DNA of 64,000 bases from Pelagibacteraceae bacterium. Its GTDB lineage: Bacteria > Pseudomonadota > Alphaproteobacteria > Pelagibacterales > Pelagibacteraceae. Positions 1-64,000 of the stretch are shown here, one piece after another. A program made the translations under genes and the position numbers. Numbering within the stretch: position 1 is the first letter of the stretch; every line of letters begins with the position of its first letter. The notes under the pieces were generated by a model. It saw only the letters and a list, made by a program, of their open reading frames with translations, was not told the origin of the DNA and ran no database searches. The stretch is from assembly GCA_018402735.1 (NCBI GenBank), contig JAGYIF010000001.1, forward strand, positions 372,001 through 436,000, read 5' to 3'.

Positions 1-115
1 TGCCCACCAAAGCAGTAAATATCACCAATGACATTACTCTTGGTTTCATCAATTCAAAAAAGCTTTTGAATATATTTGGGAAATTTTTTACCGATGACAA
101 AGATACATCAGACAT
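1..115 (-). CDS. ctaB: Protoheme IX farnesyltransferase (heme O synthase), N-terminal part
   Basis: Only the first 38 codons are in the window; the gene runs off the left edge. It begins with ATG at 115 and contains FELMKPRVMSLVIFTALVG near residues 23-38, the conserved start of the UbiA-type prenyltransferases that farnesylate protoheme to heme O. The product is an inner-membrane enzyme supplying heme O/A to the oxidase encoded just upstream by coxB and coxA on the same strand, separated from coxA by 24 bases. The order coxB-coxA-ctaB is usual in alphaproteobacteria. Family assignment is firm for such a short fragment because of the KPRV motif and the neighbours. Confidence 0.85.
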   Translation of the reverse strand, partial: MSDVSLSSVKNFPNIFKSFFELMKPRVMSLVIFTALVG

Positions 116-139
116 CTATTTTTCCAAGCCTCTTCTCTA

Positions 140-2571
<2,432 letters not shown>

Positions 2572-2673
2572 AATAGTGTTGTTGTTATAGCAAAACAAAG
2601 TATTGTTAACTTTGCGACACTTTGACAAAAAGTATACAAAGTAATCTTAAAATCAATATAGATAATATCTAAA

Positions 2674-4086
2674 ATGAGCACCTTTTTTAACGATACTGAC
2701 CTAACACGCAAAGAAGCTGAACAGCTTGTGTCACAAACCTTGAAAAACTGCGATGATGGAGAGTTATTTTTTGAAAACACTAAAAGCGAGTCTTTTGTAC
2801 TTGATGATAATAAAATCAAAAACACTAGTTACGATAGCTCTATTGGATATGGACTTAGAGCGGTGACAGACGATGTTACGTCTTATTCTCATTCAAATGA
2901 AATTTCTAAAAAATCATTAACGGATGCTTCAAAAAATTTATTATCGAGCTTAAAAAATAAAAATGGAAAATCCGATATCACTCCTCAAAGATCAAATTCT
3001 AAAATGTATTCAGATGCCAATCCTATTCAAGCAAAATCTTTTAGTGAGAAAATATCAATATTAAAAAATGTAGATGAATATTTAAGAAAAAAAGACTCTT
3101 TAGTTAAACAAGTTACTGCCTCCATATCTGGTGAATACCAAGAAATAGAAATTATAAAATCAGACAGCCAAAGTTTTAAGGATATTAGGCCCCTAGTAAG
3201 ATTTAATGTTTCTGTAATGGTTGAAAAAAATGGAAGAAGAGAAACAGGATCATATGGTACGGGAGGTAGAATGAGTTATGATGATTATATTGCCAATCAT
3301 GATTGGAAAAAAGTATGTGATAAAGCATATCAACAGGCAATGATTAATCTTGAAAGCAAAGATGCTCCTGCCGGGGAAATGAAAGTTGTCTTGGGGCCAG
3401 GATGGCCCGGTATATTATTGCATGAAGCAATTGGTCATGGATTGGAAGGAGATTTTAATAGAAAGAAAACTTCTGCGTTTCACAATTTAATGAATCAAAA
3501 AGTTGCAAGTGAACATGTAACTATCGTAGATGACGGTACTGTTGTTAATAGAAGAGGATCTATCACAATTGATGATGAAGGGACTCCTTCTTCAAGAACA
3601 GTGCTTATAGAAAATGGAATCTTAAAAAATTATATGCAAGACAGACTTAATGCCCGTTTAATGAAAACAAAATCAACAGGTAATGGAAGAAGAGAAAGCT
3701 TTGAGTGTGCTCCAATGCCAAGAATGACAAATACTTTTATGTTGGGTGGTAAACATACGCAAGAAGAGATGATCAAGTCTGTTGATAAGGGAATTTTTGC
3801 AGTTTCTTTTGGTGGGGGCCAGGTAGATATTACCAATGGCAAATTTGTTTTTTCATGCACCGAAGCTTATGAAATTAGTAATGGAAAAATTGGATCTCCT
3901 GTAAAGGGTGCTACACTAATTGGTAATGGTCCAGACATACTAACTAAAGTATCCATGGTTGGAAACGATATGCAATTAGATCCTGGTATTGGAACTTGCG
4001 GAAAAAATGGACAATGGGTACCCGTTGGTGTTGGTCAACCCTCTATTTTAGTAGATAAAATAACTGTCGGTGGAACACAACTTTAA
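2674..4086 (+). CDS. tldD: Metalloprotease TldD
   Basis: Zinc-dependent peptidase that works with TldE/PmbA; in E. coli the pair degrades unfolded peptides and matures microcin B17 and antitoxin CcdA. It has 470 residues, the normal length. The HExxxH motif is at H250-E251-H255 (LLHEAIGHGLEGDF) and the likely third zinc ligand is C442 in GIGTCGKNGQ. The partner pmbA lies at 6361-7680 on the same strand, separated by the rsmE/HAD/ubiA interval, so the complex is encoded within 4 kb. The stop overlaps the rsmE stop by four bases in convergent orientation, with no terminator visible. Confidence 0.95.
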   Translation: MSTFFNDTDLTRKEAEQLVSQTLKNCDDGELFFENTKSESFVLDDNKIKNTSYDSSIGYGLRAVTDDVTSYSHSNEISKKSLTDASKNLLSSLKNKNGKSDITPQRSNSKMYSDANPIQAKSFSEKISILKNVDEYLRKKDSLVKQVTASISGEYQEIEIIKSDSQSFKDIRPLVRFNVSVMVEKNGRRETGSYGTGGRMSYDDYIANHDWKKVCDKAYQQAMINLESKDAPAGEMKVVLGPGWPGILLHEAIGHGLEGDFNRKKTSAFHNLMNQKVASEHVTIVDDGTVVNRRGSITIDDEGTPSSRTVLIENGILKNYMQDRLNARLMKTKSTGNGRRESFECAPMPRMTNTFMLGGKHTQEEMIKSVDKGIFAVSFGGGQVDITNGKFVFSCTEAYEISNGKIGSPVKGATLIGNGPDILTKVSMVGNDMQLDPGIGTCGKNGQWVPVGVGQPSILVDKITVGGTQL

Positions 4087-4802
4087 TTTAATAAATAATT
4101 TAACAAGACCAAACTAGCTATTGCTGCTGTTTCCGACCTCAAGATATTTTTGCCTAATGAAAAATTTTTAAATCTTTTATCTTCTTTAATTTGCATTCTT
4201 TCTTGTGATGAAAAATCACCCTCGGGCCCAACTAATAAGATAAATTTACTCTCCTTATTGTTTTGCACTAATTCCTTTAAGTTATTTGCGCTGAAGTTAA
4301 TGTCGGCAAATAAAACTGTTTCTTTACTACCTAGCGAATGAGTAAAATCCTTAAAACTTAATGAATCTAAAAGATCTGGCACACAAAGCTGATCTGATTG
4401 CTCACAAGATTCTATGATTATTTTTTTTAATCTATCTTTGTTAATTTTTCTATTGATAGTGTGATCAGAAATAACCGGAATAAAACTTTTCAATCCTAAT
4501 TCAGTACATTTTTGAATTAAAAAATCTAAACGATGACCTTTGGGGGGACAAAAGGCTAATAAAATATTTTTTGACTTTGACTGATCTCTTGTTTTGTTAC
4601 GTAAAGATATAATAGTTTCTTTTTTAGAGTGGGAAGAAACTAAGCCCAAAAATTCACCTTGGATTCCATTAAACAATAGTAACTCACTGCCAGTATCTAA
4701 CCTCATAACACTACTTATGTAATGAGATTGTTCTCTATTAAGAGTTATTTTACTATTTTCTTCTAGTGTTTCACTTAGAAATATTCTAATTTTTTTCTCC
4801 AT
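4083..4802 (-). CDS. rsmE: 16S rRNA (uracil1498-N3)-methyltransferase
   Basis: SAM-dependent SPOUT methyltransferase that modifies U1498 of 16S rRNA. The frame is open to 4880, but ATG at 4802 (MEKKIRIFLSETL) matches the family N-terminus and gives 239 residues; upstream codons would overlap the divergent HAD gene. The trefoil-knot motifs LLVGPEGDFSSQE (about 190-202) and LGKNILRSETAAI near the C-terminus are both present. The start is only 13 bases from the divergent ATG at 4816, so any promoter overlaps coding sequence. The 3' end overlaps tldD by four bases. Confidence 0.93.
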   Translation of the reverse strand: MEKKIRIFLSETLEENSKITLNREQSHYISSVMRLDTGSELLLFNGIQGEFLGLVSSHSKKETIISLRNKTRDQSKSKNILLAFCPPKGHRLDFLIQKCTELGLKSFIPVISDHTINRKINKDRLKKIIIESCEQSDQLCVPDLLDSLSFKDFTHSLGSKETVLFADINFSANNLKELVQNNKESKFILLVGPEGDFSSQERMQIKEDKRFKNFSLGKNILRSETAAIASLVLLNYLLN

Positions 4803-4815
4803 ACAATTTGTATAT

Positions 4816-5490
4816 ATGAAAAATAAAATTTCGAATATTAAAGTTTGCGCTTTTGATGCGTATGGCACCTGTTTTGACATTAATTCTGCCGCTAAATTAA
4901 TTAAAAATAAAATTGGAGAATCTTGGCTGGATTTTTCTAATACGTGGAGAACAACTCAGCTAGAATATACTTGGCTCAGAAGCTTAATGAAAAACCATAA
5001 AGATTTCTGGAAAGTTACAATAGATTCTTTAGATTACGCAATGAAAGTTCATGGTATCAAATCAAAATACAAAAAAGAACTTTTACAACTATACAAAAAA
5101 TTAGAAGTTTACCCTGAATTAAAAAATGTTCTTGAATACCTTAAGGAAAAAAAAATAAAATGCTGTATTCTTTCTAATGGAACACCAAAGTTATTAAAAC
5201 AGCTAACTAAACAAGCTAAAATAGAACATTTTTTTGATTCTTTAATTTCTATAGAAAAAGTGAAAATTTTCAAACCTCATCCAAAAGTTTATCAGCAAGT
5301 TACAAAAAAATATTCTTGCAAGCCTCAACAAGTTTGTTTTTTAAGCTCTAATAGCTGGGATGTGGTTGGTTCTAGATCTTATGGTTTTCAATCTATTTGG
5401 GTCAATAGATCAAATAAAAATTTCGACAATTTGGATTTTAAACCAATAAAAACTATTCAAGACTTACGACAACTTAAAAATCTTTTGTAG
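4816..5490 (+). CDS. HAD-superfamily haloacid dehalogenase type II
   Basis: 224 residues with all type II (S)-2-haloacid dehalogenase signatures: nucleophile D14 in AFDAYGTCFD, substrate-carboxylate arginine R45 in WRTTQLEYTWLRSLM, motif II S120-N121 (CILSNGT), motif III K153 (KIFKPHP) and motif IV SSNSWDVVGSRSYG near 177-190. Known members hydrolyse short-chain 2-haloalkanoates to 2-hydroxyacids; the true substrate here cannot be read from sequence. It starts 13 bases from divergent rsmE and is followed 20 bases later by ubiA, so it may lead the (+) strand run ubiA-pmbA-msbA-waaA-lpxK-lpxL. Linkage to those lipid genes looks like packing rather than shared function. Confidence 0.88.
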   Translation: MKNKISNIKVCAFDAYGTCFDINSAAKLIKNKIGESWLDFSNTWRTTQLEYTWLRSLMKNHKDFWKVTIDSLDYAMKVHGIKSKYKKELLQLYKKLEVYPELKNVLEYLKEKKIKCCILSNGTPKLLKQLTKQAKIEHFFDSLISIEKVKIFKPHPKVYQQVTKKYSCKPQQVCFLSSNSWDVVGSRSYGFQSIWVNRSNKNFDNLDFKPIKTIQDLRQLKNLL

Positions 5491-5510
5491 AAAAAATCTA
5501 ATCATTAATA

Positions 5511-6368
5511 ATGTGGGAATATATAAAACTTCTAAGACTTGATAAACCCACTGGAATTTTTTTACTTTTTTGGCCTTGTGCTTGGGGGCTTGCGATAGGT
5601 AGCTCGGTTATTGATGATAGCGTTATATTTTATAAATATTTATTATTATTTTTTTTGGGATCGTGTTTTATGAGAAGTGCTGGATGTGTATATAATGACA
5701 TTGTTGACCGAAAAATAGATGCAAAAGTATCCAGAACCAAATCAAGGCCAATAGCAAAAGGAACTATTTCTGTGACAACTGGATGGATGATTATCTTGTT
5801 ATTAATATTTTTTTCAATACTTATATTGATTCAATTCAATCTAAACTCTATCATTTTTGGATTAAGTTCAGGTTTACTAGTGATTGCATATCCATTTATG
5901 AAAAGAATAACTTATTGGCCTCAACTATTTTTGGGAATAACATTTAATTGGGGAGTAATTTTGGCATGGTTAGTTCTAGAAAATAAATTTTCTTTAACTC
6001 CTCTGGCATTATATTCATCAGCTATTTTTTGGACACTTGGATATGACACCATTTATGGGATGCAGGATATTAAAGATGATTTAAAAATAGGTGTTAAATC
6101 AACATCTATCAAATTTAAGAAAAAAATAAAAACTTTCTTGTTGGTTTGTTACTCAATATCTACTTCTTTATTGTTATTATCTCTTGCATTATTGGACGCG
6201 AATTTTATTTTTTTTATTATGGCTATGCTATCTAGTTGCATTCTATTTGCTCAAGTTCTTAAATATGAGGAAGAAAATACAGAGAAAAACTCTAAATTAT
6301 TTGCATTAAACAATTATTATGGTTTATCTATATTTCTCACACTAATGTTAACAATTAGACATGGTTAA
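5511..6368 (+). CDS. ubiA: 4-hydroxybenzoate polyprenyltransferase
   Basis: Integral membrane prenyltransferase that attaches the polyprenyl tail to 4-hydroxybenzoate in ubiquinone synthesis. 285 residues. Both Mg-diphosphate-binding Asp motifs are visible: N62-D63-IV-D66-R-KI-D70 and D179-TIYGMQ-D186-IKDD. The N-terminus (LLRLDKPTGIFLLFWPCAWG) is typical of the proteobacterial UbiA family and argues against heme or chlorophyll prenyltransferases. The gene overlaps pmbA by eight bases, implying translational coupling. Confidence 0.94.
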   Translation: MWEYIKLLRLDKPTGIFLLFWPCAWGLAIGSSVIDDSVIFYKYLLLFFLGSCFMRSAGCVYNDIVDRKIDAKVSRTKSRPIAKGTISVTTGWMIILLLIFFSILILIQFNLNSIIFGLSSGLLVIAYPFMKRITYWPQLFLGITFNWGVILAWLVLENKFSLTPLALYSSAIFWTLGYDTIYGMQDIKDDLKIGVKSTSIKFKKKIKTFLLVCYSISTSLLLLSLALLDANFIFFIMAMLSSCILFAQVLKYEEENTEKNSKLFALNNYYGLSIFLTLMLTIRHG

Positions 6369-7680
6369 AGATAAAATATTTTTAGAAAAAATTTCTCAAT
6401 TTTGTTTAGATAAGGCAAAAAAATTTGGTGCAACAAACTGCGAAGTAATAGTTAGCAACTCTATTTCGGAAAGTGTTTCTTTTCGTAACAAAAAATTAGA
6501 TCATTCCGAAAGATCAGATAACTTATCAATAGGTCTTACAACATATATAGGAAAAAAAAGATCTAATGTATCCTCTTCTAACACCAAAGAAGAAGAGGTT
6601 ACTACTCTGATCGAAAGATGTGTTGAAATGACTAAAATTACACCAGAAGATCCTCATGTCTCTATGCCTGATAAAAATTACTTAGCTAAAGAAGACCTGG
6701 CTCTAAACTTATTTGACGAAAAACATATTACAACGGAAAATAAAATTGATTTTTTAAAAGAAATGGAAGAAGAGGCATTTAAAAATGATAAAATCACCAA
6801 CTCAAATGGTTGTTCTTTTTCAGAAACGAAATCTAACTTTGTTTTAGCAAATAGTCTTGGTTTCTCAAAAGGCTACAAGAGTTCTATGTTTTCAGCTGGT
6901 TGTGCTGTTGTTGCTGAGAGTAAAGGTTTAATGGAGACGGACTATGAATACTCAACTAAAAGATTTTCTACTAAACTATTATCATCAAAAAAAATAGGTT
7001 TGTCTGCAGCAAACAGGGCTATTCGCAGACTAGATGCAAAAAAAATAAATAGCGCAAAACTACCAGTATTATTTGATAAACGAATATCAAGAAGTCTGCT
7101 CTCAAGTTTTGCTAGTGCAATATCTGGTTCTGCATTTTCAAGAGGAACTACTTTTCTAAAAAATAAACTTAATGAGCGGATATTTTCTGATGACATTTAT
7201 ATTTATGACGATCCTTTAATAGAGTCTGGATTGGGGTCTCAACATTTTGACTCCGAAGGTGTTGCAAGTAATAAAATAGAGTTAGTAAAAAAAGGAGAGT
7301 TAAAAAATATTTTTCTAGATACTTATCATGCAAACATTTTAAAAATGCAGACTAATGGACGTAGCGGAGGTAGCACTAATTTATTTTTTGAAAATGGAAA
7401 AATTTCACTTGAAAATATAATAGCTGATCACAAACGTGCGCTCTACATCACAGACCTCATTGGCCGCGGTTCTGACATAATTACCGGAGATTACAGTGTT
7501 GGTGCATCTGGCATAATGATTGAAAATGGAGAATTGAGATACGCTGTTAATGAAATTACTATTGCCGGTAATTTGATGCAAATGTACAAAAATATGACTT
7601 TAGCTGATGATCTGGAGTTTATTTACTCAACTAATTCACCGTCTATATTAATTAATGAAATGACCATAGCGGGCAAATAA
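6361..7680 (+). CDS. pmbA: Metalloprotease-like subunit PmbA/TldE
   Basis: 439 residues, partner of TldD. As in the family, the HExxxH zinc motif is absent, so this is the non-metal-binding half of the heterodimer. Recognisable segments include GLTTYIGKKRSNVSSSN near 60-76 and the conserved C-terminal half with GRSGGSTNLFFENG, LIGRGSDIITGDYSVGASG and LINEMTIAGK. It overlaps ubiA upstream by eight bases and shares TAATG with the next gene. In many alphaproteobacteria pmbA lies near waaA and lpxK, as it does here. Confidence 0.93.
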   Translation: MVKDKIFLEKISQFCLDKAKKFGATNCEVIVSNSISESVSFRNKKLDHSERSDNLSIGLTTYIGKKRSNVSSSNTKEEEVTTLIERCVEMTKITPEDPHVSMPDKNYLAKEDLALNLFDEKHITTENKIDFLKEMEEEAFKNDKITNSNGCSFSETKSNFVLANSLGFSKGYKSSMFSAGCAVVAESKGLMETDYEYSTKRFSTKLLSSKKIGLSAANRAIRRLDAKKINSAKLPVLFDKRISRSLLSSFASAISGSAFSRGTTFLKNKLNERIFSDDIYIYDDPLIESGLGSQHFDSEGVASNKIELVKKGELKNIFLDTYHANILKMQTNGRSGGSTNLFFENGKISLENIIADHKRALYITDLIGRGSDIITGDYSVGASGIMIENGELRYAVNEITIAGNLMQMYKNMTLADDLEFIYSTNSPSILINEMTIAGK

Positions 7681-9413
7681 TGAACAAATTAGATCTAATT
7701 AAAAGAATTTTTAGAACTCAAGTAAAAAGACACCTGACTCAATTCATTGTTATTTTTTTATTTATAATTATTTCAGCAGTGGCAACTTCGGCAGTTGCTT
7801 GGTTACTTGATCCTGCAATCAAAAAAATATTTATTGAAAAAAATAGAACGCTTCTAGTTATTATACCTGCATTGATAATTTTAGCTTTTGTTATTAAATC
7901 TATATCAACTTACATCATCAGAATTAAAACTATAAAAATTTCATTTAATATAATAAAAAATATTCAAATTCTCATGGCTGATAAGATTTTAAAATCAGAC
8001 ACATCTTTTATAATAAGCAAACATTCAGGAAAATTTATTTCCAACTTCACTAATGACACACAAATTTTATTAAATGTTATTAATGGTATTGCAATTACTT
8101 CCGTAAAAGAATTTGTTACTTTAATAGCATTGCTTGGTTTAATGTTTTACCAAAATTGGCAGCTAAGTATTTTGGCCATCATAATGATACCTGTTGCTGC
8201 ATTCTTTTCAAAAAAATTTGGAAAAAGAATGAAGAAATTTGTAAATCAAAGTCTTCAAGCTAGCGAGGTCTTTACAAAATTTTTATCAGAAATATTAAAA
8301 TCAACTACCATTATTAAAATATTTCAAAAAGAAGATAAAGAGTTAGATAATTTTAAAAATGTTATTGAAGATAGAGTTGAAAAAATGACTCAGGTAGAAA
8401 GAACTAGACTTGGTGCAACTCCAATTATGGAGACAATTACAGGAATTGCAATTGCTATTGTTGTTTTTGCAGGTGGTTATTTAAGTATTAAAGATGAAAT
8501 AGAAGTAGGAAGTTTTTTTTCATTTCTGACCGCATTGATGCTAGCTTATCAACCAGTAAGAGCACTAGCGAGTGTAAATATTGGAATCAATGAGGGACTT
8601 ATTGCTGCAAAAAGAATTTATGAGTTATTAGATAATCAAAACAATATTTCTAACGATCCTAAAAAAAATAATCTCGTTATTAAAAATAAGAATATTGCAT
8701 TTGAAAATGTAAGCTTTATTTATCCTGATGGAACGCAAGCTCTTAGAAATATTACATTTTCAATCAAAGGTGGTAGCACAATAGCATTAGTTGGAAAAAG
8801 TGGTTCTGGAAAATCCAGTTTTATTAATTTAATACCAAGATTTTATAATATCAGCGAAGGAAAGATTAGCATTGATGAGCAAAATATTAATGAGGTAAAT
8901 CTTTCATCTCTAAGAAAAGAAATTGCCCTAGTCTCGCAAGAAACCGTATTGTTTGATGATACGGTAGAAGCAAACATAAGATATGGTCGATTAGATGCTA
9001 GTAAAGAAGAAGTTTTGGCTGCAAGTAAGAACGCTGCTGCTGACGAGTTTATTAAAGAATTGCCAAATGGCTACTCAACAATAATTGGTGAAAATGGAGT
9101 TAAGCTATCGGGGGGTCAAAAACAAAGAATTTCAATTGCAAGGGCAATGCTTAAAAATAGCTCCATTATATTACTTGATGAAGCAACATCAGCTCTAGAT
9201 TCTGAGTCTGAGACAAAAATAAAATATGCGGTTGATAATCTAATTAAAAATAGAACTACCATTATTATAGCTCACAGGTTGTCTACAATTAAAAATGCAA
9301 ATAAAATCTTAGTATTGTCTGATGGTAACTTAGTTTCGGAAGGCACCCATAATGAATTAATAGAGAAATCGGAATTATATAAAAAATTATATAACCAGGA
9401 AATCGTTGAATAG
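7680..9413 (+). CDS. MsbA-family ABC transporter (lipid A-core flippase-like)
   Basis: 577-residue half-transporter with an N-terminal six-helix exporter domain (about 1-320) and a C-terminal ATPase. Walker A GKSGSGKSS lies near 372, signature LSGGQKQR near 475, Walker B IILLDEATSALD near 495 and the H-loop AHRLST near 530. Family knowledge and position directly before waaA, lpxK and an lpxL-like gene make lipid A-core export the best guess; other lipid exporters of this family cannot be excluded. The start codon overlaps the pmbA stop (TAATG). Complete, no missing motif. Confidence 0.87.
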   Translation: MNKLDLIKRIFRTQVKRHLTQFIVIFLFIIISAVATSAVAWLLDPAIKKIFIEKNRTLLVIIPALIILAFVIKSISTYIIRIKTIKISFNIIKNIQILMADKILKSDTSFIISKHSGKFISNFTNDTQILLNVINGIAITSVKEFVTLIALLGLMFYQNWQLSILAIIMIPVAAFFSKKFGKRMKKFVNQSLQASEVFTKFLSEILKSTTIIKIFQKEDKELDNFKNVIEDRVEKMTQVERTRLGATPIMETITGIAIAIVVFAGGYLSIKDEIEVGSFFSFLTALMLAYQPVRALASVNIGINEGLIAAKRIYELLDNQNNISNDPKKNNLVIKNKNIAFENVSFIYPDGTQALRNITFSIKGGSTIALVGKSGSGKSSFINLIPRFYNISEGKISIDEQNINEVNLSSLRKEIALVSQETVLFDDTVEANIRYGRLDASKEEVLAASKNAAADEFIKELPNGYSTIIGENGVKLSGGQKQRISIARAMLKNSSIILLDEATSALDSESETKIKYAVDNLIKNRTTIIIAHRLSTIKNANKILVLSDGNLVSEGTHNELIEKSELYKKLYNQEIVE

Positions 9414-9418
9414 ATTAC

Positions 9419-10651
9419 ATGCACGTATTATATGTATGCTTAAGTTATTTTTTTCACATTTTTTCAAAATTTTACTTAAATATCCGTATTTTAAAAAACA
9501 AAGAAGATCCACTGCGATACAAAGAAAAACTTGGATTTTATACAATTAAAAATGATAAGCCTGTAATATGGTTTCACGCATCAAGCCTAGGAGAGATTAA
9601 ATCTATTATTCCAATAATACTTCATTACGAATCCAAGATAGATGACAGAATATTAGTTACCACGACAACCCTTAGTTCTGCAAAGTACTGTTCTGATATT
9701 TTTAAAAATAAATCAAATATAATTCATCAATTTTTCCCATTCGACACCCCCATAGTAATTGAAAGATTTTTAAAACACTGGAAACCAAAAATTTCTGTAA
9801 TTACAGAATCTGAACTATGGCCAAATATGATTTTTAAAACTAAAAAAATTTCTAAACTAATATTGCTTAATGCAAGGCTTTCTAAAAAATCTTTTTTTAA
9901 ATGGAAAATAATTAAATCATTTGCAAAAAAAATATTTAGTCAATTTGATTCTATTGCGTCTCAAAGCAGAGAGACAAAATCTTTTATTGAGTTTTTCAAT
10001 ATCGATAATATTCATTTTTTTGGAAATCTTAAATTTGCCTCTCTTAATGATAAACTAACTAAAAATATTTTTAATTTTGAAAAAAAGGTTAATTTTTCTT
10101 GGATTGCAATGAGTACTCACAGTGGCGAAGAGAAGTTTGTAATTAATACTATCAAAAATTTAAAAAAAGAAAAAATTTCTTCTCAATGTATTCTCATACC
10201 AAGACATATAAATAGAATTGATAAAATTACTTATTTAATAAAAGCTAACAACTTAACTTATCAACTTAAAAGTACAGATCCAATACCACTTGAAGATAAG
10301 GACATATATATTTTGAACTCGTATGGTGACACTAAAGAAGTATTTGAAAAAATTAATTTAGTTTTTTTAGGTGGTTCTATTATTGCGCATGGCGGTCAAA
10401 ATCCACTTGAACCAGCAAGAGAGGGGTGCTTTGTATTTCATGGACCTTATATTTATAATTTTACCGAGATATATGATTTTTTAAGTGATAATGGCATATC
10501 ATCTCTAGTAACATCGGAGCAATCTCTAGCTGAACAACTAATTAGTAAATTTACAAAGCAGGCTGATAATGAAAAGTTCAAAGAAACTATACAAAAATAT
10601 AGTCAAAAAATATTGCTAGATCACATCAACTACCTTAATTCTTTTATTTAA
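9419..10651 (+). CDS. waaA: 3-deoxy-D-manno-octulosonic acid (Kdo) transferase
   Basis: Membrane-anchored GT30 glycosyltransferase that adds Kdo to lipid IVA, the first core step of LPS synthesis. 410 residues, close to the family norm. The N-terminal anchor is followed by HASSLGEIKSI (about 53-63; E59 corresponds to the conserved catalytic Glu), and the C-terminal domain contains the family hallmark GGSIIAHGGQNPLEPA. It starts five bases after the msbA-like stop and ends three bases before lpxK. Whether it is mono- or bifunctional cannot be told from sequence. Confidence 0.93.
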   Translation: MHVLYVCLSYFFHIFSKFYLNIRILKNKEDPLRYKEKLGFYTIKNDKPVIWFHASSLGEIKSIIPIILHYESKIDDRILVTTTTLSSAKYCSDIFKNKSNIIHQFFPFDTPIVIERFLKHWKPKISVITESELWPNMIFKTKKISKLILLNARLSKKSFFKWKIIKSFAKKIFSQFDSIASQSRETKSFIEFFNIDNIHFFGNLKFASLNDKLTKNIFNFEKKVNFSWIAMSTHSGEEKFVINTIKNLKKEKISSQCILIPRHINRIDKITYLIKANNLTYQLKSTDPIPLEDKDIYILNSYGDTKEVFEKINLVFLGGSIIAHGGQNPLEPAREGCFVFHGPYIYNFTEIYDFLSDNGISSLVTSEQSLAEQLISKFTKQADNEKFKETIQKYSQKILLDHINYLNSFI

Positions 10652-10654
10652 AGA

Positions 10655-11587
10655 ATGAACCTAAATAAACCGGCATTTTGGGATTTAAAAAATTTCAACA
10701 TATGGCCAATATTACTTCTGCCCATAACTTTTTTATATTCATTAATTGTATTTATTAAGAGAATCGTAAGTGTTGAAAAAAAACTAAATATAAAAGTTAT
10801 CTGTATTGGCAACATTTACATAGGTGGTACAGGAAAAACACCTTTGACAATTAAGATTGCATCTCTTTTGCAGGGTAAAATGAAAATAGCTGTTGTTAAA
10901 AAAGAATATTCGTATCTTCAAGATGAAATTTTATTATTAAAAAAAAATTGTAAAGTTTTTGTGAACAAATCTAGAAGACTGGCAATTCAACAAGCAATTA
11001 ATGAAGGATATGATTTAGTTATTTTAGATGATGGATTTCAAGACATGACAATTAAAAAAGATCTTTCCATTATTTGCTTTAGTTCAAAGCAAGGAATTGG
11101 AAATGGATTTACATTTCCTAGTGGTCCATTACGAGAATCCTTAGCAAGACTAAAATATGCAGATATGGTTTTTATAAATGGCGATTTAAATCCAGAGTTA
11201 GAAAAAAAAATAAAACTATATAACAAATATTTAGAAGTGTTTTATTCACGATATTCTATTTTAGATATAAAAAAATATAATAATAAAAAGTATTTTGCGT
11301 TTTCTGGTATAGGAAATAATATAAATTTATTAAATTTACTAAAAAAAAATAAAATTAACGTTGTAGATCATAAATTTTTTCCTGACCACTATTCCTACAA
11401 TGAATCTGACATTAATTCATTAAAAGAAAAAGCAAAAAAAAATAGCTTACAATTGCTAACTACTGAAAAAGATTTTTTAAGATTAGATGATGTTGCAAAA
11501 AAAGATATAGAATATGTCAATACAGAATTGATTATCAATAATGAAGAACGTTTAATGAAAAAAATTATTTCTTATGAAAATAATTAA
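10655..11587 (+). CDS. lpxK: Tetraacyldisaccharide 4'-kinase
   Basis: Phosphorylates the lipid A disaccharide at the 4' position at the inner membrane. 310 residues with an N-terminal membrane helix (about 17-37), a P-loop GGTGKTP at 57-63, the DDGFQD motif at 125-130, and FFPDHYSY and TTEKDF in the C-terminal half. It overlaps the following acyltransferase by 14 bases. Operon context (msbA-like, waaA, acyltransferase) agrees fully. Confidence 0.94.
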   Translation: MNLNKPAFWDLKNFNIWPILLLPITFLYSLIVFIKRIVSVEKKLNIKVICIGNIYIGGTGKTPLTIKIASLLQGKMKIAVVKKEYSYLQDEILLLKKNCKVFVNKSRRLAIQQAINEGYDLVILDDGFQDMTIKKDLSIICFSSKQGIGNGFTFPSGPLRESLARLKYADMVFINGDLNPELEKKIKLYNKYLEVFYSRYSILDIKKYNNKKYFAFSGIGNNINLLNLLKKNKINVVDHKFFPDHYSYNESDINSLKEKAKKNSLQLLTTEKDFLRLDDVAKKDIEYVNTELIINNEERLMKKIISYENN

Positions 11588-12452
11588 ATATTTTTTTGAA
11601 TTTATTATTATTATTTTACTATTTTTAATATTTAAAATAGTGGGCCGAAAAATATCTTCAGAACTAGGATGTTTCATTTTTAAAATTTTTGGTTCCTACT
11701 TTAGGTCTAAAGAAAGAATATTTTCGAATTTTAAAAAAGCCTTTCCCAATATGGGCAGCGATTTGCAAAAAAAATACATTGAAGAAATGTGGTGTAATTT
11801 TGGACGAACTTTTTCTGAGTATGTATATTTAAAACAATTTAGAAAGTATCCAGAACTTCATATAAAAATAAATGGTGTAGATATTTTAGAAACTATAAAA
11901 TCAAAAAATAGGCCAACTGTTTTTATTTCTGGGCATTTTGCAAATTTTGAATTAATGGCTATGGAATTAGATAGAAAACACTTGAATATTGCAGCAGTTT
12001 ATAGACCATTGAACAATATATTTCTTAACCCTCTAATGGAATATTGGAGAAAAAAATATATTTGTACAAATCAAATTCCAAAAAAAATACCAGGAAAATT
12101 AGGAGACGGAACAAGGGAATTATTGAGAGCAATACATAAAAAAACGAACATTGCTGTAATGGTGGATCAAAGTATTACCCAAGGGGAAAAAATAAATTTT
12201 TTTAATGAACCAGCGTTCACAACCTCTATTCCTTCTCAATTAGTGCTAAAATACAATTATCAAATTGTTCCCATTTCAATCTTAAGAGAAAACAAGCATA
12301 GCTTTGTTATGAATGTTCATAACCCTATCATTATTGATAAAATAATTGATACAGAATTAAGCATTGGTGAAAAAATCAATAAAGAAATAGAAAAAATGAT
12401 TCTAAAAAATCCTGGTCAGTGGATATGGACTCACAATCGTTGGAAAATTTAA
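11574..12452 (+). CDS. Lipid A biosynthesis (lauroyl) acyltransferase, LpxL/HtrB-like
   Basis: 292 residues with one N-terminal membrane helix (about 8-22) and the HX4E acyltransferase motif H121-FANF-E126. Members transfer a secondary acyl chain from acyl-ACP to Kdo2-lipid IVA. Only one such gene is seen here, so whether it acts as LpxL or LpxM is open. It is last in the (+) strand LPS run, overlaps lpxK by 14 bases, and its stop overlaps the convergent M23 peptidase stop by four bases without an intervening terminator. Confidence 0.88.
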   Translation: MKIIKYFFEFIIIILLFLIFKIVGRKISSELGCFIFKIFGSYFRSKERIFSNFKKAFPNMGSDLQKKYIEEMWCNFGRTFSEYVYLKQFRKYPELHIKINGVDILETIKSKNRPTVFISGHFANFELMAMELDRKHLNIAAVYRPLNNIFLNPLMEYWRKKYICTNQIPKKIPGKLGDGTRELLRAIHKKTNIAVMVDQSITQGEKINFFNEPAFTTSIPSQLVLKYNYQIVPISILRENKHSFVMNVHNPIIIDKIIDTELSIGEKINKEIEKMILKNPGQWIWTHNRWKI

Positions 12453-13252
12453 TCAGTTAGAACAAGTTCTGGGTCAACAGGAATTTTAGTCCAATAAATT
12501 CCAAAATGAAGATGTGGTGCTGTAGATCTGCCAGTCGAACCCATTGTTCCTATTAATTGACCTTGTGTTACTTTTTGACCAATTGTAACACTTAAAGAAT
12601 CTAAATGATAATAAAGAGAAGTCACGCCATGCCCATGCTCAATTGCAATAGTACCTCCGGTAAAATATAAATCTTTTTCCGCTATAGTTACCACTCCATC
12701 TGCTGTCGATATAACTGGTGTTCCTTTTTTATTAGCTATGTCAAGACCAAGGTGTGGATTTCTTGGCTCTCCATTTAAAATTCTTTGACTACCAAATCTC
12801 CCAGAAATAATTCCTTCTGCTGGCCTAATAAATTTTTTATAAAAATAATCGCTATCTGAATTCACAGATCTCATATTATCAAACAAAACCTGCTCATTTT
12901 TAATTCTAATCATTTCCTCTTTTCCAGGTGTGACCATTTTTTTTGGGAGACCTTCAATTCTTTGAACTAAATAATTTCTTTTTTTTACTTTCTTCTCTAG
13001 AACTTTTTTTTCTCCATTATTATGAACTTCAAGTAAAATATTTTGTTTTCTATTTTTTTCTATTCCAAAAACAAAATACCCATTACTTGAAACTTTAATT
13101 TGTTTCTTGTCTAAAAATATTTTCGATCCTGGTTCAATTTTTCCCTTAATCAAACCGCCTTGAGCAAAATTACCCTGTAACTCAATACCAAAAGATACAT
13201 TGTTGAAAAAAAAAATTAATAAAATTATATTAATAAATATTTTATTTATCAT
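12449..13252 (-). CDS. Exported M23-family (LytM) peptidase
   Basis: 267 residues: signal peptide at about 1-22 (hydrophobic, ending NVSFG), a beta-rich middle region, and a C-terminal LytM domain with zinc motifs HLGLDIA, the HGHGV/YYHLDS segment and HLH at 247-249. The family cleaves peptidoglycan cross-bridges or, when degenerate, activates amidases; here the metal residues HxxxD and HxH look intact, so an active endopeptidase is plausible. It overlaps the DUF2093 gene by 11 bases and is third in xseA-DUF2093-M23. Confidence 0.9.
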   Translation of the reverse strand: MINKIFINIILLIFFFNNVSFGIELQGNFAQGGLIKGKIEPGSKIFLDKKQIKVSSNGYFVFGIEKNRKQNILLEVHNNGEKKVLEKKVKKRNYLVQRIEGLPKKMVTPGKEEMIRIKNEQVLFDNMRSVNSDSDYFYKKFIRPAEGIISGRFGSQRILNGEPRNPHLGLDIANKKGTPVISTADGVVTIAEKDLYFTGGTIAIEHGHGVTSLYYHLDSLSVTIGQKVTQGQLIGTMGSTGRSTAPHLHFGIYWTKIPVDPELVLTD

Positions 13253-13430
13253 CGCTAAATTTTTGAGCCACCTCTATTGGGGAATAATATGCTTCTTGTA
13301 ACTCTACATTCCAATACCTAAGATCCTGAAGGGGAATTTTTTTTTTAGATACTGCGCATACAACATGATCTCCATTAGTTATTATATCGAATGTTCCTGC
13401 TTTGTATTTTAATTTTGCTTCAGTACTCAT
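13242..13430 (-). CDS. DUF2093 small protein
   Basis: 62 residues matching the DUF2093 pattern, including IPLQDLRYWNVELQEAYYSP. The family is small, alphaproteobacterial and without assigned function. It overlaps xseA with ATGA and the M23 gene by 11 bases, so it is translated within that operon. No membrane segment or signal peptide is visible. Its conservation beside xseA and purD suggests a real gene; a role should not be inferred from that alone. Confidence 0.85.
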   Translation of the reverse strand: MSTEAKLKYKAGTFDIITNGDHVVCAVSKKKIPLQDLRYWNVELQEAYYSPIEVAQKFSDDK

Positions 13431-14623
13431 TGCTTTTTTATAGTTTTTGCTAGCATGACCCCATCATAAAATTCAATATCAATTAAATGATCTTTGTTTA
13501 AATTCTTTAATTTCATTAATTTTTTTTCTTTTGTATCTTTTATTATTGCAAAACCTCTTTTTAAAACTTTTTGAATACTCAAATTGTCAATTCTCATAAA
13601 GTAATTTTCAACCTTTGTATTCTTCTCTTTAAGACTACTTTTTACAAAATAATTTAAGCTTTTAGATAAAGAAATTAAATTACTATTATTTTGTTTTATA
13701 AAATTTTTTAATGAGTTTGTATTTAAATACTTACTTATATTATTAAGCTCTTCATTTGCTTTATTAAAAACAAGTTCAATTGTAAATTTCAAATTTTTAA
13801 ATAACTCAATAATTTGTCTGTTTAAATTCTTGATTTCTGGTACAGCCATTTCCGCTGCTGCTGTTGGTGTTGCAGCCCGTACATCTGCCACAAAATCTAA
13901 AAGTGTAAAATCTGTCTCGTGACCAATGGCCGAAATTATAGGCACTTTTGATCGGAAAACAGTTCTAACAACTTCTTCATCATTAAAAGGCAAAAAATCC
14001 TCAGCCCCTCCACCCCCTCTTGCAATTATAATTAAATCAACTTTTGATTTTAAATTAAAAAATTCAATGCCAGAAATAATCTCTTGAGCAGATCTAGTTC
14101 CTTGAACGGTTATTGGAAAAATTTCCAAATTAGTCGGAAATCTTTTTTTCACACGGTCAATAATATCCATTATAACTGAGCCTGTAGGAGAAGTTACGAT
14201 TCCAATTTTATCAGGCAAAAAAGGTAAGGGCTGTTTGTGCTTTTCATCAAACAAACCTTCTTCTTTCAATTTTTTTTTTCTTTTTTCAAAAATTTTTAAT
14301 AACGCCCCTTCCCCGTGAATGTCAATTTGATCTACCTGCAATTGATAATTAGATATACTTCCCTTTGCATAAGTTGTTATTTTTCCTTGAGCAAAAACTT
14401 CCATTCCTTCTTCTGGTTTGATATTTAGAAGTTCAACATTTCTTGCCCAGCAAACTGCATTTAATACGAAGTTTTCATCCTTTAGAGAAAAATAATAATG
14501 ACCCTTAAAATCTTTAACTTTTGATATTTCACCTCTTACACGAATGAGACCGAAATTTTCTTCCAAAATACTTTTAGTCAAGTTTGTTATTTCTGATACT
14601 GAAAATTCTGGAATATTTTGCAT
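13427..14623 (-). CDS. xseA: Exodeoxyribonuclease VII large subunit
   Basis: 398 residues: N-terminal OB-fold (about 1-105, with RVRGEISKVKDFKGHYYFSLKD) and the catalytic region containing PDKIGIVTSPTGSVIMDI, RGGGGAEDFLPFNDEEVVR and SAIGHETDFTLLDFVADVRAATPTAA-type segments, followed by a coiled-coil-prone C-terminus. The enzyme degrades single-stranded DNA with the small subunit XseB, which is not in this window. It is divergent from purD with 23 bases between the starts. Confidence 0.95.
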   Translation of the reverse strand: MQNIPEFSVSEITNLTKSILEENFGLIRVRGEISKVKDFKGHYYFSLKDENFVLNAVCWARNVELLNIKPEEGMEVFAQGKITTYAKGSISNYQLQVDQIDIHGEGALLKIFEKRKKKLKEEGLFDEKHKQPLPFLPDKIGIVTSPTGSVIMDIIDRVKKRFPTNLEIFPITVQGTRSAQEIISGIEFFNLKSKVDLIIIARGGGGAEDFLPFNDEEVVRTVFRSKVPIISAIGHETDFTLLDFVADVRAATPTAAAEMAVPEIKNLNRQIIELFKNLKFTIELVFNKANEELNNISKYLNTNSLKNFIKQNNSNLISLSKSLNYFVKSSLKEKNTKVENYFMRIDNLSIQKVLKRGFAIIKDTKEKKLMKLKNLNKDHLIDIEFYDGVMLAKTIKKQ

Positions 14624-14646
14624 TTTAATATAGAGAATATATTAAC

Positions 14647-15909
14647 ATGAACGTTGCTGTAATTGGAAGTGGTGGTCGAGAACATGCTCTATGCTTTAAA
14701 TTAAGCATGTCTAAAAAAATCAAAAAATTATTTTGTATACCTGGCAACCCAGGAACAAGTGAAATCTGTCAAAATATTGATATTGATTACAATAATTTTT
14801 CCTTATTATACGAGTCTCTTTTGGCACATAATATTTCAATAGTGATTGTAGGTCCTGAAGTTCCTTTAGTTGCTGGTATTGTAGATTTTCTCTCTAGTAA
14901 GAATATTTTCGCATTTGGTCCAAACAAAAAAGCTTCACAACTAGAAGGTTCTAAGGGTTTCATGAAAAAGTTATGCAAAGATTTTAAAATACCAACAGCG
15001 TCTTACGAGGAATTTGAACATTTTGAAAATGCTGAAATTTACATTAAAAAATCAAAACATCCATTAGTTATAAAAGCAGATGGTCTTGCTGCCGGAAAAG
15101 GGGTGACTATTTCGCAAACAATTGAAGAATCTCTTAAGTGCACAAGAGAAATAATGAACGGGAAATTTAAAACATCTAAAAAAGTTGTGATTGAAGAATT
15201 TTTAGAAGGAGAGGAAGCAAGCTATTTTGTAATCACTGATGGTAAAAATTATTTGCCGATAGGAACAGCGCAAGATCATAAAAGAATAGGGGAAAATGAT
15301 ACTGGTCCAAATACTGGGGGAATGGGCGCATACTCTCCTTCACTACTAATAACAAAAGAATTGGAAAAAAAAATTAATAGGGAAATAATTGAGCCCACAA
15401 TAAAAGGCCTTAACCAAATCGACTGTTCGTTTGTGGGGATTTTATATGCCGGACTAATGATAAAAGATAATAATCCAAAACTTATCGAATATAATATTAG
15501 ATTCGGTGATCCAGAATGCCAAGTATTAATGATGAGAATGAACACAGATTTAATTGATTTAATACTATCTGTTAAAAATAAAAATTTATTGAACCAAGAA
15601 ATTATTTGGAAAGAAGATCCATGCATCACTATTGTAGCTGCTGCGAAAGGATATCCTGATAAATACGAAATAGGATCAGAAATCAAAAATTTAGAAAACG
15701 TCAAAACCAACGACGCACAACAAATTTTTCATGCCGGCACTTATAAAAAAGATAAAAAAATTTTATCTAATGGTGGCAGGGTATTAAACGTGACTTGTAC
15801 AGCCCCAAGTCTAAAACAGGCCAGAAATAAAGCTCTTGATATACTTAATCTTATAGAATGGAAAGATATGTATTTTAGAAAAGATATTGGCTGGAGAGTT
15901 ATTAATTAG
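14647..15909 (+). CDS. purD: Phosphoribosylamine-glycine ligase (GAR synthetase)
   Basis: Second step of de novo purine synthesis, joining glycine to phosphoribosylamine with ATP. 420 residues. N-terminal MNVAVIGSGGREHAL, then an ATP-grasp domain with KADGLAAGKGV near 139-149, DHKRIGENDTGPNTGGMGAYSP near 210-231 and IEYNIRFGDPECQ near 281-293. Start is 23 bases from divergent xseA. The stop overlaps the convergent tadA stop by four bases. Confidence 0.96.
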   Translation: MNVAVIGSGGREHALCFKLSMSKKIKKLFCIPGNPGTSEICQNIDIDYNNFSLLYESLLAHNISIVIVGPEVPLVAGIVDFLSSKNIFAFGPNKKASQLEGSKGFMKKLCKDFKIPTASYEEFEHFENAEIYIKKSKHPLVIKADGLAAGKGVTISQTIEESLKCTREIMNGKFKTSKKVVIEEFLEGEEASYFVITDGKNYLPIGTAQDHKRIGENDTGPNTGGMGAYSPSLLITKELEKKINREIIEPTIKGLNQIDCSFVGILYAGLMIKDNNPKLIEYNIRFGDPECQVLMMRMNTDLIDLILSVKNKNLLNQEIIWKEDPCITIVAAAKGYPDKYEIGSEIKNLENVKTNDAQQIFHAGTYKKDKKILSNGGRVLNVTCTAPSLKQARNKALDILNLIEWKDMYFRKDIGWRVIN

Positions 15910-16370
15910 TTTTTCTTTCTTTTTTTTTTAAAAAAATCTACTAACAATCTAGAAAAAGTTTTTTCATGAAATCCATAATAATATGAAAATTTGTATTTTA
16001 ACAAATTAGAGAATGCTAATTTTGTGCCATTAATTACTCCGCCGCTCTCTTTATCTTCGGCACAAAAATAAACATTTTTTATTTGAGCAAGACTTATTGC
16101 GGCTGCACACATGGTGCATGGTTCTAATGAACAGTAAATATTCATATTATCTAATCTTTTAGTTTTCAAATTTTTTAATGCTTTTCGAATAACAAGTATT
16201 TCAGCGTGTGCTAATGGATCTTTATTTTGAACAGATAAGTTATGTGCTTTTGCTATAATTTTTTTTGTTTTTGGATCTACAATTATAGCTGCAATTGGAA
16301 CTTCATTTCTCTTTATTGCTTGGTTACACAATTTCAATAGAGTATCAATGTACAGTTTAAAAAAATTCAT
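15906..16370 (-). CDS. tadA: tRNA-specific adenosine deaminase (TadA-like)
   Basis: 154 residues of the CMP/dCMP deaminase fold. Zinc ligands and catalytic Glu are H55-A-E57 and C85-TM-C88 (PCTMCAAAI). The family deaminates A34 to inosine in tRNA-Arg(ACG); gene length and motif spacing fit TadA rather than free-nucleoside deaminases. The ATG complement occupies 16368-16370 and the rluB ATG begins at 16371, so the two divergent starts touch with no spacer and promoters must lie inside the opposite gene. Its 3' end overlaps purD. Confidence 0.9.
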   Translation of the reverse strand: MNFFKLYIDTLLKLCNQAIKRNEVPIAAIIVDPKTKKIIAKAHNLSVQNKDPLAHAEILVIRKALKNLKTKRLDNMNIYCSLEPCTMCAAAISLAQIKNVYFCAEDKESGGVINGTKLAFSNLLKYKFSYYYGFHEKTFSRLLVDFFKKKRKKN

Positions 16371-17111
16371 ATGAAGAAAGAATTACTCGATAAAGTTAGA
16401 ATTTCAAAATTTTTGGCTTCGTACAATATAGGCTCCCGCAGGGAAATTGAAAAAATGATTAAGGACACCAGAATAAGCCTGAATGGGACTAAAATTACCT
16501 CGCCTGTACATTTTGTAAATAAAAATGACTCAATAAAATTAGATGGGAAGTTAATTATTTTTAAAAAATTCGTACAAATATATAAATTTTATAAACCAGT
16601 TGATTGTATTTGTTCAAAAAACAAACAAGATGATCGAAAAATTGTATATGAAATTCTGCCAAAGAAATTTAAAAATTTCATATTTGCGGGAAGATTAGAC
16701 GTAAATTCTGATGGTCTACTTATTATCACCAATACTGGTGAAATTGCTAGAAATTTAGAATTACCTAATAATAAGTTTACAAGAAAGTACATAGTTAGAG
16801 TGTACGGGCATTGCGATGAACATAAGATAGAAGAAATTAGCAAAGGTAAAAAAATTGATGGGATTCAATACAGACCCTTTCAGTATAAATTATTTAACAA
16901 AGATAAAAAAAATTTTTGGATAGAGATGATCTTAACAGAAGGTAAAAACAGAGAGATAAGGGAATTAATGCGTAGTATTAATCTTCATGTTAATAAATTA
17001 ACAAGACTGGAATTTGGTCCTTTTAAACTTGGTAATCTTAAGCCAGGAGAAATCAGATTAGCCGAACAAAAAGAAATCAAACTATATGAGAGTTATCTCG
17101 GGAAAATTTAA
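16371..17111 (+). CDS. Pseudouridine synthase, RsuA/RluB family
   Basis: 246 residues: S4 RNA-binding domain (about 8-60, VRISKFLASYNIGSRREIEKMI) and a catalytic domain with D110 in GRLDVNSDGLLIIT and the late motif EGKNREIRELM. Members modify 16S or 23S rRNA; in alphaproteobacteria a homologue in this position is usually called RluB. The start directly abuts divergent tadA (CATATG). It overlaps rsmD by 26 bases. Confidence 0.9.
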   Translation: MKKELLDKVRISKFLASYNIGSRREIEKMIKDTRISLNGTKITSPVHFVNKNDSIKLDGKLIIFKKFVQIYKFYKPVDCICSKNKQDDRKIVYEILPKKFKNFIFAGRLDVNSDGLLIITNTGEIARNLELPNNKFTRKYIVRVYGHCDEHKIEEISKGKKIDGIQYRPFQYKLFNKDKKNFWIEMILTEGKNREIRELMRSINLHVNKLTRLEFGPFKLGNLKPGEIRLAEQKEIKLYESYLGKI

Positions 17112-17652
17112 AAAAAAAAAATTATTATTGCCAAATTCTGAAATTACTAGACCTCTTCGAGATTATGTAAAAGAAAGTTTGTTTAATTTATTAACTCACT
17201 CAAAACTAATTAATCTTGAATTAAATAACTCTGTTGTTTTGGACATCTTTTCTGGTGCTGGATCTTTTGGGATAGAATGTCTGTCGCGAGGTGCGCAAAA
17301 AGTTATATTTATAGAAAAAAATAAAAACTCAATAGACATCCTAAATAAGAATATCAAAAATCTATCTTTAAATGAACAATCAAATATAATTTGTAGTGAT
17401 TTCTTTAAAGTTGACCTAAAAACTTTACTAGAAGAAAATATAAAATTAGTTTTTTTAGATCCTCCATTTCAAGCTGAATTTTTAAATGAGTTATTTGATA
17501 AATTGAAAAAATTTCAAAAAAAACTGTCTAACGCTTTAATTGTAATGCACTATGAAAAAAATAATAAGTTTAATTTTGACTTTTATTTAAGTATTATTTT
17601 AAAAAAAGAATACGGTCGATCCATCATCATTTTCGCGACTATCAAGAATTAA
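17086..17652 (+). CDS. rsmD: 16S rRNA (guanine966-N2)-methyltransferase
   Basis: 188-residue Rossmann methyltransferase. N-terminus MRVISGKFKKKKL matches RsmD, the SAM loop is FSGAGSFG at 55-62, and the catalytic motif DPPF is at 125-128. It starts inside the last 26 bases of the pseudouridine synthase gene, a common pairing in alphaproteobacteria. Its 3' end overlaps convergent pgi by 11 bases. Confidence 0.93.
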   Translation: MRVISGKFKKKKLLLPNSEITRPLRDYVKESLFNLLTHSKLINLELNNSVVLDIFSGAGSFGIECLSRGAQKVIFIEKNKNSIDILNKNIKNLSLNEQSNIICSDFFKVDLKTLLEENIKLVFLDPPFQAEFLNELFDKLKKFQKKLSNALIVMHYEKNNKFNFDFYLSIILKKEYGRSIIIFATIKN

Positions 17653-18877
17653 AAGTGTTTATTTTAATATCCTCAACAGCTGGCTGGTCGTAAGGATTAA
17701 TATTTTGAGCATATCCCAAAATTATTGTTTCTAAAATATTATACGAAAATAGTTCTAACATATTAGACTCTCTACTTTGAAACTTGTCTATAAATTTTAT
17801 TATTCTATGTGGTATTTTTTTATTTCTAAAAGTTTTCACAAGTCCCAAATATTGCGATTGAAGAAGATTTTCTGGTGTTTTTTTTTGTATAATACCCATA
17901 TCTAGATCTGCAAAACTTTTAAAATGCTCCGAATGAGCCGGTGGGTAAATATTAAAAAATTTATCTTTTGGTCCTCCAATAAATAGCTGCGCCATACTAT
18001 GGTGATCTTTAGGGCAAATAGATGTTGTTGGAGTCATTGCATTTTCATTTTTTCCTAAACTCTCTGCAAATAGTTGGTGGAACCAATAAGAATAGTTTTT
18101 TAGAGAATAGTCATACAGAAGATTTACATTAAATTTAACGCCCTGTTCTTGAAGCGACAGTATTATAGCTGCATTTACTGTGGGGTTTGACTGATCATCG
18201 ACATTATTTTCCATTAATTTTGATACAACGGAGTTTGCACTATCAGAAATTTCTTTTGGATTGATATCAAATAAGATCATACCGGTTTCTGAAAATACTG
18301 AGTATCTTCCACCTATTTTTTTGTTGTGTGACACAACTTGAATATCGTTCTGATTGGCAAAATTATTTAAAATATTATCGGCCACTTCAGTTACAATGAC
18401 TAAGTTGTTATTAATGAGTTCTTTATTAGATATTGATAATAAATGCTGATATATCAAATTTAGCATAGCTAAAGTCTCAAAAGTATTGCCAGATTTTGAT
18501 ATGATGTAAATTTGAAATTCTTTTAGATCGTGCTTTTTAAAAAAATCATCAATATATCTTAAATCATAATTATCAAAAAAATAAATAGAATTTCCTAAAT
18601 ACATACTTAAAGCTTTGGCGCCTGCAGAAGAACCACCCAAACCCACAACTAATGTGTTTTTTTTCTTAACTATTTTTTCTCTAATAATTTTTATTTTATT
18701 TTGATAATCAAAACTAAAGGAATTAAGAATTTCATTAGACTTATTTTTTATTTCAGCAATAAGTGCTTCTGATGCTTGTTGGCATTTTTCTAAATTTTTT
18801 TTATAATTTTCTGTTGTTTTTATATTATAGCCTAAAGTACCATCAAAGAAAAAATCAAGGTCTATACCTACATTCAT
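17642..18877 (-). CDS. pgi: Glucose-6-phosphate isomerase (short form)
   Basis: Interconverts glucose-6-phosphate and fructose-6-phosphate. SIS-domain motifs VVGLGGSSAGAKAL, YIISKSGNTFET, the segment ending AMTPTTSICPKDHHSMAQL, and the C-terminal NPYDQPAVEDIK are all present. At 411 residues it is well below the roughly 550 of the E. coli type; the missing length is N-terminal and the catalytic core looks whole, so it is a compact form rather than a fragment. It follows the BamF-like gene directly (TAAATG) and ends within the convergent rsmD gene. Confidence 0.92.
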   Translation of the reverse strand: MNVGIDLDFFFDGTLGYNIKTTENYKKNLEKCQQASEALIAEIKNKSNEILNSFSFDYQNKIKIIREKIVKKKNTLVVGLGGSSAGAKALSMYLGNSIYFFDNYDLRYIDDFFKKHDLKEFQIYIISKSGNTFETLAMLNLIYQHLLSISNKELINNNLVIVTEVADNILNNFANQNDIQVVSHNKKIGGRYSVFSETGMILFDINPKEISDSANSVVSKLMENNVDDQSNPTVNAAIILSLQEQGVKFNVNLLYDYSLKNYSYWFHQLFAESLGKNENAMTPTTSICPKDHHSMAQLFIGGPKDKFFNIYPPAHSEHFKSFADLDMGIIQKKTPENLLQSQYLGLVKTFRNKKIPHRIIKFIDKFQSRESNMLELFSYNILETIILGYAQNINPYDQPAVEDIKINTFNS

Positions 18878-19204
18878 TTACTTTATTTTTTTTAAAATTT
18901 CTTGCTCGAGGTTTCCAGAATCTAAACTGGGCGATTTTGTCTTTTGAGTTTCATTAGTGTTTAGCTTGCCATCCAAAACTGATTTTAAAGAATCTTTAGT
19001 ATTTGTTGTCTCTTGTGGTTTTGTTTTGCTATCGGGTGGTAATAATCTGTAGTCGGGCGGTAATACCAATGGGTCTCTTTTTTCAATTAAAAACTCGTTC
19101 GGAACGTCTTTTTCTATACCCAATCCCTTTTTCAAATCTGAGCAAGAGTTGAGAGAAAAAATACTCAATAATAAAGTAAAATAAAAAATTATGTTATTGC
19201 GCAT
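18878..19204 (-). CDS. Small outer-membrane lipoprotein, DUF3035/BamF-like
   Basis: From ATG at 19204 the product is 108 residues with a lipoprotein signal (hydrophobic 4-19, lipobox-like FSLNSC, Cys21). The next segment, KDVPNEFLIEKRDPLVLPPDYRLLPP, is the hallmark of DUF3035 proteins, described in alphaproteobacteria as the BamF subunit of the outer-membrane beta-barrel assembly machinery; the BamF link is from family knowledge, not seen here. The remainder is low-complexity and T/K/S-rich. The frame also allows an earlier ATG (19225), rejected because it would put seven polar residues before the signal. It overlaps lspA by 11 bases, placing the lipoprotein next to the lipoprotein signal peptidase. 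Confidence 0.8.
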   Translation of the reverse strand: MRNNIIFYFTLLLSIFSLNSCSDLKKGLGIEKDVPNEFLIEKRDPLVLPPDYRLLPPDSKTKPQETTNTKDSLKSVLDGKLNTNETQKTKSPSLDSGNLEQEILKKIK

Positions 19205-19688
19205 TTTTTTTTGAAAATAAGTCATTTAACAATAATAATATAATGCCTAAAGTAATTATAATATCCGATACATTAAACACAAACCAGTGAAAATCCTTAT
19301 AATGTAGGTCAATAAAGTCAGGCACGGCATTGTAAGCAATTCTATCATATAAATTTCCTAATGCTCCACCAATCACTAGTGAAATTGGAAATTTTTCTAA
19401 TTTACTACTTGATGTAAAAAACCAATAAAACAAAAAAATTACAACACATATAATTAAAAAACTTATGATATGATAAGTATAACTTTCACTTTCCATCAAA
19501 CCAAAAGCTATGCCTGTGTTCCACAAAAGAACAAAGTTCAAAAAAGGATTGTAATAATAACTATCAGTTTTGTAATTTAAGAAAAAATCAATAACATAAA
19601 TCTTTGTTAATCTATCAAATAAAAAGCATACAAGAATAATTAAAAAAAAAATCCAATTTTTTTTTATTACGCTTTTAAACAATTCCAC
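19194..19688 (-). CDS. lspA: Lipoprotein signal peptidase (signal peptidase II)
   Basis: Inner-membrane aspartic protease that removes signal peptides from prolipoproteins. The frame is open to 19763 inside ileS, but GTG at 19688 is chosen: AGGA lies six bases upstream and the resulting 164 residues are the usual length. Four membrane helices are expected. Catalytic Asp residues sit in NLYDRIAYNAVPDFIDLHY and FNVSDIII. It overlaps the end of ileS by 14 bases and the following lipoprotein gene by 11 bases. Confidence 0.92.
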   Translation of the reverse strand: MELFKSVIKKNWIFFLIILVCFLFDRLTKIYVIDFFLNYKTDSYYYNPFLNFVLLWNTGIAFGLMESESYTYHIISFLIICVVIFLFYWFFTSSSKLEKFPISLVIGGALGNLYDRIAYNAVPDFIDLHYKDFHWFVFNVSDIIITLGIILLLLNDLFSKKNAQ

Positions 19689-22428
19689 AGTTAATCCTGT
19701 CACATTTATTTGGCAAAACTTTCCAACAGTGGGTACACTTGGTTCCCTCTGCTTTACTAACAATAATTTTTAAACTCTGAACAGCTTTTTCATCTTTTTG
19801 AACATTATCAAATTTAATATTTTGGTTATTCAAAGTACTCGCTGAGCAAATAAATAGTTCCGCCAAATCGATTTTGTGCAAAGGGGCCATATGTTTTGCG
19901 TCTAAGTAGATATGAACATTTGCCTCCAAACTTGATCCTATCAATTTTTCATTTCTTTTTACTTCGATTGCATTATTAACTTCCGATCTAATTGTCTTTA
20001 AAAAATTCCATTTGCTTTCTACTTCTTGATCTGCCCAGTTTTTTGGGAATGATTGAAATTGATGTAAAAAAACACTTTGTTTAAATTTTTCCTTCTTTAT
20101 AATTTGATAAATTTCTTCACATGTAAAAACTAGAATTGGTGATAACCATTTTAAAAGAAATTCTAAAACAATAGAAAGAACTTTTATACAATTAGATCTT
20201 TTAACTGATTGTAAATCATCACAATAAAGGCAATCTTTTCTGATATCGAAATAGAGGGCTGAAAGATCGACGGTACAAAAATTTAATAAATCCACATAAA
20301 TCTTGTGGAAATTAAAATTGCTATTTAAATTTTCAAAACTGTTGTCTAATGATGAAACTTTGTTCAAAATATATTTTTCAATTTCCTCTAAATTGCTAAT
20401 ATCTATTTTTGTTTCGAAATTTATTTCGTCATTCAAATTTCCGAGTAAAAATCTAAATGTATTCCTAATTTTTCTATAAGACTGAGAGTGTTGCTCTAAA
20501 ATTGAATCATCAATTTTTAAATCATCAGAATAATCAGAGGCAACAACCCATAATCTCAAAATATCAGCTCCATATTTTTTAATTACATCATCTGGGGAAA
20601 CTACATTGCCTAATGATTTTGACATTTTTTGTCCTTTTCCATCCACTACAAATCCGTGACACAAAATACTTTCGTAAGGTGCTCTACCTCTTGTTCCGCA
20701 TGAGTGAAGTAATGACGAATGAAACCAGCCCCTATGTTGATCTGAACCTTCTAGGTACATATCTGCTGGCCATTTTAAATCATTTCTTTTTTCTAGAACA
20801 TAAGAGTGGGTGCAACCACTATCAAACCAGACTTCAACAATGTCGTTTACCTTTTTAAAATCTTCGACTTTATAATTATCACCTAAAAAATCTTCTGATT
20901 TTTTTAAAAACCAAGCATCGCTTCCTTCTTTTTTAAAAATATCTTCTACTCTTCTAAATACCTCATCATCAATAAGTGGCTCATTTGTTTTTTTATTTAC
21001 AAATATAGGAATTGGCACCCCCCAAAATCTTTGTCTAGAAATGCACCAGTCAGGTCTGGTTTCAATCATAGATTTCAATCTATTTTTTCCTACTGCAGGG
21101 TAAAATTTTGTATTATCAATTGCTTGTAAAGCCACTTTTCTTAAATTATTCGTGTCCATAGAAATAAACCATTGCGGTGTTGCTCTATGAACTAAAGGAG
21201 CTTTTGATCTCCATGAATGTGGATAGCTATGGATCAAAATCCCTGCACCTAAAAGCATGTGATTTAATTTTAGTTCTTCAATGATAATTTTATCAGCTTT
21301 AAAAATATGAGTTCCTTCAAATTTTTTTACTACATTGGTATAATGACCATTGTCGTCAATTGTATTTTCGGCTCTAATATTGTGCTTCAATCCTAAATTG
21401 AAATCGTCAGGACCATGGCTTGGCGCGACATGAACAATTCCTGTACCCTGCTCTAAAGTAACAAATTCGGCATTTAGTAAAGGAACATCAAAATCATATC
21501 CATAGTCTTTAAATGGATGAAAACATTTAATGTTATTAAAATCTGATCCTGAAAAAGATTCGATGATTTTGTACTCGCTAATATCACATGCCCTCAAAAC
21601 TTCGTCGACTAATCTAGAAGCTAGTATGATTACTTCTTTTTTTCCTTCTTGAATTATTTCAACCAAAGAATACTCATAAGTTTGATTAAAAGCTAAAGCC
21701 CTATTGCATGGAATCGTCCACGGAGTAGTCGTCCAAATTACAACTTTAACATTTTGCAAATTTTTGAAAGATCCTTGAATTGGAAATTTAGCAAAAATAG
21801 TATTAGATTTGTGATCCGCATATTCAACCTCCGCATCAGCTAATGCAGTTGCTTCAACAACAGACCATAAGACTGGTTTAAAACCATTATACAAACTCCC
21901 ATTTTTTAGAAATTTTAATATTTCGGCTGCTATTTGAGCTTCGGAGTCCTTGCTCATTGTAGTGTATGGATTACTCCAATCTCCTTCTACTCCTAATCTT
22001 TTAAATTGCTCTTTTTGCGTAGCTATCCAAGATGATGCAAAATCTCTGCATTCCTTTCTAAATTCAATAATTGAAATATTCTTCTTATCTTTTCCCTTTT
22101 TTTTATACTCCTCTTCAATTTTCCACTCTATAGGCAAGCCATGACAATCCCATCCTGGAACATATGCTGCATTTTTTCCTAAAAGTTGCTGATACCTAAT
22201 AATAATATCTTTTAAAATTTTATTAAGAGCTGTTCCAATGTGAATATTTCCATTGGCGTACGGAGGTCCATCATGAAGAACAAATTTTTCTCTATCTGAA
22301 AATAATAGTCTTTGCTGATTGTACAAACCAAGGTCACTCCAAAATTTTAGAAGCTCGGGTTCTTTAACCGGAAGATTTGCTTTCATACCCAGCTGTGTTT
22401 TGGGCAAATTTACTTTTACATCGGTCAT
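19675..22428 (-). CDS. ileS: Isoleucyl-tRNA synthetase
   Basis: Class I synthetase of 917 residues. HIGH-type motif HIGT at 63-66 (PPYANGNIHIGTALNK), CP1 editing domain in the middle, KMSKS near 600 (GQKMSKSLGNVVSP), and a C-terminal zinc segment starting CTHCW. The last cysteine pair is spaced C-x4-C (KCDRINC) rather than the usual C-x2-C, and the protein ends four residues later. Overlaps ribF (ATGA) and lspA. Part of the run HAD-ribF-ileS-lspA-lipoprotein-pgi. Confidence 0.96.
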   Translation of the reverse strand: MTDVKVNLPKTQLGMKANLPVKEPELLKFWSDLGLYNQQRLLFSDREKFVLHDGPPYANGNIHIGTALNKILKDIIIRYQQLLGKNAAYVPGWDCHGLPIEWKIEEEYKKKGKDKKNISIIEFRKECRDFASSWIATQKEQFKRLGVEGDWSNPYTTMSKDSEAQIAAEILKFLKNGSLYNGFKPVLWSVVEATALADAEVEYADHKSNTIFAKFPIQGSFKNLQNVKVVIWTTTPWTIPCNRALAFNQTYEYSLVEIIQEGKKEVIILASRLVDEVLRACDISEYKIIESFSGSDFNNIKCFHPFKDYGYDFDVPLLNAEFVTLEQGTGIVHVAPSHGPDDFNLGLKHNIRAENTIDDNGHYTNVVKKFEGTHIFKADKIIIEELKLNHMLLGAGILIHSYPHSWRSKAPLVHRATPQWFISMDTNNLRKVALQAIDNTKFYPAVGKNRLKSMIETRPDWCISRQRFWGVPIPIFVNKKTNEPLIDDEVFRRVEDIFKKEGSDAWFLKKSEDFLGDNYKVEDFKKVNDIVEVWFDSGCTHSYVLEKRNDLKWPADMYLEGSDQHRGWFHSSLLHSCGTRGRAPYESILCHGFVVDGKGQKMSKSLGNVVSPDDVIKKYGADILRLWVVASDYSDDLKIDDSILEQHSQSYRKIRNTFRFLLGNLNDEINFETKIDISNLEEIEKYILNKVSSLDNSFENLNSNFNFHKIYVDLLNFCTVDLSALYFDIRKDCLYCDDLQSVKRSNCIKVLSIVLEFLLKWLSPILVFTCEEIYQIIKKEKFKQSVFLHQFQSFPKNWADQEVESKWNFLKTIRSEVNNAIEVKRNEKLIGSSLEANVHIYLDAKHMAPLHKIDLAELFICSASTLNNQNIKFDNVQKDEKAVQSLKIIVSKAEGTKCTHCWKVLPNKCDRINCGIV

Positions 22429-23327
22429 GGTCTTAGAATTTTTTTTGCTTTTGTTATATCTTTTTTTATCTGGCTAATTAATAAATTTCTATTTTTAAAT
22501 TTTTTTTCATCTCTAATTCTTTTAATAAAAAATACTTCTATCTTTTTTCCATAAAATGAGGGTATTTTTTGGAATAAATTAATCTCTAACACTTTGTGAT
22601 TTCTTGAGAATGTTGGTGCAACTCCAAAATTTGCTATACCAGAGTACTTTTTATTATTTACCAAAGCTTTAACTGCGTAGACACCTGTTTTTGGATTAAT
22701 ATTATTTTTGATTTCAACATTGGCAGTTCTAAATCCTAGAGATCTTCCTAATTTTTTTCCAGCTATAACTTTTTCTTTTATACTCCAATATCGACCAAGT
22801 AATTGACTTACTAATTCTACATTTCCTTTTTCGATTGCAGAACGGATACGTGTTGATGAAATTTTTAATTTTTTTTGCTTTGAAAGCTTTATATCTAAAA
22901 CTTTATAGTTAAAAATTACGCCGTATTTTTTTAAGAGAGTGATAGTTCCTTTTCTTTGGTGGCCAAATCTAAAGTTTTTTCCCACCAGAACATGACTTGC
23001 TTGCAGCTTGTTAACAATAATATTTTCAATAAATTTTTCTGCAGTTACTTGTGAAAATTTTTTATTAAAATTACAAATAAAAACGAAATCTGCTTTATTT
23101 TTTTTTAATAAATCTATTTTAATATCATCAAGAGTAATTCTGATATTTTTTCTTTCTTTTTGAAAAAACTCAGATGGCAAAGGAGAAAATGTAACAATAC
23201 CAAATTTTTTTTTATTTTTTTTTGCTATTTTTTTTCCAAGTTTAAAAATTTCTTGATGCCCTTTATGAACTCCATCAAAGTTACCGATTGCAATTACAGA
23301 TTTTTTTATATTTATATTTTTTACCAT
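22425..23327 (-). CDS. ribF: Bifunctional riboflavin kinase / FAD synthetase
   Basis: 300 residues. The N-terminal nucleotidyltransferase domain has GNFDGVHKGH at 15-24 and a later STRIRSAIEKGN segment (HxGH/ISSTxxR logic of FAD synthetases). The C-terminal flavokinase domain contains GRSLGFRTANVE and GVYAVKALVNNKKYSGIANFG. It converts riboflavin to FMN and FAD in the cytoplasm. Overlaps the HAD gene by seven bases and ileS by four. Confidence 0.95.
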   Translation of the reverse strand: MVKNINIKKSVIAIGNFDGVHKGHQEIFKLGKKIAKKNKKKFGIVTFSPLPSEFFQKERKNIRITLDDIKIDLLKKNKADFVFICNFNKKFSQVTAEKFIENIIVNKLQASHVLVGKNFRFGHQRKGTITLLKKYGVIFNYKVLDIKLSKQKKLKISSTRIRSAIEKGNVELVSQLLGRYWSIKEKVIAGKKLGRSLGFRTANVEIKNNINPKTGVYAVKALVNNKKYSGIANFGVAPTFSRNHKVLEINLFQKIPSFYGKKIEVFFIKRIRDEKKFKNRNLLISQIKKDITKAKKILRP

Positions 23328-24190
23328 ATCAAATCTTTCTGATAATAATGAATTTGCAATTGCTGCAAATTAACGGAGCTTTTTAATTCTTCAAAATTAA
23401 TTTCATCATTTCGAATAAAATCTTTATATATTCCGTTTAATATTAATAGAGAACTTATATTAAATGAATTGGCTCCCTTAATATCTGTTTTTAAATTATC
23501 ACCTATTGCAAAAGGAATAATTTTTTTTTGCTCATATAATTGAAGTATGTTCATTTTTTTTAGAGCAGTGCTGTAAATATCCAGATACGGCTTACCGTAA
23601 TATGTAACCTTGCCGCCCATCTCTTCATATTTTTTTGCTAGTGCCCCGGCACAATACTCCAGCTTTGTTCCCCGAATAACCACCTCGTCAGGATTAGCGC
23701 AAATCATTGGTGTTTGTTTATTTTTAAAATATTGTAAAATAGCTTCGTATTCTTGAATATCTTCTTTTTCTGAAAAAGTTAGTCCTGTGCAAATAATTTC
23801 ATCACATTCTTTTTTGTTTGAAATATGAATTTTTTCATTTTCAAATAAATCTTTGTCTCTATCTGGCCCTAAGTGGTAGAATTTTTTTTTCTCTTTATTT
23901 TCAATTAAATATTGTTGCGTTATATCACCAGAGGTTATTAACAAATCGTACAATGTGCGCGGCAATCCTATTTTTTCTAAAAAGAGATTAACTGTTCTGC
24001 TAGGTCTTGGAGCGTTAGAAATTAATATAACTTTTTTTTTATGGTTTTTTAGTTCTTTTAAAACGGTAATTGCTTCTGCATAACACTCAACACCGTTGTG
24101 CATTACTCCCCACAAATCTATAAAATAAACATCATATTTTTCAAATATTTGTTTTAATCCTTCTATTTTGTGTGGTTTTGTTGAATGCAT
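23321..24190 (-). CDS. HAD-superfamily hydrolase, class IIA (NagD-like)
   Basis: 289 residues from ATG 24190; earlier in-frame ATGs would only add hydrophobic residues absent from the family. Motif I is FIDLWGVMHNG (D25), followed by ILISNAPRP (motif II) and a C-terminal GDNLKTDIKGANSF (motif IV). This matches the alphaproteobacterial class IIA HAD subfamily that sits next to ribF; substrate unknown. It is first in the (-) run reaching pgi. The 119 bases between this start and groES must contain its promoter as well as that of groESL. Confidence 0.85.
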   Translation of the reverse strand: MHSTKPHKIEGLKQIFEKYDVYFIDLWGVMHNGVECYAEAITVLKELKNHKKKVILISNAPRPSRTVNLFLEKIGLPRTLYDLLITSGDITQQYLIENKEKKKFYHLGPDRDKDLFENEKIHISNKKECDEIICTGLTFSEKEDIQEYEAILQYFKNKQTPMICANPDEVVIRGTKLEYCAGALAKKYEEMGGKVTYYGKPYLDIYSTALKKMNILQLYEQKKIIPFAIGDNLKTDIKGANSFNISSLLILNGIYKDFIRNDEINFEELKSSVNLQQLQIHYYQKDLIW

Positions 24191-24246
24191 AAAGTTGTTT
24201 ACTATAAACACTAGGAAAAACATAGGTTTTGGCAATTGTCCTACCA

Positions 24247-24276
24247 CTTGAAATTTGAAAATTGATAATCATATAA
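24247..24276 (+). promoter_or_regulatory. Probable RpoH (sigma32)-type promoter of groESL
   Basis: CTTGAAA at 24247-24253 matches the heat-shock -35 consensus. About 15 bases downstream lies TCATATAA (24269-24276), a partial match to a sigma32 -10. The transcript would start about 30 bases before the groES ATG. No CIRCE inverted repeat is visible in this spacer, so sigma-factor control is more likely than HrcA repression. Confidence 0.5.
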
Positions 24277-24309
24277 CTAGCCATAATTAACGACACAAGG
24301 AGTATAACA

Positions 24310-24600
24310 ATGAAATTTAAACCTTTACATGACAGGGTATTAATCGAATCCCTAGAAAGCGAAGAAAAAACAGCCGGTGGAATTATTATTCCAGATACGG
24401 CTAAAGAAAAACCACAGGAAGGAAAAGTGATTGCTGTTGGCTCTGGAGCTAAAACAGAAGATGGAAAAATTATCCCTATGGACGTCAAAGTTGGTGACCG
24501 AGTTCTTTTTGGAAAATGGTCAGGCACTGAGGTTAAAATAGATGGAAAAGAGTATAGCATCATGAAAGAAAGCGACATCATGGGAGTTGTCGGAAAATAA
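24310..24600 (+). CDS. groES: Co-chaperonin GroES
   Basis: 96-residue 10 kDa chaperonin that caps GroEL. The N-terminus [21 protein letters not shown] and mobile loop [17 protein letters not shown] are standard, as is the C-terminal [14 protein letters not shown] strong ribosome binding site AAGGAG (24297-24302) lies seven bases before the ATG. First gene of groES-groEL. Confidence 0.98.
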
Positions 24601-24624
24601 CTAGATTAAATTAGGAGGAAATAA

Positions 24625-26292
<1,668 letters not shown>

Positions 26293-26342
26293 TACCATTC
26301 CTACATAGGAACATTTTAAAAACAAAAACTAAACAGATTATA

Positions 26343-26376
26343 AACCCTCAGAAAGAAATTTCTGGGGGTTTTTTTT
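26343..26376 (+). terminator. Rho-independent terminator of groESL
   Basis: Twelve-base arms AACCCTCAGAAA (26343-26354) and TTTCTGGGGGTT (26359-26370), one U-G wobble, loop GAAA, followed by a run of T. One of only two strong intrinsic terminators recognised in the window. Confidence 0.92.
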
Positions 26377-26391
26377 AAAATTTAATTTCTA

Positions 26392-27156
26392 CTAATTTAA
26401 AACTAATCCACCATCAACGATTAAGTTTTGACCAGTCACTGCTCTTGACCAAGGTGAGGCAAAAAACAAAATAGCATCTGAGATATCTTCAATGGTTGTT
26501 ACTTTCCTTAATGGAGTAATGCTTGAAATATAATCAAAAACGCTATCAGGTGTTGCTTTACTCGCATCTGTAATTTTTAATAATCCACCTGAAACCATAT
26601 TAACAGTAATGTTATATTGACCTAAATCTATTGCTGAAGTTCTGGTTAGAGACAACAAGCCACTTTTAGCAGCGATATAGTCATGATAAGGAACAACAGG
26701 ATTTTGAAATAAATTAGTTCCAATAGTTACTATTCTTCCAAAATGTTGCTCTTTCATAGTAGGCGTAAAGACATTGATTAAATTTAGAAATCCTTTTTGT
26801 GTAGTATGAATTTGATTTTCAAAATCATTCCATTCTATTTCATCTATTTTTTTTCTCTGGTCGCCGTTAAAAATATAATCATCAATCGCATTATGGATAA
26901 TTGTATTAACAATAATGTTTTGTTTTTTTAACTCATCTTTGATTTTAAGAACATCATCTTTATTTCTTACATCTCCTTGAACTAAAACTGCCCTTTCACC
27001 TAGTGAGATACATAGTTTTTTAGCACTTTCAAAAGATTTTCTATAATTTATGATGACTTTTGCTCCCTCACGATAAAAGGATTTTGCTATTTCAGAACCC
27101 AATCCTCTTCCGGCACCTGTAATTAAAATTGTTTGTTTGTTGATAGGTAAATTCAT
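26392..27156 (-). CDS. TPP-riboswitch-controlled short-chain dehydrogenase/reductase
   Basis: From ATG 27156 the product has 254 residues (an earlier ATG at 27174 lies inside the riboswitch and is rejected). Classical SDR features: TGAGRGLG cofactor loop at 13-20, Y160-IAA-K164, and a C-terminal VTGQNLIVDGGLVLN. Departures: the residue 13 before the Tyr is T147, not Ser, and the NNAG motif reads HNAID (88-92). The substrate is unknown. Position behind a thiamin pyrophosphate riboswitch implies a role in thiamin or thiamin-precursor metabolism. A FabG-like oxidoreductase under THI-box control has been noted in comparative genomics under the name oarX (from memory), which may be the same family. 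No other thiamin gene is nearby. It converges with groEL. Confidence 0.85.
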   Translation of the reverse strand: MNLPINKQTILITGAGRGLGSEIAKSFYREGAKVIINYRKSFESAKKLCISLGERAVLVQGDVRNKDDVLKIKDELKKQNIIVNTIIHNAIDDYIFNGDQRKKIDEIEWNDFENQIHTTQKGFLNLINVFTPTMKEQHFGRIVTIGTNLFQNPVVPYHDYIAAKSGLLSLTRTSAIDLGQYNITVNMVSGGLLKITDASKATPDSVFDYISSITPLRKVTTIEDISDAILFFASPWSRAVTGQNLIVDGGLVLN

Positions 27157-27158
27157 TT

Positions 27159-27233
27159 GTTTCTCCCTACGCAAGCATTATCTTGTTCAGGTTTTGAGGG
27201 TACTTCTCAGATATAAATATCGCCCCTGAAAAC
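27159..27233 (-). promoter_or_regulatory. TPP riboswitch (THI box)
   Basis: Read on the minus strand the segment shows CAGGGG, a small P3 hairpin GATAT/ATATC, the invariant CTGAGA (27205-27210), ACCC, ACCTGA, the P5 helix CAAG-ATAATG-CTTG, and GCGTAGGGA. P5 keeps pairing where the usual CTGG/CCAG is replaced on both sides, strong evidence of a functional fold. Closing stem P1 pairs GTTTT (27229-27233) with GAAAC (27159-27163). The likely ribosome binding site GGGAG (27163-27167) overlaps P1 and is six bases from the ATG, so ligand binding could block translation directly. Confidence 0.95.
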
Positions 27234-27239
27234 ATTAAA

Positions 27240-27269
27240 ACTATATCACGGTAAGCAATTTAAAGTAAA
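27240..27269 (-). promoter_or_regulatory. Putative sigma70 promoter for riboswitch-SDR transcript
   Basis: On the minus strand, TTTACT (27264-27269) and TATAGT (27240-27245) are 18 bases apart. Transcription would begin at about 27231-27234, just at the first base of riboswitch stem P1. The position makes the weak -35 more credible. Confidence 0.4.
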
Positions 27270-27351
27270 ATTAAAAAATATCTAAAGTATATTAATGTCG
27301 GTTGCTTCGGAATTTAGGGAAAAAATTTATCAACTTCAATGTCTTTCTTTT

Positions 27352-27373
27352 GAATTGCTTTGGAATTGCTTTG
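27352..27373. repeat. Two-copy 11-base tandem repeat
   Basis: GAATTGCTTTG occurs twice without a gap (27352-27362, 27363-27373), within the loop of the potential hairpin in the gene-free interval. No further copy was noticed nearby. Confidence 0.8.
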
Positions 27374-27473
27374 TTAAAGTGATGATGATTTGTTCAAAAG
27401 ACAAGAATTTGCTTGCTTATTTACTAATACAACGGTAATGTAATCCTATACTAATAAATCCAAAAAGATTTAT

Positions 27474-27503
27474 AAAAAGGCCAGTTAAGAACTGGCCTTT
27501 TTT
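27474..27503. terminator. Bidirectional Rho-independent terminator after hisG
   Basis: Perfect arms GGCCAGTT and AACTGGCC around loop AAG, flanked by A5 on the left and T6 on the right, so it can terminate on either strand. It touches the hisG stop codon (27502-27504) and ends the long minus-strand series of his genes. Confidence 0.9.
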
Positions 27504-28170
27504 ATTTGAGGTTCTTTAAAAAATTATTTTTTTGGAATTTTTTTGAAACAAATAAACAAGCTGAACTCTTTAAGATATTTCCATCATTAACAATTCTAAG
27601 ATTATTGGCCTTAAGAGTAGATCCGGTTGATGCAATATCAGTAATAAGTTCTGCAGAACCAGTGAATGGGTAGGATTCAGTTGCTCCCAGACTTGCAACA
27701 ACTCTAAATTGACTTACACCCTTAGATAAAAAGAAAGTTTCGGTTAAATTTGGATATTTGGTTGCCACTCTCATTCTGCGACCGTATTTCTCTCTAAATT
27801 CAAAACTAACCTCTTCTAAATCTGCCATATTTTGCACATCAAGCCAATCTTTTGGAACTGCAACAACCAGATCGGCAAAACCAAAGCTTAGCTTTTGAAA
27901 TATTTTAACATTTTCTGAATATACTTCTGGAAATTCTTTTAACAAATCTAGTCCAGACACGCCCATATCCAAAGTTCCATCATTAATTCTTTCAATAATC
28001 TCTTTTGCTTGCAAGAATATACCTTCTACTTCATTTTTTCCTTCTATATTAAAAAAATAATTTCTTTCTCCAAATGAATTTTTTATTATTAACTTTTTAC
28101 TTTGAAAAAAATTTATGGCATCCTCTTTTAATCTACCTTTACTGGGCAAGCCTAATTTTATTTTATTCAT
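27502..28170 (-). CDS. hisG: ATP phosphoribosyltransferase, short form catalytic subunit
   Basis: First step of histidine biosynthesis, ATP + PRPP to phosphoribosyl-ATP. 222 residues, i.e. the short HisG lacking the C-terminal allosteric domain, which needs HisZ as regulatory partner. Motifs include LGLPSKGRLKEDA at the N-terminus, DMGVSGLDLL, and the PRPP loop GATESYPFTGSAELITDIASTGSTL. It follows hisZ with a one-base gap, agreeing with a 1:1 complex. The operon ends at the terminator overlapping its stop. Confidence 0.95.
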   Translation of the reverse strand: MNKIKLGLPSKGRLKEDAINFFQSKKLIIKNSFGERNYFFNIEGKNEVEGIFLQAKEIIERINDGTLDMGVSGLDLLKEFPEVYSENVKIFQKLSFGFADLVVAVPKDWLDVQNMADLEEVSFEFREKYGRRMRVATKYPNLTETFFLSKGVSQFRVVASLGATESYPFTGSAELITDIASTGSTLKANNLRIVNDGNILKSSACLFVSKKFQKNNFLKNLK

Positions 28171-28171
28171 A

Positions 28172-29260
28172 TTATAAGTTTATCAATTGATTTAAATTAA
28201 TAGCTCCACCAAAAGCTGGGATATCCTTTTTATAACCAAGAGTTTTAAGCAAAGTGTCGTATTCTCCACCTCTAGCAATTTCTATTAATTTAGATTTATT
28301 TAAAACATAAGCTAAAAAAACTAATCCTGTATAATATTCTGCATTTCTTCCAAAATTTGTTTTGAAATAAATTGTATATTTTTTACCTAGCGCATCGTTA
28401 ACACTAGAAATTTTTTTTAGATAAATGGCTAGATCTTTATTTCTTAAACTATTGTTAAAAAAAAATAAGCGAATAGCATTTTCTACTTTATCAATTGGTA
28501 AATTAATTTTTAAAAAGTCCCTAATAATTTTTACATTTTTTTTACCTTTAAAATTATCTCTAGGATCTTTTAATTTTTTTTCAAAACGTTGAATAATTTC
28601 AAAAACCGTTCTACCCCCAATAACCTGATTTTTATCCATCTTTTTAAGTTCTTTTAGACGTTTTGTATCAACCTCAATTGTTTGCTGATTAAGATCATAA
28701 TTAGTTTCCAATCTTTTAAGTAAATCTTCAAAATATTCTCTTCTGGAAAAATGTTTTATTAATCTAAATTTCCATCGTTCTGGTAATTCCAAAGAGTTTA
28801 CCAATATTTTAAACAAGCCAATATCTCCTACTGTAACTTCTAGTTTTTTAATTTTTTTAATAGGTTTGAGAACAGAATTGATAAGATTTATTTGAGATTT
28901 TTTATTATTGGAGTTTATGATTTCACAACCTATTTGATCAAAAACCTTTAGATTGCCTTTTTTATCTAAACGATAAGCAGTCCCAAAATAACAGTATTTC
29001 TCTTCTTTATTTTTTTTTTCTTGGATATATTTAATAGCAGTTGAAACCGTAAGATCGGGTCGCAAACTGATTTCTTTACCCAGTAAATCTTTGTAAGTTA
29101 ATGTAGTTTTTTTAAACTGCTCACCTGATCTTTCTGTTAATAAATTAGTGTCTATTAACAAATCTAGATCAGTAAAATTAAAATTGTTTTTTTCAAAACT
29201 ACTTAATATTTGTTTTGAAAAAAATTCTTTTAACCTTTTTTTTTCCAATCCTTGCTTCAT
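28172..29260 (-). CDS. hisZ: ATP phosphoribosyltransferase regulatory subunit HisZ
   Basis: 362 residues, a HisRS-like paralogue without aminoacylation activity that activates short HisG and transmits histidine feedback. The class II core shows TYKDLLGKEISLRPDLTVSTA and YFGTAYRLDKKG, with ARGGEYDTLL near the C-terminus, but the sequence is shorter than HisS and lacks the C-terminal anticodon domain. Overlaps hisS by four bases and precedes hisG. Confidence 0.9.
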   Translation of the reverse strand: MKQGLEKKRLKEFFSKQILSSFEKNNFNFTDLDLLIDTNLLTERSGEQFKKTTLTYKDLLGKEISLRPDLTVSTAIKYIQEKKNKEEKYCYFGTAYRLDKKGNLKVFDQIGCEIINSNNKKSQINLINSVLKPIKKIKKLEVTVGDIGLFKILVNSLELPERWKFRLIKHFSRREYFEDLLKRLETNYDLNQQTIEVDTKRLKELKKMDKNQVIGGRTVFEIIQRFEKKLKDPRDNFKGKKNVKIIRDFLKINLPIDKVENAIRLFFFNNSLRNKDLAIYLKKISSVNDALGKKYTIYFKTNFGRNAEYYTGLVFLAYVLNKSKLIEIARGGEYDTLLKTLGYKKDIPAFGGAINLNQLINL

Positions 29261-30696
29261 TTTTTAATTTCACTAATTAACTGATCAAAAGGTATGGTTT
29301 TTTGGACTTCGACGGACTGTTTCCAATCATCTCGATCTTTAAGATCTTCTGAAACTTTCTTGCCTATACTTAAATTTTTAATAGTAATAAGGTTTTTGGC
29401 AATCTCATCATCGCCACATAGAATTACAAACTTACATCCTCTTTTATCAGCATATTTAAGTTGCGATTTTATATTAGAATTTCCTGAATAAATTTCTGCA
29501 CTAATATTCTCAAATCTTAATAAATTTAAGATTTTTATATAATAATCCATATATTTTTCATCAAATACACATATTAAAATTGGACAATTTTTTTCTACTT
29601 TAATTTTATTTTTTTGGATGATTGCATAAATTAAACGGTCTAGGCCAACGGATATGCCCGTAGAAGGACAATCTTGATTATTAAATCGTTTAACAAGATC
29701 ATCATATCTTCCTCCTCCACCTATAGAGCCAAATTCAATTTCTTGTCCCTTATTATTCGTTACTTTAAAAGTTAAATTGGCTTCAAAAATAGGACCGGTG
29801 TAATATTCAAGACCTCTTACAAGAGTGGTGTCGAAATTATAATTTTCAAAATTAAATAATGAAAAATATTTTTTTATGAGTATTAGCTCATTTATACCAG
29901 CCATCATTTTTTCGTTGTTGTTAGCTATTGCTTTAATTTTTTCAAAATTATTTTCAGAAAGTTTTTTAATGTTTAAAAAATCAATAATTTTTGTAATTTG
30001 ATTATCTTTTAATTCTGCTCCCTTAGTGAAATCTCCTGACTTATCTTTTCTTCCCTCCGCAAGTAAATATCGGACGCCTTCAATCCCTACTCTGTCTAAT
30101 TTATCTATTGCCCTTAGAGTTATGGATTGCTTTTGTTCTTCGTTAATATTTAATTGCTCCAAAAGACCTTTAGTAAGTTTTCGATTTGAAACTTTAATTA
30201 TGAATTCATTTTTTTCTAAGCCACAGCTAGTGAGAATTTCTGAAATTAAAAAACATAACTCAGAGTCTGCAAATAGATTACTGGTACCTATATAGTCTGC
30301 ATCAAATTGCAAAAATTCTCTGAAACGACCCGGTCCTGGTTTTTCATTTCTCCAAACAGTCCCTAATTGATATCTCTTAAAAGGTCTTGGAATAGAATCG
30401 AAATTTTTAGCAGAATATCTTGCTAGTGGTGCTGTTAAATCATAACGAAGTGAAAGCCACTTTTTTTCATCTTCAAAAGAAAAAACACCCTCGGAAGGTC
30501 TTTCTTTGTCTGGTAAAAATTTTCCAATACTGTCTGTATACTCAAAACTAGGTGTTTCAAGATATTGGAATCCGTATTTAGACATAATCTTTTTAATGTT
30601 CAAAATTAAAAAATCTCGAATTAAAAGCTCTTCTTCTTGTCTATCTGCAAAACCAGCGGGTAATTCACTGCTGGGTTTAAAAGTTTTTTTATTCAT
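29257..30696 (-). CDS. hisS: Histidyl-tRNA synthetase
   Basis: Class II synthetase, 479 residues from ATG 30696 (MNKKTFKPSSELPAGFADR). The frame stays open to 30744, but those codons are the tRNA-His gene, so they are excluded. Motif 2 region LAPLARYSAKNFDSIPRPFKRYQLGTVWR is split across 95-125; the His-specific motif reads LVRGLEYYTGPIFEA, where the E. coli type has GLDYYNRTVFE. This variant and the extra length fit the alphaproteobacterial HisRS that recognises tRNA-His lacking G-1. The start lies only five bases from the tRNA 3' end, with no room for a ribosome binding site outside the tRNA. Confidence 0.94.
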   Translation of the reverse strand: MNKKTFKPSSELPAGFADRQEEELLIRDFLILNIKKIMSKYGFQYLETPSFEYTDSIGKFLPDKERPSEGVFSFEDEKKWLSLRYDLTAPLARYSAKNFDSIPRPFKRYQLGTVWRNEKPGPGRFREFLQFDADYIGTSNLFADSELCFLISEILTSCGLEKNEFIIKVSNRKLTKGLLEQLNINEEQKQSITLRAIDKLDRVGIEGVRYLLAEGRKDKSGDFTKGAELKDNQITKIIDFLNIKKLSENNFEKIKAIANNNEKMMAGINELILIKKYFSLFNFENYNFDTTLVRGLEYYTGPIFEANLTFKVTNNKGQEIEFGSIGGGGRYDDLVKRFNNQDCPSTGISVGLDRLIYAIIQKNKIKVEKNCPILICVFDEKYMDYYIKILNLLRFENISAEIYSGNSNIKSQLKYADKRGCKFVILCGDDEIAKNLITIKNLSIGKKVSEDLKDRDDWKQSVEVQKTIPFDQLISEIKK

Positions 30697-30701
30697 TGTT
30701 T

Positions 30702-30778
30702 TGGTACAGCTGGGTGGACTCGAACCACCGACATCTGGTTCCACAAACCAGCGCTCTAACCAACTGAGCTACAGCTGC
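30702..30778 (-). tRNA. tRNA-His (GTG), without encoded G-1
   Basis: 77-base cloverleaf with encoded CCA. The anticodon loop TTTGTGGAA gives GTG. Acceptor GCAGCTG pairs with CAGCTGT, leaving a G1-U72 wobble; the discriminator is A73 and the base at -1 is T. Canonical bacterial tRNA-His has G-1 and C73, so this is the noncanonical type known from a group of alphaproteobacteria such as Caulobacter. Lies directly before hisS. Confidence 0.96.
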
Positions 30779-30825
30779 ATAATATTTTTTGTTTATAATA
30801 GTATTCTTAATTTAAATATATAATT

Positions 30826-30891
30826 CTATTGGCCAAGCGTATGCCCAGCGTGGGAATGGTGTCTATGAGTAGATATATTTTTTTTTGTCAT
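30826..30891 (-). CDS. Candidate histidine leader peptide (21 codons, five His)
   Basis: Short ORF from ATG 30891 to TAG 30826. The core THRHHSHAGH has five His codons within ten positions, in a genome where His is rare. It lies on the minus strand between tRNA-Phe and tRNA-His-hisS-hisZ-hisG, the place expected for an attenuator of histidine genes. A possible promoter lies 15-40 bases upstream. No strong Shine-Dalgarno is seen, and no GC-rich terminator/antiterminator pair was found after it; only a weak CCCA/TGGG hairpin inside the His region and AT-rich sequence up to the tRNA. It is therefore a candidate, resembling gammaproteobacterial hisL in logic, not in sequence. Confidence 0.45.
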   Translation of the reverse strand: MTKKNISTHRHHSHAGHTLGQ

Positions 30892-30906
30892 TTCAATTGA
30901 GGGTTG

Positions 30907-30933
30907 ATTATCAATACAATAAATAAATTGCAA
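30907..30933 (-). promoter_or_regulatory. Putative promoter before the His-rich leader
   Basis: Minus-strand TTGCAA (30928-30933) and GATAAT (30907-30912) with a 15-base spacer, shorter than ideal. A start about seven bases downstream would leave a leader of around eight bases before the His-rich ORF. Confidence 0.3.
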
Positions 30934-30941
30934 ATAAAAAA

Positions 30942-31017
30942 TGGTGGTCTGGGGTGGATTTGAACCACCGACACAAGCCTTTTCAGGGCTCTGCTCTACC
31001 AACTGAGCTACCAGACC
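30942..31017 (-). tRNA. tRNA-Phe (GAA)
   Basis: 76-base cloverleaf with encoded CCA. Acceptor GGTCTGG/CCAGACC, discriminator A, anticodon loop CTGAAAA giving GAA, T-loop GGTTCAAATCC. Located 45 bases downstream of maf on the same strand, so it may be co-transcribed with it. Confidence 0.96.
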
Positions 31018-31062
31018 ACGCACAGTCTTTTTCCACAATTTATTTAAATAATCAATTAAAAA

Positions 31063-31641
31063 CTAAATTAAATTCGATGTTTTTAGTAAGTTAAAAGCTT
31101 GTTGAAGTGGCAATCCTACAATATTTGAATAAGATCCATTTATTGTTTTAACAAATCGCTCCGCATAGCCTTGGATTGCATAGGCTCCCGCTTTATTTTC
31201 CCACTCTCTAGTTGCCAAATATATATCCATATCTTTTTTCTCTAATCGGATGAAAGTAACTTTAGAGATAGAGTATTTAATTTTAGATAAATTTTTATTG
31301 CGAAGGTAAATTGCTGTTAATACCGAATGTTTTCTGCCTGAAAAAAAATTTAAAAAGCTTCTAGCTTCCTCGTCTGAAGATGCCTTTCCAAAAATTTTAT
31401 TACTACAAAAAACAATCGTATCAGCTGATAATACCGTCATGTCAGGATAGTTTTGAAAAACAAAATCACCCTTCTCTCTTGCAAGTCTTTTACAATATTC
31501 TATTGGTTTTTCTTTTTTTTTTGGTGTTTCGTCAATATTTGCGGCTTGTATAATTTCAGGTACAATATTAATTTTATTCAATAATTCTAATCGTCGAGAA
31601 GATGCGCTTGCCAAAACTAAACCTTTGGTAATTTTGGACAT
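31063..31641 (-). CDS. maf: Maf-like nucleoside triphosphate pyrophosphatase
   Basis: 192 residues. N-terminal LVLASASSRRLELLNKI and ADTIVFCSNKIFGKASSDEEA are the Maf signatures, along with the C-terminal GAYAIQGYAERFVKTINGSYSNIVGLPL. Members hydrolyse noncanonical or modified pyrimidine nucleotides (dTTP/UTP/pseudo-UTP types); which one is open. It starts immediately after the infA stop (TAAATG), the common alphaproteobacterial order infA-maf. Confidence 0.93.
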   Translation of the reverse strand: MSKITKGLVLASASSRRLELLNKINIVPEIIQAANIDETPKKKEKPIEYCKRLAREKGDFVFQNYPDMTVLSADTIVFCSNKIFGKASSDEEARSFLNFFSGRKHSVLTAIYLRNKNLSKIKYSISKVTFIRLEKKDMDIYLATREWENKAGAYAIQGYAERFVKTINGSYSNIVGLPLQQAFNLLKTSNLI

Positions 31642-31860
31642 TTACTTTAGTCGAAAAGTAATTCTGCCTTTTGTTAAATCGTATGGTGTGACTTCAACTA
31701 GTACTTTATCTCCAGTCAAAACCCTAATTCTATTTTTTCTAAGTTTTCCTGAGCTATGAGCTAAAATTTCATGATTATTTTCTAGCTTAACCCGAAATGT
31801 GGCATTAGGAAGTAGCTCAGTAACTACACCATTAAATTCCAACATTTCTTCTTTTGCCAT
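31642..31860 (-). CDS. infA: Translation initiation factor IF-1
   Basis: 72 residues, one S1-like OB fold that occupies the A site of the 30S subunit during initiation. [53 protein letters not shown]-type sequence is canonical throughout. Five bases after hisD and directly before maf. Confidence 0.98.
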
Positions 31861-31865
31861 ATATT

Positions 31866-33167
31866 TTATTTTTGGTTATTGATACGTGTCATAATCGAAA
31901 GAGCGTGTGCTTGCAACCCTTCATAATTTGCAAGGTTAACTGCAGCAGGTCCAATTTTTTTAATGCCAAGTTTTGTACATTTTATAACTGATGTTTTTTT
32001 ATAAAAATCAGCAACTGACAATCCAGAAGAAAATCTTGCGGTTCCCGACGTAGGTAAAACGTGATTAGGTCCAGCAATGTAATCACCTATTGCTTCGGGA
32101 CTATAATTTCCTAAAAAAATAGAACCTGCATTAATAATTTTTTTTTCTAACTCATCACAATTTTTAACTTTTATTTCAAGATGTTCTGGCGCTATTTTAT
32201 TAGCAATTTCAATAATTTCTTTATCGTTTTTGCAAATAATAATTGTTCCGTAGTTCTTTATGCTAGCTCGAGCAATTTTAGATCTTGGCAATTTGTTAAT
32301 AATGCGTTCAATTTCATATTTAACTTTCCTCGCAAATATGTTGCTCTTGGTAATTAAAATACTTTGGGACAATTCGTCATGCTCTGCTTGTGATAATAAA
32401 TCAATAGCCGTCCATGTTGGATTGTTTTCTGGTCCAGCAATTACCGTTATTTCTGAAGGACCTGCAATCATATCAATGCCAACTTGTCCAAAAACCTCCT
32501 TTTTAGCAGTTGCTACAAAAATATTACCTGGTCCTACTATTTTATCTACTTGATCAACCGATTTTGTGCCATATGCAAAAGCTGCAATAGCCTGCGCTCC
32601 ACCAATTCTGTAAATTTTTTTTACTCCGCAAATTTTAGCCGCATAAATAACACCTGCATTAATTTCATTATTAGGTGCGGGTACAGCTGCATAAATATTT
32701 TTTACACCAGCAACAATTGCGGGCACTGAGTTCATAATAACTGTGCTAGGATAACTTGCTTTACCTCCGGGTACATAAATGCCCACTTTATTTAAAGACG
32801 TATATTTGTAACCAAGAAGGTTGCCATAACTATCTTTATACTTAAATGAATGATTAACTTGCTTTAAATGAAAATTTTTTACTCTTGTATAGGCGAGTTC
32901 AATTGCCTTTTTAATTTTAAAATCAAGTTTTGTAATAATCGCTAGAATTTCTTTGTTACTCAATTGTATATTATTTTTATTTAAAGAAATCTTGTCAAAT
33001 TTTTTTGAATATTTGATTAAAGATTTATCTCCATTTTTTTTAATATCACTAATAATCTTTAAAACAGTGGATTGTTTAGAACTAGACTGCTGACGCTTTG
33101 AATTTAGAACTTTATTAAATTCCTTTTGAAAACCAGCTTTCTTTGTATCTAATATATATTTCATCAA
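31866..33167 (-). CDS. hisD: Histidinol dehydrogenase
   Basis: 433 residues; zinc and NAD enzyme for the last two steps of histidine synthesis. Recognised from [44 protein letters not shown], the catalytic Glu-His in IAPEHLEI, and [14 protein letters not shown]. Overlaps DUF2948 by four bases. It lies upstream of hisS-hisZ-hisG on the same strand; the remaining his genes are not in this window. Confidence 0.96.
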
Positions 33168-33610
33168 ATTTTGTGTTTGGGGGTGTATTTTGTTGGCCAG
33201 CTCTCAGAAAAATCTTCAAGAGTTGAATCAATAAATTCCACTTCCATTGAAATTACTCCACCACCTGAAAATATCAACTTCAAACTATAATTATCATTTT
33301 TAAGTATTCGGCTTTCTATGGCTAAAAATTCTAATATTCTTGATTTGTTTTTAACATTAATATTTTTAGATTTTACTTTTGTTACATTTTTAAAAATAAG
33401 TGCCGATCTAACTCTTCTATTATCTCTAAAGACACCTTTTTCAGCATCTTCCCACATAAATCTGTTAAAAATGCAGGCTAGTGTTTTGTTTTTTAATAAA
33501 AATTTAATGTCCTGTGTAATGATAACTGCATCTTGTAAATATGCTGAGAAAATTTTTAGGTCTTTTTCATCATTTGCTAGTAGTTTTAAATTAGAATTTT
33601 TATCAGACAT
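33164..33610 (-). CDS. DUF2948 protein
   Basis: 148 residues, cytoplasmic, with the DUF2948 features DEKDLKIFSAYLQDAVI, FNRFMWEDAEKG, RVRSALIFKNV and a final SWPTKYTPKH. The family is alphaproteobacterial, of unknown function, and is typically placed between murA and hisD, exactly as here. Overlaps murA by eight bases and hisD by four. Confidence 0.88.
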   Translation of the reverse strand: MSDKNSNLKLLANDEKDLKIFSAYLQDAVIITQDIKFLLKNKTLACIFNRFMWEDAEKGVFRDNRRVRSALIFKNVTKVKSKNINVKNKSRILEFLAIESRILKNDNYSLKLIFSGGGVISMEVEFIDSTLEDFSESWPTKYTPKHKI

Positions 33611-34865
33611 TTTTTAAAACTATCTTTGCTCCGCACTGCTTTAGTTTGCTAACCAAATTTTCATATCCTCTTTCTAAATGATAAATTCTATTTATGATCG
33701 TTGTGCCTTTTGCTGCCAATCCTGCTAATACCAATGAAACAGAGGCTCTCAAGTCCGTGGCCATCACTTCTGCTCCATTTAAATTTTCTATACCAATTAT
33801 ATTTGCACTTTGATTACTTATTTTAATATTGGCCCCCATTCTTTTTAATTCTGAAACATGCAAAAATCTGTTTTCAAAAATTTCTTCTTTGATTAATGAA
33901 CTACCCTTAGACAAACAAAGCAAACTCATCAACTGTGCTTGCATATCTGTAGGAAAACCAGGGTATGGCATTGTTTTAATTTTTGTGGGTTTAATTATTT
34001 TTCTAGAAATGGTGACAGAATTATTTTTTCCAAAAACTATCTTGGCTCCAGCTTTTTTTAAAATTTGAAAAATATTAGACATCATTTCTCTATTAATTTT
34101 ATTCAAAGTAATTTTTCCATTTGTAATTAAAGCTGCAACTGCATACGTGCCAGCTTCTATTCTGTCTGGAATAACAGAATAATTAATACCTCTTAATTTA
34201 TCCACTCCTTCAATAACAATCGATCTTTTTGAGACAAAAGATATTTTGGCACCAGAGCAATTTAAAAAATTTATCAGATCTAAAATCTCTGGTTCAATTG
34301 CAATATTTTGAATAATAGTTTTGCCTTTACAGAGCGTAGCCGCCATAATTAGATTTTCTGTTGCTCCAACCGAAATAGATGAAAATTTTATCTTAACAGG
34401 GTTTAATTTTTTTGGAGCTTCCGCAACGATATATCCTTTTTCTATTTTTATTTTTGCACCCATTTTTTTCAATGCTTCTATATGAAGGTCGACTGGCCTT
34501 GACCCAATGGCACACCCTCCTGGTAATGATACACGTGCAAAATCATATTTAGCAATTAATGGTCCCAATACCAAAACCCCAGCTCTCATGGTTTTAACAA
34601 GACTATATAAGGCTTCTAATTTTTTTATTTTTGTTGGATAAATTTTTATTTCATTTTTCAAAATATTAAATTCAATTTTTTTTCCAATACTTTCTAACAA
34701 AGTTTTCATAGTCAAAATATCTTTGACATTTGGAATATTTCTTAAAATTATAATTTCATCTATTAGTAAAGAGGCTGCCAAAATTGGCAGAGAAGCATTT
34801 TTTGATCCAGAAATAGCTATGGATCCATAGAGTTTTTTACCTCCCTGGATTATCAATTGTTTCAT
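33603..34865 (-). CDS. murA: UDP-N-acetylglucosamine 1-carboxyvinyltransferase
   Basis: First committed step of peptidoglycan synthesis, transferring enolpyruvate from PEP to UDP-GlcNAc. 420 residues. SGSKNASLPILAASLL near 19-34 and the active loop SLPGGCAIGSRPVDLH with C118 (the fosfomycin-sensitive Cys) are intact; the C-terminal half has PYPGFPTDMQAQ and ATDLRASVSLVLAGLAA. It follows dcd by six bases. Confidence 0.96.
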   Translation of the reverse strand: MKQLIIQGGKKLYGSIAISGSKNASLPILAASLLIDEIIILRNIPNVKDILTMKTLLESIGKKIEFNILKNEIKIYPTKIKKLEALYSLVKTMRAGVLVLGPLIAKYDFARVSLPGGCAIGSRPVDLHIEALKKMGAKIKIEKGYIVAEAPKKLNPVKIKFSSISVGATENLIMAATLCKGKTIIQNIAIEPEILDLINFLNCSGAKISFVSKRSIVIEGVDKLRGINYSVIPDRIEAGTYAVAALITNGKITLNKINREMMSNIFQILKKAGAKIVFGKNNSVTISRKIIKPTKIKTMPYPGFPTDMQAQLMSLLCLSKGSSLIKEEIFENRFLHVSELKRMGANIKISNQSANIIGIENLNGAEVMATDLRASVSLVLAGLAAKGTTIINRIYHLERGYENLVSKLKQCGAKIVLKNV

Positions 34866-34871
34866 TAATTT

Positions 34872-35426
34872 TTATACTTTGGGAAGGGTGACGCCCTTTT
34901 GTTTCATATACTTTCCTTTTCTGTCTGCATAAGAAACTTCGGGAGGCTGATCTCCTTTTAAGAAAATAAATTGGCACGCTCCTTCATTTGCATAAATTTT
35001 AGCTGGAAGAGGAGTTGTGTTAGAAAATTCTAAAGTTACATGGCCTTCCCACTCAGGTTCTAAAGGTGTTACATTTACAATGATCCCGCATCTAGCATAT
35101 GTACTTTTTCCAAGACAAATAACCAAAACATCCCTTGGAATTTTAAAATATTCAACAGTACTTGCTAAAACAAAAGAATTAGGAGGAATAATGCACACAT
35201 CTTCTTTTTTAGTAACAAAACTCTCTTGGGAAAAGTTTTTTGGATCAACTACAGTCGAATGAATATTGGTGAAAATTTTAAATTCATTTGAAACTCTAGC
35301 GTCATAACCGTAGGAAGAAAGACCAAAGGATATATTGTCCCCTCTTTGTTGATTTTCAACAAAGGGTGTTATCATCTCATTTTCCTGGGACATTTTTTTA
35401 ATCCACTTATCTGACAATACGCTCAT
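34872..35426 (-). CDS. dcd: dCTP deaminase
   Basis: 184 residues, converts dCTP to dUTP in pyrimidine deoxynucleotide supply. Trimeric dUTPase-like fold with [44 protein letters not shown]-type core (two adjoining segments) and [14 protein letters not shown] near the C-terminus. The deaminase residues are retained; whether it is bifunctional cannot be said. Start overlaps the stop of a 36-residue gene (ATGA). Confidence 0.94.
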
Positions 35427-35533
35427 TTTTTATCTTTCAATTTTTTTTGGAACTCTTTTCTTTTTTTTAAATTTTCTTTTAGAGCGTTAGCTAATTTTTT
35501 GATTTTATCTTCCTTATCAACCGTCAAAAACAT
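35423..35533 (-). CDS. Small basic protein (36 aa) coupled to dcd
   Basis: Not in usual gene lists because of its size. ATG 35533 to TGA 35425-35423 encodes a highly charged helix-forming peptide with [20 protein letters not shown] at 12-31. The LxxALxENLxxRKxQ pattern resembles small alphaproteobacterial proteins encoded near murA (from memory, no name). The stop overlaps the dcd start as ATGA, as real coupled genes in this window do. No Shine-Dalgarno is visible. Function unknown. Confidence 0.5.
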
Positions 35534-35541
35534 TTATTAAA

Positions 35542-35742
35542 TTATTTATTAGGATTAGTTAAATCATCCAAAGTAATCGGCTTGCTGATATCATGCATTT
35601 CAGCAGGCTCTTCTTTTTTTTCTACTATTGGATTAGTTGAGGCTCTTTTTGCTTTTTTGAGAGCAAGACGTTCTTTTCTTTTTGCTTCTTTCAGCATCGC
35701 CCTTTCACCACGCTTAGACTTATAATCATAATGAATACCCAT
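35542..35742 (-). CDS. Small lysine/arginine-rich protein, unknown function (66 aa)
   Basis: 66 residues, starts MGIHYDYKSKRGERAMLKEAKRK and continues as a charged helix to about residue 36, then an acidic tail. It has the best non-chaperonin ribosome binding site seen here: AGGAGG at 35750-35755, seven bases before ATG, implying strong translation. Located 36 bases downstream of the cold-shock gene on the same strand. I do not recognise a named family. Confidence 0.75.
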   Translation of the reverse strand: MGIHYDYKSKRGERAMLKEAKRKERLALKKAKRASTNPIVEKKEEPAEMHDISKPITLDDLTNPNK

Positions 35743-35778
35743 GGCCGAGCCTCCTAAACTAATATTTAAACTAAAAAA

Positions 35779-35985
35779 CTATTCTTTTTTTAAGTTTACA
35801 GCAGATGGACCTTTTTTTCCATCTTCGATATCAAAAGTAAGAACATCTCCCTCATCGAGGTATCCAACACCAGAGTCTTTAACAGCTGACATATGAACAA
35901 AAACGTCTTTTTCTTTATCATCTCGTTCAATAAATCCATAACCCTTAGATCCATTAAACCACTTTACTTTACCTTTTATACTCAT
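35779..35985 (-). CDS. Cold-shock domain protein
   Basis: 68 residues, single CSD of the CspA family, binding single-stranded RNA/DNA. RNP1 KGYGFIERD and RNP2 VFVHMSAV are both present. Acts as RNA chaperone in family members; whether it is cold induced here is unknown. Preceded by a consensus promoter and a 5'-terminal hairpin. Confidence 0.95.
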   Translation of the reverse strand: MSIKGKVKWFNGSKGYGFIERDDKEKDVFVHMSAVKDSGVGYLDEGDVLTFDIEDGKKGPSAVNLKKE

Positions 35986-36011
35986 TGTTACTCTCTATTA
36001 TTTAATTAAAA

Positions 36012-36034
36012 ATACTTAAGCTTGGCTTAAGTAT
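36012..36034 (-). promoter_or_regulatory. 5'-terminal stem-loop in the csp leader
   Basis: Perfect nine-base arms ATACTTAAG (36012-36020) and CTTAAGTAT (36026-36034) around a five-base loop. On the minus strand it is followed by five T and then 21 bases lead to the csp ATG. The predicted transcription start coincides with the first stem base. It could stabilise the mRNA, respond to temperature, or act as a weak attenuator. Confidence 0.7.
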
Positions 36035-36041
36035 CTTATGC

Positions 36042-36070
36042 TTTAAATAGATATAAGACATTTTTGTCAA
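36042..36070 (-). promoter_or_regulatory. sigma70 promoter of the cold-shock gene
   Basis: Minus-strand TTGACA (36065-36070), 17-base spacer, TTTAAA (36042-36047). The -35 is a perfect consensus and the start would fall near 36035. Best sigma70-like promoter seen in the window. Confidence 0.65.
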
Positions 36071-36102
36071 GAATTCCAATTTCAACCAAATATAGAAAAA
36101 AA

Positions 36103-36318
36103 TTATATTTTTCCCTCGATTTTGGAACAGTTATCTTCGTTTATTTTTTGGTCAAAAGCAGAAACTGTTTCTTTTTTAACAATCCAAACATAAGATTTTT
36201 CATATGTGTTGTTTTCAGCAACTGTTGTACATTTTTTTCCTAATTTGACTGTATGGGTCGTACAATTTGTTACGGTTACTAAAATAATCATAACAAAAAT
36301 ATTTAATATTTTTTTCAT
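36103..36318 (-). CDS. Small exported protein, probable lipoprotein
   Basis: From ATG 36318 (better than 36333, which adds four polar/aromatic residues) the product is 71 residues. Hydrophobic stretch ILNIFVMIILVTVT is followed by NC; the -1 Asn is unusual for a lipobox, so lipidation is uncertain. The mature part is short with two further Cys (KKCTTV and DNCSK), possibly a disulfide. No family recognised. Downstream lies the csp promoter. Confidence 0.6.
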   Translation of the reverse strand: MKKILNIFVMIILVTVTNCTTHTVKLGKKCTTVAENNTYEKSYVWIVKKETVSAFDQKINEDNCSKIEGKI

Positions 36319-36435
36319 AAATAAAAAATGCAATACAAAAATGATAGTTGTTTGCTCTAAAACAGACTTATTTCAGGCAGCTGAAGATAAAAAAAGTTGT
36401 AAAAACCTGAGATAAATTTAAAAAGTCACAAAGAA

Positions 36436-36511
36436 GCCCACATAGCTCAGGAGGTAGAGCACGTCCATGGTAAGGACGGGGTCATCAGTTCGATTCTGGT
36501 TGTGGGCACCA
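36436..36511 (+). tRNA. tRNA-Thr (GGT)
   Basis: 76-base cloverleaf with encoded CCA. Acceptor GCCCACA/TGTGGGC, discriminator A, anticodon stem CGTCC/GGACG with loop ATGGTAA giving GGT. The 3' end lies three bases from the stop of the convergent dehydrogenase, so no separate terminator fits between them. Confidence 0.96.
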
Positions 36512-36514
36512 AAT

Positions 36515-37399
36515 CTACTTTATATTTCGTTCTAATATTTCTTTGTAGATAGCGCTGTGATCATCATTGCCATAACCTCTATCAACTAGACCTTGAAACA
36601 TGTTTTGAATTAATTTTGAAATTGGAAGTTTTGTTGCTACATTTTCCGCACACTCTAAAATATTATTCATGTCCTTTAAGTGGGTAATAGTTTTGCCTCT
36701 CGGAGCAAAATCTTTCTTTACCATTCTTGAACCATGGTTTTGCAAAACCTTACTGTCTGCAAATCCTCCGGCTACCGCTTTAATAAAATTTTCAGGGTTT
36801 GCTCCAACTTTTTCACACAAAATAATTGCTTCTGCCACAGCACCTATAGTAATTCCTACAATTATTTGATTACATAATTTAGCTACCTGTCCGCTTCCAG
36901 CAGGACCAACCAATGTAGGATTTCCCATTGTTTTTAATATTTCTTTTATTTGATTAAATATATTTTCATCTCCTCCTGCCATTATAGCAAGGCTTGCAGA
37001 TTTTGCTCCTTCTGGACCTCCGGAAACTGGCGAATCCACAAAATCTACATTTATTTTTTTTAAGCTATTATAAAATTTTTTTGCACTATCGTATTTTGTT
37101 GAACTCATATCTATAAAAATACTTTTTTTTTCTAATAAATTCTTATCGACAATTTCTTTAATAACTTTTTCTACTGCATCATCATCTGGCAACATTGTAA
37201 TAACCACTGTTGAATTTTTAATGGCTAGATCTAATGAGTTGCAAATTACAATATTACTTATCGATTTAAGATCATCCATTTTTGACAAAGTTCTATTAAA
37301 AACATTTATTTTATAGTTTCCTTTGGATAAATTTTTTACCATAGGTAAACCCATCAAACCTGTTCCAATAAATGACAGACTTATTTTTTGATTTTGCAT
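36515..37399 (-). CDS. Beta-hydroxyacid dehydrogenase (3-hydroxyisobutyrate / tartronate semialdehyde reductase family)
   Basis: 294 residues. Rossmann GTGLMG at 12-17, substrate motif SPVSGGPEGAKSASLAIMAGG near 120-140 and GSGQVAKLCNQ with the catalytic Lys near 170. Members oxidise 3-hydroxyisobutyrate or 4-hydroxybutyrate, or reduce glyoxylate-derived semialdehydes; the sequence does not decide. It directly follows the aldehyde dehydrogenase gene (one-base gap), so the pair likely handles an alcohol-semialdehyde-acid series. Confidence 0.88.
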   Translation of the reverse strand: MQNQKISLSFIGTGLMGLPMVKNLSKGNYKINVFNRTLSKMDDLKSISNIVICNSLDLAIKNSTVVITMLPDDDAVEKVIKEIVDKNLLEKKSIFIDMSSTKYDSAKKFYNSLKKINVDFVDSPVSGGPEGAKSASLAIMAGGDENIFNQIKEILKTMGNPTLVGPAGSGQVAKLCNQIIVGITIGAVAEAIILCEKVGANPENFIKAVAGGFADSKVLQNHGSRMVKKDFAPRGKTITHLKDMNNILECAENVATKLPISKLIQNMFQGLVDRGYGNDDHSAIYKEILERNIK

Positions 37400-37400
37400 C

Positions 37401-38843
37401 TTAACCAGAAATGCCTAGATGTGTATATTTTGTATTTAGATAATCCTTAATAGCCTCTGATCCACCTTCTCTACCATATCCGCTCTGTTTAATTCCTCCG
37501 AAAGGGGCTTCTGCGGTTGCCACAACAGGGGTGTTGATCGCTACCAAACCAGTTTCTAATGCATCCGAGGTTAATTGTGCTTTTTCCATAGAACTCGTTG
37601 CAACATAAGCGGCCAATCCTGCATCATGATTATTGGCACGCTCAATAACTTCATCAAAATGTTTAAAAGAAAGAATTGGAGACAATGGACCAAAAGGTTC
37701 TGTTGTCATTATTTTAAAATCATCTTTTACATTATCAAATACAGTTGCTTCATAAAAATAACCTTTGTTAAAATTAGCAGGTCTCTTGCCTCCACATAAA
37801 ATAACCGCTCCCTCTTTCTTGGTTATTTCGACTAGTTCTTCAATTTCTCCTAATCTCTTTTTAGTTGTTATAGGACCTAGATCTGTATCTTTTTCAATCC
37901 CATGTCCCATTTTTAATTTCAATGTTTTTTCAACAAATAATTTGGTGAATTCTTTTTTTTTACTTTCGTGAATATAAAATCTACTTGGAGATATACATAC
38001 TTGGCCAGTATTTCTGTATTTAGCCGCAATCGCCATATCAGTTGCTTTTTGAATATTTGCATCATCATGAACAATGAAAGGAGCGTGCCCACTAAGTTCC
38101 ATGGTTACTCTTTGCACTTTGTCAGCAGCTTGTTTTAAAATTAACTTTCCTACTCTTGTAGATCCAGTAATAGAAATTTTTTTAATAATATCTGAGGAAA
38201 TCAATTGGGATGCTATTGAAGCTGGATCTCCAGATAATAAATTAACCACCCCTGGAGGAATACCTGCTTCATTTACAATATTCACTAACTCCATAACAGA
38301 TCCTGGTGTGACCATGTCGGGCTTACATATAACTGAGCAACCTGCGGCTAAGGCTGTTGAAATTTTTCTTGCCGCCAATATAGTTGGAAAATTCCAAGGA
38401 CTCAATGCTGCAACAACCCCTACTGGTTCGTATTTGACATGCATCCTTGTATTTGCAAATCTACTTTCTATAATCTGACCATAAATTCTTTTTGTTTCTT
38501 CAGAATTCCATTCAAAAATTTCTGCGGATCCTATTGCTTCTGTTTGGGCTTGTGTAAATGGCTTACCAACTTCTAGCGAAATCCATTTTGCAATAACATC
38601 TTTTTTTTCTCGAATTAAATCTGCTATTTTTCTTATTTTGGCAGATCTTTCCCATGGTGAAATTTTTCTCCAAATTTCTAATCCTTTTTTTGCGGATTGC
38701 AGGGCTCTTTCTACGTCTGCTGAGGTAGCTTTAGACGCATGCCCTAAAATTTCTTCGTTTGAAGGATTAATTACTTCGTATGTTCCTCCATCCGTTGATG
38801 GGCTCCATTTTCCATCAATAAATTGTCCAAAATTTTTATACAT
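37401..38843 (-). CDS. NAD(P)-dependent aldehyde dehydrogenase (succinate-semialdehyde type)
   Basis: 480 residues of the ALDH superfamily. Catalytic Glu near 249 (ELSGHAP) and Cys near 283 (NTGQVCISPSRFY); the cofactor segment is PWNFPTILAARKISTALAAGC. Overall pattern is closest to GabD/SSADH and related lactaldehyde or glycolaldehyde dehydrogenases. The neighbouring hydroxyacid dehydrogenase supports a semialdehyde substrate. Divergent from aceE with 113 bases between starts. Confidence 0.88.
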   Translation of the reverse strand: MYKNFGQFIDGKWSPSTDGGTYEVINPSNEEILGHASKATSADVERALQSAKKGLEIWRKISPWERSAKIRKIADLIREKKDVIAKWISLEVGKPFTQAQTEAIGSAEIFEWNSEETKRIYGQIIESRFANTRMHVKYEPVGVVAALSPWNFPTILAARKISTALAAGCSVICKPDMVTPGSVMELVNIVNEAGIPPGVVNLLSGDPASIASQLISSDIIKKISITGSTRVGKLILKQAADKVQRVTMELSGHAPFIVHDDANIQKATDMAIAAKYRNTGQVCISPSRFYIHESKKKEFTKLFVEKTLKLKMGHGIEKDTDLGPITTKKRLGEIEELVEITKKEGAVILCGGKRPANFNKGYFYEATVFDNVKDDFKIMTTEPFGPLSPILSFKHFDEVIERANNHDAGLAAYVATSSMEKAQLTSDALETGLVAINTPVVATAEAPFGGIKQSGYGREGGSEAIKDYLNTKYTHLGISG

Positions 38844-38956
38844 AAACTGTGATTTTAATAGAGTTTTAGTTTAATTAATGTTCAAATCCAACCTAATTTG
38901 TTAGATTATTTTAAATTTACATAAGAAATAAAATTCAATAAGTATCGCAGAATTCT

Positions 38957-41900
38957 ATGAGTGCAGAAATTAAAGTCCCAGACATTGGTGATTTCAAAAA
39001 TGTTGAGATTATAGAAATACTTGTAAAAGAGGGGGACAAAATAAATAAAAACGATCCAATTATTACTCTTGAGAGTGATAAGTCTAGCGTCGAAATACCC
39101 TCTCCATTTTCTGGAACAGTAACAGAATTAAAAGTTAAAGTTGGCGATAGGATTTCAGAAGGAAGTTTGATCGGTTTAATGGACGCTGAGGGAATTGCAG
39201 AATCTAAAAAACCAGAACAAATAAAAGAAAAAATTTTACCAGAAACAGAGAGAATTATTAAAGATGCGGAAGAAACTTTATTAAAAAATAAATCAGAAAA
39301 TACTGGTCCAAAAATTGAATTTAAAAGCAAAAATATTTACAGCGGCATCCCTAACATCAAAGATATTGATCCTGAAGAAACAAGTGAATGGATAGAATCT
39401 TTGAGCAATGTTGTAAAAAGAGATGGGGCCGAAAGAGCTCATTATTTACTTAGTCAATTAATTGACGAAGCTTACATTGCCGGCTCTAATATTCCATTTA
39501 CCCAAACCACACCTTACATCAACACTATACCAACAGAGCTTGAAGCAAAATCTCCTGGAAACCAAGAACTTGAAAGAAAAATACGCTCCTTAATTAGATG
39601 GAATGCTGCAGCAATGGTTGTAAAAGCAAACAAAGTTTCATCTGAATTAGGTGGTCATATTGCAACTTTTGCGTCCGCAGCTACTTTGTATGATGTTGGT
39701 TGCAATCATTTTTGGAGAGCCAAAACTGATAATTTTTTAGGAGACATGGTATTTTATCAAGGACATTCTGCTCCCGGGATGTACGCGCGATCTTTTTTAG
39801 AGGGACGAATATCAAAAGAGCAACTAATGGGTTTCCGACAAGAAGTTAAAGGTGGAGGACTTTCTTCTTATCCTCATCCATGGCTAATGCCAAACTATTG
39901 GCAGTTCCCAACTGTCTCTATGGGGCTTGGGCCTATCATGGCAATTTACCAAGCAAGATTTATGAAATATTTGCAAAATAGAGGATTGATTCCAGATCAA
40001 GATAGAAAAATTTGGTGTTTTATTGGTGACGGCGAAACAGATGAGCCTGAAACACTTGGAGCAATTGGATTGGCGTCTAGAGAAAAGCTAGATAATTTAA
40101 TTTTTGTAATTAATTGCAATCTTCAAAGATTGGATGGTCCGGTAAGAGGAAATGGAAAAATTATTCAAGAATTAGAGGGGACGTTTAGAGGTGCTGGCTG
40201 GAATGTAATTAAAGTTATTTGGGGCTCATATTGGGATCCTTTACTAAAAGCAGACAAAACTGGTCTTTTAATGAAAAGAATGAATGAAGTTGTGGATGGA
40301 GAATATCAAGCCATGAAAGCCAAGGGCGGCGCTTATGTTAGAGAAAAATTTTTTGGAAAATATCCTGAACTATTAAAACTAGTATCTAACATGTCTGACT
40401 CTGATATTTGGAGATTAAATAGAGGTGGTCACGATCCAAACAAAGTATACGCAGCCTATGATGCAGCAATTAAACATAAAAACCAACCTACCGTTATTGT
40501 TACTAAGTCAATTAAAGGTTATGGAATGGGCAAATCTGGTGAAAGTATCAATACTACTCACCAACAAAAAAAATTAGATGTGAATGACATGTTCTACTTT
40601 AGAGATAGATTTGAAATCCCTCTTACAGATAAACAGGTAGAAAATTTAGAATTTTATAGACCAGATGAAAAATCAGATGAAATTCAATATTTACTTGAAA
40701 GAAGAAAAAAACTAGGAGGATTTATTCCTTCTAGATCTTCTAAGGCTACTCCAGTAAAAATTGACAGTTCTGCATTTGAGTCTTCTTACCAGTCATCTGG
40801 TGAAAGACAAATTTCAACTACAATGGCACTTGTAACTATTTTGACTAAAATGCTTAGGGATAAATTAACTGCATCACGACTAGTTCCTATTATACCGGAT
40901 GAAGCAAGAACATTTGGAATGGAAGGATTTTTCCAAAAGATTGGGATTTACGCTCATGAGGGACAAAAATATGAGCCCGTAGATTCTGAGCAAATAAGCT
41001 CTTATCGAGAAGATAAAGAAGGACAAGTTTTGGAAGAAGGTATTAATGAAGCTGGGGCAATGTCTTCATTCATTGCGGCCGGAACTTCTTATGCAAACCA
41101 TGAAATCGAAATGTTACCTATCTACATTTTCTATTCTATGTTTGGCTTTCAAAGAGTCATGGATTTAATTTGGGCAGCTGGTGATTCTCAAGCCAGAGGT
41201 TTTTTGATAGGTGCTACAGCGGGAAGAACTACTTTGGCAGGTGAAGGATTGCAACATCAAGACGGACACAGTTTAATCATGGCCTCCATGGTACCAAATT
41301 GTGTGTCGTATGATCCTACTTATGCCTATGAACTAGCTATCATTTTTGAAGATGGTCTAAAAAGAATGCATGAAAAACAAGAAAATATTTTTTATTACAT
41401 AACTACAATGAACGAGAATTACTTACATCCTGAGTTACCCAAGCATGTAAAAAAAGAAGATATTTTGAAAGGAATGTATTTACTAAAAGAATTTGATAAC
41501 GGAGGAAAAGCAAAAGTTCAGTTAATGGGATCTGGGACTATATTAAATGAAGTTCTTCAAGCTGCTGAAATTTTAAGTAATGAATACGGTATTGATTCAG
41601 ATGTTTGGAGCGTCACAAGTTTTAATGAACTTCAAAAAAATGCCATGGAAGTTGAACGAAAAAATTTACTTAACCCAACCGAAGATAGAGAACAAACATA
41701 TATTGAAAAATGCCTTGAAGGAAGATCAGGTCCAATCATTGCTGCTACTGATTATATGCGTATTCATTCAGACCAGATAAGACCATATGTTAAAGAAAAT
41801 TATTATACTTTTGGAACAGATGGTTACGGTAGAAGCGATACGAGAAAAAAACTTAGAGAATTTTTTGAGGTGAGTAAGGAATATATTGTAGCAAATACTT

Positions 41901-42004
41901 TGAGTATTTTATCAAAAGAACAAAAAATTGCTTCAAAAGTTGCCCAAAAAGCTTTTGAAAAATATAATATAGATCAAACGAAACCAATCCCTACCAAGTT
42001 ATAA
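38957..42004 (+). CDS. aceE: Pyruvate dehydrogenase E1 (homodimeric) with fused N-terminal lipoyl domain
   Basis: 1015 residues. Residues 1-75 are a complete lipoyl domain with K42 in ITLESDKSSVEIP. After a linker (about 80-140) comes the homodimeric E1 core with ThDP motif GDGETDEPETLGAIG...NCNLQ near 358-395 and the C-terminal transketolase-like region. Decarboxylates pyruvate and reductively acetylates lipoyl groups. The lipoyl domain is nearly identical to the first domain of the adjoining E2 (shared IGDFKNVEIIEIL and LESDKSSVE), pointing to duplication within the operon. Ordinary AceE lacks this domain. The final base of the stop is the first base of aceF (TAATG). Confidence 0.95.
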   Translation: MSAEIKVPDIGDFKNVEIIEILVKEGDKINKNDPIITLESDKSSVEIPSPFSGTVTELKVKVGDRISEGSLIGLMDAEGIAESKKPEQIKEKILPETERIIKDAEETLLKNKSENTGPKIEFKSKNIYSGIPNIKDIDPEETSEWIESLSNVVKRDGAERAHYLLSQLIDEAYIAGSNIPFTQTTPYINTIPTELEAKSPGNQELERKIRSLIRWNAAAMVVKANKVSSELGGHIATFASAATLYDVGCNHFWRAKTDNFLGDMVFYQGHSAPGMYARSFLEGRISKEQLMGFRQEVKGGGLSSYPHPWLMPNYWQFPTVSMGLGPIMAIYQARFMKYLQNRGLIPDQDRKIWCFIGDGETDEPETLGAIGLASREKLDNLIFVINCNLQRLDGPVRGNGKIIQELEGTFRGAGWNVIKVIWGSYWDPLLKADKTGLLMKRMNEVVDGEYQAMKAKGGAYVREKFFGKYPELLKLVSNMSDSDIWRLNRGGHDPNKVYAAYDAAIKHKNQPTVIVTKSIKGYGMGKSGESINTTHQQKKLDVNDMFYFRDRFEIPLTDKQVENLEFYRPDEKSDEIQYLLERRKKLGGFIPSRSSKATPVKIDSSAFESSYQSSGERQISTTMALVTILTKMLRDKLTASRLVPIIPDEARTFGMEGFFQKIGIYAHEGQKYEPVDSEQISSYREDKEGQVLEEGINEAGAMSSFIAAGTSYANHEIEMLPIYIFYSMFGFQRVMDLIWAAGDSQARGFLIGATAGRTTLAGEGLQHQDGHSLIMASMVPNCVSYDPTYAYELAIIFEDGLKRMHEKQENIFYYITTMNENYLHPELPKHVKKEDILKGMYLLKEFDNGGKAKVQLMGSGTILNEVLQAAEILSNEYGIDSDVWSVTSFNELQKNAMEVERKNLLNPTEDREQTYIEKCLEGRSGPIIAATDYMRIHSDQIRPYVKENYYTFGTDGYGRSDTRKKLREFFEVSKEYIVANTLSILSKEQKIASKVAQKAFEKYNIDQTKPIPTKL

Positions 42005-43560
42005 TGGCTAAAGATATTTTAGTACCAAATATTGGTGACTTTAAAAATGTTGAAATAATTGAAATTTTAATAAAAGAAGGTCAGGAAATTAAAAAAGGAG
42101 ATGCTGTCATTACTCTTGAAAGTGACAAATCAAGTGTCGAAGTTCCTTCCAGTCTATCTGGGAAGGTAGAAAAAATTCATATTAAAATTGGAGACAAAGT
42201 ATCAGAGGGTAGTCTTGTTGCATCATTAGAGGAATCTTCTTCTGAAGAAAGCAAGGTACAAGAAACACTTTCCAAGTCAGCAACAACTAATACTAATAGT
42301 GAGGAGTCAGAATCAAAAGAGTTAAAAAGTCTGATTATTCCTAGTATCGATTTTTCTGGAAAACTAATTGTTACGGATATTTTGGTAAAAGAAGGTGATA
42401 CAGTATCGATAGAACAGCCAATCATTACATTGGAGGATGACAATTCAAGTATAGACATTCCTTCACCTGTCGCTGGAATTATCTATAAAATTTTAGTTAA
42501 AAAAAAAGAAGAAGTGTCTGCGCAACAAGAAATTTGCAAAGTTGAAATAGGTAAAAAAATTTCTGAGCAACCCATAAAACAAGTATTTTCTAAAGTAGAA
42601 GAAAATCAAAATGCAAGTTCTTTATTATCGTCAAACAATTCTGATATTTCTGGCTCAAGTCCTAAAGTTATGAAATTTGCAAGAGAGCTTGGAGTTTCGA
42701 TGAACGAAGTAGAAGGATCTGGAAGAAGAGGAAGAATCTTAGAAGATGATATAAAAAAGTATGTAAATCAAAATTTAAACAAAAATAAAGCAACGATACA
42801 AATTCAAAATTCAGAGCCCAAAACTACTGCATCTGAACCATTGCCATATGAGCATAGTGAATTTGGTGAAATCGATATTCAAAATATACCAAGAATTAAA
42901 AGATTATCAGGACCACATTTGGTAAAAGCCTGGACATCTATTCCACATGTAACCCAGCACGATGAATTGGATGTAACTGAGATGGAAAGTTTTAGAAAAA
43001 ACCTGGTAGATTTAAATACCAGAGAAATAATTTCAATAACACCGTTGGCGTTTATGATTAAGGCATTAGTTAACGGTATGAAAAAATTTCCTAATTTTAA
43101 TAGCTCTATTGATAATGATAAAATAATTTTTAAAAAATATTTTCATATAGGAATTGCAGTTGATACCCCTCATGGACTAATGGTACCCAAAATTAGAAAT
43201 GTAGATAAAAAAAATTTATCAGAATTAAGTTTGGAGATAAGAAAAATAAGCAAACTATGTAAAGAGCTAAAAATTGACAAAAAAGAATTTTTTGGTGGAT
43301 CCATGACAATATCAAGTCTCGGTGGAATTGGAGGTAGCTTTTTTACTCCAATTATAAATGCTCCTGAAGTGGCAATAATAGGAATTGGAAAATCTGAAAT
43401 GAAACAAATATTTATTGAAGGAAAGTTCGAGGCAAGGCTTATGATGCCTATTTCTTTATCTTATGATCATAGAATTATTGATGGTGCAGAAGCTGCAAAG
43501 TTTTGCCAAGATTTAAAAATAAGTCTAGGTAGAAATTTTGCTATGAAACTAGCAGTCTAA
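42004..43560 (+). CDS. aceF: Pyruvate dehydrogenase E2 (dihydrolipoamide acetyltransferase)
   Basis: 518 residues. Lipoyl domain 1 at 1-77 with K42 (LESDKSSVEVP). A second lipoyl-like domain at 109-181 reads LEDDNSSIDIP, with N147 where lysine should be, so it should not be lipoylated. Peripheral-subunit-binding domain at about 219-254 (SPKVMKFARELGVSMNEVEGSG), catalytic domain about 290-518 with H489 and D493 in SYDHRIIDGAEAA. Transfers acetyl groups to CoA. No lpd (E3) gene follows; the next gene starts directly after the stop. Confidence 0.96.
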   Translation: MAKDILVPNIGDFKNVEIIEILIKEGQEIKKGDAVITLESDKSSVEVPSSLSGKVEKIHIKIGDKVSEGSLVASLEESSSEESKVQETLSKSATTNTNSEESESKELKSLIIPSIDFSGKLIVTDILVKEGDTVSIEQPIITLEDDNSSIDIPSPVAGIIYKILVKKKEEVSAQQEICKVEIGKKISEQPIKQVFSKVEENQNASSLLSSNNSDISGSSPKVMKFARELGVSMNEVEGSGRRGRILEDDIKKYVNQNLNKNKATIQIQNSEPKTTASEPLPYEHSEFGEIDIQNIPRIKRLSGPHLVKAWTSIPHVTQHDELDVTEMESFRKNLVDLNTREIISITPLAFMIKALVNGMKKFPNFNSSIDNDKIIFKKYFHIGIAVDTPHGLMVPKIRNVDKKNLSELSLEIRKISKLCKELKIDKKEFFGGSMTISSLGGIGGSFFTPIINAPEVAIIGIGKSEMKQIFIEGKFEARLMMPISLSYDHRIIDGAEAAKFCQDLKISLGRNFAMKLAV

Positions 43561-44682
43561 ATGCTTGTTAAAGGCTATTGTAAGGAAGAATTTTTAGCTA
43601 TTAAAGAAATTTTTGAGGATTTTTTTAAAACTAATAAAGAAACTGGTGCTGCATTTTCCATTATTCAAAATAAACAAAAAATTATAAGTTTATACGGAGG
43701 CACTAAAAACTCGCAAAAAGATCCTTGGGACGAAAACACAATAGTTAACACTTTTTCAGCAAGCAAAGGATTGTATGAAACATGTATAGCAAAGCTTATT
43801 AATGATGATTTATTAGATTTAGAAAAACCAGTTTCCTATTATTGGCCAGCATTCAAAGCAACCGACAAATCCTCTATTTTAGTTAGACATATCTTATCTC
43901 ATCAATCTGGTATGTATCGGTTTAAAACAAAATTAACGAATGAGGATTTATTAGATTGGAATAAAATTATTACAATTTTGGAAAATCAAGAGCCTGACCA
44001 TAAAGCTGGGGAAGCAACTTATTACCATGCTAAAACTCACGGGTATTTAATTGGAAATCTAATTCAAATAATTACAAATTTAACAACTGGTCAATTTTTA
44101 AAAAAAACTATTACAAAGAAAAATAATTTAAATTTTTATTTTGGTTTAGATCAATCACTAATTTCTAATGTTGCTAATTTATCTGTTGGAGTGTTTGAAA
44201 ATGAACAGAATAAAAAAATTGATGATAATTTTAATGCCTTTAATAACCCAAGGCACGATATTGAATTTTATAACACAACAGAATGGAGAAAATCTGAAGT
44301 TCCATCTATGGGGGGGCATGGAAATTCCGATGCTATTGCATCTATCTACGATTATCTGGCTAACGATTTAAAAAATGATAGCAATAATATTGTTCAACAA
44401 AATATTTTACAAAAAGGACTAGAAGAAACTAAGTCCTCAATTGATTTAAGTTTAAATTTTCCTATTAGATGGACTAATCTTGGGTTTATTTTAAGAGGTG
44501 GCTGGATGTTTGGAAAACACAAAGATTCTTTTGGACATAATGGTTGGGGTGGTTCATTAGGTTTTGCTGATCCTATTAATGGACTTGGCATATCTTACGT
44601 AACAAAAGAAATAAACCCTACTATGGGCATTGATCAAAGAGCTTTGCTCTTAATTAAAAAATTTTATGATTTATTAATTTGA
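43561..44682 (+). CDS. Serine hydrolase, beta-lactamase class C / esterase family
   Basis: 373 residues, no signal peptide, so probably cytoplasmic and more likely an esterase or peptidase than a resistance enzyme. Nucleophile motif S66-x-x-K69 (FSASKGL), a Tyr-containing segment YYHAKTHGYLIG and C-terminal GHNGWGGSLGFADP. It begins at the base after the aceF stop, so it is translated with the pyruvate dehydrogenase genes, though no functional link is evident. The last 19 bases overlap the convergent oxidoreductase. Confidence 0.85.
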   Translation: MLVKGYCKEEFLAIKEIFEDFFKTNKETGAAFSIIQNKQKIISLYGGTKNSQKDPWDENTIVNTFSASKGLYETCIAKLINDDLLDLEKPVSYYWPAFKATDKSSILVRHILSHQSGMYRFKTKLTNEDLLDWNKIITILENQEPDHKAGEATYYHAKTHGYLIGNLIQIITNLTTGQFLKKTITKKNNLNFYFGLDQSLISNVANLSVGVFENEQNKKIDDNFNAFNNPRHDIEFYNTTEWRKSEVPSMGGHGNSDAIASIYDYLANDLKNDSNNIVQQNILQKGLEETKSSIDLSLNFPIRWTNLGFILRGGWMFGKHKDSFGHNGWGGSLGFADPINGLGISYVTKEINPTMGIDQRALLLIKKFYDLLI

Positions 44683-45629
44683 TCTGCCAATCCTGTCGCA
44701 CTACGCCACGCACTTTCAGCTGTTGACCCACACATCCAATCTCCACAAATACCTAAATTTATTTCTTGGTCCCAGAAAAAATCATTCTCAAATTTTTCTA
44801 ATTTATAAGCATATAGCCAACCATGAATATCTTTATGAACAATATTGATATTTTTAATACTAAAAATATTAATAAATTCATCAATCATTAAATTCATAAT
44901 CTGTTCTTTTTTTAATCTATATTCTTGAATATTTTTTTGTGCAAAAATTAAACTGCTTTGCAAAGTCCACAATTCTAAATTAGGATTATTTGCCTCTCTT
45001 AACTTTGAGCTTTCATTGGCAACCCAACCTAAAACAGAGTTTTTTTTAAATTTAAAAGCATTGCCTAAAATTTCTAAATTTTTATTAAAAGCTACCATTG
45101 TTGTTAAATTTGGCTCCATTACGCCCTCAAACTTTAAATCTAATTGCTCAGTTTCTGTGAGTTTTTTGCACTGCTCCAAAGGAATAGTTAAGACTAATTT
45201 TTCGCATTCATTCTTAGTTCCATCTTTAAAATCAAGAAGCCAAAAATCTTTTATTTTTTTTATGCTAATTAATTCTTTTTGATAATAAACTTTCGTATTA
45301 ATTAAATTTTTTACAAAATCATTATTACCAGATTTTCCAATGTATTTTTTTCCTTCTATTTTTCTACTTTCTTCAAAGCAAATGTGATCACCATCCCATT
45401 GCTTTATAAAAGAATTTAAATAATTATTTAAAAATAATTCAAATTTTTTTTCTTTTGGACTAATAAATTGGAGCCCATGATCAAAAACTCCTATATTTTC
45501 TACTCTTCGTGTAGAAGATCTTCCTCCAGGACCTCTGCTTTTATCAAAAATTATGATGTCTTTGTCACTAATACTTCGACTCAGAATTCCTGCAGAAAAA
45601 CCAGATCCTATAATTGTTAATTTATTCAT
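44664..45629 (-). CDS. FAD/NAD-dependent oxidoreductase, renalase-like
   Basis: 321 residues. N-terminal dinucleotide motif IGSGFSAG at 6-13, then IIFDKSRGPGGRSSTRR, the amine-oxidase/renalase FAD signature, and a C-terminal GICGDWMCGSTAESAWRSATGLA. Bacterial relatives oxidise off-pathway dihydronicotinamide isomers; substrate here is unproven. The ATG is 17 bases after the tRNA-Ser CCA end on the same strand, with no Shine-Dalgarno. Confidence 0.82.
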   Translation of the reverse strand: MNKLTIIGSGFSAGILSRSISDKDIIIFDKSRGPGGRSSTRRVENIGVFDHGLQFISPKEKKFELFLNNYLNSFIKQWDGDHICFEESRKIEGKKYIGKSGNNDFVKNLINTKVYYQKELISIKKIKDFWLLDFKDGTKNECEKLVLTIPLEQCKKLTETEQLDLKFEGVMEPNLTTMVAFNKNLEILGNAFKFKKNSVLGWVANESSKLREANNPNLELWTLQSSLIFAQKNIQEYRLKKEQIMNLMIDEFINIFSIKNINIVHKDIHGWLYAYKLEKFENDFFWDQEINLGICGDWMCGSTAESAWRSATGLADQINKS

Positions 45630-45646
45630 ATATCATATCTATAATA

Positions 45647-45736
45647 TGGCGGAGAGAGAGGGATTCGAACCCTCGGTACCTTTGACAGTACACACACTTT
45701 CCAAGCGTGCTGATTAAACCGCTCTCACATCTCTCC
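45647..45736 (-). tRNA. tRNA-Ser (GGA)
   Basis: 90-base class II tRNA with encoded CCA. Acceptor GGAGAGA/TCTCTCC with discriminator G, anticodon loop CTTGGAAA giving GGA, and a long variable arm. It starts eight bases after the lepA stop on the same strand, so it is probably cut from the lepA transcript. Confidence 0.96.
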
Positions 45737-45744
45737 GTTTTTGA

Positions 45745-47553
45745 CTAAGCATCTTTATTTATTTTTAGCACTCCTATAAAAGCTTCTTGAGGAATCTCAA
45801 CGCTGCCAAATTGTTTCATTCTTGATTTTCCTCTTTTTTGCTTATCAAGTAATTTTCTTTTTCTATCTCTAGCGCCACCACCATGAATTTTAGTTAAAAC
45901 ATCCTTTTTAAAACCCTGAATAGTTTCCCTCGCTATAATTTTTCCTCCCATTGCTGCTTGGATTGGTATCTGAAACTGGTGTCTTGGAATTAATTCTTTT
46001 AATTTCTCGCAAATCAACCTTCCCTGCCTAACAGCAAATTCTCTATGAATAATTGTAGATAGAGCATCTACAGGTTCTGCATTAACTAATACCGAAAGCT
46101 TAATTAGTTCTCCCTCTTTATATTCACTTATTTCATAATCAAAACTAGCATAGCCGCTAGAAATAGATTTTAGTCTGTCATAAAAATCAAATACGACCTC
46201 GTTTAGAGGTAATTCATATTTTAAGATAGCTCTGTTTCCAGAATATGACAGGTTTTTTTGAGAGCCTCTTTTTTCTTCACAAAGTTTAATAATAGATCCT
46301 AAATATTCATCAGGAGTAATTAGGGTTGCATTAATCCATGGTTCCTTAATTGTTTTGATATAATTTGGTTCGGGCATGTTACTAGGGTTCTGCAAATCAG
46401 AAGTAGTTCCATCTGTTTTTTCTAACTTATAGATAACGCCTGGTGTTGTAGTTATTAAATTCAGATCGTATTCACGGTCTAATCTTTCAACCACAATTTC
46501 AAGATGGAGCAAACCCAAAAAACCACATCTAAATCCAAGACCAAGAGCTGTTGAAGATTCAGGTTCGTATATCAAACTTGAATCATTTAAAGCGAGCTTT
46601 CCCAAACTATCTCTTAGAAGTCCATAATCAGAACTATCAACTGGAAATAATCCGCAAAAAACAACTGGCTTACTTGGCTTAAAACCAGGTAATGCTTTTG
46701 CAACTGGATTTTTGGTTAATGTAATTGTATCTCCAACTTTTGTCTCAGAAACACTTTTAATTCCAGTTACAATAAATCCCATTTCGCCAGGTCCTAAATT
46801 ATCTCTATCGATTGGCTTTGGGGTAAAAACTCCTACTTTATCAATTTTATATTTAGCATTATTCGACATCATTAAAATTTCATCATCTTTTTTGATAAAA
46901 CCATCAATAACTCTAACTAATATAACAACTCCTAAATAACTATCGTACCAACTATCTACCAGGAGAGCTTTTAGTTGATCATCACTTTCACTTTTTGGTG
47001 CTGGTAATCTTTCTACAATTGCCTTTAAAATTTCCTCAATTCCCAAGCCTGTTTTTCCTGAAGCCAAGATTGCGTTAGAGGTATCAATACCAATTACATC
47101 TTCAATCTCTTGTTTAACTTTTTCAGGTTCTGACGCTGGTAAATCGGCTTTATTAAGTACAACTACAATTTCATGATTATTATCCATAGCTTGATAAACG
47201 TTTGCTAGGGTTTGAGCCTCCACGCCTTGTGAGCTATCTACAACTAACAATGAACCTTCGCATGCTGCTAGAGATCTGCTTACCTCATAACTAAAGTCCA
47301 CATGTCCTGGTGTGTCCATGATATTTAAAATATAATTTTTTCCATCTGTATGCTTATAATTAAGCCTGACTGTTTGAGCTTTGATAGTGATTCCTCTTTC
47401 TCTTTCAATATCCATTGAGTCTAGAACTTGCTCTTTCATTTCTCTTTCCTCTAAACCACCGCAAGTTTGAATAAGCCTATCAGCAAGTGTTGATTTGCCA
47501 TGATCTATATGTGCTACAATTGAAAAATTTCTAATTAAATCTGTAGAACTCAT
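45745..47553 (-). CDS. lepA: Elongation factor 4 (LepA)
   Basis: 602-residue translational GTPase. G1 [15 protein letters not shown]3 [22 protein letters not shown]4 NKADLP, and the LepA-specific C-terminal domain ending with [24 protein letters not shown]-type basic sequence. Normal length. Overlaps pheT by four bases. Confidence 0.97.
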
Positions 47554-49940
47554 GAACTTCTTAAAGTGCCACCAGTTGAAGATTGCACAGAAGATATAAT
47601 TTTTTGACTAACGTCCTCAATAGTTTTTTCATCTAAAGTTTTTTCCATTGATTGCATTTTAACATTCAAAGCAATTGATTTTTTTCCTTGTTCAATATTG
47701 CTGCCTTCGTATACATCAAAGATATCAATGCTTATAATCAATTGCGGTTCACAACTTTTAATTAAAGAAATTAACTGGCTGGCTTTAATATCTTTGCTTA
47801 CTATAAATGCGAAATCTCTTTCAACTACTTGAAATTTAGAAACCACATAAGCTGATCTCGCATCTTTGTGCTTTTTTTTAGGTTCGGTAATATTATCTAA
47901 ATAAAGTTCAAAACCACATATTGAATAATTTTCTAAACCTAATTGATTAAGAATAATTGGGTTTAATTCTCCAAAACAACCAAGCAAAGGTCCTTTATTA
48001 GATCCTAAATGTACTGCTCCAGATCTACCCGGGTGAAACGATTGATTTGTTTTACTTTCGATAACTAATTTTTTTTCATCAAAACCCAAATCCATTAGAA
48101 TGTGTAAAATATCACTTTTGACATCAAAAGCGCTCGTTTTTATTGTTTTTTCTGTCCAAGTCTTTTCAATTTTATTTCCCAATCTTATACCGGCAGCAAT
48201 CGTATTTTGCTGTCCAGATTGATTACCATAAAATACAGGGCCAATTTCAAATAACATGAAGTTTTTACAATCTCTATCAACGTTATTTTTTGAATGAATT
48301 AATAAATTTGAAAAAATAGAAGTTCTCAATGTATCAAGTTCTGATGAAATTGGGTTTGCAAGTCTCAATTTTTTTTCTGAAAAAAAATCATCGATTTTTG
48401 AATTAGAGAAGGACCAAGTAACAGTCTCTAAATAACCAATAGAGGCTATTGATCTTTGAGTATAGTGAAAAATTTTTTGCTGGTAATTTAAAGCTGGTTT
48501 TAAAACTGCTCTATTAGGTTCGGATAGCGGAATATTATTATAGCCCTTAATTCTTATAAGTTCTTCAATGATATCTACTTCCTGATTAATATCAGGTCTA
48601 AAACTTGGCACTATTAATTCTAAGCTTGTTTTTTTGTCTTTTACTTTAAATCCTAATTTTTCTAAAATTTTTATAGAGTCTGCTTTAGAAATTTCAAAAC
48701 CTATAAGTTTTTTAAAATTAGATAAAATAAAATTAATTTTTCTTTGCTTATATGTTGATGATCCAGCGATATTAATTTTTCCTATTTTACCCCCACAAAT
48801 CTCTTGTATTAATTTTGCTGATTTTATTAATCCTTCTTCTAAAGAATTTGGGTCTACGCCTCTCTCAAATCGGTATTTAGCATCAGTTATAATACCAAGT
48901 TCTTTTGAAGATTTTGTAATTGAAATTGGATCAAAACTAGCAGCTTCTATAACAACATTGGTGGTATTCATTTCTGTTCCACTTAATTCACCTCCTAAAA
49001 TTCCTCCAAGTCCAAGAATTTTTGAGTCATCCGCAATAACACAACTATTATTTGATAATGTATATTTTTTACCATCTAAGGCCTGAAATGTTTCTCCCTT
49101 TTGGGATTTTCTTACAATAATTTTATTAGAAATTTTGTCTGCGTCATAGGCATGTAACGGTCTATTCATATCTAGCATTATGTAGTTTGTAATATCAACA
49201 ATTGCAGATATCGATTTTTGACCAACAGACTCTAGGTGTCTTTTTAACCAGTCTGGACTTTCTTTGTTAACAACTCCTTCTATAAAGCAACTACCAAACT
49301 GAAAACAGCCAGATTCTTTTTCTATTTCAACTTTAATTATTTTCTTTGAATTAATTTTTATTTTTTCTAATTTCTCCTCAACAAAAGTACCTTCGCCACA
49401 AGCTGCAAGATCTCTAGCAATTCCTCTAACACCTAAACAATCTGACCTATTAGGAGTGATAGAAATATCAATCATGGGGTCTAAGTTTTCTTTAAAAAAA
49501 TTATCTCCTACATTCTGTTTGTTTTTTAATTCAATAATACCATCGCTTTCTTCTGTAAGATTTAGTTCAGATTCTGAACAGAGCATACCAAAAGACTCTA
49601 CTCCCCTTATTTTAGCAACAGAGAGCTTCATTCCATTTTTTGGAATTACTGTTCCTGGTGAAGCATATACAGTGGTTAATCCATTTCTTGCATTAGAGGC
49701 TCCACAAACCACTTTAGTAATTTTTCCATCTCCAATATTCACGTCACAAATCTTTAACTTATCTGCCTCTGGGTGTTTAATAGCTTTGATTATTTTGCAA
49801 ACTTTAAAATTAGACAAATTACTCTTAGCAGAGCTAATGCTCTCCACCTCCAAACCTATTGATGTTAATTTTTCTGCTATTTGTTCAGTGGTTGATTTTG
49901 TTCTTAAATATTTTTTTAACCAGGCTAATGTTATATTCAT
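47550..49940 (-). CDS. pheT: Phenylalanyl-tRNA synthetase beta subunit
   Basis: 796 residues, the large structural and editing subunit. N-terminal tRNA-binding OB domain (about 38-150), B3/B4 editing domain, B5 domain, catalytic-like core, and C-terminal anticodon-binding domain (FDX-ACB, with [11 protein letters not shown]). Overlaps both pheS and lepA by four bases, giving tight stoichiometric coupling with pheS. Confidence 0.97.
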
Positions 49941-51004
49941 CTTGCCAAACCTCTATAATTACTTGGCACATCGTTAGCATTAAATCCAAAATGTTCTAAC
50001 CAACGAACATCGCTTTCAAAGAAAGATCTTAAATCGTTAATTCCATATTTTAACATTGCTAAACGATCTATTCCTACGCCGAAAGCATAGCCCTGATATT
50101 TTCTAGAATCGACTTTAGCATTTTTTAACACATTAGGATGAACCATTCCGCAACCTAAAATTTCTAGCCACTTATCTCCTTGTCCTATTGTAATTTTTCC
50201 ATCTTTAATTTCGTAACCAATGTCCACTTCAGCGGAGGGCTCTGTAAATGGAAAGTGACTTGGGCGAAATCTCATTTTAATTTGATCAACTTCAAAAAAT
50301 TTTTTTAAAAAATAATCAAGACAGCCTCTTAGGTCCGCCATAGTAACGTTTTTATCTACATATAAACCTTCAAGTTGATGAAACATTGGTGTGTGTGTTT
50401 GATCACTATCACAGCGATACGTTCTTCCTGGTGCGATAATTTTAAATGGTGGTTTGTCATTCAACATAGTTCTGATTTGAACTGGTGATGTGTGGGTTCT
50501 TAGTAAAGTCTGTTTGTTTTCATCTAGGTAAAAAGTATCATGCATATCTCTCGCTGGATGATTTGGTGGTGTATTTAAAGCTGTAAAATTATTATATTCG
50601 TTTTCAATATCTGGTCCTTCTGCAACTGAAAAACCGAGTTCTGCAAAAATGCACGTTAGTTCATCAATAACTTGGGATACGGGATGAATTTTTCCTTGAG
50701 GTTTTTTTGGTGTTGGTAGAGTTACATCGATAGTTTCACTGTGTAATTTTTTTTCCAATTCATCTTGTCCAAATTTTGATGAATATTTATTAAATTCTTC
50801 GAGGATTTTTGATTTTAATATATTGAGTTGAGAAGCAAATTCTTTTTTTTTGTCTTTATCTATGGTTGCAAGATCTTGAAATAGTTTAGATACACTTCCC
50901 TTTTTTCCAAGTACTTCAATTCTTAAATTCTCTAAATCTTCTTTGTTTTTTAGTTGAGAAAATTTATTAAATATTTGCTGTTGTAATGTAGCTAGATCAT
51001 TCAT
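49937..51004 (-). CDS. pheS: Phenylalanyl-tRNA synthetase alpha subunit
   Basis: 355 residues, catalytic subunit of class II synthetase. N-terminal coiled coil (about 1-85), then [21 protein letters not shown], motif 2 [24 protein letters not shown]-type region and motif 3 [18 protein letters not shown]. Follows rplT by 21 bases in the order thrS-infC-rpmI-rplT-pheS-pheT. Confidence 0.97.
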
Positions 51005-51025
51005 CTAAAAATTAAAAAGTGTAAT

Positions 51026-51382
51026 TTAATTTAGATGAGATTGTACCTTTTTTACAATAGATTTAAAGGTTTCAGGATTGTGGTATGCAATATCCGCTAA
51101 TACTTTACGATCAATTTTAATTTTAGATTTAATAAGACCATTAATAAACTTAGAATACGTTAAACCTTCCGCTCTTACTCCGGCGTTAATTCTTTGAATC
51201 CACAATGATCTAAAAATTCTTTTATTTCTTCTTCTATCTCTGTAAGCATATTGCAGTGACTTTTCTACTGCTTGCTTCGCAACTCTAATAGTATTTTTTC
51301 TTCTTCCTCTAAATCCCTTTGCTTGCTTAAAAACTTTTTTATGCTTTTGATGACTAGCTACACCTCTTTTGACTCTAGACAT
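51026..51382 (-). CDS. rplT: 50S ribosomal protein L20
   Basis: 118 residues, very basic, with the standard N-terminus [20 protein letters not shown] and the [20 protein letters not shown] core. Binds 23S rRNA early in assembly; in E. coli it also represses its own operon, but no L20 leader structure was identified here. Four bases after rpmI. Confidence 0.98.
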
Positions 51383-51386
51383 ATTA

Positions 51387-51593
51387 TTATCCTCTTACAC
51401 TATAGGGCATATACGACTTGATGATTTTAGAGTCTTGTTTAGACAAAATCGTCATACCTCTTAATGTTCTGATCTGTTTGTTGGTTCGCTTGATCATTCC
51501 ATGTCTTTTACCAGCCTGTGGTGCTTTAACTTTTCCAGTAGCTGTAAATCTGAAACGCTTTTTTGCTGAGCTTTTAGTTTTTAGTTTTCCCAT
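51387..51593 (-). CDS. rpmI: 50S ribosomal protein L35
   Basis: 68 residues. [20 protein letters not shown] and [16 protein letters not shown] are diagnostic for L35. Preceded by a 57-base spacer after infC. Confidence 0.97.
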
Positions 51594-51650
51594 AAAAATG
51601 TATCGGGGTTATACAAAGATTGCGATTTGAAAACAATAGAAATCGATTGC

Positions 51651-52190
51651 TTATAAGGCTTGAATTATTAGGGTCATTTGTCGACCTTCCATCTTTGCAG
51701 ACTGCTCCACCTTACCTAATTCTTTCGTGTCTTCAATAATTCTTCTAACAAGATCGTGTGCTGCCTTCATATATTCCATCTCTCTGCCTTTGAATTTAAT
51801 TGTAAATTTAACTTTGTCCCCCGAAGATAAAAACTTTAGTGCATTTTTAATTTTAAAATCATAATCATGTACATCGGTGACTGGTCTTAACTTAATTTCT
51901 TTTAAATTAATTATTTTTTGTTTTTTTCTAGCCTGGCTAGCTTTTTTTTGTAATTCATATTTAAACTTACCGCTGTCCATAATTTTGCAGACAGGTGGTT
52001 TTGTATTAGGGGCGATCTCTATAAGATCTAAACCCACTTCTTGCGCTCTATTTATTGCTTCTCCAAGAGGAACAATACCAATGTTTTCACCTTCATGACC
52101 GATCAGCTGAACTTCTGTTGCTCTAATATTATTATTAGTACGTGGGCCTCTGTCTCTAGGCTTGCGGTTATGTTGAAAATTTTTATTAAT
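51651..52190 (-). CDS. infC: Translation initiation factor IF-3, AUU start
   Basis: 179 residues when read from ATT at 52190. The first canonical start is GTG at 52037, which would delete the whole N-terminal domain (GPRTNNNIRATEVQLIGHEGEN). ATT has GAGG seven bases upstream, that sequence overlapping the thrS stop. AUU starts are a conserved autoregulatory feature of infC because IF-3 itself discriminates against them. The C-terminal domain with KEIKLRPVTDVHDYDFK is complete. Confidence 0.93.
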   Translation of the reverse strand: MNKNFQHNRKPRDRGPRTNNNIRATEVQLIGHEGENIGIVPLGEAINRAQEVGLDLIEIAPNTKPPVCKIMDSGKFKYELQKKASQARKKQKIINLKEIKLRPVTDVHDYDFKIKNALKFLSSGDKVKFTIKFKGREMEYMKAAHDLVRRIIEDTKELGKVEQSAKMEGRQMTLIIQAL

Positions 52191-52200
52191 AAGGATACCT

Positions 52201-54117
52201 CTAGATTTTCGGAGTTTGTGCCTCTTTAAACAAACTAGAAATTATCTCATCTAATTTTGCTGTTTGCTGTTCTTCTTGGCCCAATCTTCGCAAAGTAATG
52301 GTTTTGTCTTGCATTTCTTTAGTTCCGCAAATCATTAAGACGGGAATTTTTTCAAGGGAGTGTTCTCTGATTTTGTAGTTAATTTTTTCATTCTTTAAAT
52401 CAATAATAGTTCTTATTCCTTTTTTTTCAAGCTGATTTAATATTTCTTTTGCATAATGATGATGCTCTTCACTAATGGGAAGTATTGCTACCTGCACAGG
52501 TGATAACCAAAAAGGAAGTTTTCCTGCGTAGTGCTCTATTAAAATTCCTGTAAATCTTTCCAAAGATCCAAAAAGTGCACGGTGGAGCATAACAGGTATT
52601 TTTTTCTTACCGTCTTTATCTATGTAGGTTGCGCCTAATCTACCTGGTAAATTTAAATCTACTTGCAACGTTCCGCACTGCCAGTCTCTTCCGATGGCAT
52701 CTCTTAATACAAATTCAATTTTTGGACCATAAAATGCACCTTCACCTTTATTAATTGTATATTCGACTTTAGATGCTTTTATTGCCTCTAATAAAGCTTG
52801 TTCTGATTTATCCCAAACAGAATCTTCGCCCACTCTTTTTTCTGGACGATCAGCATATTTAAGACTGATATTTTCAAAACCAAATGCTTTGTAAATGTCT
52901 AAAATTAATTTAGTAACTTTGACTGATTCTTCAGTAATTTGCTCTTCTGTACAAAAAATATGCGCATCATCTTGTGTGAAAGAGCGAACTCGCATTAAAC
53001 CATGCAAAGAACCTGATGGCTCATATCTATGAACTTTTCCAAATTCTGATAATTTTAACGGAAGATCTTTGTAACTTTTTAATCCCTGATTATAAATCTG
53101 ACAGTGGCCAGGACAATTCATTGGCTTAATTGCAAACGTTCTTTCGTCAGGTGTAATTGTTGTATACATATATTCATGAAATTTTTCCCAGTGACCTGAT
53201 TTTTCCCACAATGCTCTATCAATAATTTCGGGAGTATTTACTTCTTTATAGCCGGCCTCTAATTGTTTTTTTCTCATAAACTCTACGAGAGTTTGAAATA
53301 ATGCCCATCCTTTTTGATGCCAAAAAACTGCTCCTGGACTTTCTTCTTGGAAATGAAATAGATCCATAGTTTTTCCAAGTTTTCTATGATCTCTTTTTTC
53401 TGCTTCTTCTAAATTATGCAAATATTCATCTAGGTCTTTTTTAGTTTTCCAGCATGTTCCATAAATTCTCTGCAACATGACGTTGTTAGAGTCTCCTCTC
53501 CAATACGCCCCTGCAACTTTCATTAATTTGAATGCTTTACCAATTTTTCCTATGCTGGGTAAATGAGGTCCTCGACACAAATCATGCCACTTACCATGAA
53601 AATAAATTGATATTTCTTCCTTACCAGGAATAGAGTCTATTATTTCTGCTTTATAGTGTTCACCAATACTTTTAAAATGTTCAACCGCTTTTTTTCTTTC
53701 CCAAACTTCTCTTGTAGTTTTGTCATCACGATCTACAATTTCCATCATTCTTTTTTCAATTTTTGCTAAATCATCTTCTGTAAATGGCTCTTTTCTTGCA
53801 AAGTCATAATAAAAACCATTGTCAATGACCGGACCAATTGTAACTTGCGTTCCTGGAAAAAGTTCTTGAACTGCCATTGCGCAAACATGGGCGCTATCAT
53901 GTCTTAGTAATTCTAATGCATAATCATCTTCTAATGTGATTATCTTTACTGAAGAATCTTTGCTAATAGTAGTATCTAAATCTTTATATTCTCCGTTAAC
54001 CTGCAGTGCTAAAGCTTTTTTAGATAATGAGATGCTAATATCTTTTGCTATATCAAATCCTGTTACAGCGTTTTCGTAAGTTACTTTTTTACCATCAGGC
54101 AGTTGAATTATTGGCAT
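52201..54117 (-). CDS. thrS: Threonyl-tRNA synthetase
   Basis: 638 residues: TGS domain (1-60), editing domain with HDSAHVCAMAVQELFPGT near 75-92 and SPGAVFWHQKG at the catalytic entry, zinc Cys in MNCPGHCQIYN, and a C-terminal anticodon-binding domain. Complete. It heads thrS-infC-rpmI-rplT-pheST-lepA. Confidence 0.97.
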   Translation of the reverse strand: MPIIQLPDGKKVTYENAVTGFDIAKDISISLSKKALALQVNGEYKDLDTTISKDSSVKIITLEDDYALELLRHDSAHVCAMAVQELFPGTQVTIGPVIDNGFYYDFARKEPFTEDDLAKIEKRMMEIVDRDDKTTREVWERKKAVEHFKSIGEHYKAEIIDSIPGKEEISIYFHGKWHDLCRGPHLPSIGKIGKAFKLMKVAGAYWRGDSNNVMLQRIYGTCWKTKKDLDEYLHNLEEAEKRDHRKLGKTMDLFHFQEESPGAVFWHQKGWALFQTLVEFMRKKQLEAGYKEVNTPEIIDRALWEKSGHWEKFHEYMYTTITPDERTFAIKPMNCPGHCQIYNQGLKSYKDLPLKLSEFGKVHRYEPSGSLHGLMRVRSFTQDDAHIFCTEEQITEESVKVTKLILDIYKAFGFENISLKYADRPEKRVGEDSVWDKSEQALLEAIKASKVEYTINKGEGAFYGPKIEFVLRDAIGRDWQCGTLQVDLNLPGRLGATYIDKDGKKKIPVMLHRALFGSLERFTGILIEHYAGKLPFWLSPVQVAILPISEEHHHYAKEILNQLEKKGIRTIIDLKNEKINYKIREHSLEKIPVLMICGTKEMQDKTITLRRLGQEEQQTAKLDEIISSLFKEAQTPKI

Positions 54118-54144
54118 ATACGCTGGTCAGATATCATTGAAGAT

Positions 54145-55281
54145 TTAATAAACTAGTGAATGATAAATTTCTAGTGTTTTTAAACACATTGTATCTTTAG
54201 TATAGTTTTTAATGACATTATTTCTTCCTTCATTACCAATTGTCTTAAGCGCTGATTTTTCCATTTTTGAAATGTTGTAAATATGATTGGCAAGATCCTC
54301 GGTATTATTTGATTTAAATAACCAACCTGTTTTTTTATCTAAAACTGTTTCTACAGATCCGCCAATAGCACTAGCTAATATAGGCTTTTTCATAGCTTGC
54401 GCTTCAATACTAACTCTTCCAAATGCCTCTGGCTCTATCGATGCAGAAACAACTAAATTAACAAAAGCATATGCAAGTGGCATGCTTTTTAAAGGATGTA
54501 CAAGTCTAACTTTATCAACCATTTTATAAGAATATATTAATTTTTTTAATTGATCTTCATAATCATGCCTGCCTTGAGAATCTCCCAAAATAATAAAAAA
54601 TATATTTGAGATTTTATCTTTGGTTTTTAAATAATTAGCAGCTTCTATAAATAACATCTGTCCTTTCCAAGATGTTAATCTGCCTGGTAACAAAACTAAA
54701 AAATTATCATTTGAAAATCCCATTTCTTTTCTTAAAGTTTCCTGATCATGATCGGAGACATTTAATGGATCAAAATAATTCTGATCAATTCCTCGTTTGA
54801 TAACGCTAATATTATTTATTGTTTTGTAATTTGTTTTTATGTGATTCAAAATAAAATTAGAACTGGCAATCACATGATCAGATTTTAGCATGATTGAATT
54901 GTAATATTTTTTTATGGATGATGTGAAGTTATAAGTCCCGTGGAAGGTGGTAACCATCTTGGCACTTGAAAGCTTACATGCTAAATAACAAGACCAGGCA
55001 GGGCCTCTACTGCGCACGTGTACGATGTTGATGTTATTTTTTTTTATAAGAAAAAAAATATAAAATATATTTAACAACATCATGACTATATTTTTAGAAA
55101 TAGGCCACTTAAATACTTTTACTTTATTATTGATCAGATCAAGCTGAGAACCGCCAGAAGTTAAAATACTAGAAAATTCAGCATGTTCTGAAACATAATC
55201 GGCTATATGTCTACATCCTGTTTCTGCACCACCAATATCCATATTAGGTATTACTTGGAGTAATCTTATTTTTTTAAACAT
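54145..55281 (-). CDS. Glycosyltransferase family 4
   Basis: 378 residues, GT-B fold, retaining type. N-terminal LLQVIPNMDIGGAETG acceptor-side loop, GRLTSWKGQMLFIEA in the donor domain and the EX7E motif in EPEAFGRVSIEAQAMKKP. Probably acts on LPS core or a surface polysaccharide at the cytoplasmic face; the sugar is not predictable. Divergent from an alpha/beta hydrolase with 30 bases between starts. Single gene, no polysaccharide cluster around it. Confidence 0.88.
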   Translation of the reverse strand: MFKKIRLLQVIPNMDIGGAETGCRHIADYVSEHAEFSSILTSGGSQLDLINNKVKVFKWPISKNIVMMLLNIFYIFFLIKKNNINIVHVRSRGPAWSCYLACKLSSAKMVTTFHGTYNFTSSIKKYYNSIMLKSDHVIASSNFILNHIKTNYKTINNISVIKRGIDQNYFDPLNVSDHDQETLRKEMGFSNDNFLVLLPGRLTSWKGQMLFIEAANYLKTKDKISNIFFIILGDSQGRHDYEDQLKKLIYSYKMVDKVRLVHPLKSMPLAYAFVNLVVSASIEPEAFGRVSIEAQAMKKPILASAIGGSVETVLDKKTGWLFKSNNTEDLANHIYNISKMEKSALKTIGNEGRNNVIKNYTKDTMCLKTLEIYHSLVY

Positions 55282-55311
55282 AAAATTTGTGTTAAAAAAT
55301 TAATATTCATA

Positions 55312-56076
55312 ATGAATAATAAACAAGTTAAATTTTTCCAGACTAAAAAGAAAGAGTTAATTAGATATAAATTAGTTCGAGGAAGAAAACCCATTGCTAT
55401 CATTTTTTTTCATGGGTTTATGTCTGATTTAACAGGGAAAAAAATAAAACTACTAAGCAAATTTTGTTCCAGACAAAATGTTCCTTTTTTAACCTTTGAA
55501 TATTCAGGACATGGAAAATCATCGGGTACTATAACTAATTATGGAATTAAAGATTGGATAGAACAATCTAAAGAAATAATAGAATCAACAATTAAAACAA
55601 AAAATGTAATTTTAATAGGTTCATCCATGGGTGCATGGATTGCTGCATCACTCATACAAAAAATAAGAAAAAATATAAAGGGATTTATTGGAATTGCCTC
55701 AGCTCCAGATTTTACTAAAAAAATAATGTGGGAACGATTTTCTGCAAAAACAAAATCAATGATTAACAAAGGTATAATTTATAATTTGCCAAGCTCTTAT
55801 GGTAATTTTTATCCCATATCTAAGAAGTTAATTCTTAGTGGAAATAATAGCCTAATTCTTCACAAAAAAATTAAGTGTGATTTTCCTATAAGGTTATTTC
55901 ACGGTCTCAATGATAAAAGTGTGGGGAGAGAATTTTCAATTCAATTATTAAAAACCTTTTTATCAAAAGATAAAATTATTTTTTTACAAAAAAATGGAGA
56001 TCACAGTCTTAGTAGTAAGGAGCATTTTAAAAAAATAACTGGAGAACTAATTAAGCTGATTAAATATGCTATCTAA
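55312..56076 (+). CDS. Alpha/beta hydrolase
   Basis: 254 residues, cytoplasmic. Oxyanion segment FFHGFMSD (33-40), FEYSGHGKSSG, nucleophile elbow GSSMG with S105, acid in LFHGLNDKSVG and catalytic His in NGDHSLS. Esterase, thioesterase or peptidase activity is possible; the substrate cannot be told. Its last 30 bases overlap the convergent epimerase gene, the longest overlap in the window. Confidence 0.85.
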   Translation: MNNKQVKFFQTKKKELIRYKLVRGRKPIAIIFFHGFMSDLTGKKIKLLSKFCSRQNVPFLTFEYSGHGKSSGTITNYGIKDWIEQSKEIIESTIKTKNVILIGSSMGAWIAASLIQKIRKNIKGFIGIASAPDFTKKIMWERFSAKTKSMINKGIIYNLPSSYGNFYPISKKLILSGNNSLILHKKIKCDFPIRLFHGLNDKSVGREFSIQLLKTFLSKDKIIFLQKNGDHSLSSKEHFKKITGELIKLIKYAI

Positions 56077-56889
56077 ACCTTCTTTATAAGTAGGATATTT
56101 TAGTTGAAGACCCATTAATTTAGCTTTTTGATTACTTACTTTTTTACTATCAAGATAAAAATTTTTCATACTTCCTTCAGGGAGATCTTTGAAAGAAACC
56201 TCTTTTGGCTTTTCTATCCCTAAAAGTTTTGAAGCATACTCTACTACCTCTTTGTATGAGCAAGGCATATCATCACTAACATTGAATATATCTTTTACTT
56301 TTGACTTTTGAAAAGAGTTCCACAAAGTTTGAGCAATATCCTCTACGTGTATTCTTGAAAAAATTTGATTATTCATTTGGACAACTCTTATCTCTTGATG
56401 TTTTAATCTATCTAGGACATTTCTTTCTTTAGAATAAATTCCAGATAATCTAAAAATTCTAACAGGTAAATTAGTTTGTAGGAATTTTTTTTCTGCATGC
56501 AATCTATTTATCCCAGCATCTGAAGTTGGATTTGTATTAGAGTTTTCTGTAACCCATTCTCCGTCATGATTTCCATAAACACTTGTTGAAGATAAGTACC
56601 CGAGCCATATTAATTTTTTATTAGATGACAAAATGTCATAAAAATTTTTAATAATAACATCTTCTATTTTTGGGGGTGTTGATACCAATACATGAGTTAC
56701 ATCTTTTAGGTATTCGGTAATTTTTAAGTCAAATTTCTCTTCTTCTAAATAAAAACTTTTCACTTCTTTTTCTTTAAATTTAATTTTAGATCTAGAGGTG
56801 CCTGCAACTGAAAAATTTTCTTTTTTATCTATTAATAGCTTAACTAAATATTGGGCAGACAACCCAAAACCGAAACAGAATAATTTAAT
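56047..56889 (-). CDS. NAD(P)-dependent epimerase-like protein (YeeZ type), start uncertain
   Basis: Extended/atypical SDR of about 280 residues with active-site segment SSTSVYGNHDGEWV. The first common start in frame is TTG at 56862, but this cuts off the beta-strand and glycine motif: upstream codons, still open, encode KLFCFGFGLSAQYLV, the expected N-terminus. Between the in-frame TAA (56920-56922) and that motif only CTG (56913, 56901) and ATT (56889) could start. I place the start at ATT, five bases after the gltB stop, as a best guess; a rare start, coupled reinitiation or a sequence error are alternatives. Substrate unknown. Confidence 0.7.
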   Translation of the reverse strand: MKLFCFGFGLSAQYLVKLLIDKKENFSVAGTSRSKIKFKEKEVKSFYLEEEKFDLKITEYLKDVTHVLVSTPPKIEDVIIKNFYDILSSNKKLIWLGYLSSTSVYGNHDGEWVTENSNTNPTSDAGINRLHAEKKFLQTNLPVRIFRLSGIYSKERNVLDRLKHQEIRVVQMNNQIFSRIHVEDIAQTLWNSFQKSKVKDIFNVSDDMPCSYKEVVEYASKLLGIEKPKEVSFKDLPEGSMKNFYLDSKKVSNQKAKLMGLQLKYPTYKEGLDSIFNQLN

Positions 56890-56893
56890 ATTA

Positions 56894-59800
56894 CTAGACA
56901 GCTTTTTTTTCAGGTTCCTTTAAAGAAATCGGGTGATCCAATTTTCCTATCATTTCTTTTGGACAAATTTGATAAAAATCTTTTTTACTTAACTCCCAAT
57001 CAAATAATATCTTTTTAGCGTATTCTGATGCTGTCTCTTCAATGTGCTTTTCTAAAATTGTATAAAGGAAATCCAGCCAATATTTGGTTTCTACTTTTTG
57101 CCAAATGACAGAGTTTGGATTTATTACGTTTTCTAAATTATCTTTGGGATCGTAAACAAACGCCATTCCGCCGGTCATACCTGCTGCAAAGTTATCTCCT
57201 ACTTCTCCAAGAATTACCGAACATCCACCGGTCATATACTCGCAAGCATTGGTTCCGGCACCCTCTACTACTGCGGTTGCTCCTGAATTTCGAACTGAAA
57301 ATCTTTCCCCAGCTTGTCCTGCAGCAAAAAGATATCCTGAAGTTGCTCCATATAAGACCGTATTACCAACGATAGTATTCTCATTAGAAATTAGATCGCT
57401 AGCTACCGGCGGTCGTACACTTATAGTAGCTCCTGAAAGACCCTTTCCTACATAATCATTACAATCGCCTATGACTTCAAATTTTAAACCTTTAACACCA
57501 AATGCTCCCAGTGATTGTCCTGCAGATCCTCTCAATTTAATTTTAATATGATTTTCTGGAAAACTTTTATTTTTAAAATTTGTAACAAGACGAGAAGATA
57601 GTCTTGAACCGACAGTTCTGTCCGTATTTTTAATTGTATAACTTAATTCTACTTTTTGACCGCTCTCAATTAATGGCAATGCATCAATCAGTATTTGCTT
57701 ATCCAAAGTATCTGGGACTTCATTTCTTATCTTATCTTTACAAAATCTTGGATGATCACCAGGATCTGCCTGAACTAATAATGGATTAAAATCTAAATCA
57801 TCTAAGTTTGCAGCTCCTCTTGAAACTTGTTTTAACAAATCTGTTCTTCCAATAACTTCGTTTAAAGTTTTAAATCCAAGCTCTGCTAAAATTTCTCTTA
57901 CTTCTTCTGCTATAAAGGTAAATAAGTTAACAACTTTTTCTGGTGTTCCTGTAAATTTTTTTCTGAGTTCTTCATTTTGAGTACATATTCCTACAGGACA
58001 TGTGTCTGAGTGGCATTGACGTACCATAATACATCCCATAGCAACTAAACTAGTTGTTGCTATTCCAAATTCATCCGCTCCCATCATGGCTGCCATTACA
58101 ACATCTCTTCCTGTTTTGATTCCACCGTCAGTTCTAAGTACAACTTTGTGACGTAGGCTATTTAACGTTAGAATTTGATTAGTTTCTGTAAGACCCATTT
58201 CCCACGGTAGACCTACATACTTAACACTTGTTTGAGGAGTTGCTCCTGTTCCCCCATTGTGACCTGAAATTAAAATAATATCAGCTTTTGCTTTTGCAAC
58301 TCCGGCAGCGATAGTTCCTATTCCACCAGAAGCAACTAACTTTACTCCAACTCTCGCTATCGGATTAATTTGTTTCAAATCGTAAATTAATTGAGCCAAA
58401 TCCTCAATGGAGTAAATATCATGATGAGGCGGTGGAGAAACCAATGTAACTCCTGGTGTTGAATGTCTCAATCTAGCAATTTCTTTAGTAACTTTAAATC
58501 CAGGTAATTGGCCACCTTCTCCTGGTTTTGCACCTTGGGCCATCTTAATTTCTATTTCATTACAATTATTAAGGTAAGTAGCAGTTACTCCAAATCTTGC
58601 TGAAGCTATTTGTTTAACCCTAGAGTTGGCATTGTCACCATTTTCTCTAGGTACAGACCTGCTTTCATCTTCTCCACCTTCGCCACTACAAGATGCTCCT
58701 CCAATTCTATTCATTGCAATTGCTAAGGTTTCATGAGCTTCTTTTGACAATGCTCCTAAAGACATACTTCCTGATCCAAATCTTTTTCGAATATGAGTAA
58801 CCGATTCAACTTCATCTAGAGGAATTGGTTTATTTTTAAATCTAAAATCTAATAGATCTCTAAGATGAATTGGCGGCATCTCACTCATTAATTTTGAATA
58901 TTTTTTAAACATGTCATACGAGTCACTTCCAACCGCTGTCTGCAAAAGATGAATTGTTTTTGCTTGGTACGCGTGTGTTTCCCCGCCATGTCTATATTTA
59001 TAAATTCCTCCAATTGGCAAAGTGATAATATTTTCCTCATATGTTGCGGTATGTTGTTTTCTAATCATGTCTTCAATTCCAGAAAGTCCTATCCCGGAAA
59101 TTTTAGATTCTAACCCAGGGAAGTAATCAGCAACTAATCCTCGGCTAAGACCTAGCGATTGAAAATTTAAACCCCCTCGATAAGAACTTATGACTGATAT
59201 TCCCATTTTAGACATAATTTTTAAAAGACCATCATTAACTGCTTTAATGTAACGGTGCACACACTCATCAAAGGAAAATTTGCCGAATAATTTTTTTTCA
59301 AATCTTTGATAAATTGAATCAATGGCTAAATATGCATTAACTGTAGTAGCGCCGGCTCCTATTAAAACTGCATAATAATGTGTATCTAAACATTCTGAGG
59401 ATCTTACATTTAAAGAGGTAAATTTTCTCAAACCTTTTTTGACCAAATGGGATTGGATTGCTCCAACTGCAAGAATAATTGGAATACTTATTCTATCTTT
59501 AGAAATATTTTCATCAGTTATAATTAGGTGTTTTTTACCTGATCGAACATAAAACTCAGATTCTTTTCTAATTCTTTCAATCTCTGATTTAAGATTTAAT
59601 TCTTTATTATCTTTTTCAAATGTACAGTCTATTTTTTGGACTGACTCATCTCCAAATATTTCAAATAACTTTTTGAATTGAGTGTTTGATAAAACTGGGC
59701 TATCTAAAACGTAGCTCTTTTGCTCCGTAAGTCTATCATCTAAAATGTTCTCTAAATTTCCAAATCTTGTATTAAGCGACATTACTCTATTCTCTCTTAA

Positions 59801-61405
59801 AGAATCGATAGGAGGATTGGTGACTTGACTAAAATTTTGTCTAAAAAAGTTGGAAAGAGGCCTGAATTTACTAGATAAAACGGCGATTGGAGTGTCATCT
59901 CCCATAGACCCAACTGCTTCTTTTTGATCTTCAATCATTGGGTGGAGTATGCTTTCCATATCCTCGATTGTATAACCAGCCATAAACTGTCTTTGTCTAA
60001 GCTCCACTCCCTCAAATTTATTTTTTTCCTTAACTGCATTTAAGGTTTGACTTAGTTCAATGTGGTTCGATGCAAATTTTTTATAGACTGGATTAGATGA
60101 TAGATAATCTTTGGTTTTGCTGTCATTATAATATTTTCCTTTATCTAAATCCAAAGAAATCATCTGTCCGGGTCCTACTCTTCCTTTAAATAAAATATTA
60201 TCTTCTGAAACTGGGATCATTCCTGTTTCAGATCCTGCGAAAAATAATTTGTCTTTCGTGATAGTAAATCGCAATGGTCTTAGACCATTTCTGTCGGATG
60301 CAGCAATTACCCATTTTCCGTCGCAAGCTGCAATTGCTGCTGGTCCGTCCCATGGTTCTATTAATGAATTTAAATAATTATACATTTCCCTGTGAGCTTT
60401 TGGGATAATCTTGCTTTTTTTGGACCACGCTTCAGGTATCAGCATCATTTTAGCTACTGGTAACGATCTTCCCGTTCTAACTAATAATTCAAATACTGCA
60501 TCCAATGAAGCTGTATCTGAATTTCCTAATTTTATAATAGGTTTTAAATCCTCAATATTTTCTATTAGATTACTTTCCATCCCAGCTTCATGCGTTTTCA
60601 TCCAATTTACGTTTCCTTTAAGTGTATTGATCTCTCCGTTGTGAGCTATGATTCTAAAAGGCTGAGCGAGCTCCCAAGAAGGAAAAGTATTTGTTGAAAA
60701 TCTTTGATGGAATATTGCAAAACGAGAAATAAATCTTTCGTCAGCAAAGTCTGGGTAAAAGTCACTCAGATTCTGAGCTAAAAACATACCTTTGTAAATG
60801 ATAGTTTTAGAACTTAATGAACAAATATAAAATTCTCTTAATTGTTCTTCGGTAGCTCTCTTTTCTATTTTTTTTCTTACAGCAAATAATAATCTTTCAA
60901 GGTCTTCATCTTCTAAGTTTTTATTTGTTGTAAATAACAATTGCTCAATTTCAGGTCTTGTATCGTTTGCTTTCTGCCCTAAAACTTTTGGATTTACTGG
61001 AACTTGTCTCCATCCAAAGATATAAAAATCATTTTTTAAAAGTTCTTGTTCAATAAGGGTTCGGCAACGCTCTTGTTCGCTAAAATTGTTTCTCGGTAAA
61101 AAAATCATACCTACACAAAGTTTTTGATTTTGTTTTAAAGTATGACCTGTTGAATTAATTACATCCTCAAAAAAATTTTGGCTAAATTCAAAATGAATTC
61201 CTGCACCATCACCTGTTTTTCCATCTGCATCCACCGCGCCTCTATGCCAAACCGCCTTTAATGCATTAATTCCATTAATAACTACCTCTCTTCTAGGTTT
61301 TCCATTCATTGAAGCCACAAATCCAACTCCGCAAGCATCATGCTCCTCGGTATTCACATGATTTTTATTAAGCAGTTTTAAATTTTGTAAGTACAAATCT
61401 TTCAT
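56894..61405 (-). CDS. gltB: Glutamate synthase (NADPH) large subunit
   Basis: 1503 residues. Class II glutamine amidotransferase domain at the N-terminus with C25 (HDACGVGF) as nucleophile after processing, central domain, FMN-binding synthase domain, 3Fe-4S cysteines in CIMVRQCHSDTCPVGICTQ, and a C-terminal GXGXG beta-helix region. Uses glutamine and 2-oxoglutarate to make two glutamates, the main ammonium assimilation route with glutamine synthetase. Shares one base with gltD (TAATG). Confidence 0.98.
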   Translation of the reverse strand: MKDLYLQNLKLLNKNHVNTEEHDACGVGFVASMNGKPRREVVINGINALKAVWHRGAVDADGKTGDGAGIHFEFSQNFFEDVINSTGHTLKQNQKLCVGMIFLPRNNFSEQERCRTLIEQELLKNDFYIFGWRQVPVNPKVLGQKANDTRPEIEQLLFTTNKNLEDEDLERLLFAVRKKIEKRATEEQLREFYICSLSSKTIIYKGMFLAQNLSDFYPDFADERFISRFAIFHQRFSTNTFPSWELAQPFRIIAHNGEINTLKGNVNWMKTHEAGMESNLIENIEDLKPIIKLGNSDTASLDAVFELLVRTGRSLPVAKMMLIPEAWSKKSKIIPKAHREMYNYLNSLIEPWDGPAAIAACDGKWVIAASDRNGLRPLRFTITKDKLFFAGSETGMIPVSEDNILFKGRVGPGQMISLDLDKGKYYNDSKTKDYLSSNPVYKKFASNHIELSQTLNAVKEKNKFEGVELRQRQFMAGYTIEDMESILHPMIEDQKEAVGSMGDDTPIAVLSSKFRPLSNFFRQNFSQVTNPPIDSLRENRVMSLNTRFGNLENILDDRLTEQKSYVLDSPVLSNTQFKKLFEIFGDESVQKIDCTFEKDNKELNLKSEIERIRKESEFYVRSGKKHLIITDENISKDRISIPIILAVGAIQSHLVKKGLRKFTSLNVRSSECLDTHYYAVLIGAGATTVNAYLAIDSIYQRFEKKLFGKFSFDECVHRYIKAVNDGLLKIMSKMGISVISSYRGGLNFQSLGLSRGLVADYFPGLESKISGIGLSGIEDMIRKQHTATYEENIITLPIGGIYKYRHGGETHAYQAKTIHLLQTAVGSDSYDMFKKYSKLMSEMPPIHLRDLLDFRFKNKPIPLDEVESVTHIRKRFGSGSMSLGALSKEAHETLAIAMNRIGGASCSGEGGEDESRSVPRENGDNANSRVKQIASARFGVTATYLNNCNEIEIKMAQGAKPGEGGQLPGFKVTKEIARLRHSTPGVTLVSPPPHHDIYSIEDLAQLIYDLKQINPIARVGVKLVASGGIGTIAAGVAKAKADIILISGHNGGTGATPQTSVKYVGLPWEMGLTETNQILTLNSLRHKVVLRTDGGIKTGRDVVMAAMMGADEFGIATTSLVAMGCIMVRQCHSDTCPVGICTQNEELRKKFTGTPEKVVNLFTFIAEEVREILAELGFKTLNEVIGRTDLLKQVSRGAANLDDLDFNPLLVQADPGDHPRFCKDKIRNEVPDTLDKQILIDALPLIESGQKVELSYTIKNTDRTVGSRLSSRLVTNFKNKSFPENHIKIKLRGSAGQSLGAFGVKGLKFEVIGDCNDYVGKGLSGATISVRPPVASDLISNENTIVGNTVLYGATSGYLFAAGQAGERFSVRNSGATAVVEGAGTNACEYMTGGCSVILGEVGDNFAAGMTGGMAFVYDPKDNLENVINPNSVIWQKVETKYWLDFLYTILEKHIEETASEYAKKILFDWELSKKDFYQICPKEMIGKLDHPISLKEPEKKAV

Positions 61406-62847
61406 TATGCAGCCCTTATTGCAGATTGCTCTTTTTTAATTTTTAAATATTTGTCAATTTGCTGCGCAGCATCTCTTCCATCTCGAATTGCCCACACCAC
61501 AAGAGAAGCTCCACGAACTATATCTCCGGCTGCAAATACACCTCTGATATTTGTTCTCATAGTTTTTAAATCTGTTTTAATAGTTCCCCACTTAGAAACT
61601 TCCAATTTAGGTTCAGAAAATAAAGTTGGTATTTCTTCTGGATCAAAACCAAGAGCTTTAATTACTAGATCTGCATCCAATTCTTCGTGAGCTCCCTCAA
61701 TAATCTTAGGAGATTGACGTCCAGAAGAATCTGGTTCACCTAATCTTATTTTGTCATAAATAACTTTTTCAACTTTTTGACTTCCTTTAAATTCTTTTGG
61801 ACTAGATAGCCAAATAAACTTAACTCCTTCTTCTTCTGCATTTTGAACTTCTCTTGCAGAACCCGGCATGTTTTTTTTATCTCTTCTATACAAGCATGAT
61901 ACTGATTTCGCTTTTTGTCTTATTGCAGTCCTAACACAATCCATTGCAGTATCCCCTCCTCCAATCACAATAACATTTTTTCCTTCAGCATTTAATGTTC
62001 CATCATCAAATTCTGGTACTGCATCTCCAAGACCTTTTTTATTAGATGCTGTTAAAAACTTCATTGCTGGGAAAACATTTTTTAAATCTTTTCCTGGTAC
62101 ATCTATTTCTCTGGACTTATAAACACCAGTTGCAATCAAAACTGCATCGTGCTTTTCTTTTAGCTCCTCTAATGTGGAGTCTTTTCCTATCTCAAAATTT
62201 TGAACAAATGTAATTCCGCTATCTTGATAAAGTTTTGTTCTTCTTTGTACTGAAGATTTTTCTAATTTAAAATTAGGGATTCCATAAATCAATAATCCAC
62301 CTGCTCGATCGTAGCGATCATAAATAGTAATTTGATAACCTTTTTGTCTTAATTGTTCAGCAGCAGCTAAACCGGCAGGTCCGGCTCCTATAATTCCTAT
62401 GGTCTCTTTTAATTCTTTTGTTGGCTTTATAGTTTCTACCCATCCATTTTCCCAAGCTGTGTTGGTAATATATTTTTCTATGGCACCAATAGTTACTGTT
62501 CCATGTCCGGATTGTTCAATAACACAATTGCCTTCGCACAAACGATCTTGTGGGCAAATAGCTCCGCAAACTTCTGGCATGGAATTAGTAGCGGATGATA
62601 ACTTGTATGCTTCTTCCAATCTGCCCTCAGCTGTTAATTTAAGCCAGTCTGGAATATTGTTGTGCAGTGGACAATGAACCTGACAAAATGGTGTCCCACA
62701 TTGTGAGCATCTGCTTGCTTGCTCTGTAGCCTTAGTTTCTATGAATTCTTTATAAATTTCATGAAAATTGGATGTTCTTTCTGAAGATTCCAATTTCGCA
62801 GGAGTTTGCTTTTTAATACCTACAAATTTTAGCATTTTCTCTGTCAT
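61405..62847 (-). CDS. gltD: Glutamate synthase small subunit
   Basis: 480 residues, supplies electrons from NADPH to the large subunit. Fe-S cysteines in CSQCGTPFCQVHCPLHN (45-61) and CGAICPQDRLCEGNC, FAD motif GIIGAGPAGLAAAEQL and NADPH motif VIGGGDTAMDCVR. First gene of gltD-gltB. The 200-base spacer upstream holds its promoter and that of uppP; no NtrC site was recognised. Confidence 0.97.
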   Translation of the reverse strand: MTEKMLKFVGIKKQTPAKLESSERTSNFHEIYKEFIETKATEQASRCSQCGTPFCQVHCPLHNNIPDWLKLTAEGRLEEAYKLSSATNSMPEVCGAICPQDRLCEGNCVIEQSGHGTVTIGAIEKYITNTAWENGWVETIKPTKELKETIGIIGAGPAGLAAAEQLRQKGYQITIYDRYDRAGGLLIYGIPNFKLEKSSVQRRTKLYQDSGITFVQNFEIGKDSTLEELKEKHDAVLIATGVYKSREIDVPGKDLKNVFPAMKFLTASNKKGLGDAVPEFDDGTLNAEGKNVIVIGGGDTAMDCVRTAIRQKAKSVSCLYRRDKKNMPGSAREVQNAEEEGVKFIWLSSPKEFKGSQKVEKVIYDKIRLGEPDSSGRQSPKIIEGAHEELDADLVIKALGFDPEEIPTLFSEPKLEVSKWGTIKTDLKTMRTNIRGVFAAGDIVRGASLVVWAIRDGRDAAQQIDKYLKIKKEQSAIRAA

Positions 62848-62963
62848 ATTGTTTTAACTTTAGTTTTTGCTATTTTTATCTCAACTTTTAAAAAAAAATC
62901 AATAATAAAATGGTTTTTTAGTTACCATGATCTTACCTATTTTATCTATATTGGGTGAATAGT

Positions 62964-62992
62964 TTGACATTTTCAAATTTTTATCAATAAAA
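62964..62992 (+). promoter_or_regulatory. Putative sigma70 promoter of uppP
   Basis: TTGACA (62964-62969), 17-base spacer, ATAAAA (62987-62992). Perfect -35, weak -10. Start near 63000, about 65 bases before the uppP ATG. Confidence 0.4.
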
Positions 62993-63065
62993 AGTCCCAT
63001 AAATTTACTAGTTTTAAGTATGTTTAAATAGCCAAGATATCATTGTAAAGCATTTGAATAAATTG

Positions 63066-63845
63066 ATGAGTGAACTGTATTTTATCAAAATTTTATTTTT
63101 ATCCATTGTCCAAGGGATATCTGAGTTTATTCCGGTATCGAGCTCTGGTCTTTTAGTTATATTTGAAAATATATTCGAAATACAAAATAACAATCTTCTA
63201 ATTAATGTAACTATGCACGGCGGAAGTTTAGCTGCCGTAGTGTTATTTTTTTACAAAGATTTAATTAACCTTTGGAAAAACCCCAAGCTACTTCTTAACC
63301 TAATTATTGCAACTGTGCCTGTAGTAATTGTTGGAGGATTTTTACAATATTATGGAATTATAGATCAAATAATGAATATAGTCGTCATAGGTTATTCAAC
63401 TATATTTTTTGGAATTTTATTGTTTTTTAGCGACAGAAATAGTGAAGATAAAAAATTTAATCAATCCATTTCTAACAAAGATTCTTTTATTATAGGATTG
63501 TATCAAGTATTGGCATTGATACCAGGAACTTCACGAAGTGGGATTACTTTAACGGGGGCAAGATTTTTAAAATTTAATAGAGTTGACGCTGCAAAATTTT
63601 CTTTTTTACTTTCTATACCAACATTGTCTGCCGCTTTTATTTTAAGTACTTACAAAATATACAAACTTGATGAGACTGAATTTAACACTCTTTCGCTTTT
63701 AGCATTTGTTTTTAGTTTTGTATTTTCTCTACTGACTATTAAATATTTTTTAATTTTTCTAAAAAACTTTAGTCTTAATGTGTTTGTAGTTTTTAGAATC
63801 ATTATGGGATTAGGTTTACTAACTTTTTATTACACTACTCGCTAA
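63066..63845 (+). CDS. uppP: Undecaprenyl-diphosphatase
   Basis: 259 residues from ATG 63066; a TTG four codons earlier is possible but less likely. Polytopic membrane enzyme that recycles undecaprenyl pyrophosphate for cell-wall and LPS synthesis. Both BacA motifs are present: SIVQGISEFIPVSSSG (13-28, E20) and PGTSRSG (about 152-158). Its 3' end overlaps the convergent NDUFA9-like gene by 11 bases. Confidence 0.95.
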   Translation: MSELYFIKILFLSIVQGISEFIPVSSSGLLVIFENIFEIQNNNLLINVTMHGGSLAAVVLFFYKDLINLWKNPKLLLNLIIATVPVVIVGGFLQYYGIIDQIMNIVVIGYSTIFFGILLFFSDRNSEDKKFNQSISNKDSFIIGLYQVLALIPGTSRSGITLTGARFLKFNRVDAAKFSFLLSIPTLSAAFILSTYKIYKLDETEFNTLSLLAFVFSFVFSLLTIKYFLIFLKNFSLNVFVVFRIIMGLGLLTFYYTTR

Positions 63846-64000
63846 ATTGACCTTTAGGTCTGTAGATTTTTAGATAGGATGAAATTACACTTTCTATACT
63901 TTGCGGAAGTATATTCAAATCTTTCAAAGTTTTAAAATTTCCAGAAACAATATTATTTCCCTCTTCTAAAATAGTTACTTGATCAACTGTAAGAATAGGT
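63835..64000 (-). CDS. NAD-dependent epimerase-like protein, NDUFA9 family, C-terminal part
   Basis: Last 54 codons of a gene that runs off the right edge, ending TAG at 63835-63837. The peptide PILTVDQVTILEEGN, TLKDLNILPQSIESVI and SSYLKIYRPKGQF matches the C-terminus of the complex I NDUFA9-like SDR proteins commonly encoded next to uppP in alphaproteobacteria. Assigned from the tail and neighbour only. Confidence 0.7.
   Translation of the reverse strand, partial: PILTVDQVTILEEGNNIVSGNFKTLKDLNILPQSIESVISSYLKIYRPKGQFSE

Follow-up and report, generated by a model that had tools for sequence, protein, structure and literature searches.

The TPP riboswitch and the thi salvage operon belong to the textbook biology of thiamin (vitamin B1). 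A short-chain dehydrogenase (SDR) named oarX was reportedly placed in the thiamin regulon, under a THI element, by Rodionov and colleagues in 2002, and part of the link between SDRs and thiamin may already be known through oarX. The surface ocean is dominated by SAR11, whose growth is tied to traces of B1 precursors, and the vitamers that these bacteria can use matter for ocean ecology. In SAR11, thiV (SAR11_0811) is the likely HMP transporter and has a TPP riboswitch upstream (PMC11452348, PMC2704228); HMP limits SAR11 growth (PMC11452348). Here we describe a SAR11 genome (G000; 1.32 Mb, 97% complete) with a TPP riboswitch upstream of an SDR gene. The analysed window is a stretch of 64,000 nucleotides of this genome, to which positions refer unless another locus is named.

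The riboswitch upstream of the SDR gene

A cmscan search against Rfam 15 matched positions 27147–27237 on the minus strand to the full model (1–105) of the TPP riboswitch family RF00059, with 71.3 bits (gathering score 54.3) and an E-value of 4.7e-12. Both CUGAGA and ACCUGA are found in this aptamer. The original prediction that all conserved TPP aptamer elements are present is borne out by this match, which is also the significant covariance-model result that it had named as a check. A whole-genome search returned this single TPP riboswitch in G000. A chance resemblance is ruled out by the score, by recurrence of the arrangement in operons and by a second SAR11 copy, and we regard the riboswitch as almost certainly real.

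The aptamer core, P1 through P5, spans 27160–27233 on the minus strand. Evaluated on the sequence, the paired strands are 27231–27228/27163–27160 for P1, 27226–27223/27200–27197 for P2, 27221–27218/27213–27210 for P3, 27191–27188/27169–27166 for P4 and 27185–27182/27175–27172 for P5. P1 comprises four clean pairs and one mismatch, no more. P5 reads CAAG/CUUG here, compared with CCAG/CUGG in the SAR11 transporter switches, a two-sided change that retains pairing and agrees with the compensatory change that had been predicted.

The ribosome binding site AGGGAG (27163–27168, minus strand), placed by reading the sequence with the Rfam structure line, runs from the 3' strand of P4 across the P4/P1 junction to the first base pair of P1. 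It had been assigned to the closing stem P1, which is correct for that first pair but leaves out P4 and the junction. The SDR start codon follows three bases past P1, and the space between the aptamer and the start codon is too short to house a separate expression platform. The proposal that the aptamer is the whole switch agrees with this lack of space, but the layout is a usual one: in 29 of 30 SAR11 TPP loci, the aptamer ends in a conserved AGGRA that serves as the ribosome binding site, with the ATG 2–9 bases on. The aptamer-only layout is ordinary for SAR11 and not particular to the SDR gene; a unique expression platform for this switch is unsupported, since overlap with the ribosome binding site is usual in SAR11.

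A promoter-like site lies at 27240–27269 on the minus strand, consisting of TTTACT, 18 nt and a TG-extended TATAGT. The interval first proposed for the riboswitch, 27159–27269, thus ends in the –35-like hexamer, and only 27160–27233 of it is aptamer core. The number of sites of the TTTACT/TATAGT type in the region is not above chance, and the position of TATAGT is conserved in the other SAR11 copy, in genome G039. The RNA start predicted from this site, around 27233, coincides with the first base of P1, which may leave hardly any 5' untranslated region beyond the aptamer.

Because the aptamer belongs to the TPP family and buries the ribosome binding site, we infer that TPP represses the SDR. 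Binding of TPP would close P4 and P1 and hide the ribosome binding site, and the SDR would be made only when TPP is scarce. Ligand-free energy folding was uninformative alone and did not demonstrate release of the ribosome binding site.

The SDR and its gene surroundings

The SDR gene (26392–27156, minus strand, 254 aa) has its ATG at 27154–27156, and its stop codon ends at 26392. The gene is monocistronic: a 264-bp gap separates it from hisG, its upstream neighbour on the same strand, and groEL is convergent at 24628–26292, with a terminator-like hairpin at 26342–26371 between the two convergent genes. The description of a lone SDR as the only gene downstream of the riboswitch therefore holds. 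No thi gene was found among the open reading frames of 20–35 kb in the window, and thiE and thiD lie on another contig of G000, in line with the earlier remark that no thi gene is nearby.

The protein, an SDR of classical type, contains the glycine motif TGxxxGxG, and Tyr160 and Lys164 of the YxxxK motif are invariant in 103 aligned rows. The catalytic serine is replaced by Thr147, with threonine in 96 of the 103 rows. The asparagine of the tetrad is missing in the family, which has Thr, Ala or Ser at that position, and a PYHDY signature is nearly fixed in the family alignment. Arg39, after the second strand, fits NADP(H).

The SDR belongs by score to NCBIfam NF006393 (PRK08642.1; 356.4 bits, cut-off 292), a family that NCBI names 3-oxoacyl-ACP reductase, and its closest solved structures are FabG. 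Both points would suit an ordinary FabG-type 3-oxoacyl-ACP reductase that landed by chance behind a TPP riboswitch. However, the protein fails the FabG models TIGR01830 (129.9 against 297.75 bits) and PRK05653 (136.7 against 296 bits), carries threonine for the catalytic serine and lacks the tetrad asparagine. FabG identity was rejected on these grounds; although it passes NF006393, the SDR is not FabG by score or by catalytic residues. The repeated TPP operons across several phyla described below cannot be one accident, and we consider a stray FabG highly improbable.

Thiamin genes and loss of thiV in the host genome

Among relatives of G000 in the SAR11-like family, 122 of 147 carry one TPP riboswitch each, and in the loci that we read, the SAR11 switches lie upstream of thiV-type sodium symporters or an NMT1-type binding protein. 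The original prediction had pointed to thiC, thiE and transporters elsewhere in the genome as informative. ThiC was not found in eight SAR11 genomes (G000, G039 and six relatives), with 13 of 14 control genomes positive, and ThiE and ThiD were found in all eight. In G000, thiC is thus absent, thiD and thiE are kept, and thiV is reduced to a remnant.

This remnant, the last 84 codons with a stop, lies at L190:9001–9252 (G000 C1:490500–490751) in an otherwise syntenic locus, between a TauE-like gene and a zinc-ribbon gene. The same neighbours flank intact thiV in G040 and G012, and thiV is intact in all six of the relatives searched for ThiC. The position of the remnant implies that G000 lost thiV together with its accompanying riboswitch, and that the genome's one TPP riboswitch now controls the SDR. 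No thiV was found in G039, where two contigs break off right at the thiV site; this assembly gap may account for the absence. Separately, two SAR11 genomes of the same genus have one more gene between their TPP riboswitch and thiV, for an exported protein of outer-membrane-like type (L012:1550–2248 and L020:1550–2254).

The cassette in SAR11 and Prochlorococcus

The SDR occurs in two of 397 SAR11-family genomes, G000 and G039, which belong to different genera and both carry the riboswitch. The two cassettes match with 85% identity over 844 bp, starting at the –10 element and including the SDR, and they occupy different sites. The G000 cassette lies between groEL and hisG, a variable site occupied in G040 by two unrelated small genes (L224:3842–4919); the site used in G039 is nearly empty in G022.

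The nearest relatives of the SDR are 18 Prochlorococcus-type genes, 72–82% identical, and the SAR11 pair and the Prochlorococcus SDRs form one clade (SH-aLRT 100). A clade of the Prochlorococcus SDRs alone is not rejected (p-AU 0.56), so that transfer between Prochlorococcus and SAR11 may have gone either way. No TPP riboswitch precedes any of the 18 Prochlorococcus copies, whose gene surroundings vary and whose nearby Rfam matches are sRNAs, tRNAs and Cyano-1 only. Some of these copies have a short hairpin of the GAGCAGTTT type before the start codon (L101:3230–3289, L108:4955–5001 and L102:1050–1097), which matches no known Rfam family at the cut-off. No relatives of the SDR were found in viral contigs.

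We propose that a self-contained TPP-riboswitch/SDR cassette replaced the TPP-riboswitch/thiV cassette that is usual in SAR11, with the SDR acting as an aldehyde reductase in salvage, a proposal that we rate as evenly balanced.

SDR genes and TPP riboswitches across phyla

A TPP aptamer model (R1), built from 14 aptamers, was run over 99 loci and four more. A TPP riboswitch is present at 40 of 80 GTDB SDR loci, or 40 of 62 without Prochlorococcus, shares that are biased upward because the motifs of the GTDB scan came from a partly thiamin-linked alignment. Two less biased draws gave five of 11 SDR matches with a TPP riboswitch (an even draw of phylum genomes) and four of the four examined among five matches (a class draw). 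From riboswitch density, the expected coincidence of the two is estimated at well under 1%, and the riboswitch label changes 10 times on the SDR tree, compared with 34 times when shuffled. Against the possibility, raised with the original prediction, that the SDR family is equally common without riboswitches, the tie to TPP is a repeated one, both outside Prochlorococcus in GTDB and in the phylum draw.

The riboswitch-linked genes occur in several settings. In Rhizobiaceae, Rhodobacterales and a Gemmatimonas, the riboswitch precedes thiM-thiE-thiD-SDR, an order found in about 30 loci with thiM first and the SDR last. In Pseudochrobactrum, Rhodococcus, Arthrobacter, Nocardiopsis, Mesobacillus, Exiguobacterium, Halomonas and Pusillimonas, the riboswitch and SDR are followed by an NtaA/DmoA-type FMN monooxygenase (TIGR03860, 519 bits). 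In three such genomes, of different families, a separate TPP riboswitch precedes a thiV-like sodium symporter gene, which is divergent or nearby (L156:3754–7078, L095:5195–8732 and L179:4807–8795). A third setting comprises TPP-controlled operons of LuxE-like and LuxC-like genes ending in the SDR (L069:4194–10200, L099:5908–12117, L098:5866–9463 and L089:2146–5750), two of them in genomes that also have an ABC importer with an NMT1/THI5-like binding protein; these operons resemble a thiamin-regulon module that would turn carboxylates into alcohols. The SDR stands alone behind the riboswitch in SAR11, Lutimaribacter, Salinarimonas and Lujinxingia.

Prochlorococcus, Caulobacteraceae, Lysobacteraceae and some others have the SDR without a TPP riboswitch, and its role in these three groups may be different. 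Residue 88 is histidine in the SAR11 and Prochlorococcus SDRs and in all rows of the pooled thiM/thiE/thiD and lone-SDR group, and asparagine in the monooxygenase and LuxE-LuxC groups. Thiamin co-regulation of the SDR, as thiM-thiE-thiD-SDR or TPP-SDR, extends over Pseudomonadota, Actinomycetota, Bacillota and Gemmatimonadota.

The patchy spread of the SDR, its location on plasmids and its transfer between phyla give it an accessory look. Such a gene might detoxify or repair an antivitamin or damaged thiamin analogue, for example a bacimethrin-type pyrimidine, and be induced as TPP falls; antivitamins have been reported in waters (PMC12345177). Yet the SDR shares operons with salvage kinases, importers and a synthase rather than with efflux or resistance genes, and we judge this function decidedly unlikely.

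Proposed function of the SDR

The SDR very probably has a role in vitamin B1 supply, and its assignment to a salvage step is strongly supported by the TPP riboswitches and operons in which its relatives occur. The original prediction had offered either salvage or oxidation of a precursor: TPP-controlled thi operons across phyla argue for the former, and the operon partners make it more likely that an aldehyde is reduced than that a precursor is oxidised.

The activities of the partner families are established. In LuxE and LuxC, they are activation of an acid and its reduction to an aldehyde. Oxidative N-dealkylation by NtaA-type monooxygenases likewise yields an aldehyde. ThiM phosphorylates hydroxyethylthiazole, and ThiD phosphorylates HMP. 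Since LuxE/LuxC and the NtaA-type enzymes make an aldehyde and ThiM and ThiD need an alcohol, an aldehyde reductase suits all three sets of partners. By analogy with these operons, the SDR would be an NADPH-dependent aldehyde reductase that converts an oxidised thiamin fragment into the alcohol for a salvage kinase, although we see this direction, from aldehyde to alcohol, as having about the same chance of being right as wrong.

SDRs are reversible, and the presence of pyridoxal 4-dehydrogenase, an SDR and B6 analogue, among the structural matches would suit the opposite direction, in which an imported alcohol is oxidised in a catabolic or precursor-oxidation step. There would be little point, however, in TPP repressing a pathway that breaks down precursors; LuxE and LuxC as partners indicate reduction, and Arg39 fits NADP(H). 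We give oxidation only a slim chance.

For SAR11, the likeliest reaction of a reducing SDR would be 4-amino-2-methylpyrimidine-5-carbaldehyde to HMP, followed by ThiD and ThiE. This is our best guess because the gap in G000 lies on the pyrimidine side, where thiC and an intact thiV are missing; HMP as the product is put forward tentatively. A thiazole-branch product would also fit a TPP-controlled SDR in a thiM operon. There, the SDR would reduce oxidised hydroxyethylthiazole (thiazole acetaldehyde, in the LuxCE operons after reduction of the acid) to HET for ThiM. That thiM is the first operon gene in the roughly 30 loci speaks for such a role, and LuxE-LuxC would then reduce thiazole or thiamin acetic acid. 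We nevertheless find a thiazole substrate unlikely, given the pyrimidine-side gap in G000 and the published limitation of SAR11 growth by HMP (PMC11452348).

Our literature search found no paper joining TPP riboswitches with an NF006393-type SDR, and no report of a thiV-to-SDR swap in SAR11, of the tie to Prochlorococcus or of the three-way operon logic leading to an aldehyde reductase. In its broadest form, our proposal is that a SAR11 lineage gave up a TPP-switched HMP transporter in exchange for a reductase under TPP control, of the type shared with Prochlorococcus, and lives on an aldehyde-level pyrimidine vitamer, and that the SDR defines a widespread, unrecognised salvage branch; we think this possible, but on the doubtful side. 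If true, SAR11 would use an aldehyde-level pyrimidine B1 vitamer outside every known marine salvage route. The branch would run from acids or alkylated pyrimidines to the aldehyde, through LuxE/LuxC or an NtaA-type monooxygenase, and on to HMP through the SDR. A lineage without thiV whose only TPP switch controls a reductase would suggest a benefit from some other precursor. The operon partners (LuxE-LuxC, the NtaA-type monooxygenase, the NMT1-type importer and thiM-thiE-thiD) provide a named enzyme family with testable substrates, and SDRs of this putative salvage branch are now labelled 3-oxoacyl-ACP reductase by NCBI.

Comparison with known systems

The reported oarX is likewise an SDR under a THI element. 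Salvage of base-degraded thiamin (ThiXYZ, YlmB, TenA) shares NMT1/THI5-type importers with some SDR operons, but it includes a TenA step, which was seen in none of the SDR operons; SAR11 is reported to be without TenA (PMC10470507). The TPP-controlled thiM-thiE-thiD operons of Rhizobiaceae and Rhodobacterales have the same type of control and the same SDR in last place, 54–59% identical. There, the SDR has partners in its operon, whereas in SAR11 it stands alone, with thiD and thiE elsewhere in the genome. Closest of all is the SAR11 TPP riboswitch of thiV, which resembles the SDR switch in aptamer type, in occurring once per genome and in having its ribosome binding site within the aptamer, adjoining the start codon. 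That switch controls a transporter, whereas the switch of G000 controls an SDR in a genome whose own thiV has been deleted.

Follow-up and report, generated by a model that had tools for sequence, protein, structure and literature searches.

The window (i.e. the whole stretch of 64,000 nucleotides analysed here) derives from a SAR11-like, AT-rich genome of 1.32 Mb, whose closest named contigs are those of Pelagibacteraceae CP.31 and Candidatus Fonsibacter. On its minus strand we observed the order hisD, maf, tRNA-Phe, leader, tRNA-His, hisS, hisZ and hisG (Table 1), in which the leader is a short open reading frame (ORF) of 21 codons between tRNA-Phe and the tRNA-His-hisS-hisZ-hisG unit. The first-pass annotation had described this ORF, with five His codons within THRHHSHAGH, as a candidate histidine leader peptide, and both the ORF and its His codons (CAT, CAC, CAT, CAC and CAT, in order) were recovered in the sequence. 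Its account of the gene context (tRNA-His, HisRS, HisZ and HisG downstream, hisD upstream, all on the same strand) agrees with ARAGORN and Pfam, but passes over the tRNA-Phe and Maf genes that separate hisD from the leader. As in amino-acid attenuators, an ORF with clustered cognate codons (frame-specific and conserved, its translation being predicted) stands ahead of genes for the same amino acid, namely hisS in all cases, and tRNA-His, hisZ and hisG in the window. The tRNA-His of the window has no encoded G-1 (T at position -1), a G1-U72 pair and A73, and so shows the exception that Alphaproteobacteria make to the otherwise universal rule for tRNA-His.

Table 1. Features of the leader locus, in positions of the window.
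Feature	Position	Strand	Evidence	Remarks
HisD	31866-33167	-	Pfam	
Maf	31063-31641	-	Pfam	
tRNA-Phe(GAA)	30942-31017	-	ARAGORN	
Putative leader promoter	30907-30933	-	sequence	TTGCAA 30933-30928, 15 nt, GATAAT 30912-30907
Leader ORF	30826-30891	-	sequence and conservation	MTKKNISTHRHHSHAGHTLGQ, then stop; probably leaderless, no Shine-Dalgarno
His codon cluster	30841-30867	-		codons 30867-30865, 30861-30859, 30858-30856, 30852-30850, 30843-30841
P0, 5' strand	30873-30880	-	RNAfold MFE of 30779-30891 and partner-swap test	AAAUAUAU; leader codons 4-7
P2	30832-30849	-	MFE -8.2 kcal/mol alone	GCUGGGC-AUAC-GCUUGGC; begins right after the fourth His codon, spans the ORF 3' end
P0, 3' strand	30814-30821	-	RNAfold MFE of 30779-30891 and partner-swap test	AUAUAUUU; just past P2 and the stop codon
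Spacer	30779-30825	-	composition and conservation	AU-rich, G-poor; TATAA-like box 13-20 nt 5' of tRNA-His
tRNA-His(GTG)	30702-30778	-	ARAGORN and Rfam	nearest gene 3' of the leader
hisS (HisRS)	29257-30696	-	Pfam PF13393	ATG 5 nt past the tRNA-His CCA, no Shine-Dalgarno between
hisZ	28172-29260	-	Pfam	HisRS-like core without anticodon domain; overlaps the hisS end
hisG	27502-28170	-	Pfam PF01634	short form

Among the intergenic short ORFs of the window (54 in all), that of the leader had the most extreme composition (single-residue enrichment 7.4e-7); in 400 kb of a congener, none of 387 such ORFs came nearer than 7.3e-5, nor did any stand out when leaders for other amino acids were sought. 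ORFs with five His in ten residues appeared in 2 of 20 runs of first-order Markov versions of the window, and the decisive evidence is conservation. By means of hisS and tRNA searches within the same family, and of the spacers upstream of tRNA-His, a small His-core ORF was recovered from all family genomes that could be read here (152 distinct leaders); the family loci without it are solely contigs that end at the tRNA, and the nearest relative (99% identical HisS) stands outside the count, as its contig ends at this place. In six more genomes the ORF is present though ARAGORN reports no tRNA-His or our first filter missed the ORF. The distance from ORF to tRNA-His is 42-69 nt across the family (with one outlier at 89), and the short ORF and its His codons are kept while the flanks drift apart and the upstream genes vary (some genera have tRNA-Phe and Maf there, the rest other genes). 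The first-pass annotation had held that His codons and frame conserved amid drifting flanks would speak for a leader peptide, and relatives devoid of a His-rich ORF at this place against it; the former is what we observed, the latter is contradicted by all 152 distinct family leaders, and the comparison of sequences supports the reading as a His leader peptide.

Among 151 distinct leaders, His accounts for 14.0% of the codons in the ORF frame versus 3.9% and 2.4% in the other two (each ORF having been picked among candidates by its His count, the comparison of frames, along with the hairpin described below, is the stronger evidence). The codon abutting the hairpin encodes His in 130/151 leaders and the codon three earlier in 126/151, with interchange of CAT and CAC at both (CAT/CAC 59/69 at the last core His codon and 33/85 three codons earlier). 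Only one or two His codons are present in 13/151 leaders, which are weak for a pure starvation sensor. Outside the core the peptides are very different (e.g. THRHHSHAGHTLGQ, HSHRMHARLLLSL, KHHFAHARLLLS, THRHHFHAGCTLAI and THRLCFHSL), and some longer leaders of genus g4 and its relatives (L081, L083, L084, L092, L079 and L250) carry, ahead of the His core, a repeated ST-LRK/GTNRG-like stretch, which in part could fold into an additional hairpin further upstream (CUUUAAG...CUUAAAG). In part of the same genus (G008, G021, G061, G086 and others) HisRS is about 44-48% identical to that of the window, versus 54-62% in other g4 genomes, which suggests a replacement or fast change of hisS in which the leader was kept.

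The 3' end of the ORF is predicted to fold into a hairpin (P2), for which a stem of at least 5 bp is present in 151 of the 152 leaders, 129 of them with a stem that begins directly after a His codon; in 17/17 leaders that are less than 72% identical, the stem here reaches 6 bp or more, versus 0.97 expected from shuffles. The stems were compared one by one across clades (a MAFFT alignment mis-registered them), and the alternative versions (GCURRGC/GCUURGC, GCUGGC/GCUAGC, AUAGCC/GGCUAU, GCAAGC/GCUUGC and ACGGCU/AGCCGU) are unrelated yet complementary. Of 60 family genomes, 41 contain the motif CAYGCTRRGCN4GCTTRGC, each a single time, and none contains its reversed control. The stop codon may fall after, inside or before the 3' arm of P2, the constant feature being the adjacency of His codon and hairpin. 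Support for the fold of the leader is comparative, the window leader by itself folding not significantly better than its shuffles (z -0.3 to -1.1). P2 is a covarying helix set against the His codons, which overlaps the stop or comes after it, and whose formation, judging by this geometry, would depend on ribosome position. Three other roles were considered for P2 and rejected: a DNA operator (the changes in the 7-bp class are purines opposite U, so that the RNA stem survives and the DNA palindrome breaks), a mimic of the tRNA anticodon (P2 has no GUG loop) and pairing with tRNA-His (a match of 6 nt is confined to certain members of the window's genus).

One conserved hairpin before hisS would also suit binding of HisRS, HisZ or some other protein to the RNA (i.e. 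autogenous control, to which the His codons would be secondary), and thrS-like autoregulation through tRNA mimicry is known elsewhere. We consider such binding hardly credible, given that the loops (AUAC, UAUU, AAAA, UGCAC and UUU) and stems are free to vary, that no loop resembles a GUG anticodon, and that the frame-specific His codons would be left without explanation. A functional His-rich micropeptide (e.g. metal-binding or trans-acting), with its linkage to hisS secondary, would account for frame and His codons conserved with synonymous interchange, and the Sinorhizobium meliloti leader peptide peTrpL is reported to act in trans (PMC7298713); we regard it as very improbable, in view of a C-terminus that is wholly different by clade (ARLLLS, GCTLAI, HAG-stop and HSL-stop) above a hairpin that persists, of sister-family peptides of just 11 residues, and of a single copy always 5' of hisS.

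A second predicted helix (P0) joins the first 12-20 nt of the ORF with a complementary stretch immediately behind P2. Swaps of partners between divergent family leaders reduced the P0 pairing score (p about 1e-4 to 2e-3), and neighbouring control segments had no significant effect in these tests. From the RNA part of the first-pass annotation the His ORF stands, whereas P2 and the start-codon helix P0, which constitute the best evidence for an RNA-based mechanism, had been missed. As regards the start of the transcript, the -10-like box ends about 15 nt before the ATG in the window's genus, and other family groups, when aligned at the ATG, display TTGMAW, 16-17 nt and TAnnnA ending 6-8 nt 5' of the ATG; a Shine-Dalgarno sequence before the leader ATG is absent in the groups so aligned. 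Since the promoter is so close and no Shine-Dalgarno is present, the leader ORF is probably leaderless, a condition documented for the attenuator ORF trpL of S. meliloti (PMC10117765).

Past P2 the first 30 nt are G-free in 135/151 leaders, versus 2.9% of the intergenic 30-mers of a congener. The window has CAATAGAA at this place (1 U in 8) and the family a mean of 3.6 U in 8 nt, whereas for hairpins just past gene ends (window and congener) the averages lie, according to strand, at 3.6-6.5 U in 8, and ordinary intrinsic terminators exist in this genus. A canonical terminator after P2 was rejected on account of this low U content, as the first-pass annotation had anticipated, and inspection of the SAR11 leaders for an antiterminator/terminator pair revealed neither a U-tract terminator nor a P3-type competing hairpin. 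We deem it quite unlikely that P2 itself is a weak intrinsic terminator of the classical kind: its A/U-only tract and one divergent leader (L132, with an 8-U run 8 nt past the hairpin) are in favour, but the U content is that given above and the geometry would turn the operon off under starvation.

The TATAA-like box 5' of tRNA-His is conserved without a -35, and might serve as a promoter of its own, from which transcription would skip the leader. Between the tRNA-His CCA and the hisS ATG, nearly all family members have 3-5 nt and no Shine-Dalgarno, an arrangement in which excision of the tRNA probably frees the hisS mRNA almost without a 5' leader (tRNA punctuation). An hisS mRNA freed in this way would be out of reach of anything that later happens to the leader RNA, which argues for control on transcription before the tRNA. 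The same junction, together with the G-free, unstructured AU spacer directly 5' of the tRNA and the missing terminator, would fit a post-transcriptional leader, in which the stalled ribosome and P2 alter RNase cleavage of the spacer and hence the release of tRNA-His and of the near-leaderless hisS mRNA. We find this unlikely, as 5' and 3' maturation of tRNAs is normally constitutive and the leader is conserved before hisS even where tRNA-His does not lie between them.

Such is the case in the sister family (f2), where tRNA-His is located elsewhere and 12/12 loci have an 11-residue leader before hisS, typically Mx(4)HHHxHI and a stop (e.g. MIVNTHHHIHI), with variants in one leader (HHYH) and in two others (HHTAH). 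The stop is followed by a hairpin with variable but paired stems (GUUUGUUAAAA/UUUUAACAGAC, GUUUGCUGA/UCAGCGAAC, GUUUGCUAG/CUAGCAGAC and GUUUGUUAG/CUAACAAAC), and ACRACCCC precedes hisS. No match for P0 was found behind P2 in this family; by eye only, the AUG region of its leaders L238-L249 is complementary to their own first His codons (AUGUUUA/UAAACAU and AUGAU/AUCAU), possibly a second way to occlude the start codon. A class-wide sample yielded one GC-rich genome with MNTALHHHHHHS and a stop, and in the GC-rich alphaproteobacterial family to which it belongs (f133) a leader (MNTTLHHHHHHA and a stop, and variants) precedes hisS in 11/31 loci (L281, L314, L315, L319, L321, L326, L328, L329, L331, L333 and L335). 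Similar to the SAR11 leader, that of f133 has a promoter near the ATG, mostly 3-6 His codons, a hairpin after the stop (stop-CGCGCC...GGCGCG), P0 (AUGAACAC with GUGUUCAU and AUGAAAAC with GUUUUCAU; partner-swap p 1e-4) and hisS downstream. It differs by a second hairpin that competes with the first (GAGGCGC...GCGCCUC), the two being a candidate P2/P3 pair, and by what lies between leader and hisS, i.e. tRNA-Gln(UUG) in four loci (L326, L328, L331 and L335) and no called tRNA in the other seven. In both the sister family and the GC-rich one the leader still precedes hisS although tRNA-His is not there, so we consider hisS to be the constant target.

On the strength of the ORF, its His codons, P2, P0 and the linkage to hisS, all of them supported by comparison of sequences, we think it likely that a His-tRNA-dependent, ribosome-mediated cis leader controls the tRNA-His/hisS/hisZ/hisG unit, and that it probably lets SAR11-family bacteria adjust tRNA-His and its charging enzyme to the histidine supply. 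We infer the following course, from the leaderless start and the stalling to the direction in which expression would change and the way transcription would end. RNA polymerase would start at, or a few bases 5' of, the AUG, and a ribosome would load straight onto the 5' end. With ample His-tRNA, this ribosome would cross the His codons, unfold P2, terminate and leave, and the start region of the vacated leader would pair behind P2 (forming P0), barring new ribosomes. With scarce His-tRNA it would stall no closer than about 12 nt from P2, at the early His codons, and P2 would then be free to form, while the occupied leader would prevent P0 and favour the expression of tRNA-His, hisS, hisZ and hisG. 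As starvation should raise both synthetase and biosynthesis, the stalled state should be the expressed one, and as tRNA-His must be excised between leader and hisS, the signal would most likely act on the read-through of RNA polymerase before the tRNA. The output would consist in polymerase release where the leader is vacated and P0 closed, and in read-through where a stalled ribosome is present; without a U-tract, release in the G-free AU spacer could be Rho-dependent or hairpin-assisted. That release is most likely Rho-dependent is part of this output scheme, which we advance tentatively and at somewhat less than even confidence. Somewhat more doubtful is the wider proposal of a one-round leaderless attenuator in SAR11 and some other alphaproteobacteria, in which a single ribosome per transcript would test histidyl-tRNA, the start helix would then close the 5' end, the outcome would be reached without any intrinsic terminator, and a tRNA gene would be controlled along with its own synthetase. 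SAR11 cells rank with the most abundant in the ocean and possess few protein regulators; if the leader acts as proposed, one histidine sensor would couple both their capacity for translation and their biosynthesis to a single amino acid, and the one-round scheme, if true, would represent a distinct, terminator-free class of amino-acid attenuation. With P0 present and no terminator, the mechanism becomes a well-defined question that could be taken up in those alphaproteobacteria of the GC-rich family which are genetically tractable.

In Escherichia coli and Salmonella, hisL is a short ORF with clustered His codons before the histidine genes, in which ribosome position decides between helices. 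The SAR11 leader resembles this attenuator (hisL; Rfam His_leader) in its short ORF with clustered His and in RNA helices whose placement would let ribosome position decide between them, and differs from it by targeting tRNA-His and HisRS besides HisZ and HisG, by being probably leaderless, by P0, and by lacking a U-tract terminator and an Rfam match. We class it under amino-acid attenuation but not with the hisL family, since no such terminator was recovered. His leader peptides for hisS* and hisZ were described in bacilli by Naville and Gautheret (2010), where they were found as premature intrinsic terminators and share no sequence with the proteobacterial ones (PMC2965389); they are alike in placing a His-codon peptide before a gene of the HisRS family, and the SAR11 leader is unlike them in having no intrinsic terminator. 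As an alphaproteobacterial attenuator with a leaderless ORF, S. meliloti trpL/rnTrpL (PMC10117765 and PMC7298713) is comparable, but it serves Trp and precedes trpE, whereas in the SAR11 His leader no terminator could be recognised. A search of the open-access literature returned no report of a SAR11 or alphaproteobacterial hisS leader. The leader appears to have been missed so far: the intergenic regions listed in the SAR11 RNA search of Meyer et al. 2009 (PMC2704228) had tRNA and rRNA removed, and its invariant sequence is too scant to be picked up by plain homology searches. With Rfam 15, the window matched only tRNA and TPP riboswitch models and the other leaders only tRNA, apart from one sub-threshold chance match; no covariance model match was obtained in the window or the other leaders for the T-box (the hisS type of Firmicutes). 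The TPP riboswitch (RF00059, 71 bits, positions 27147-27237 on the minus strand) lies downstream of hisG, directly 5' of a short-chain dehydrogenase gene (26392-27174).
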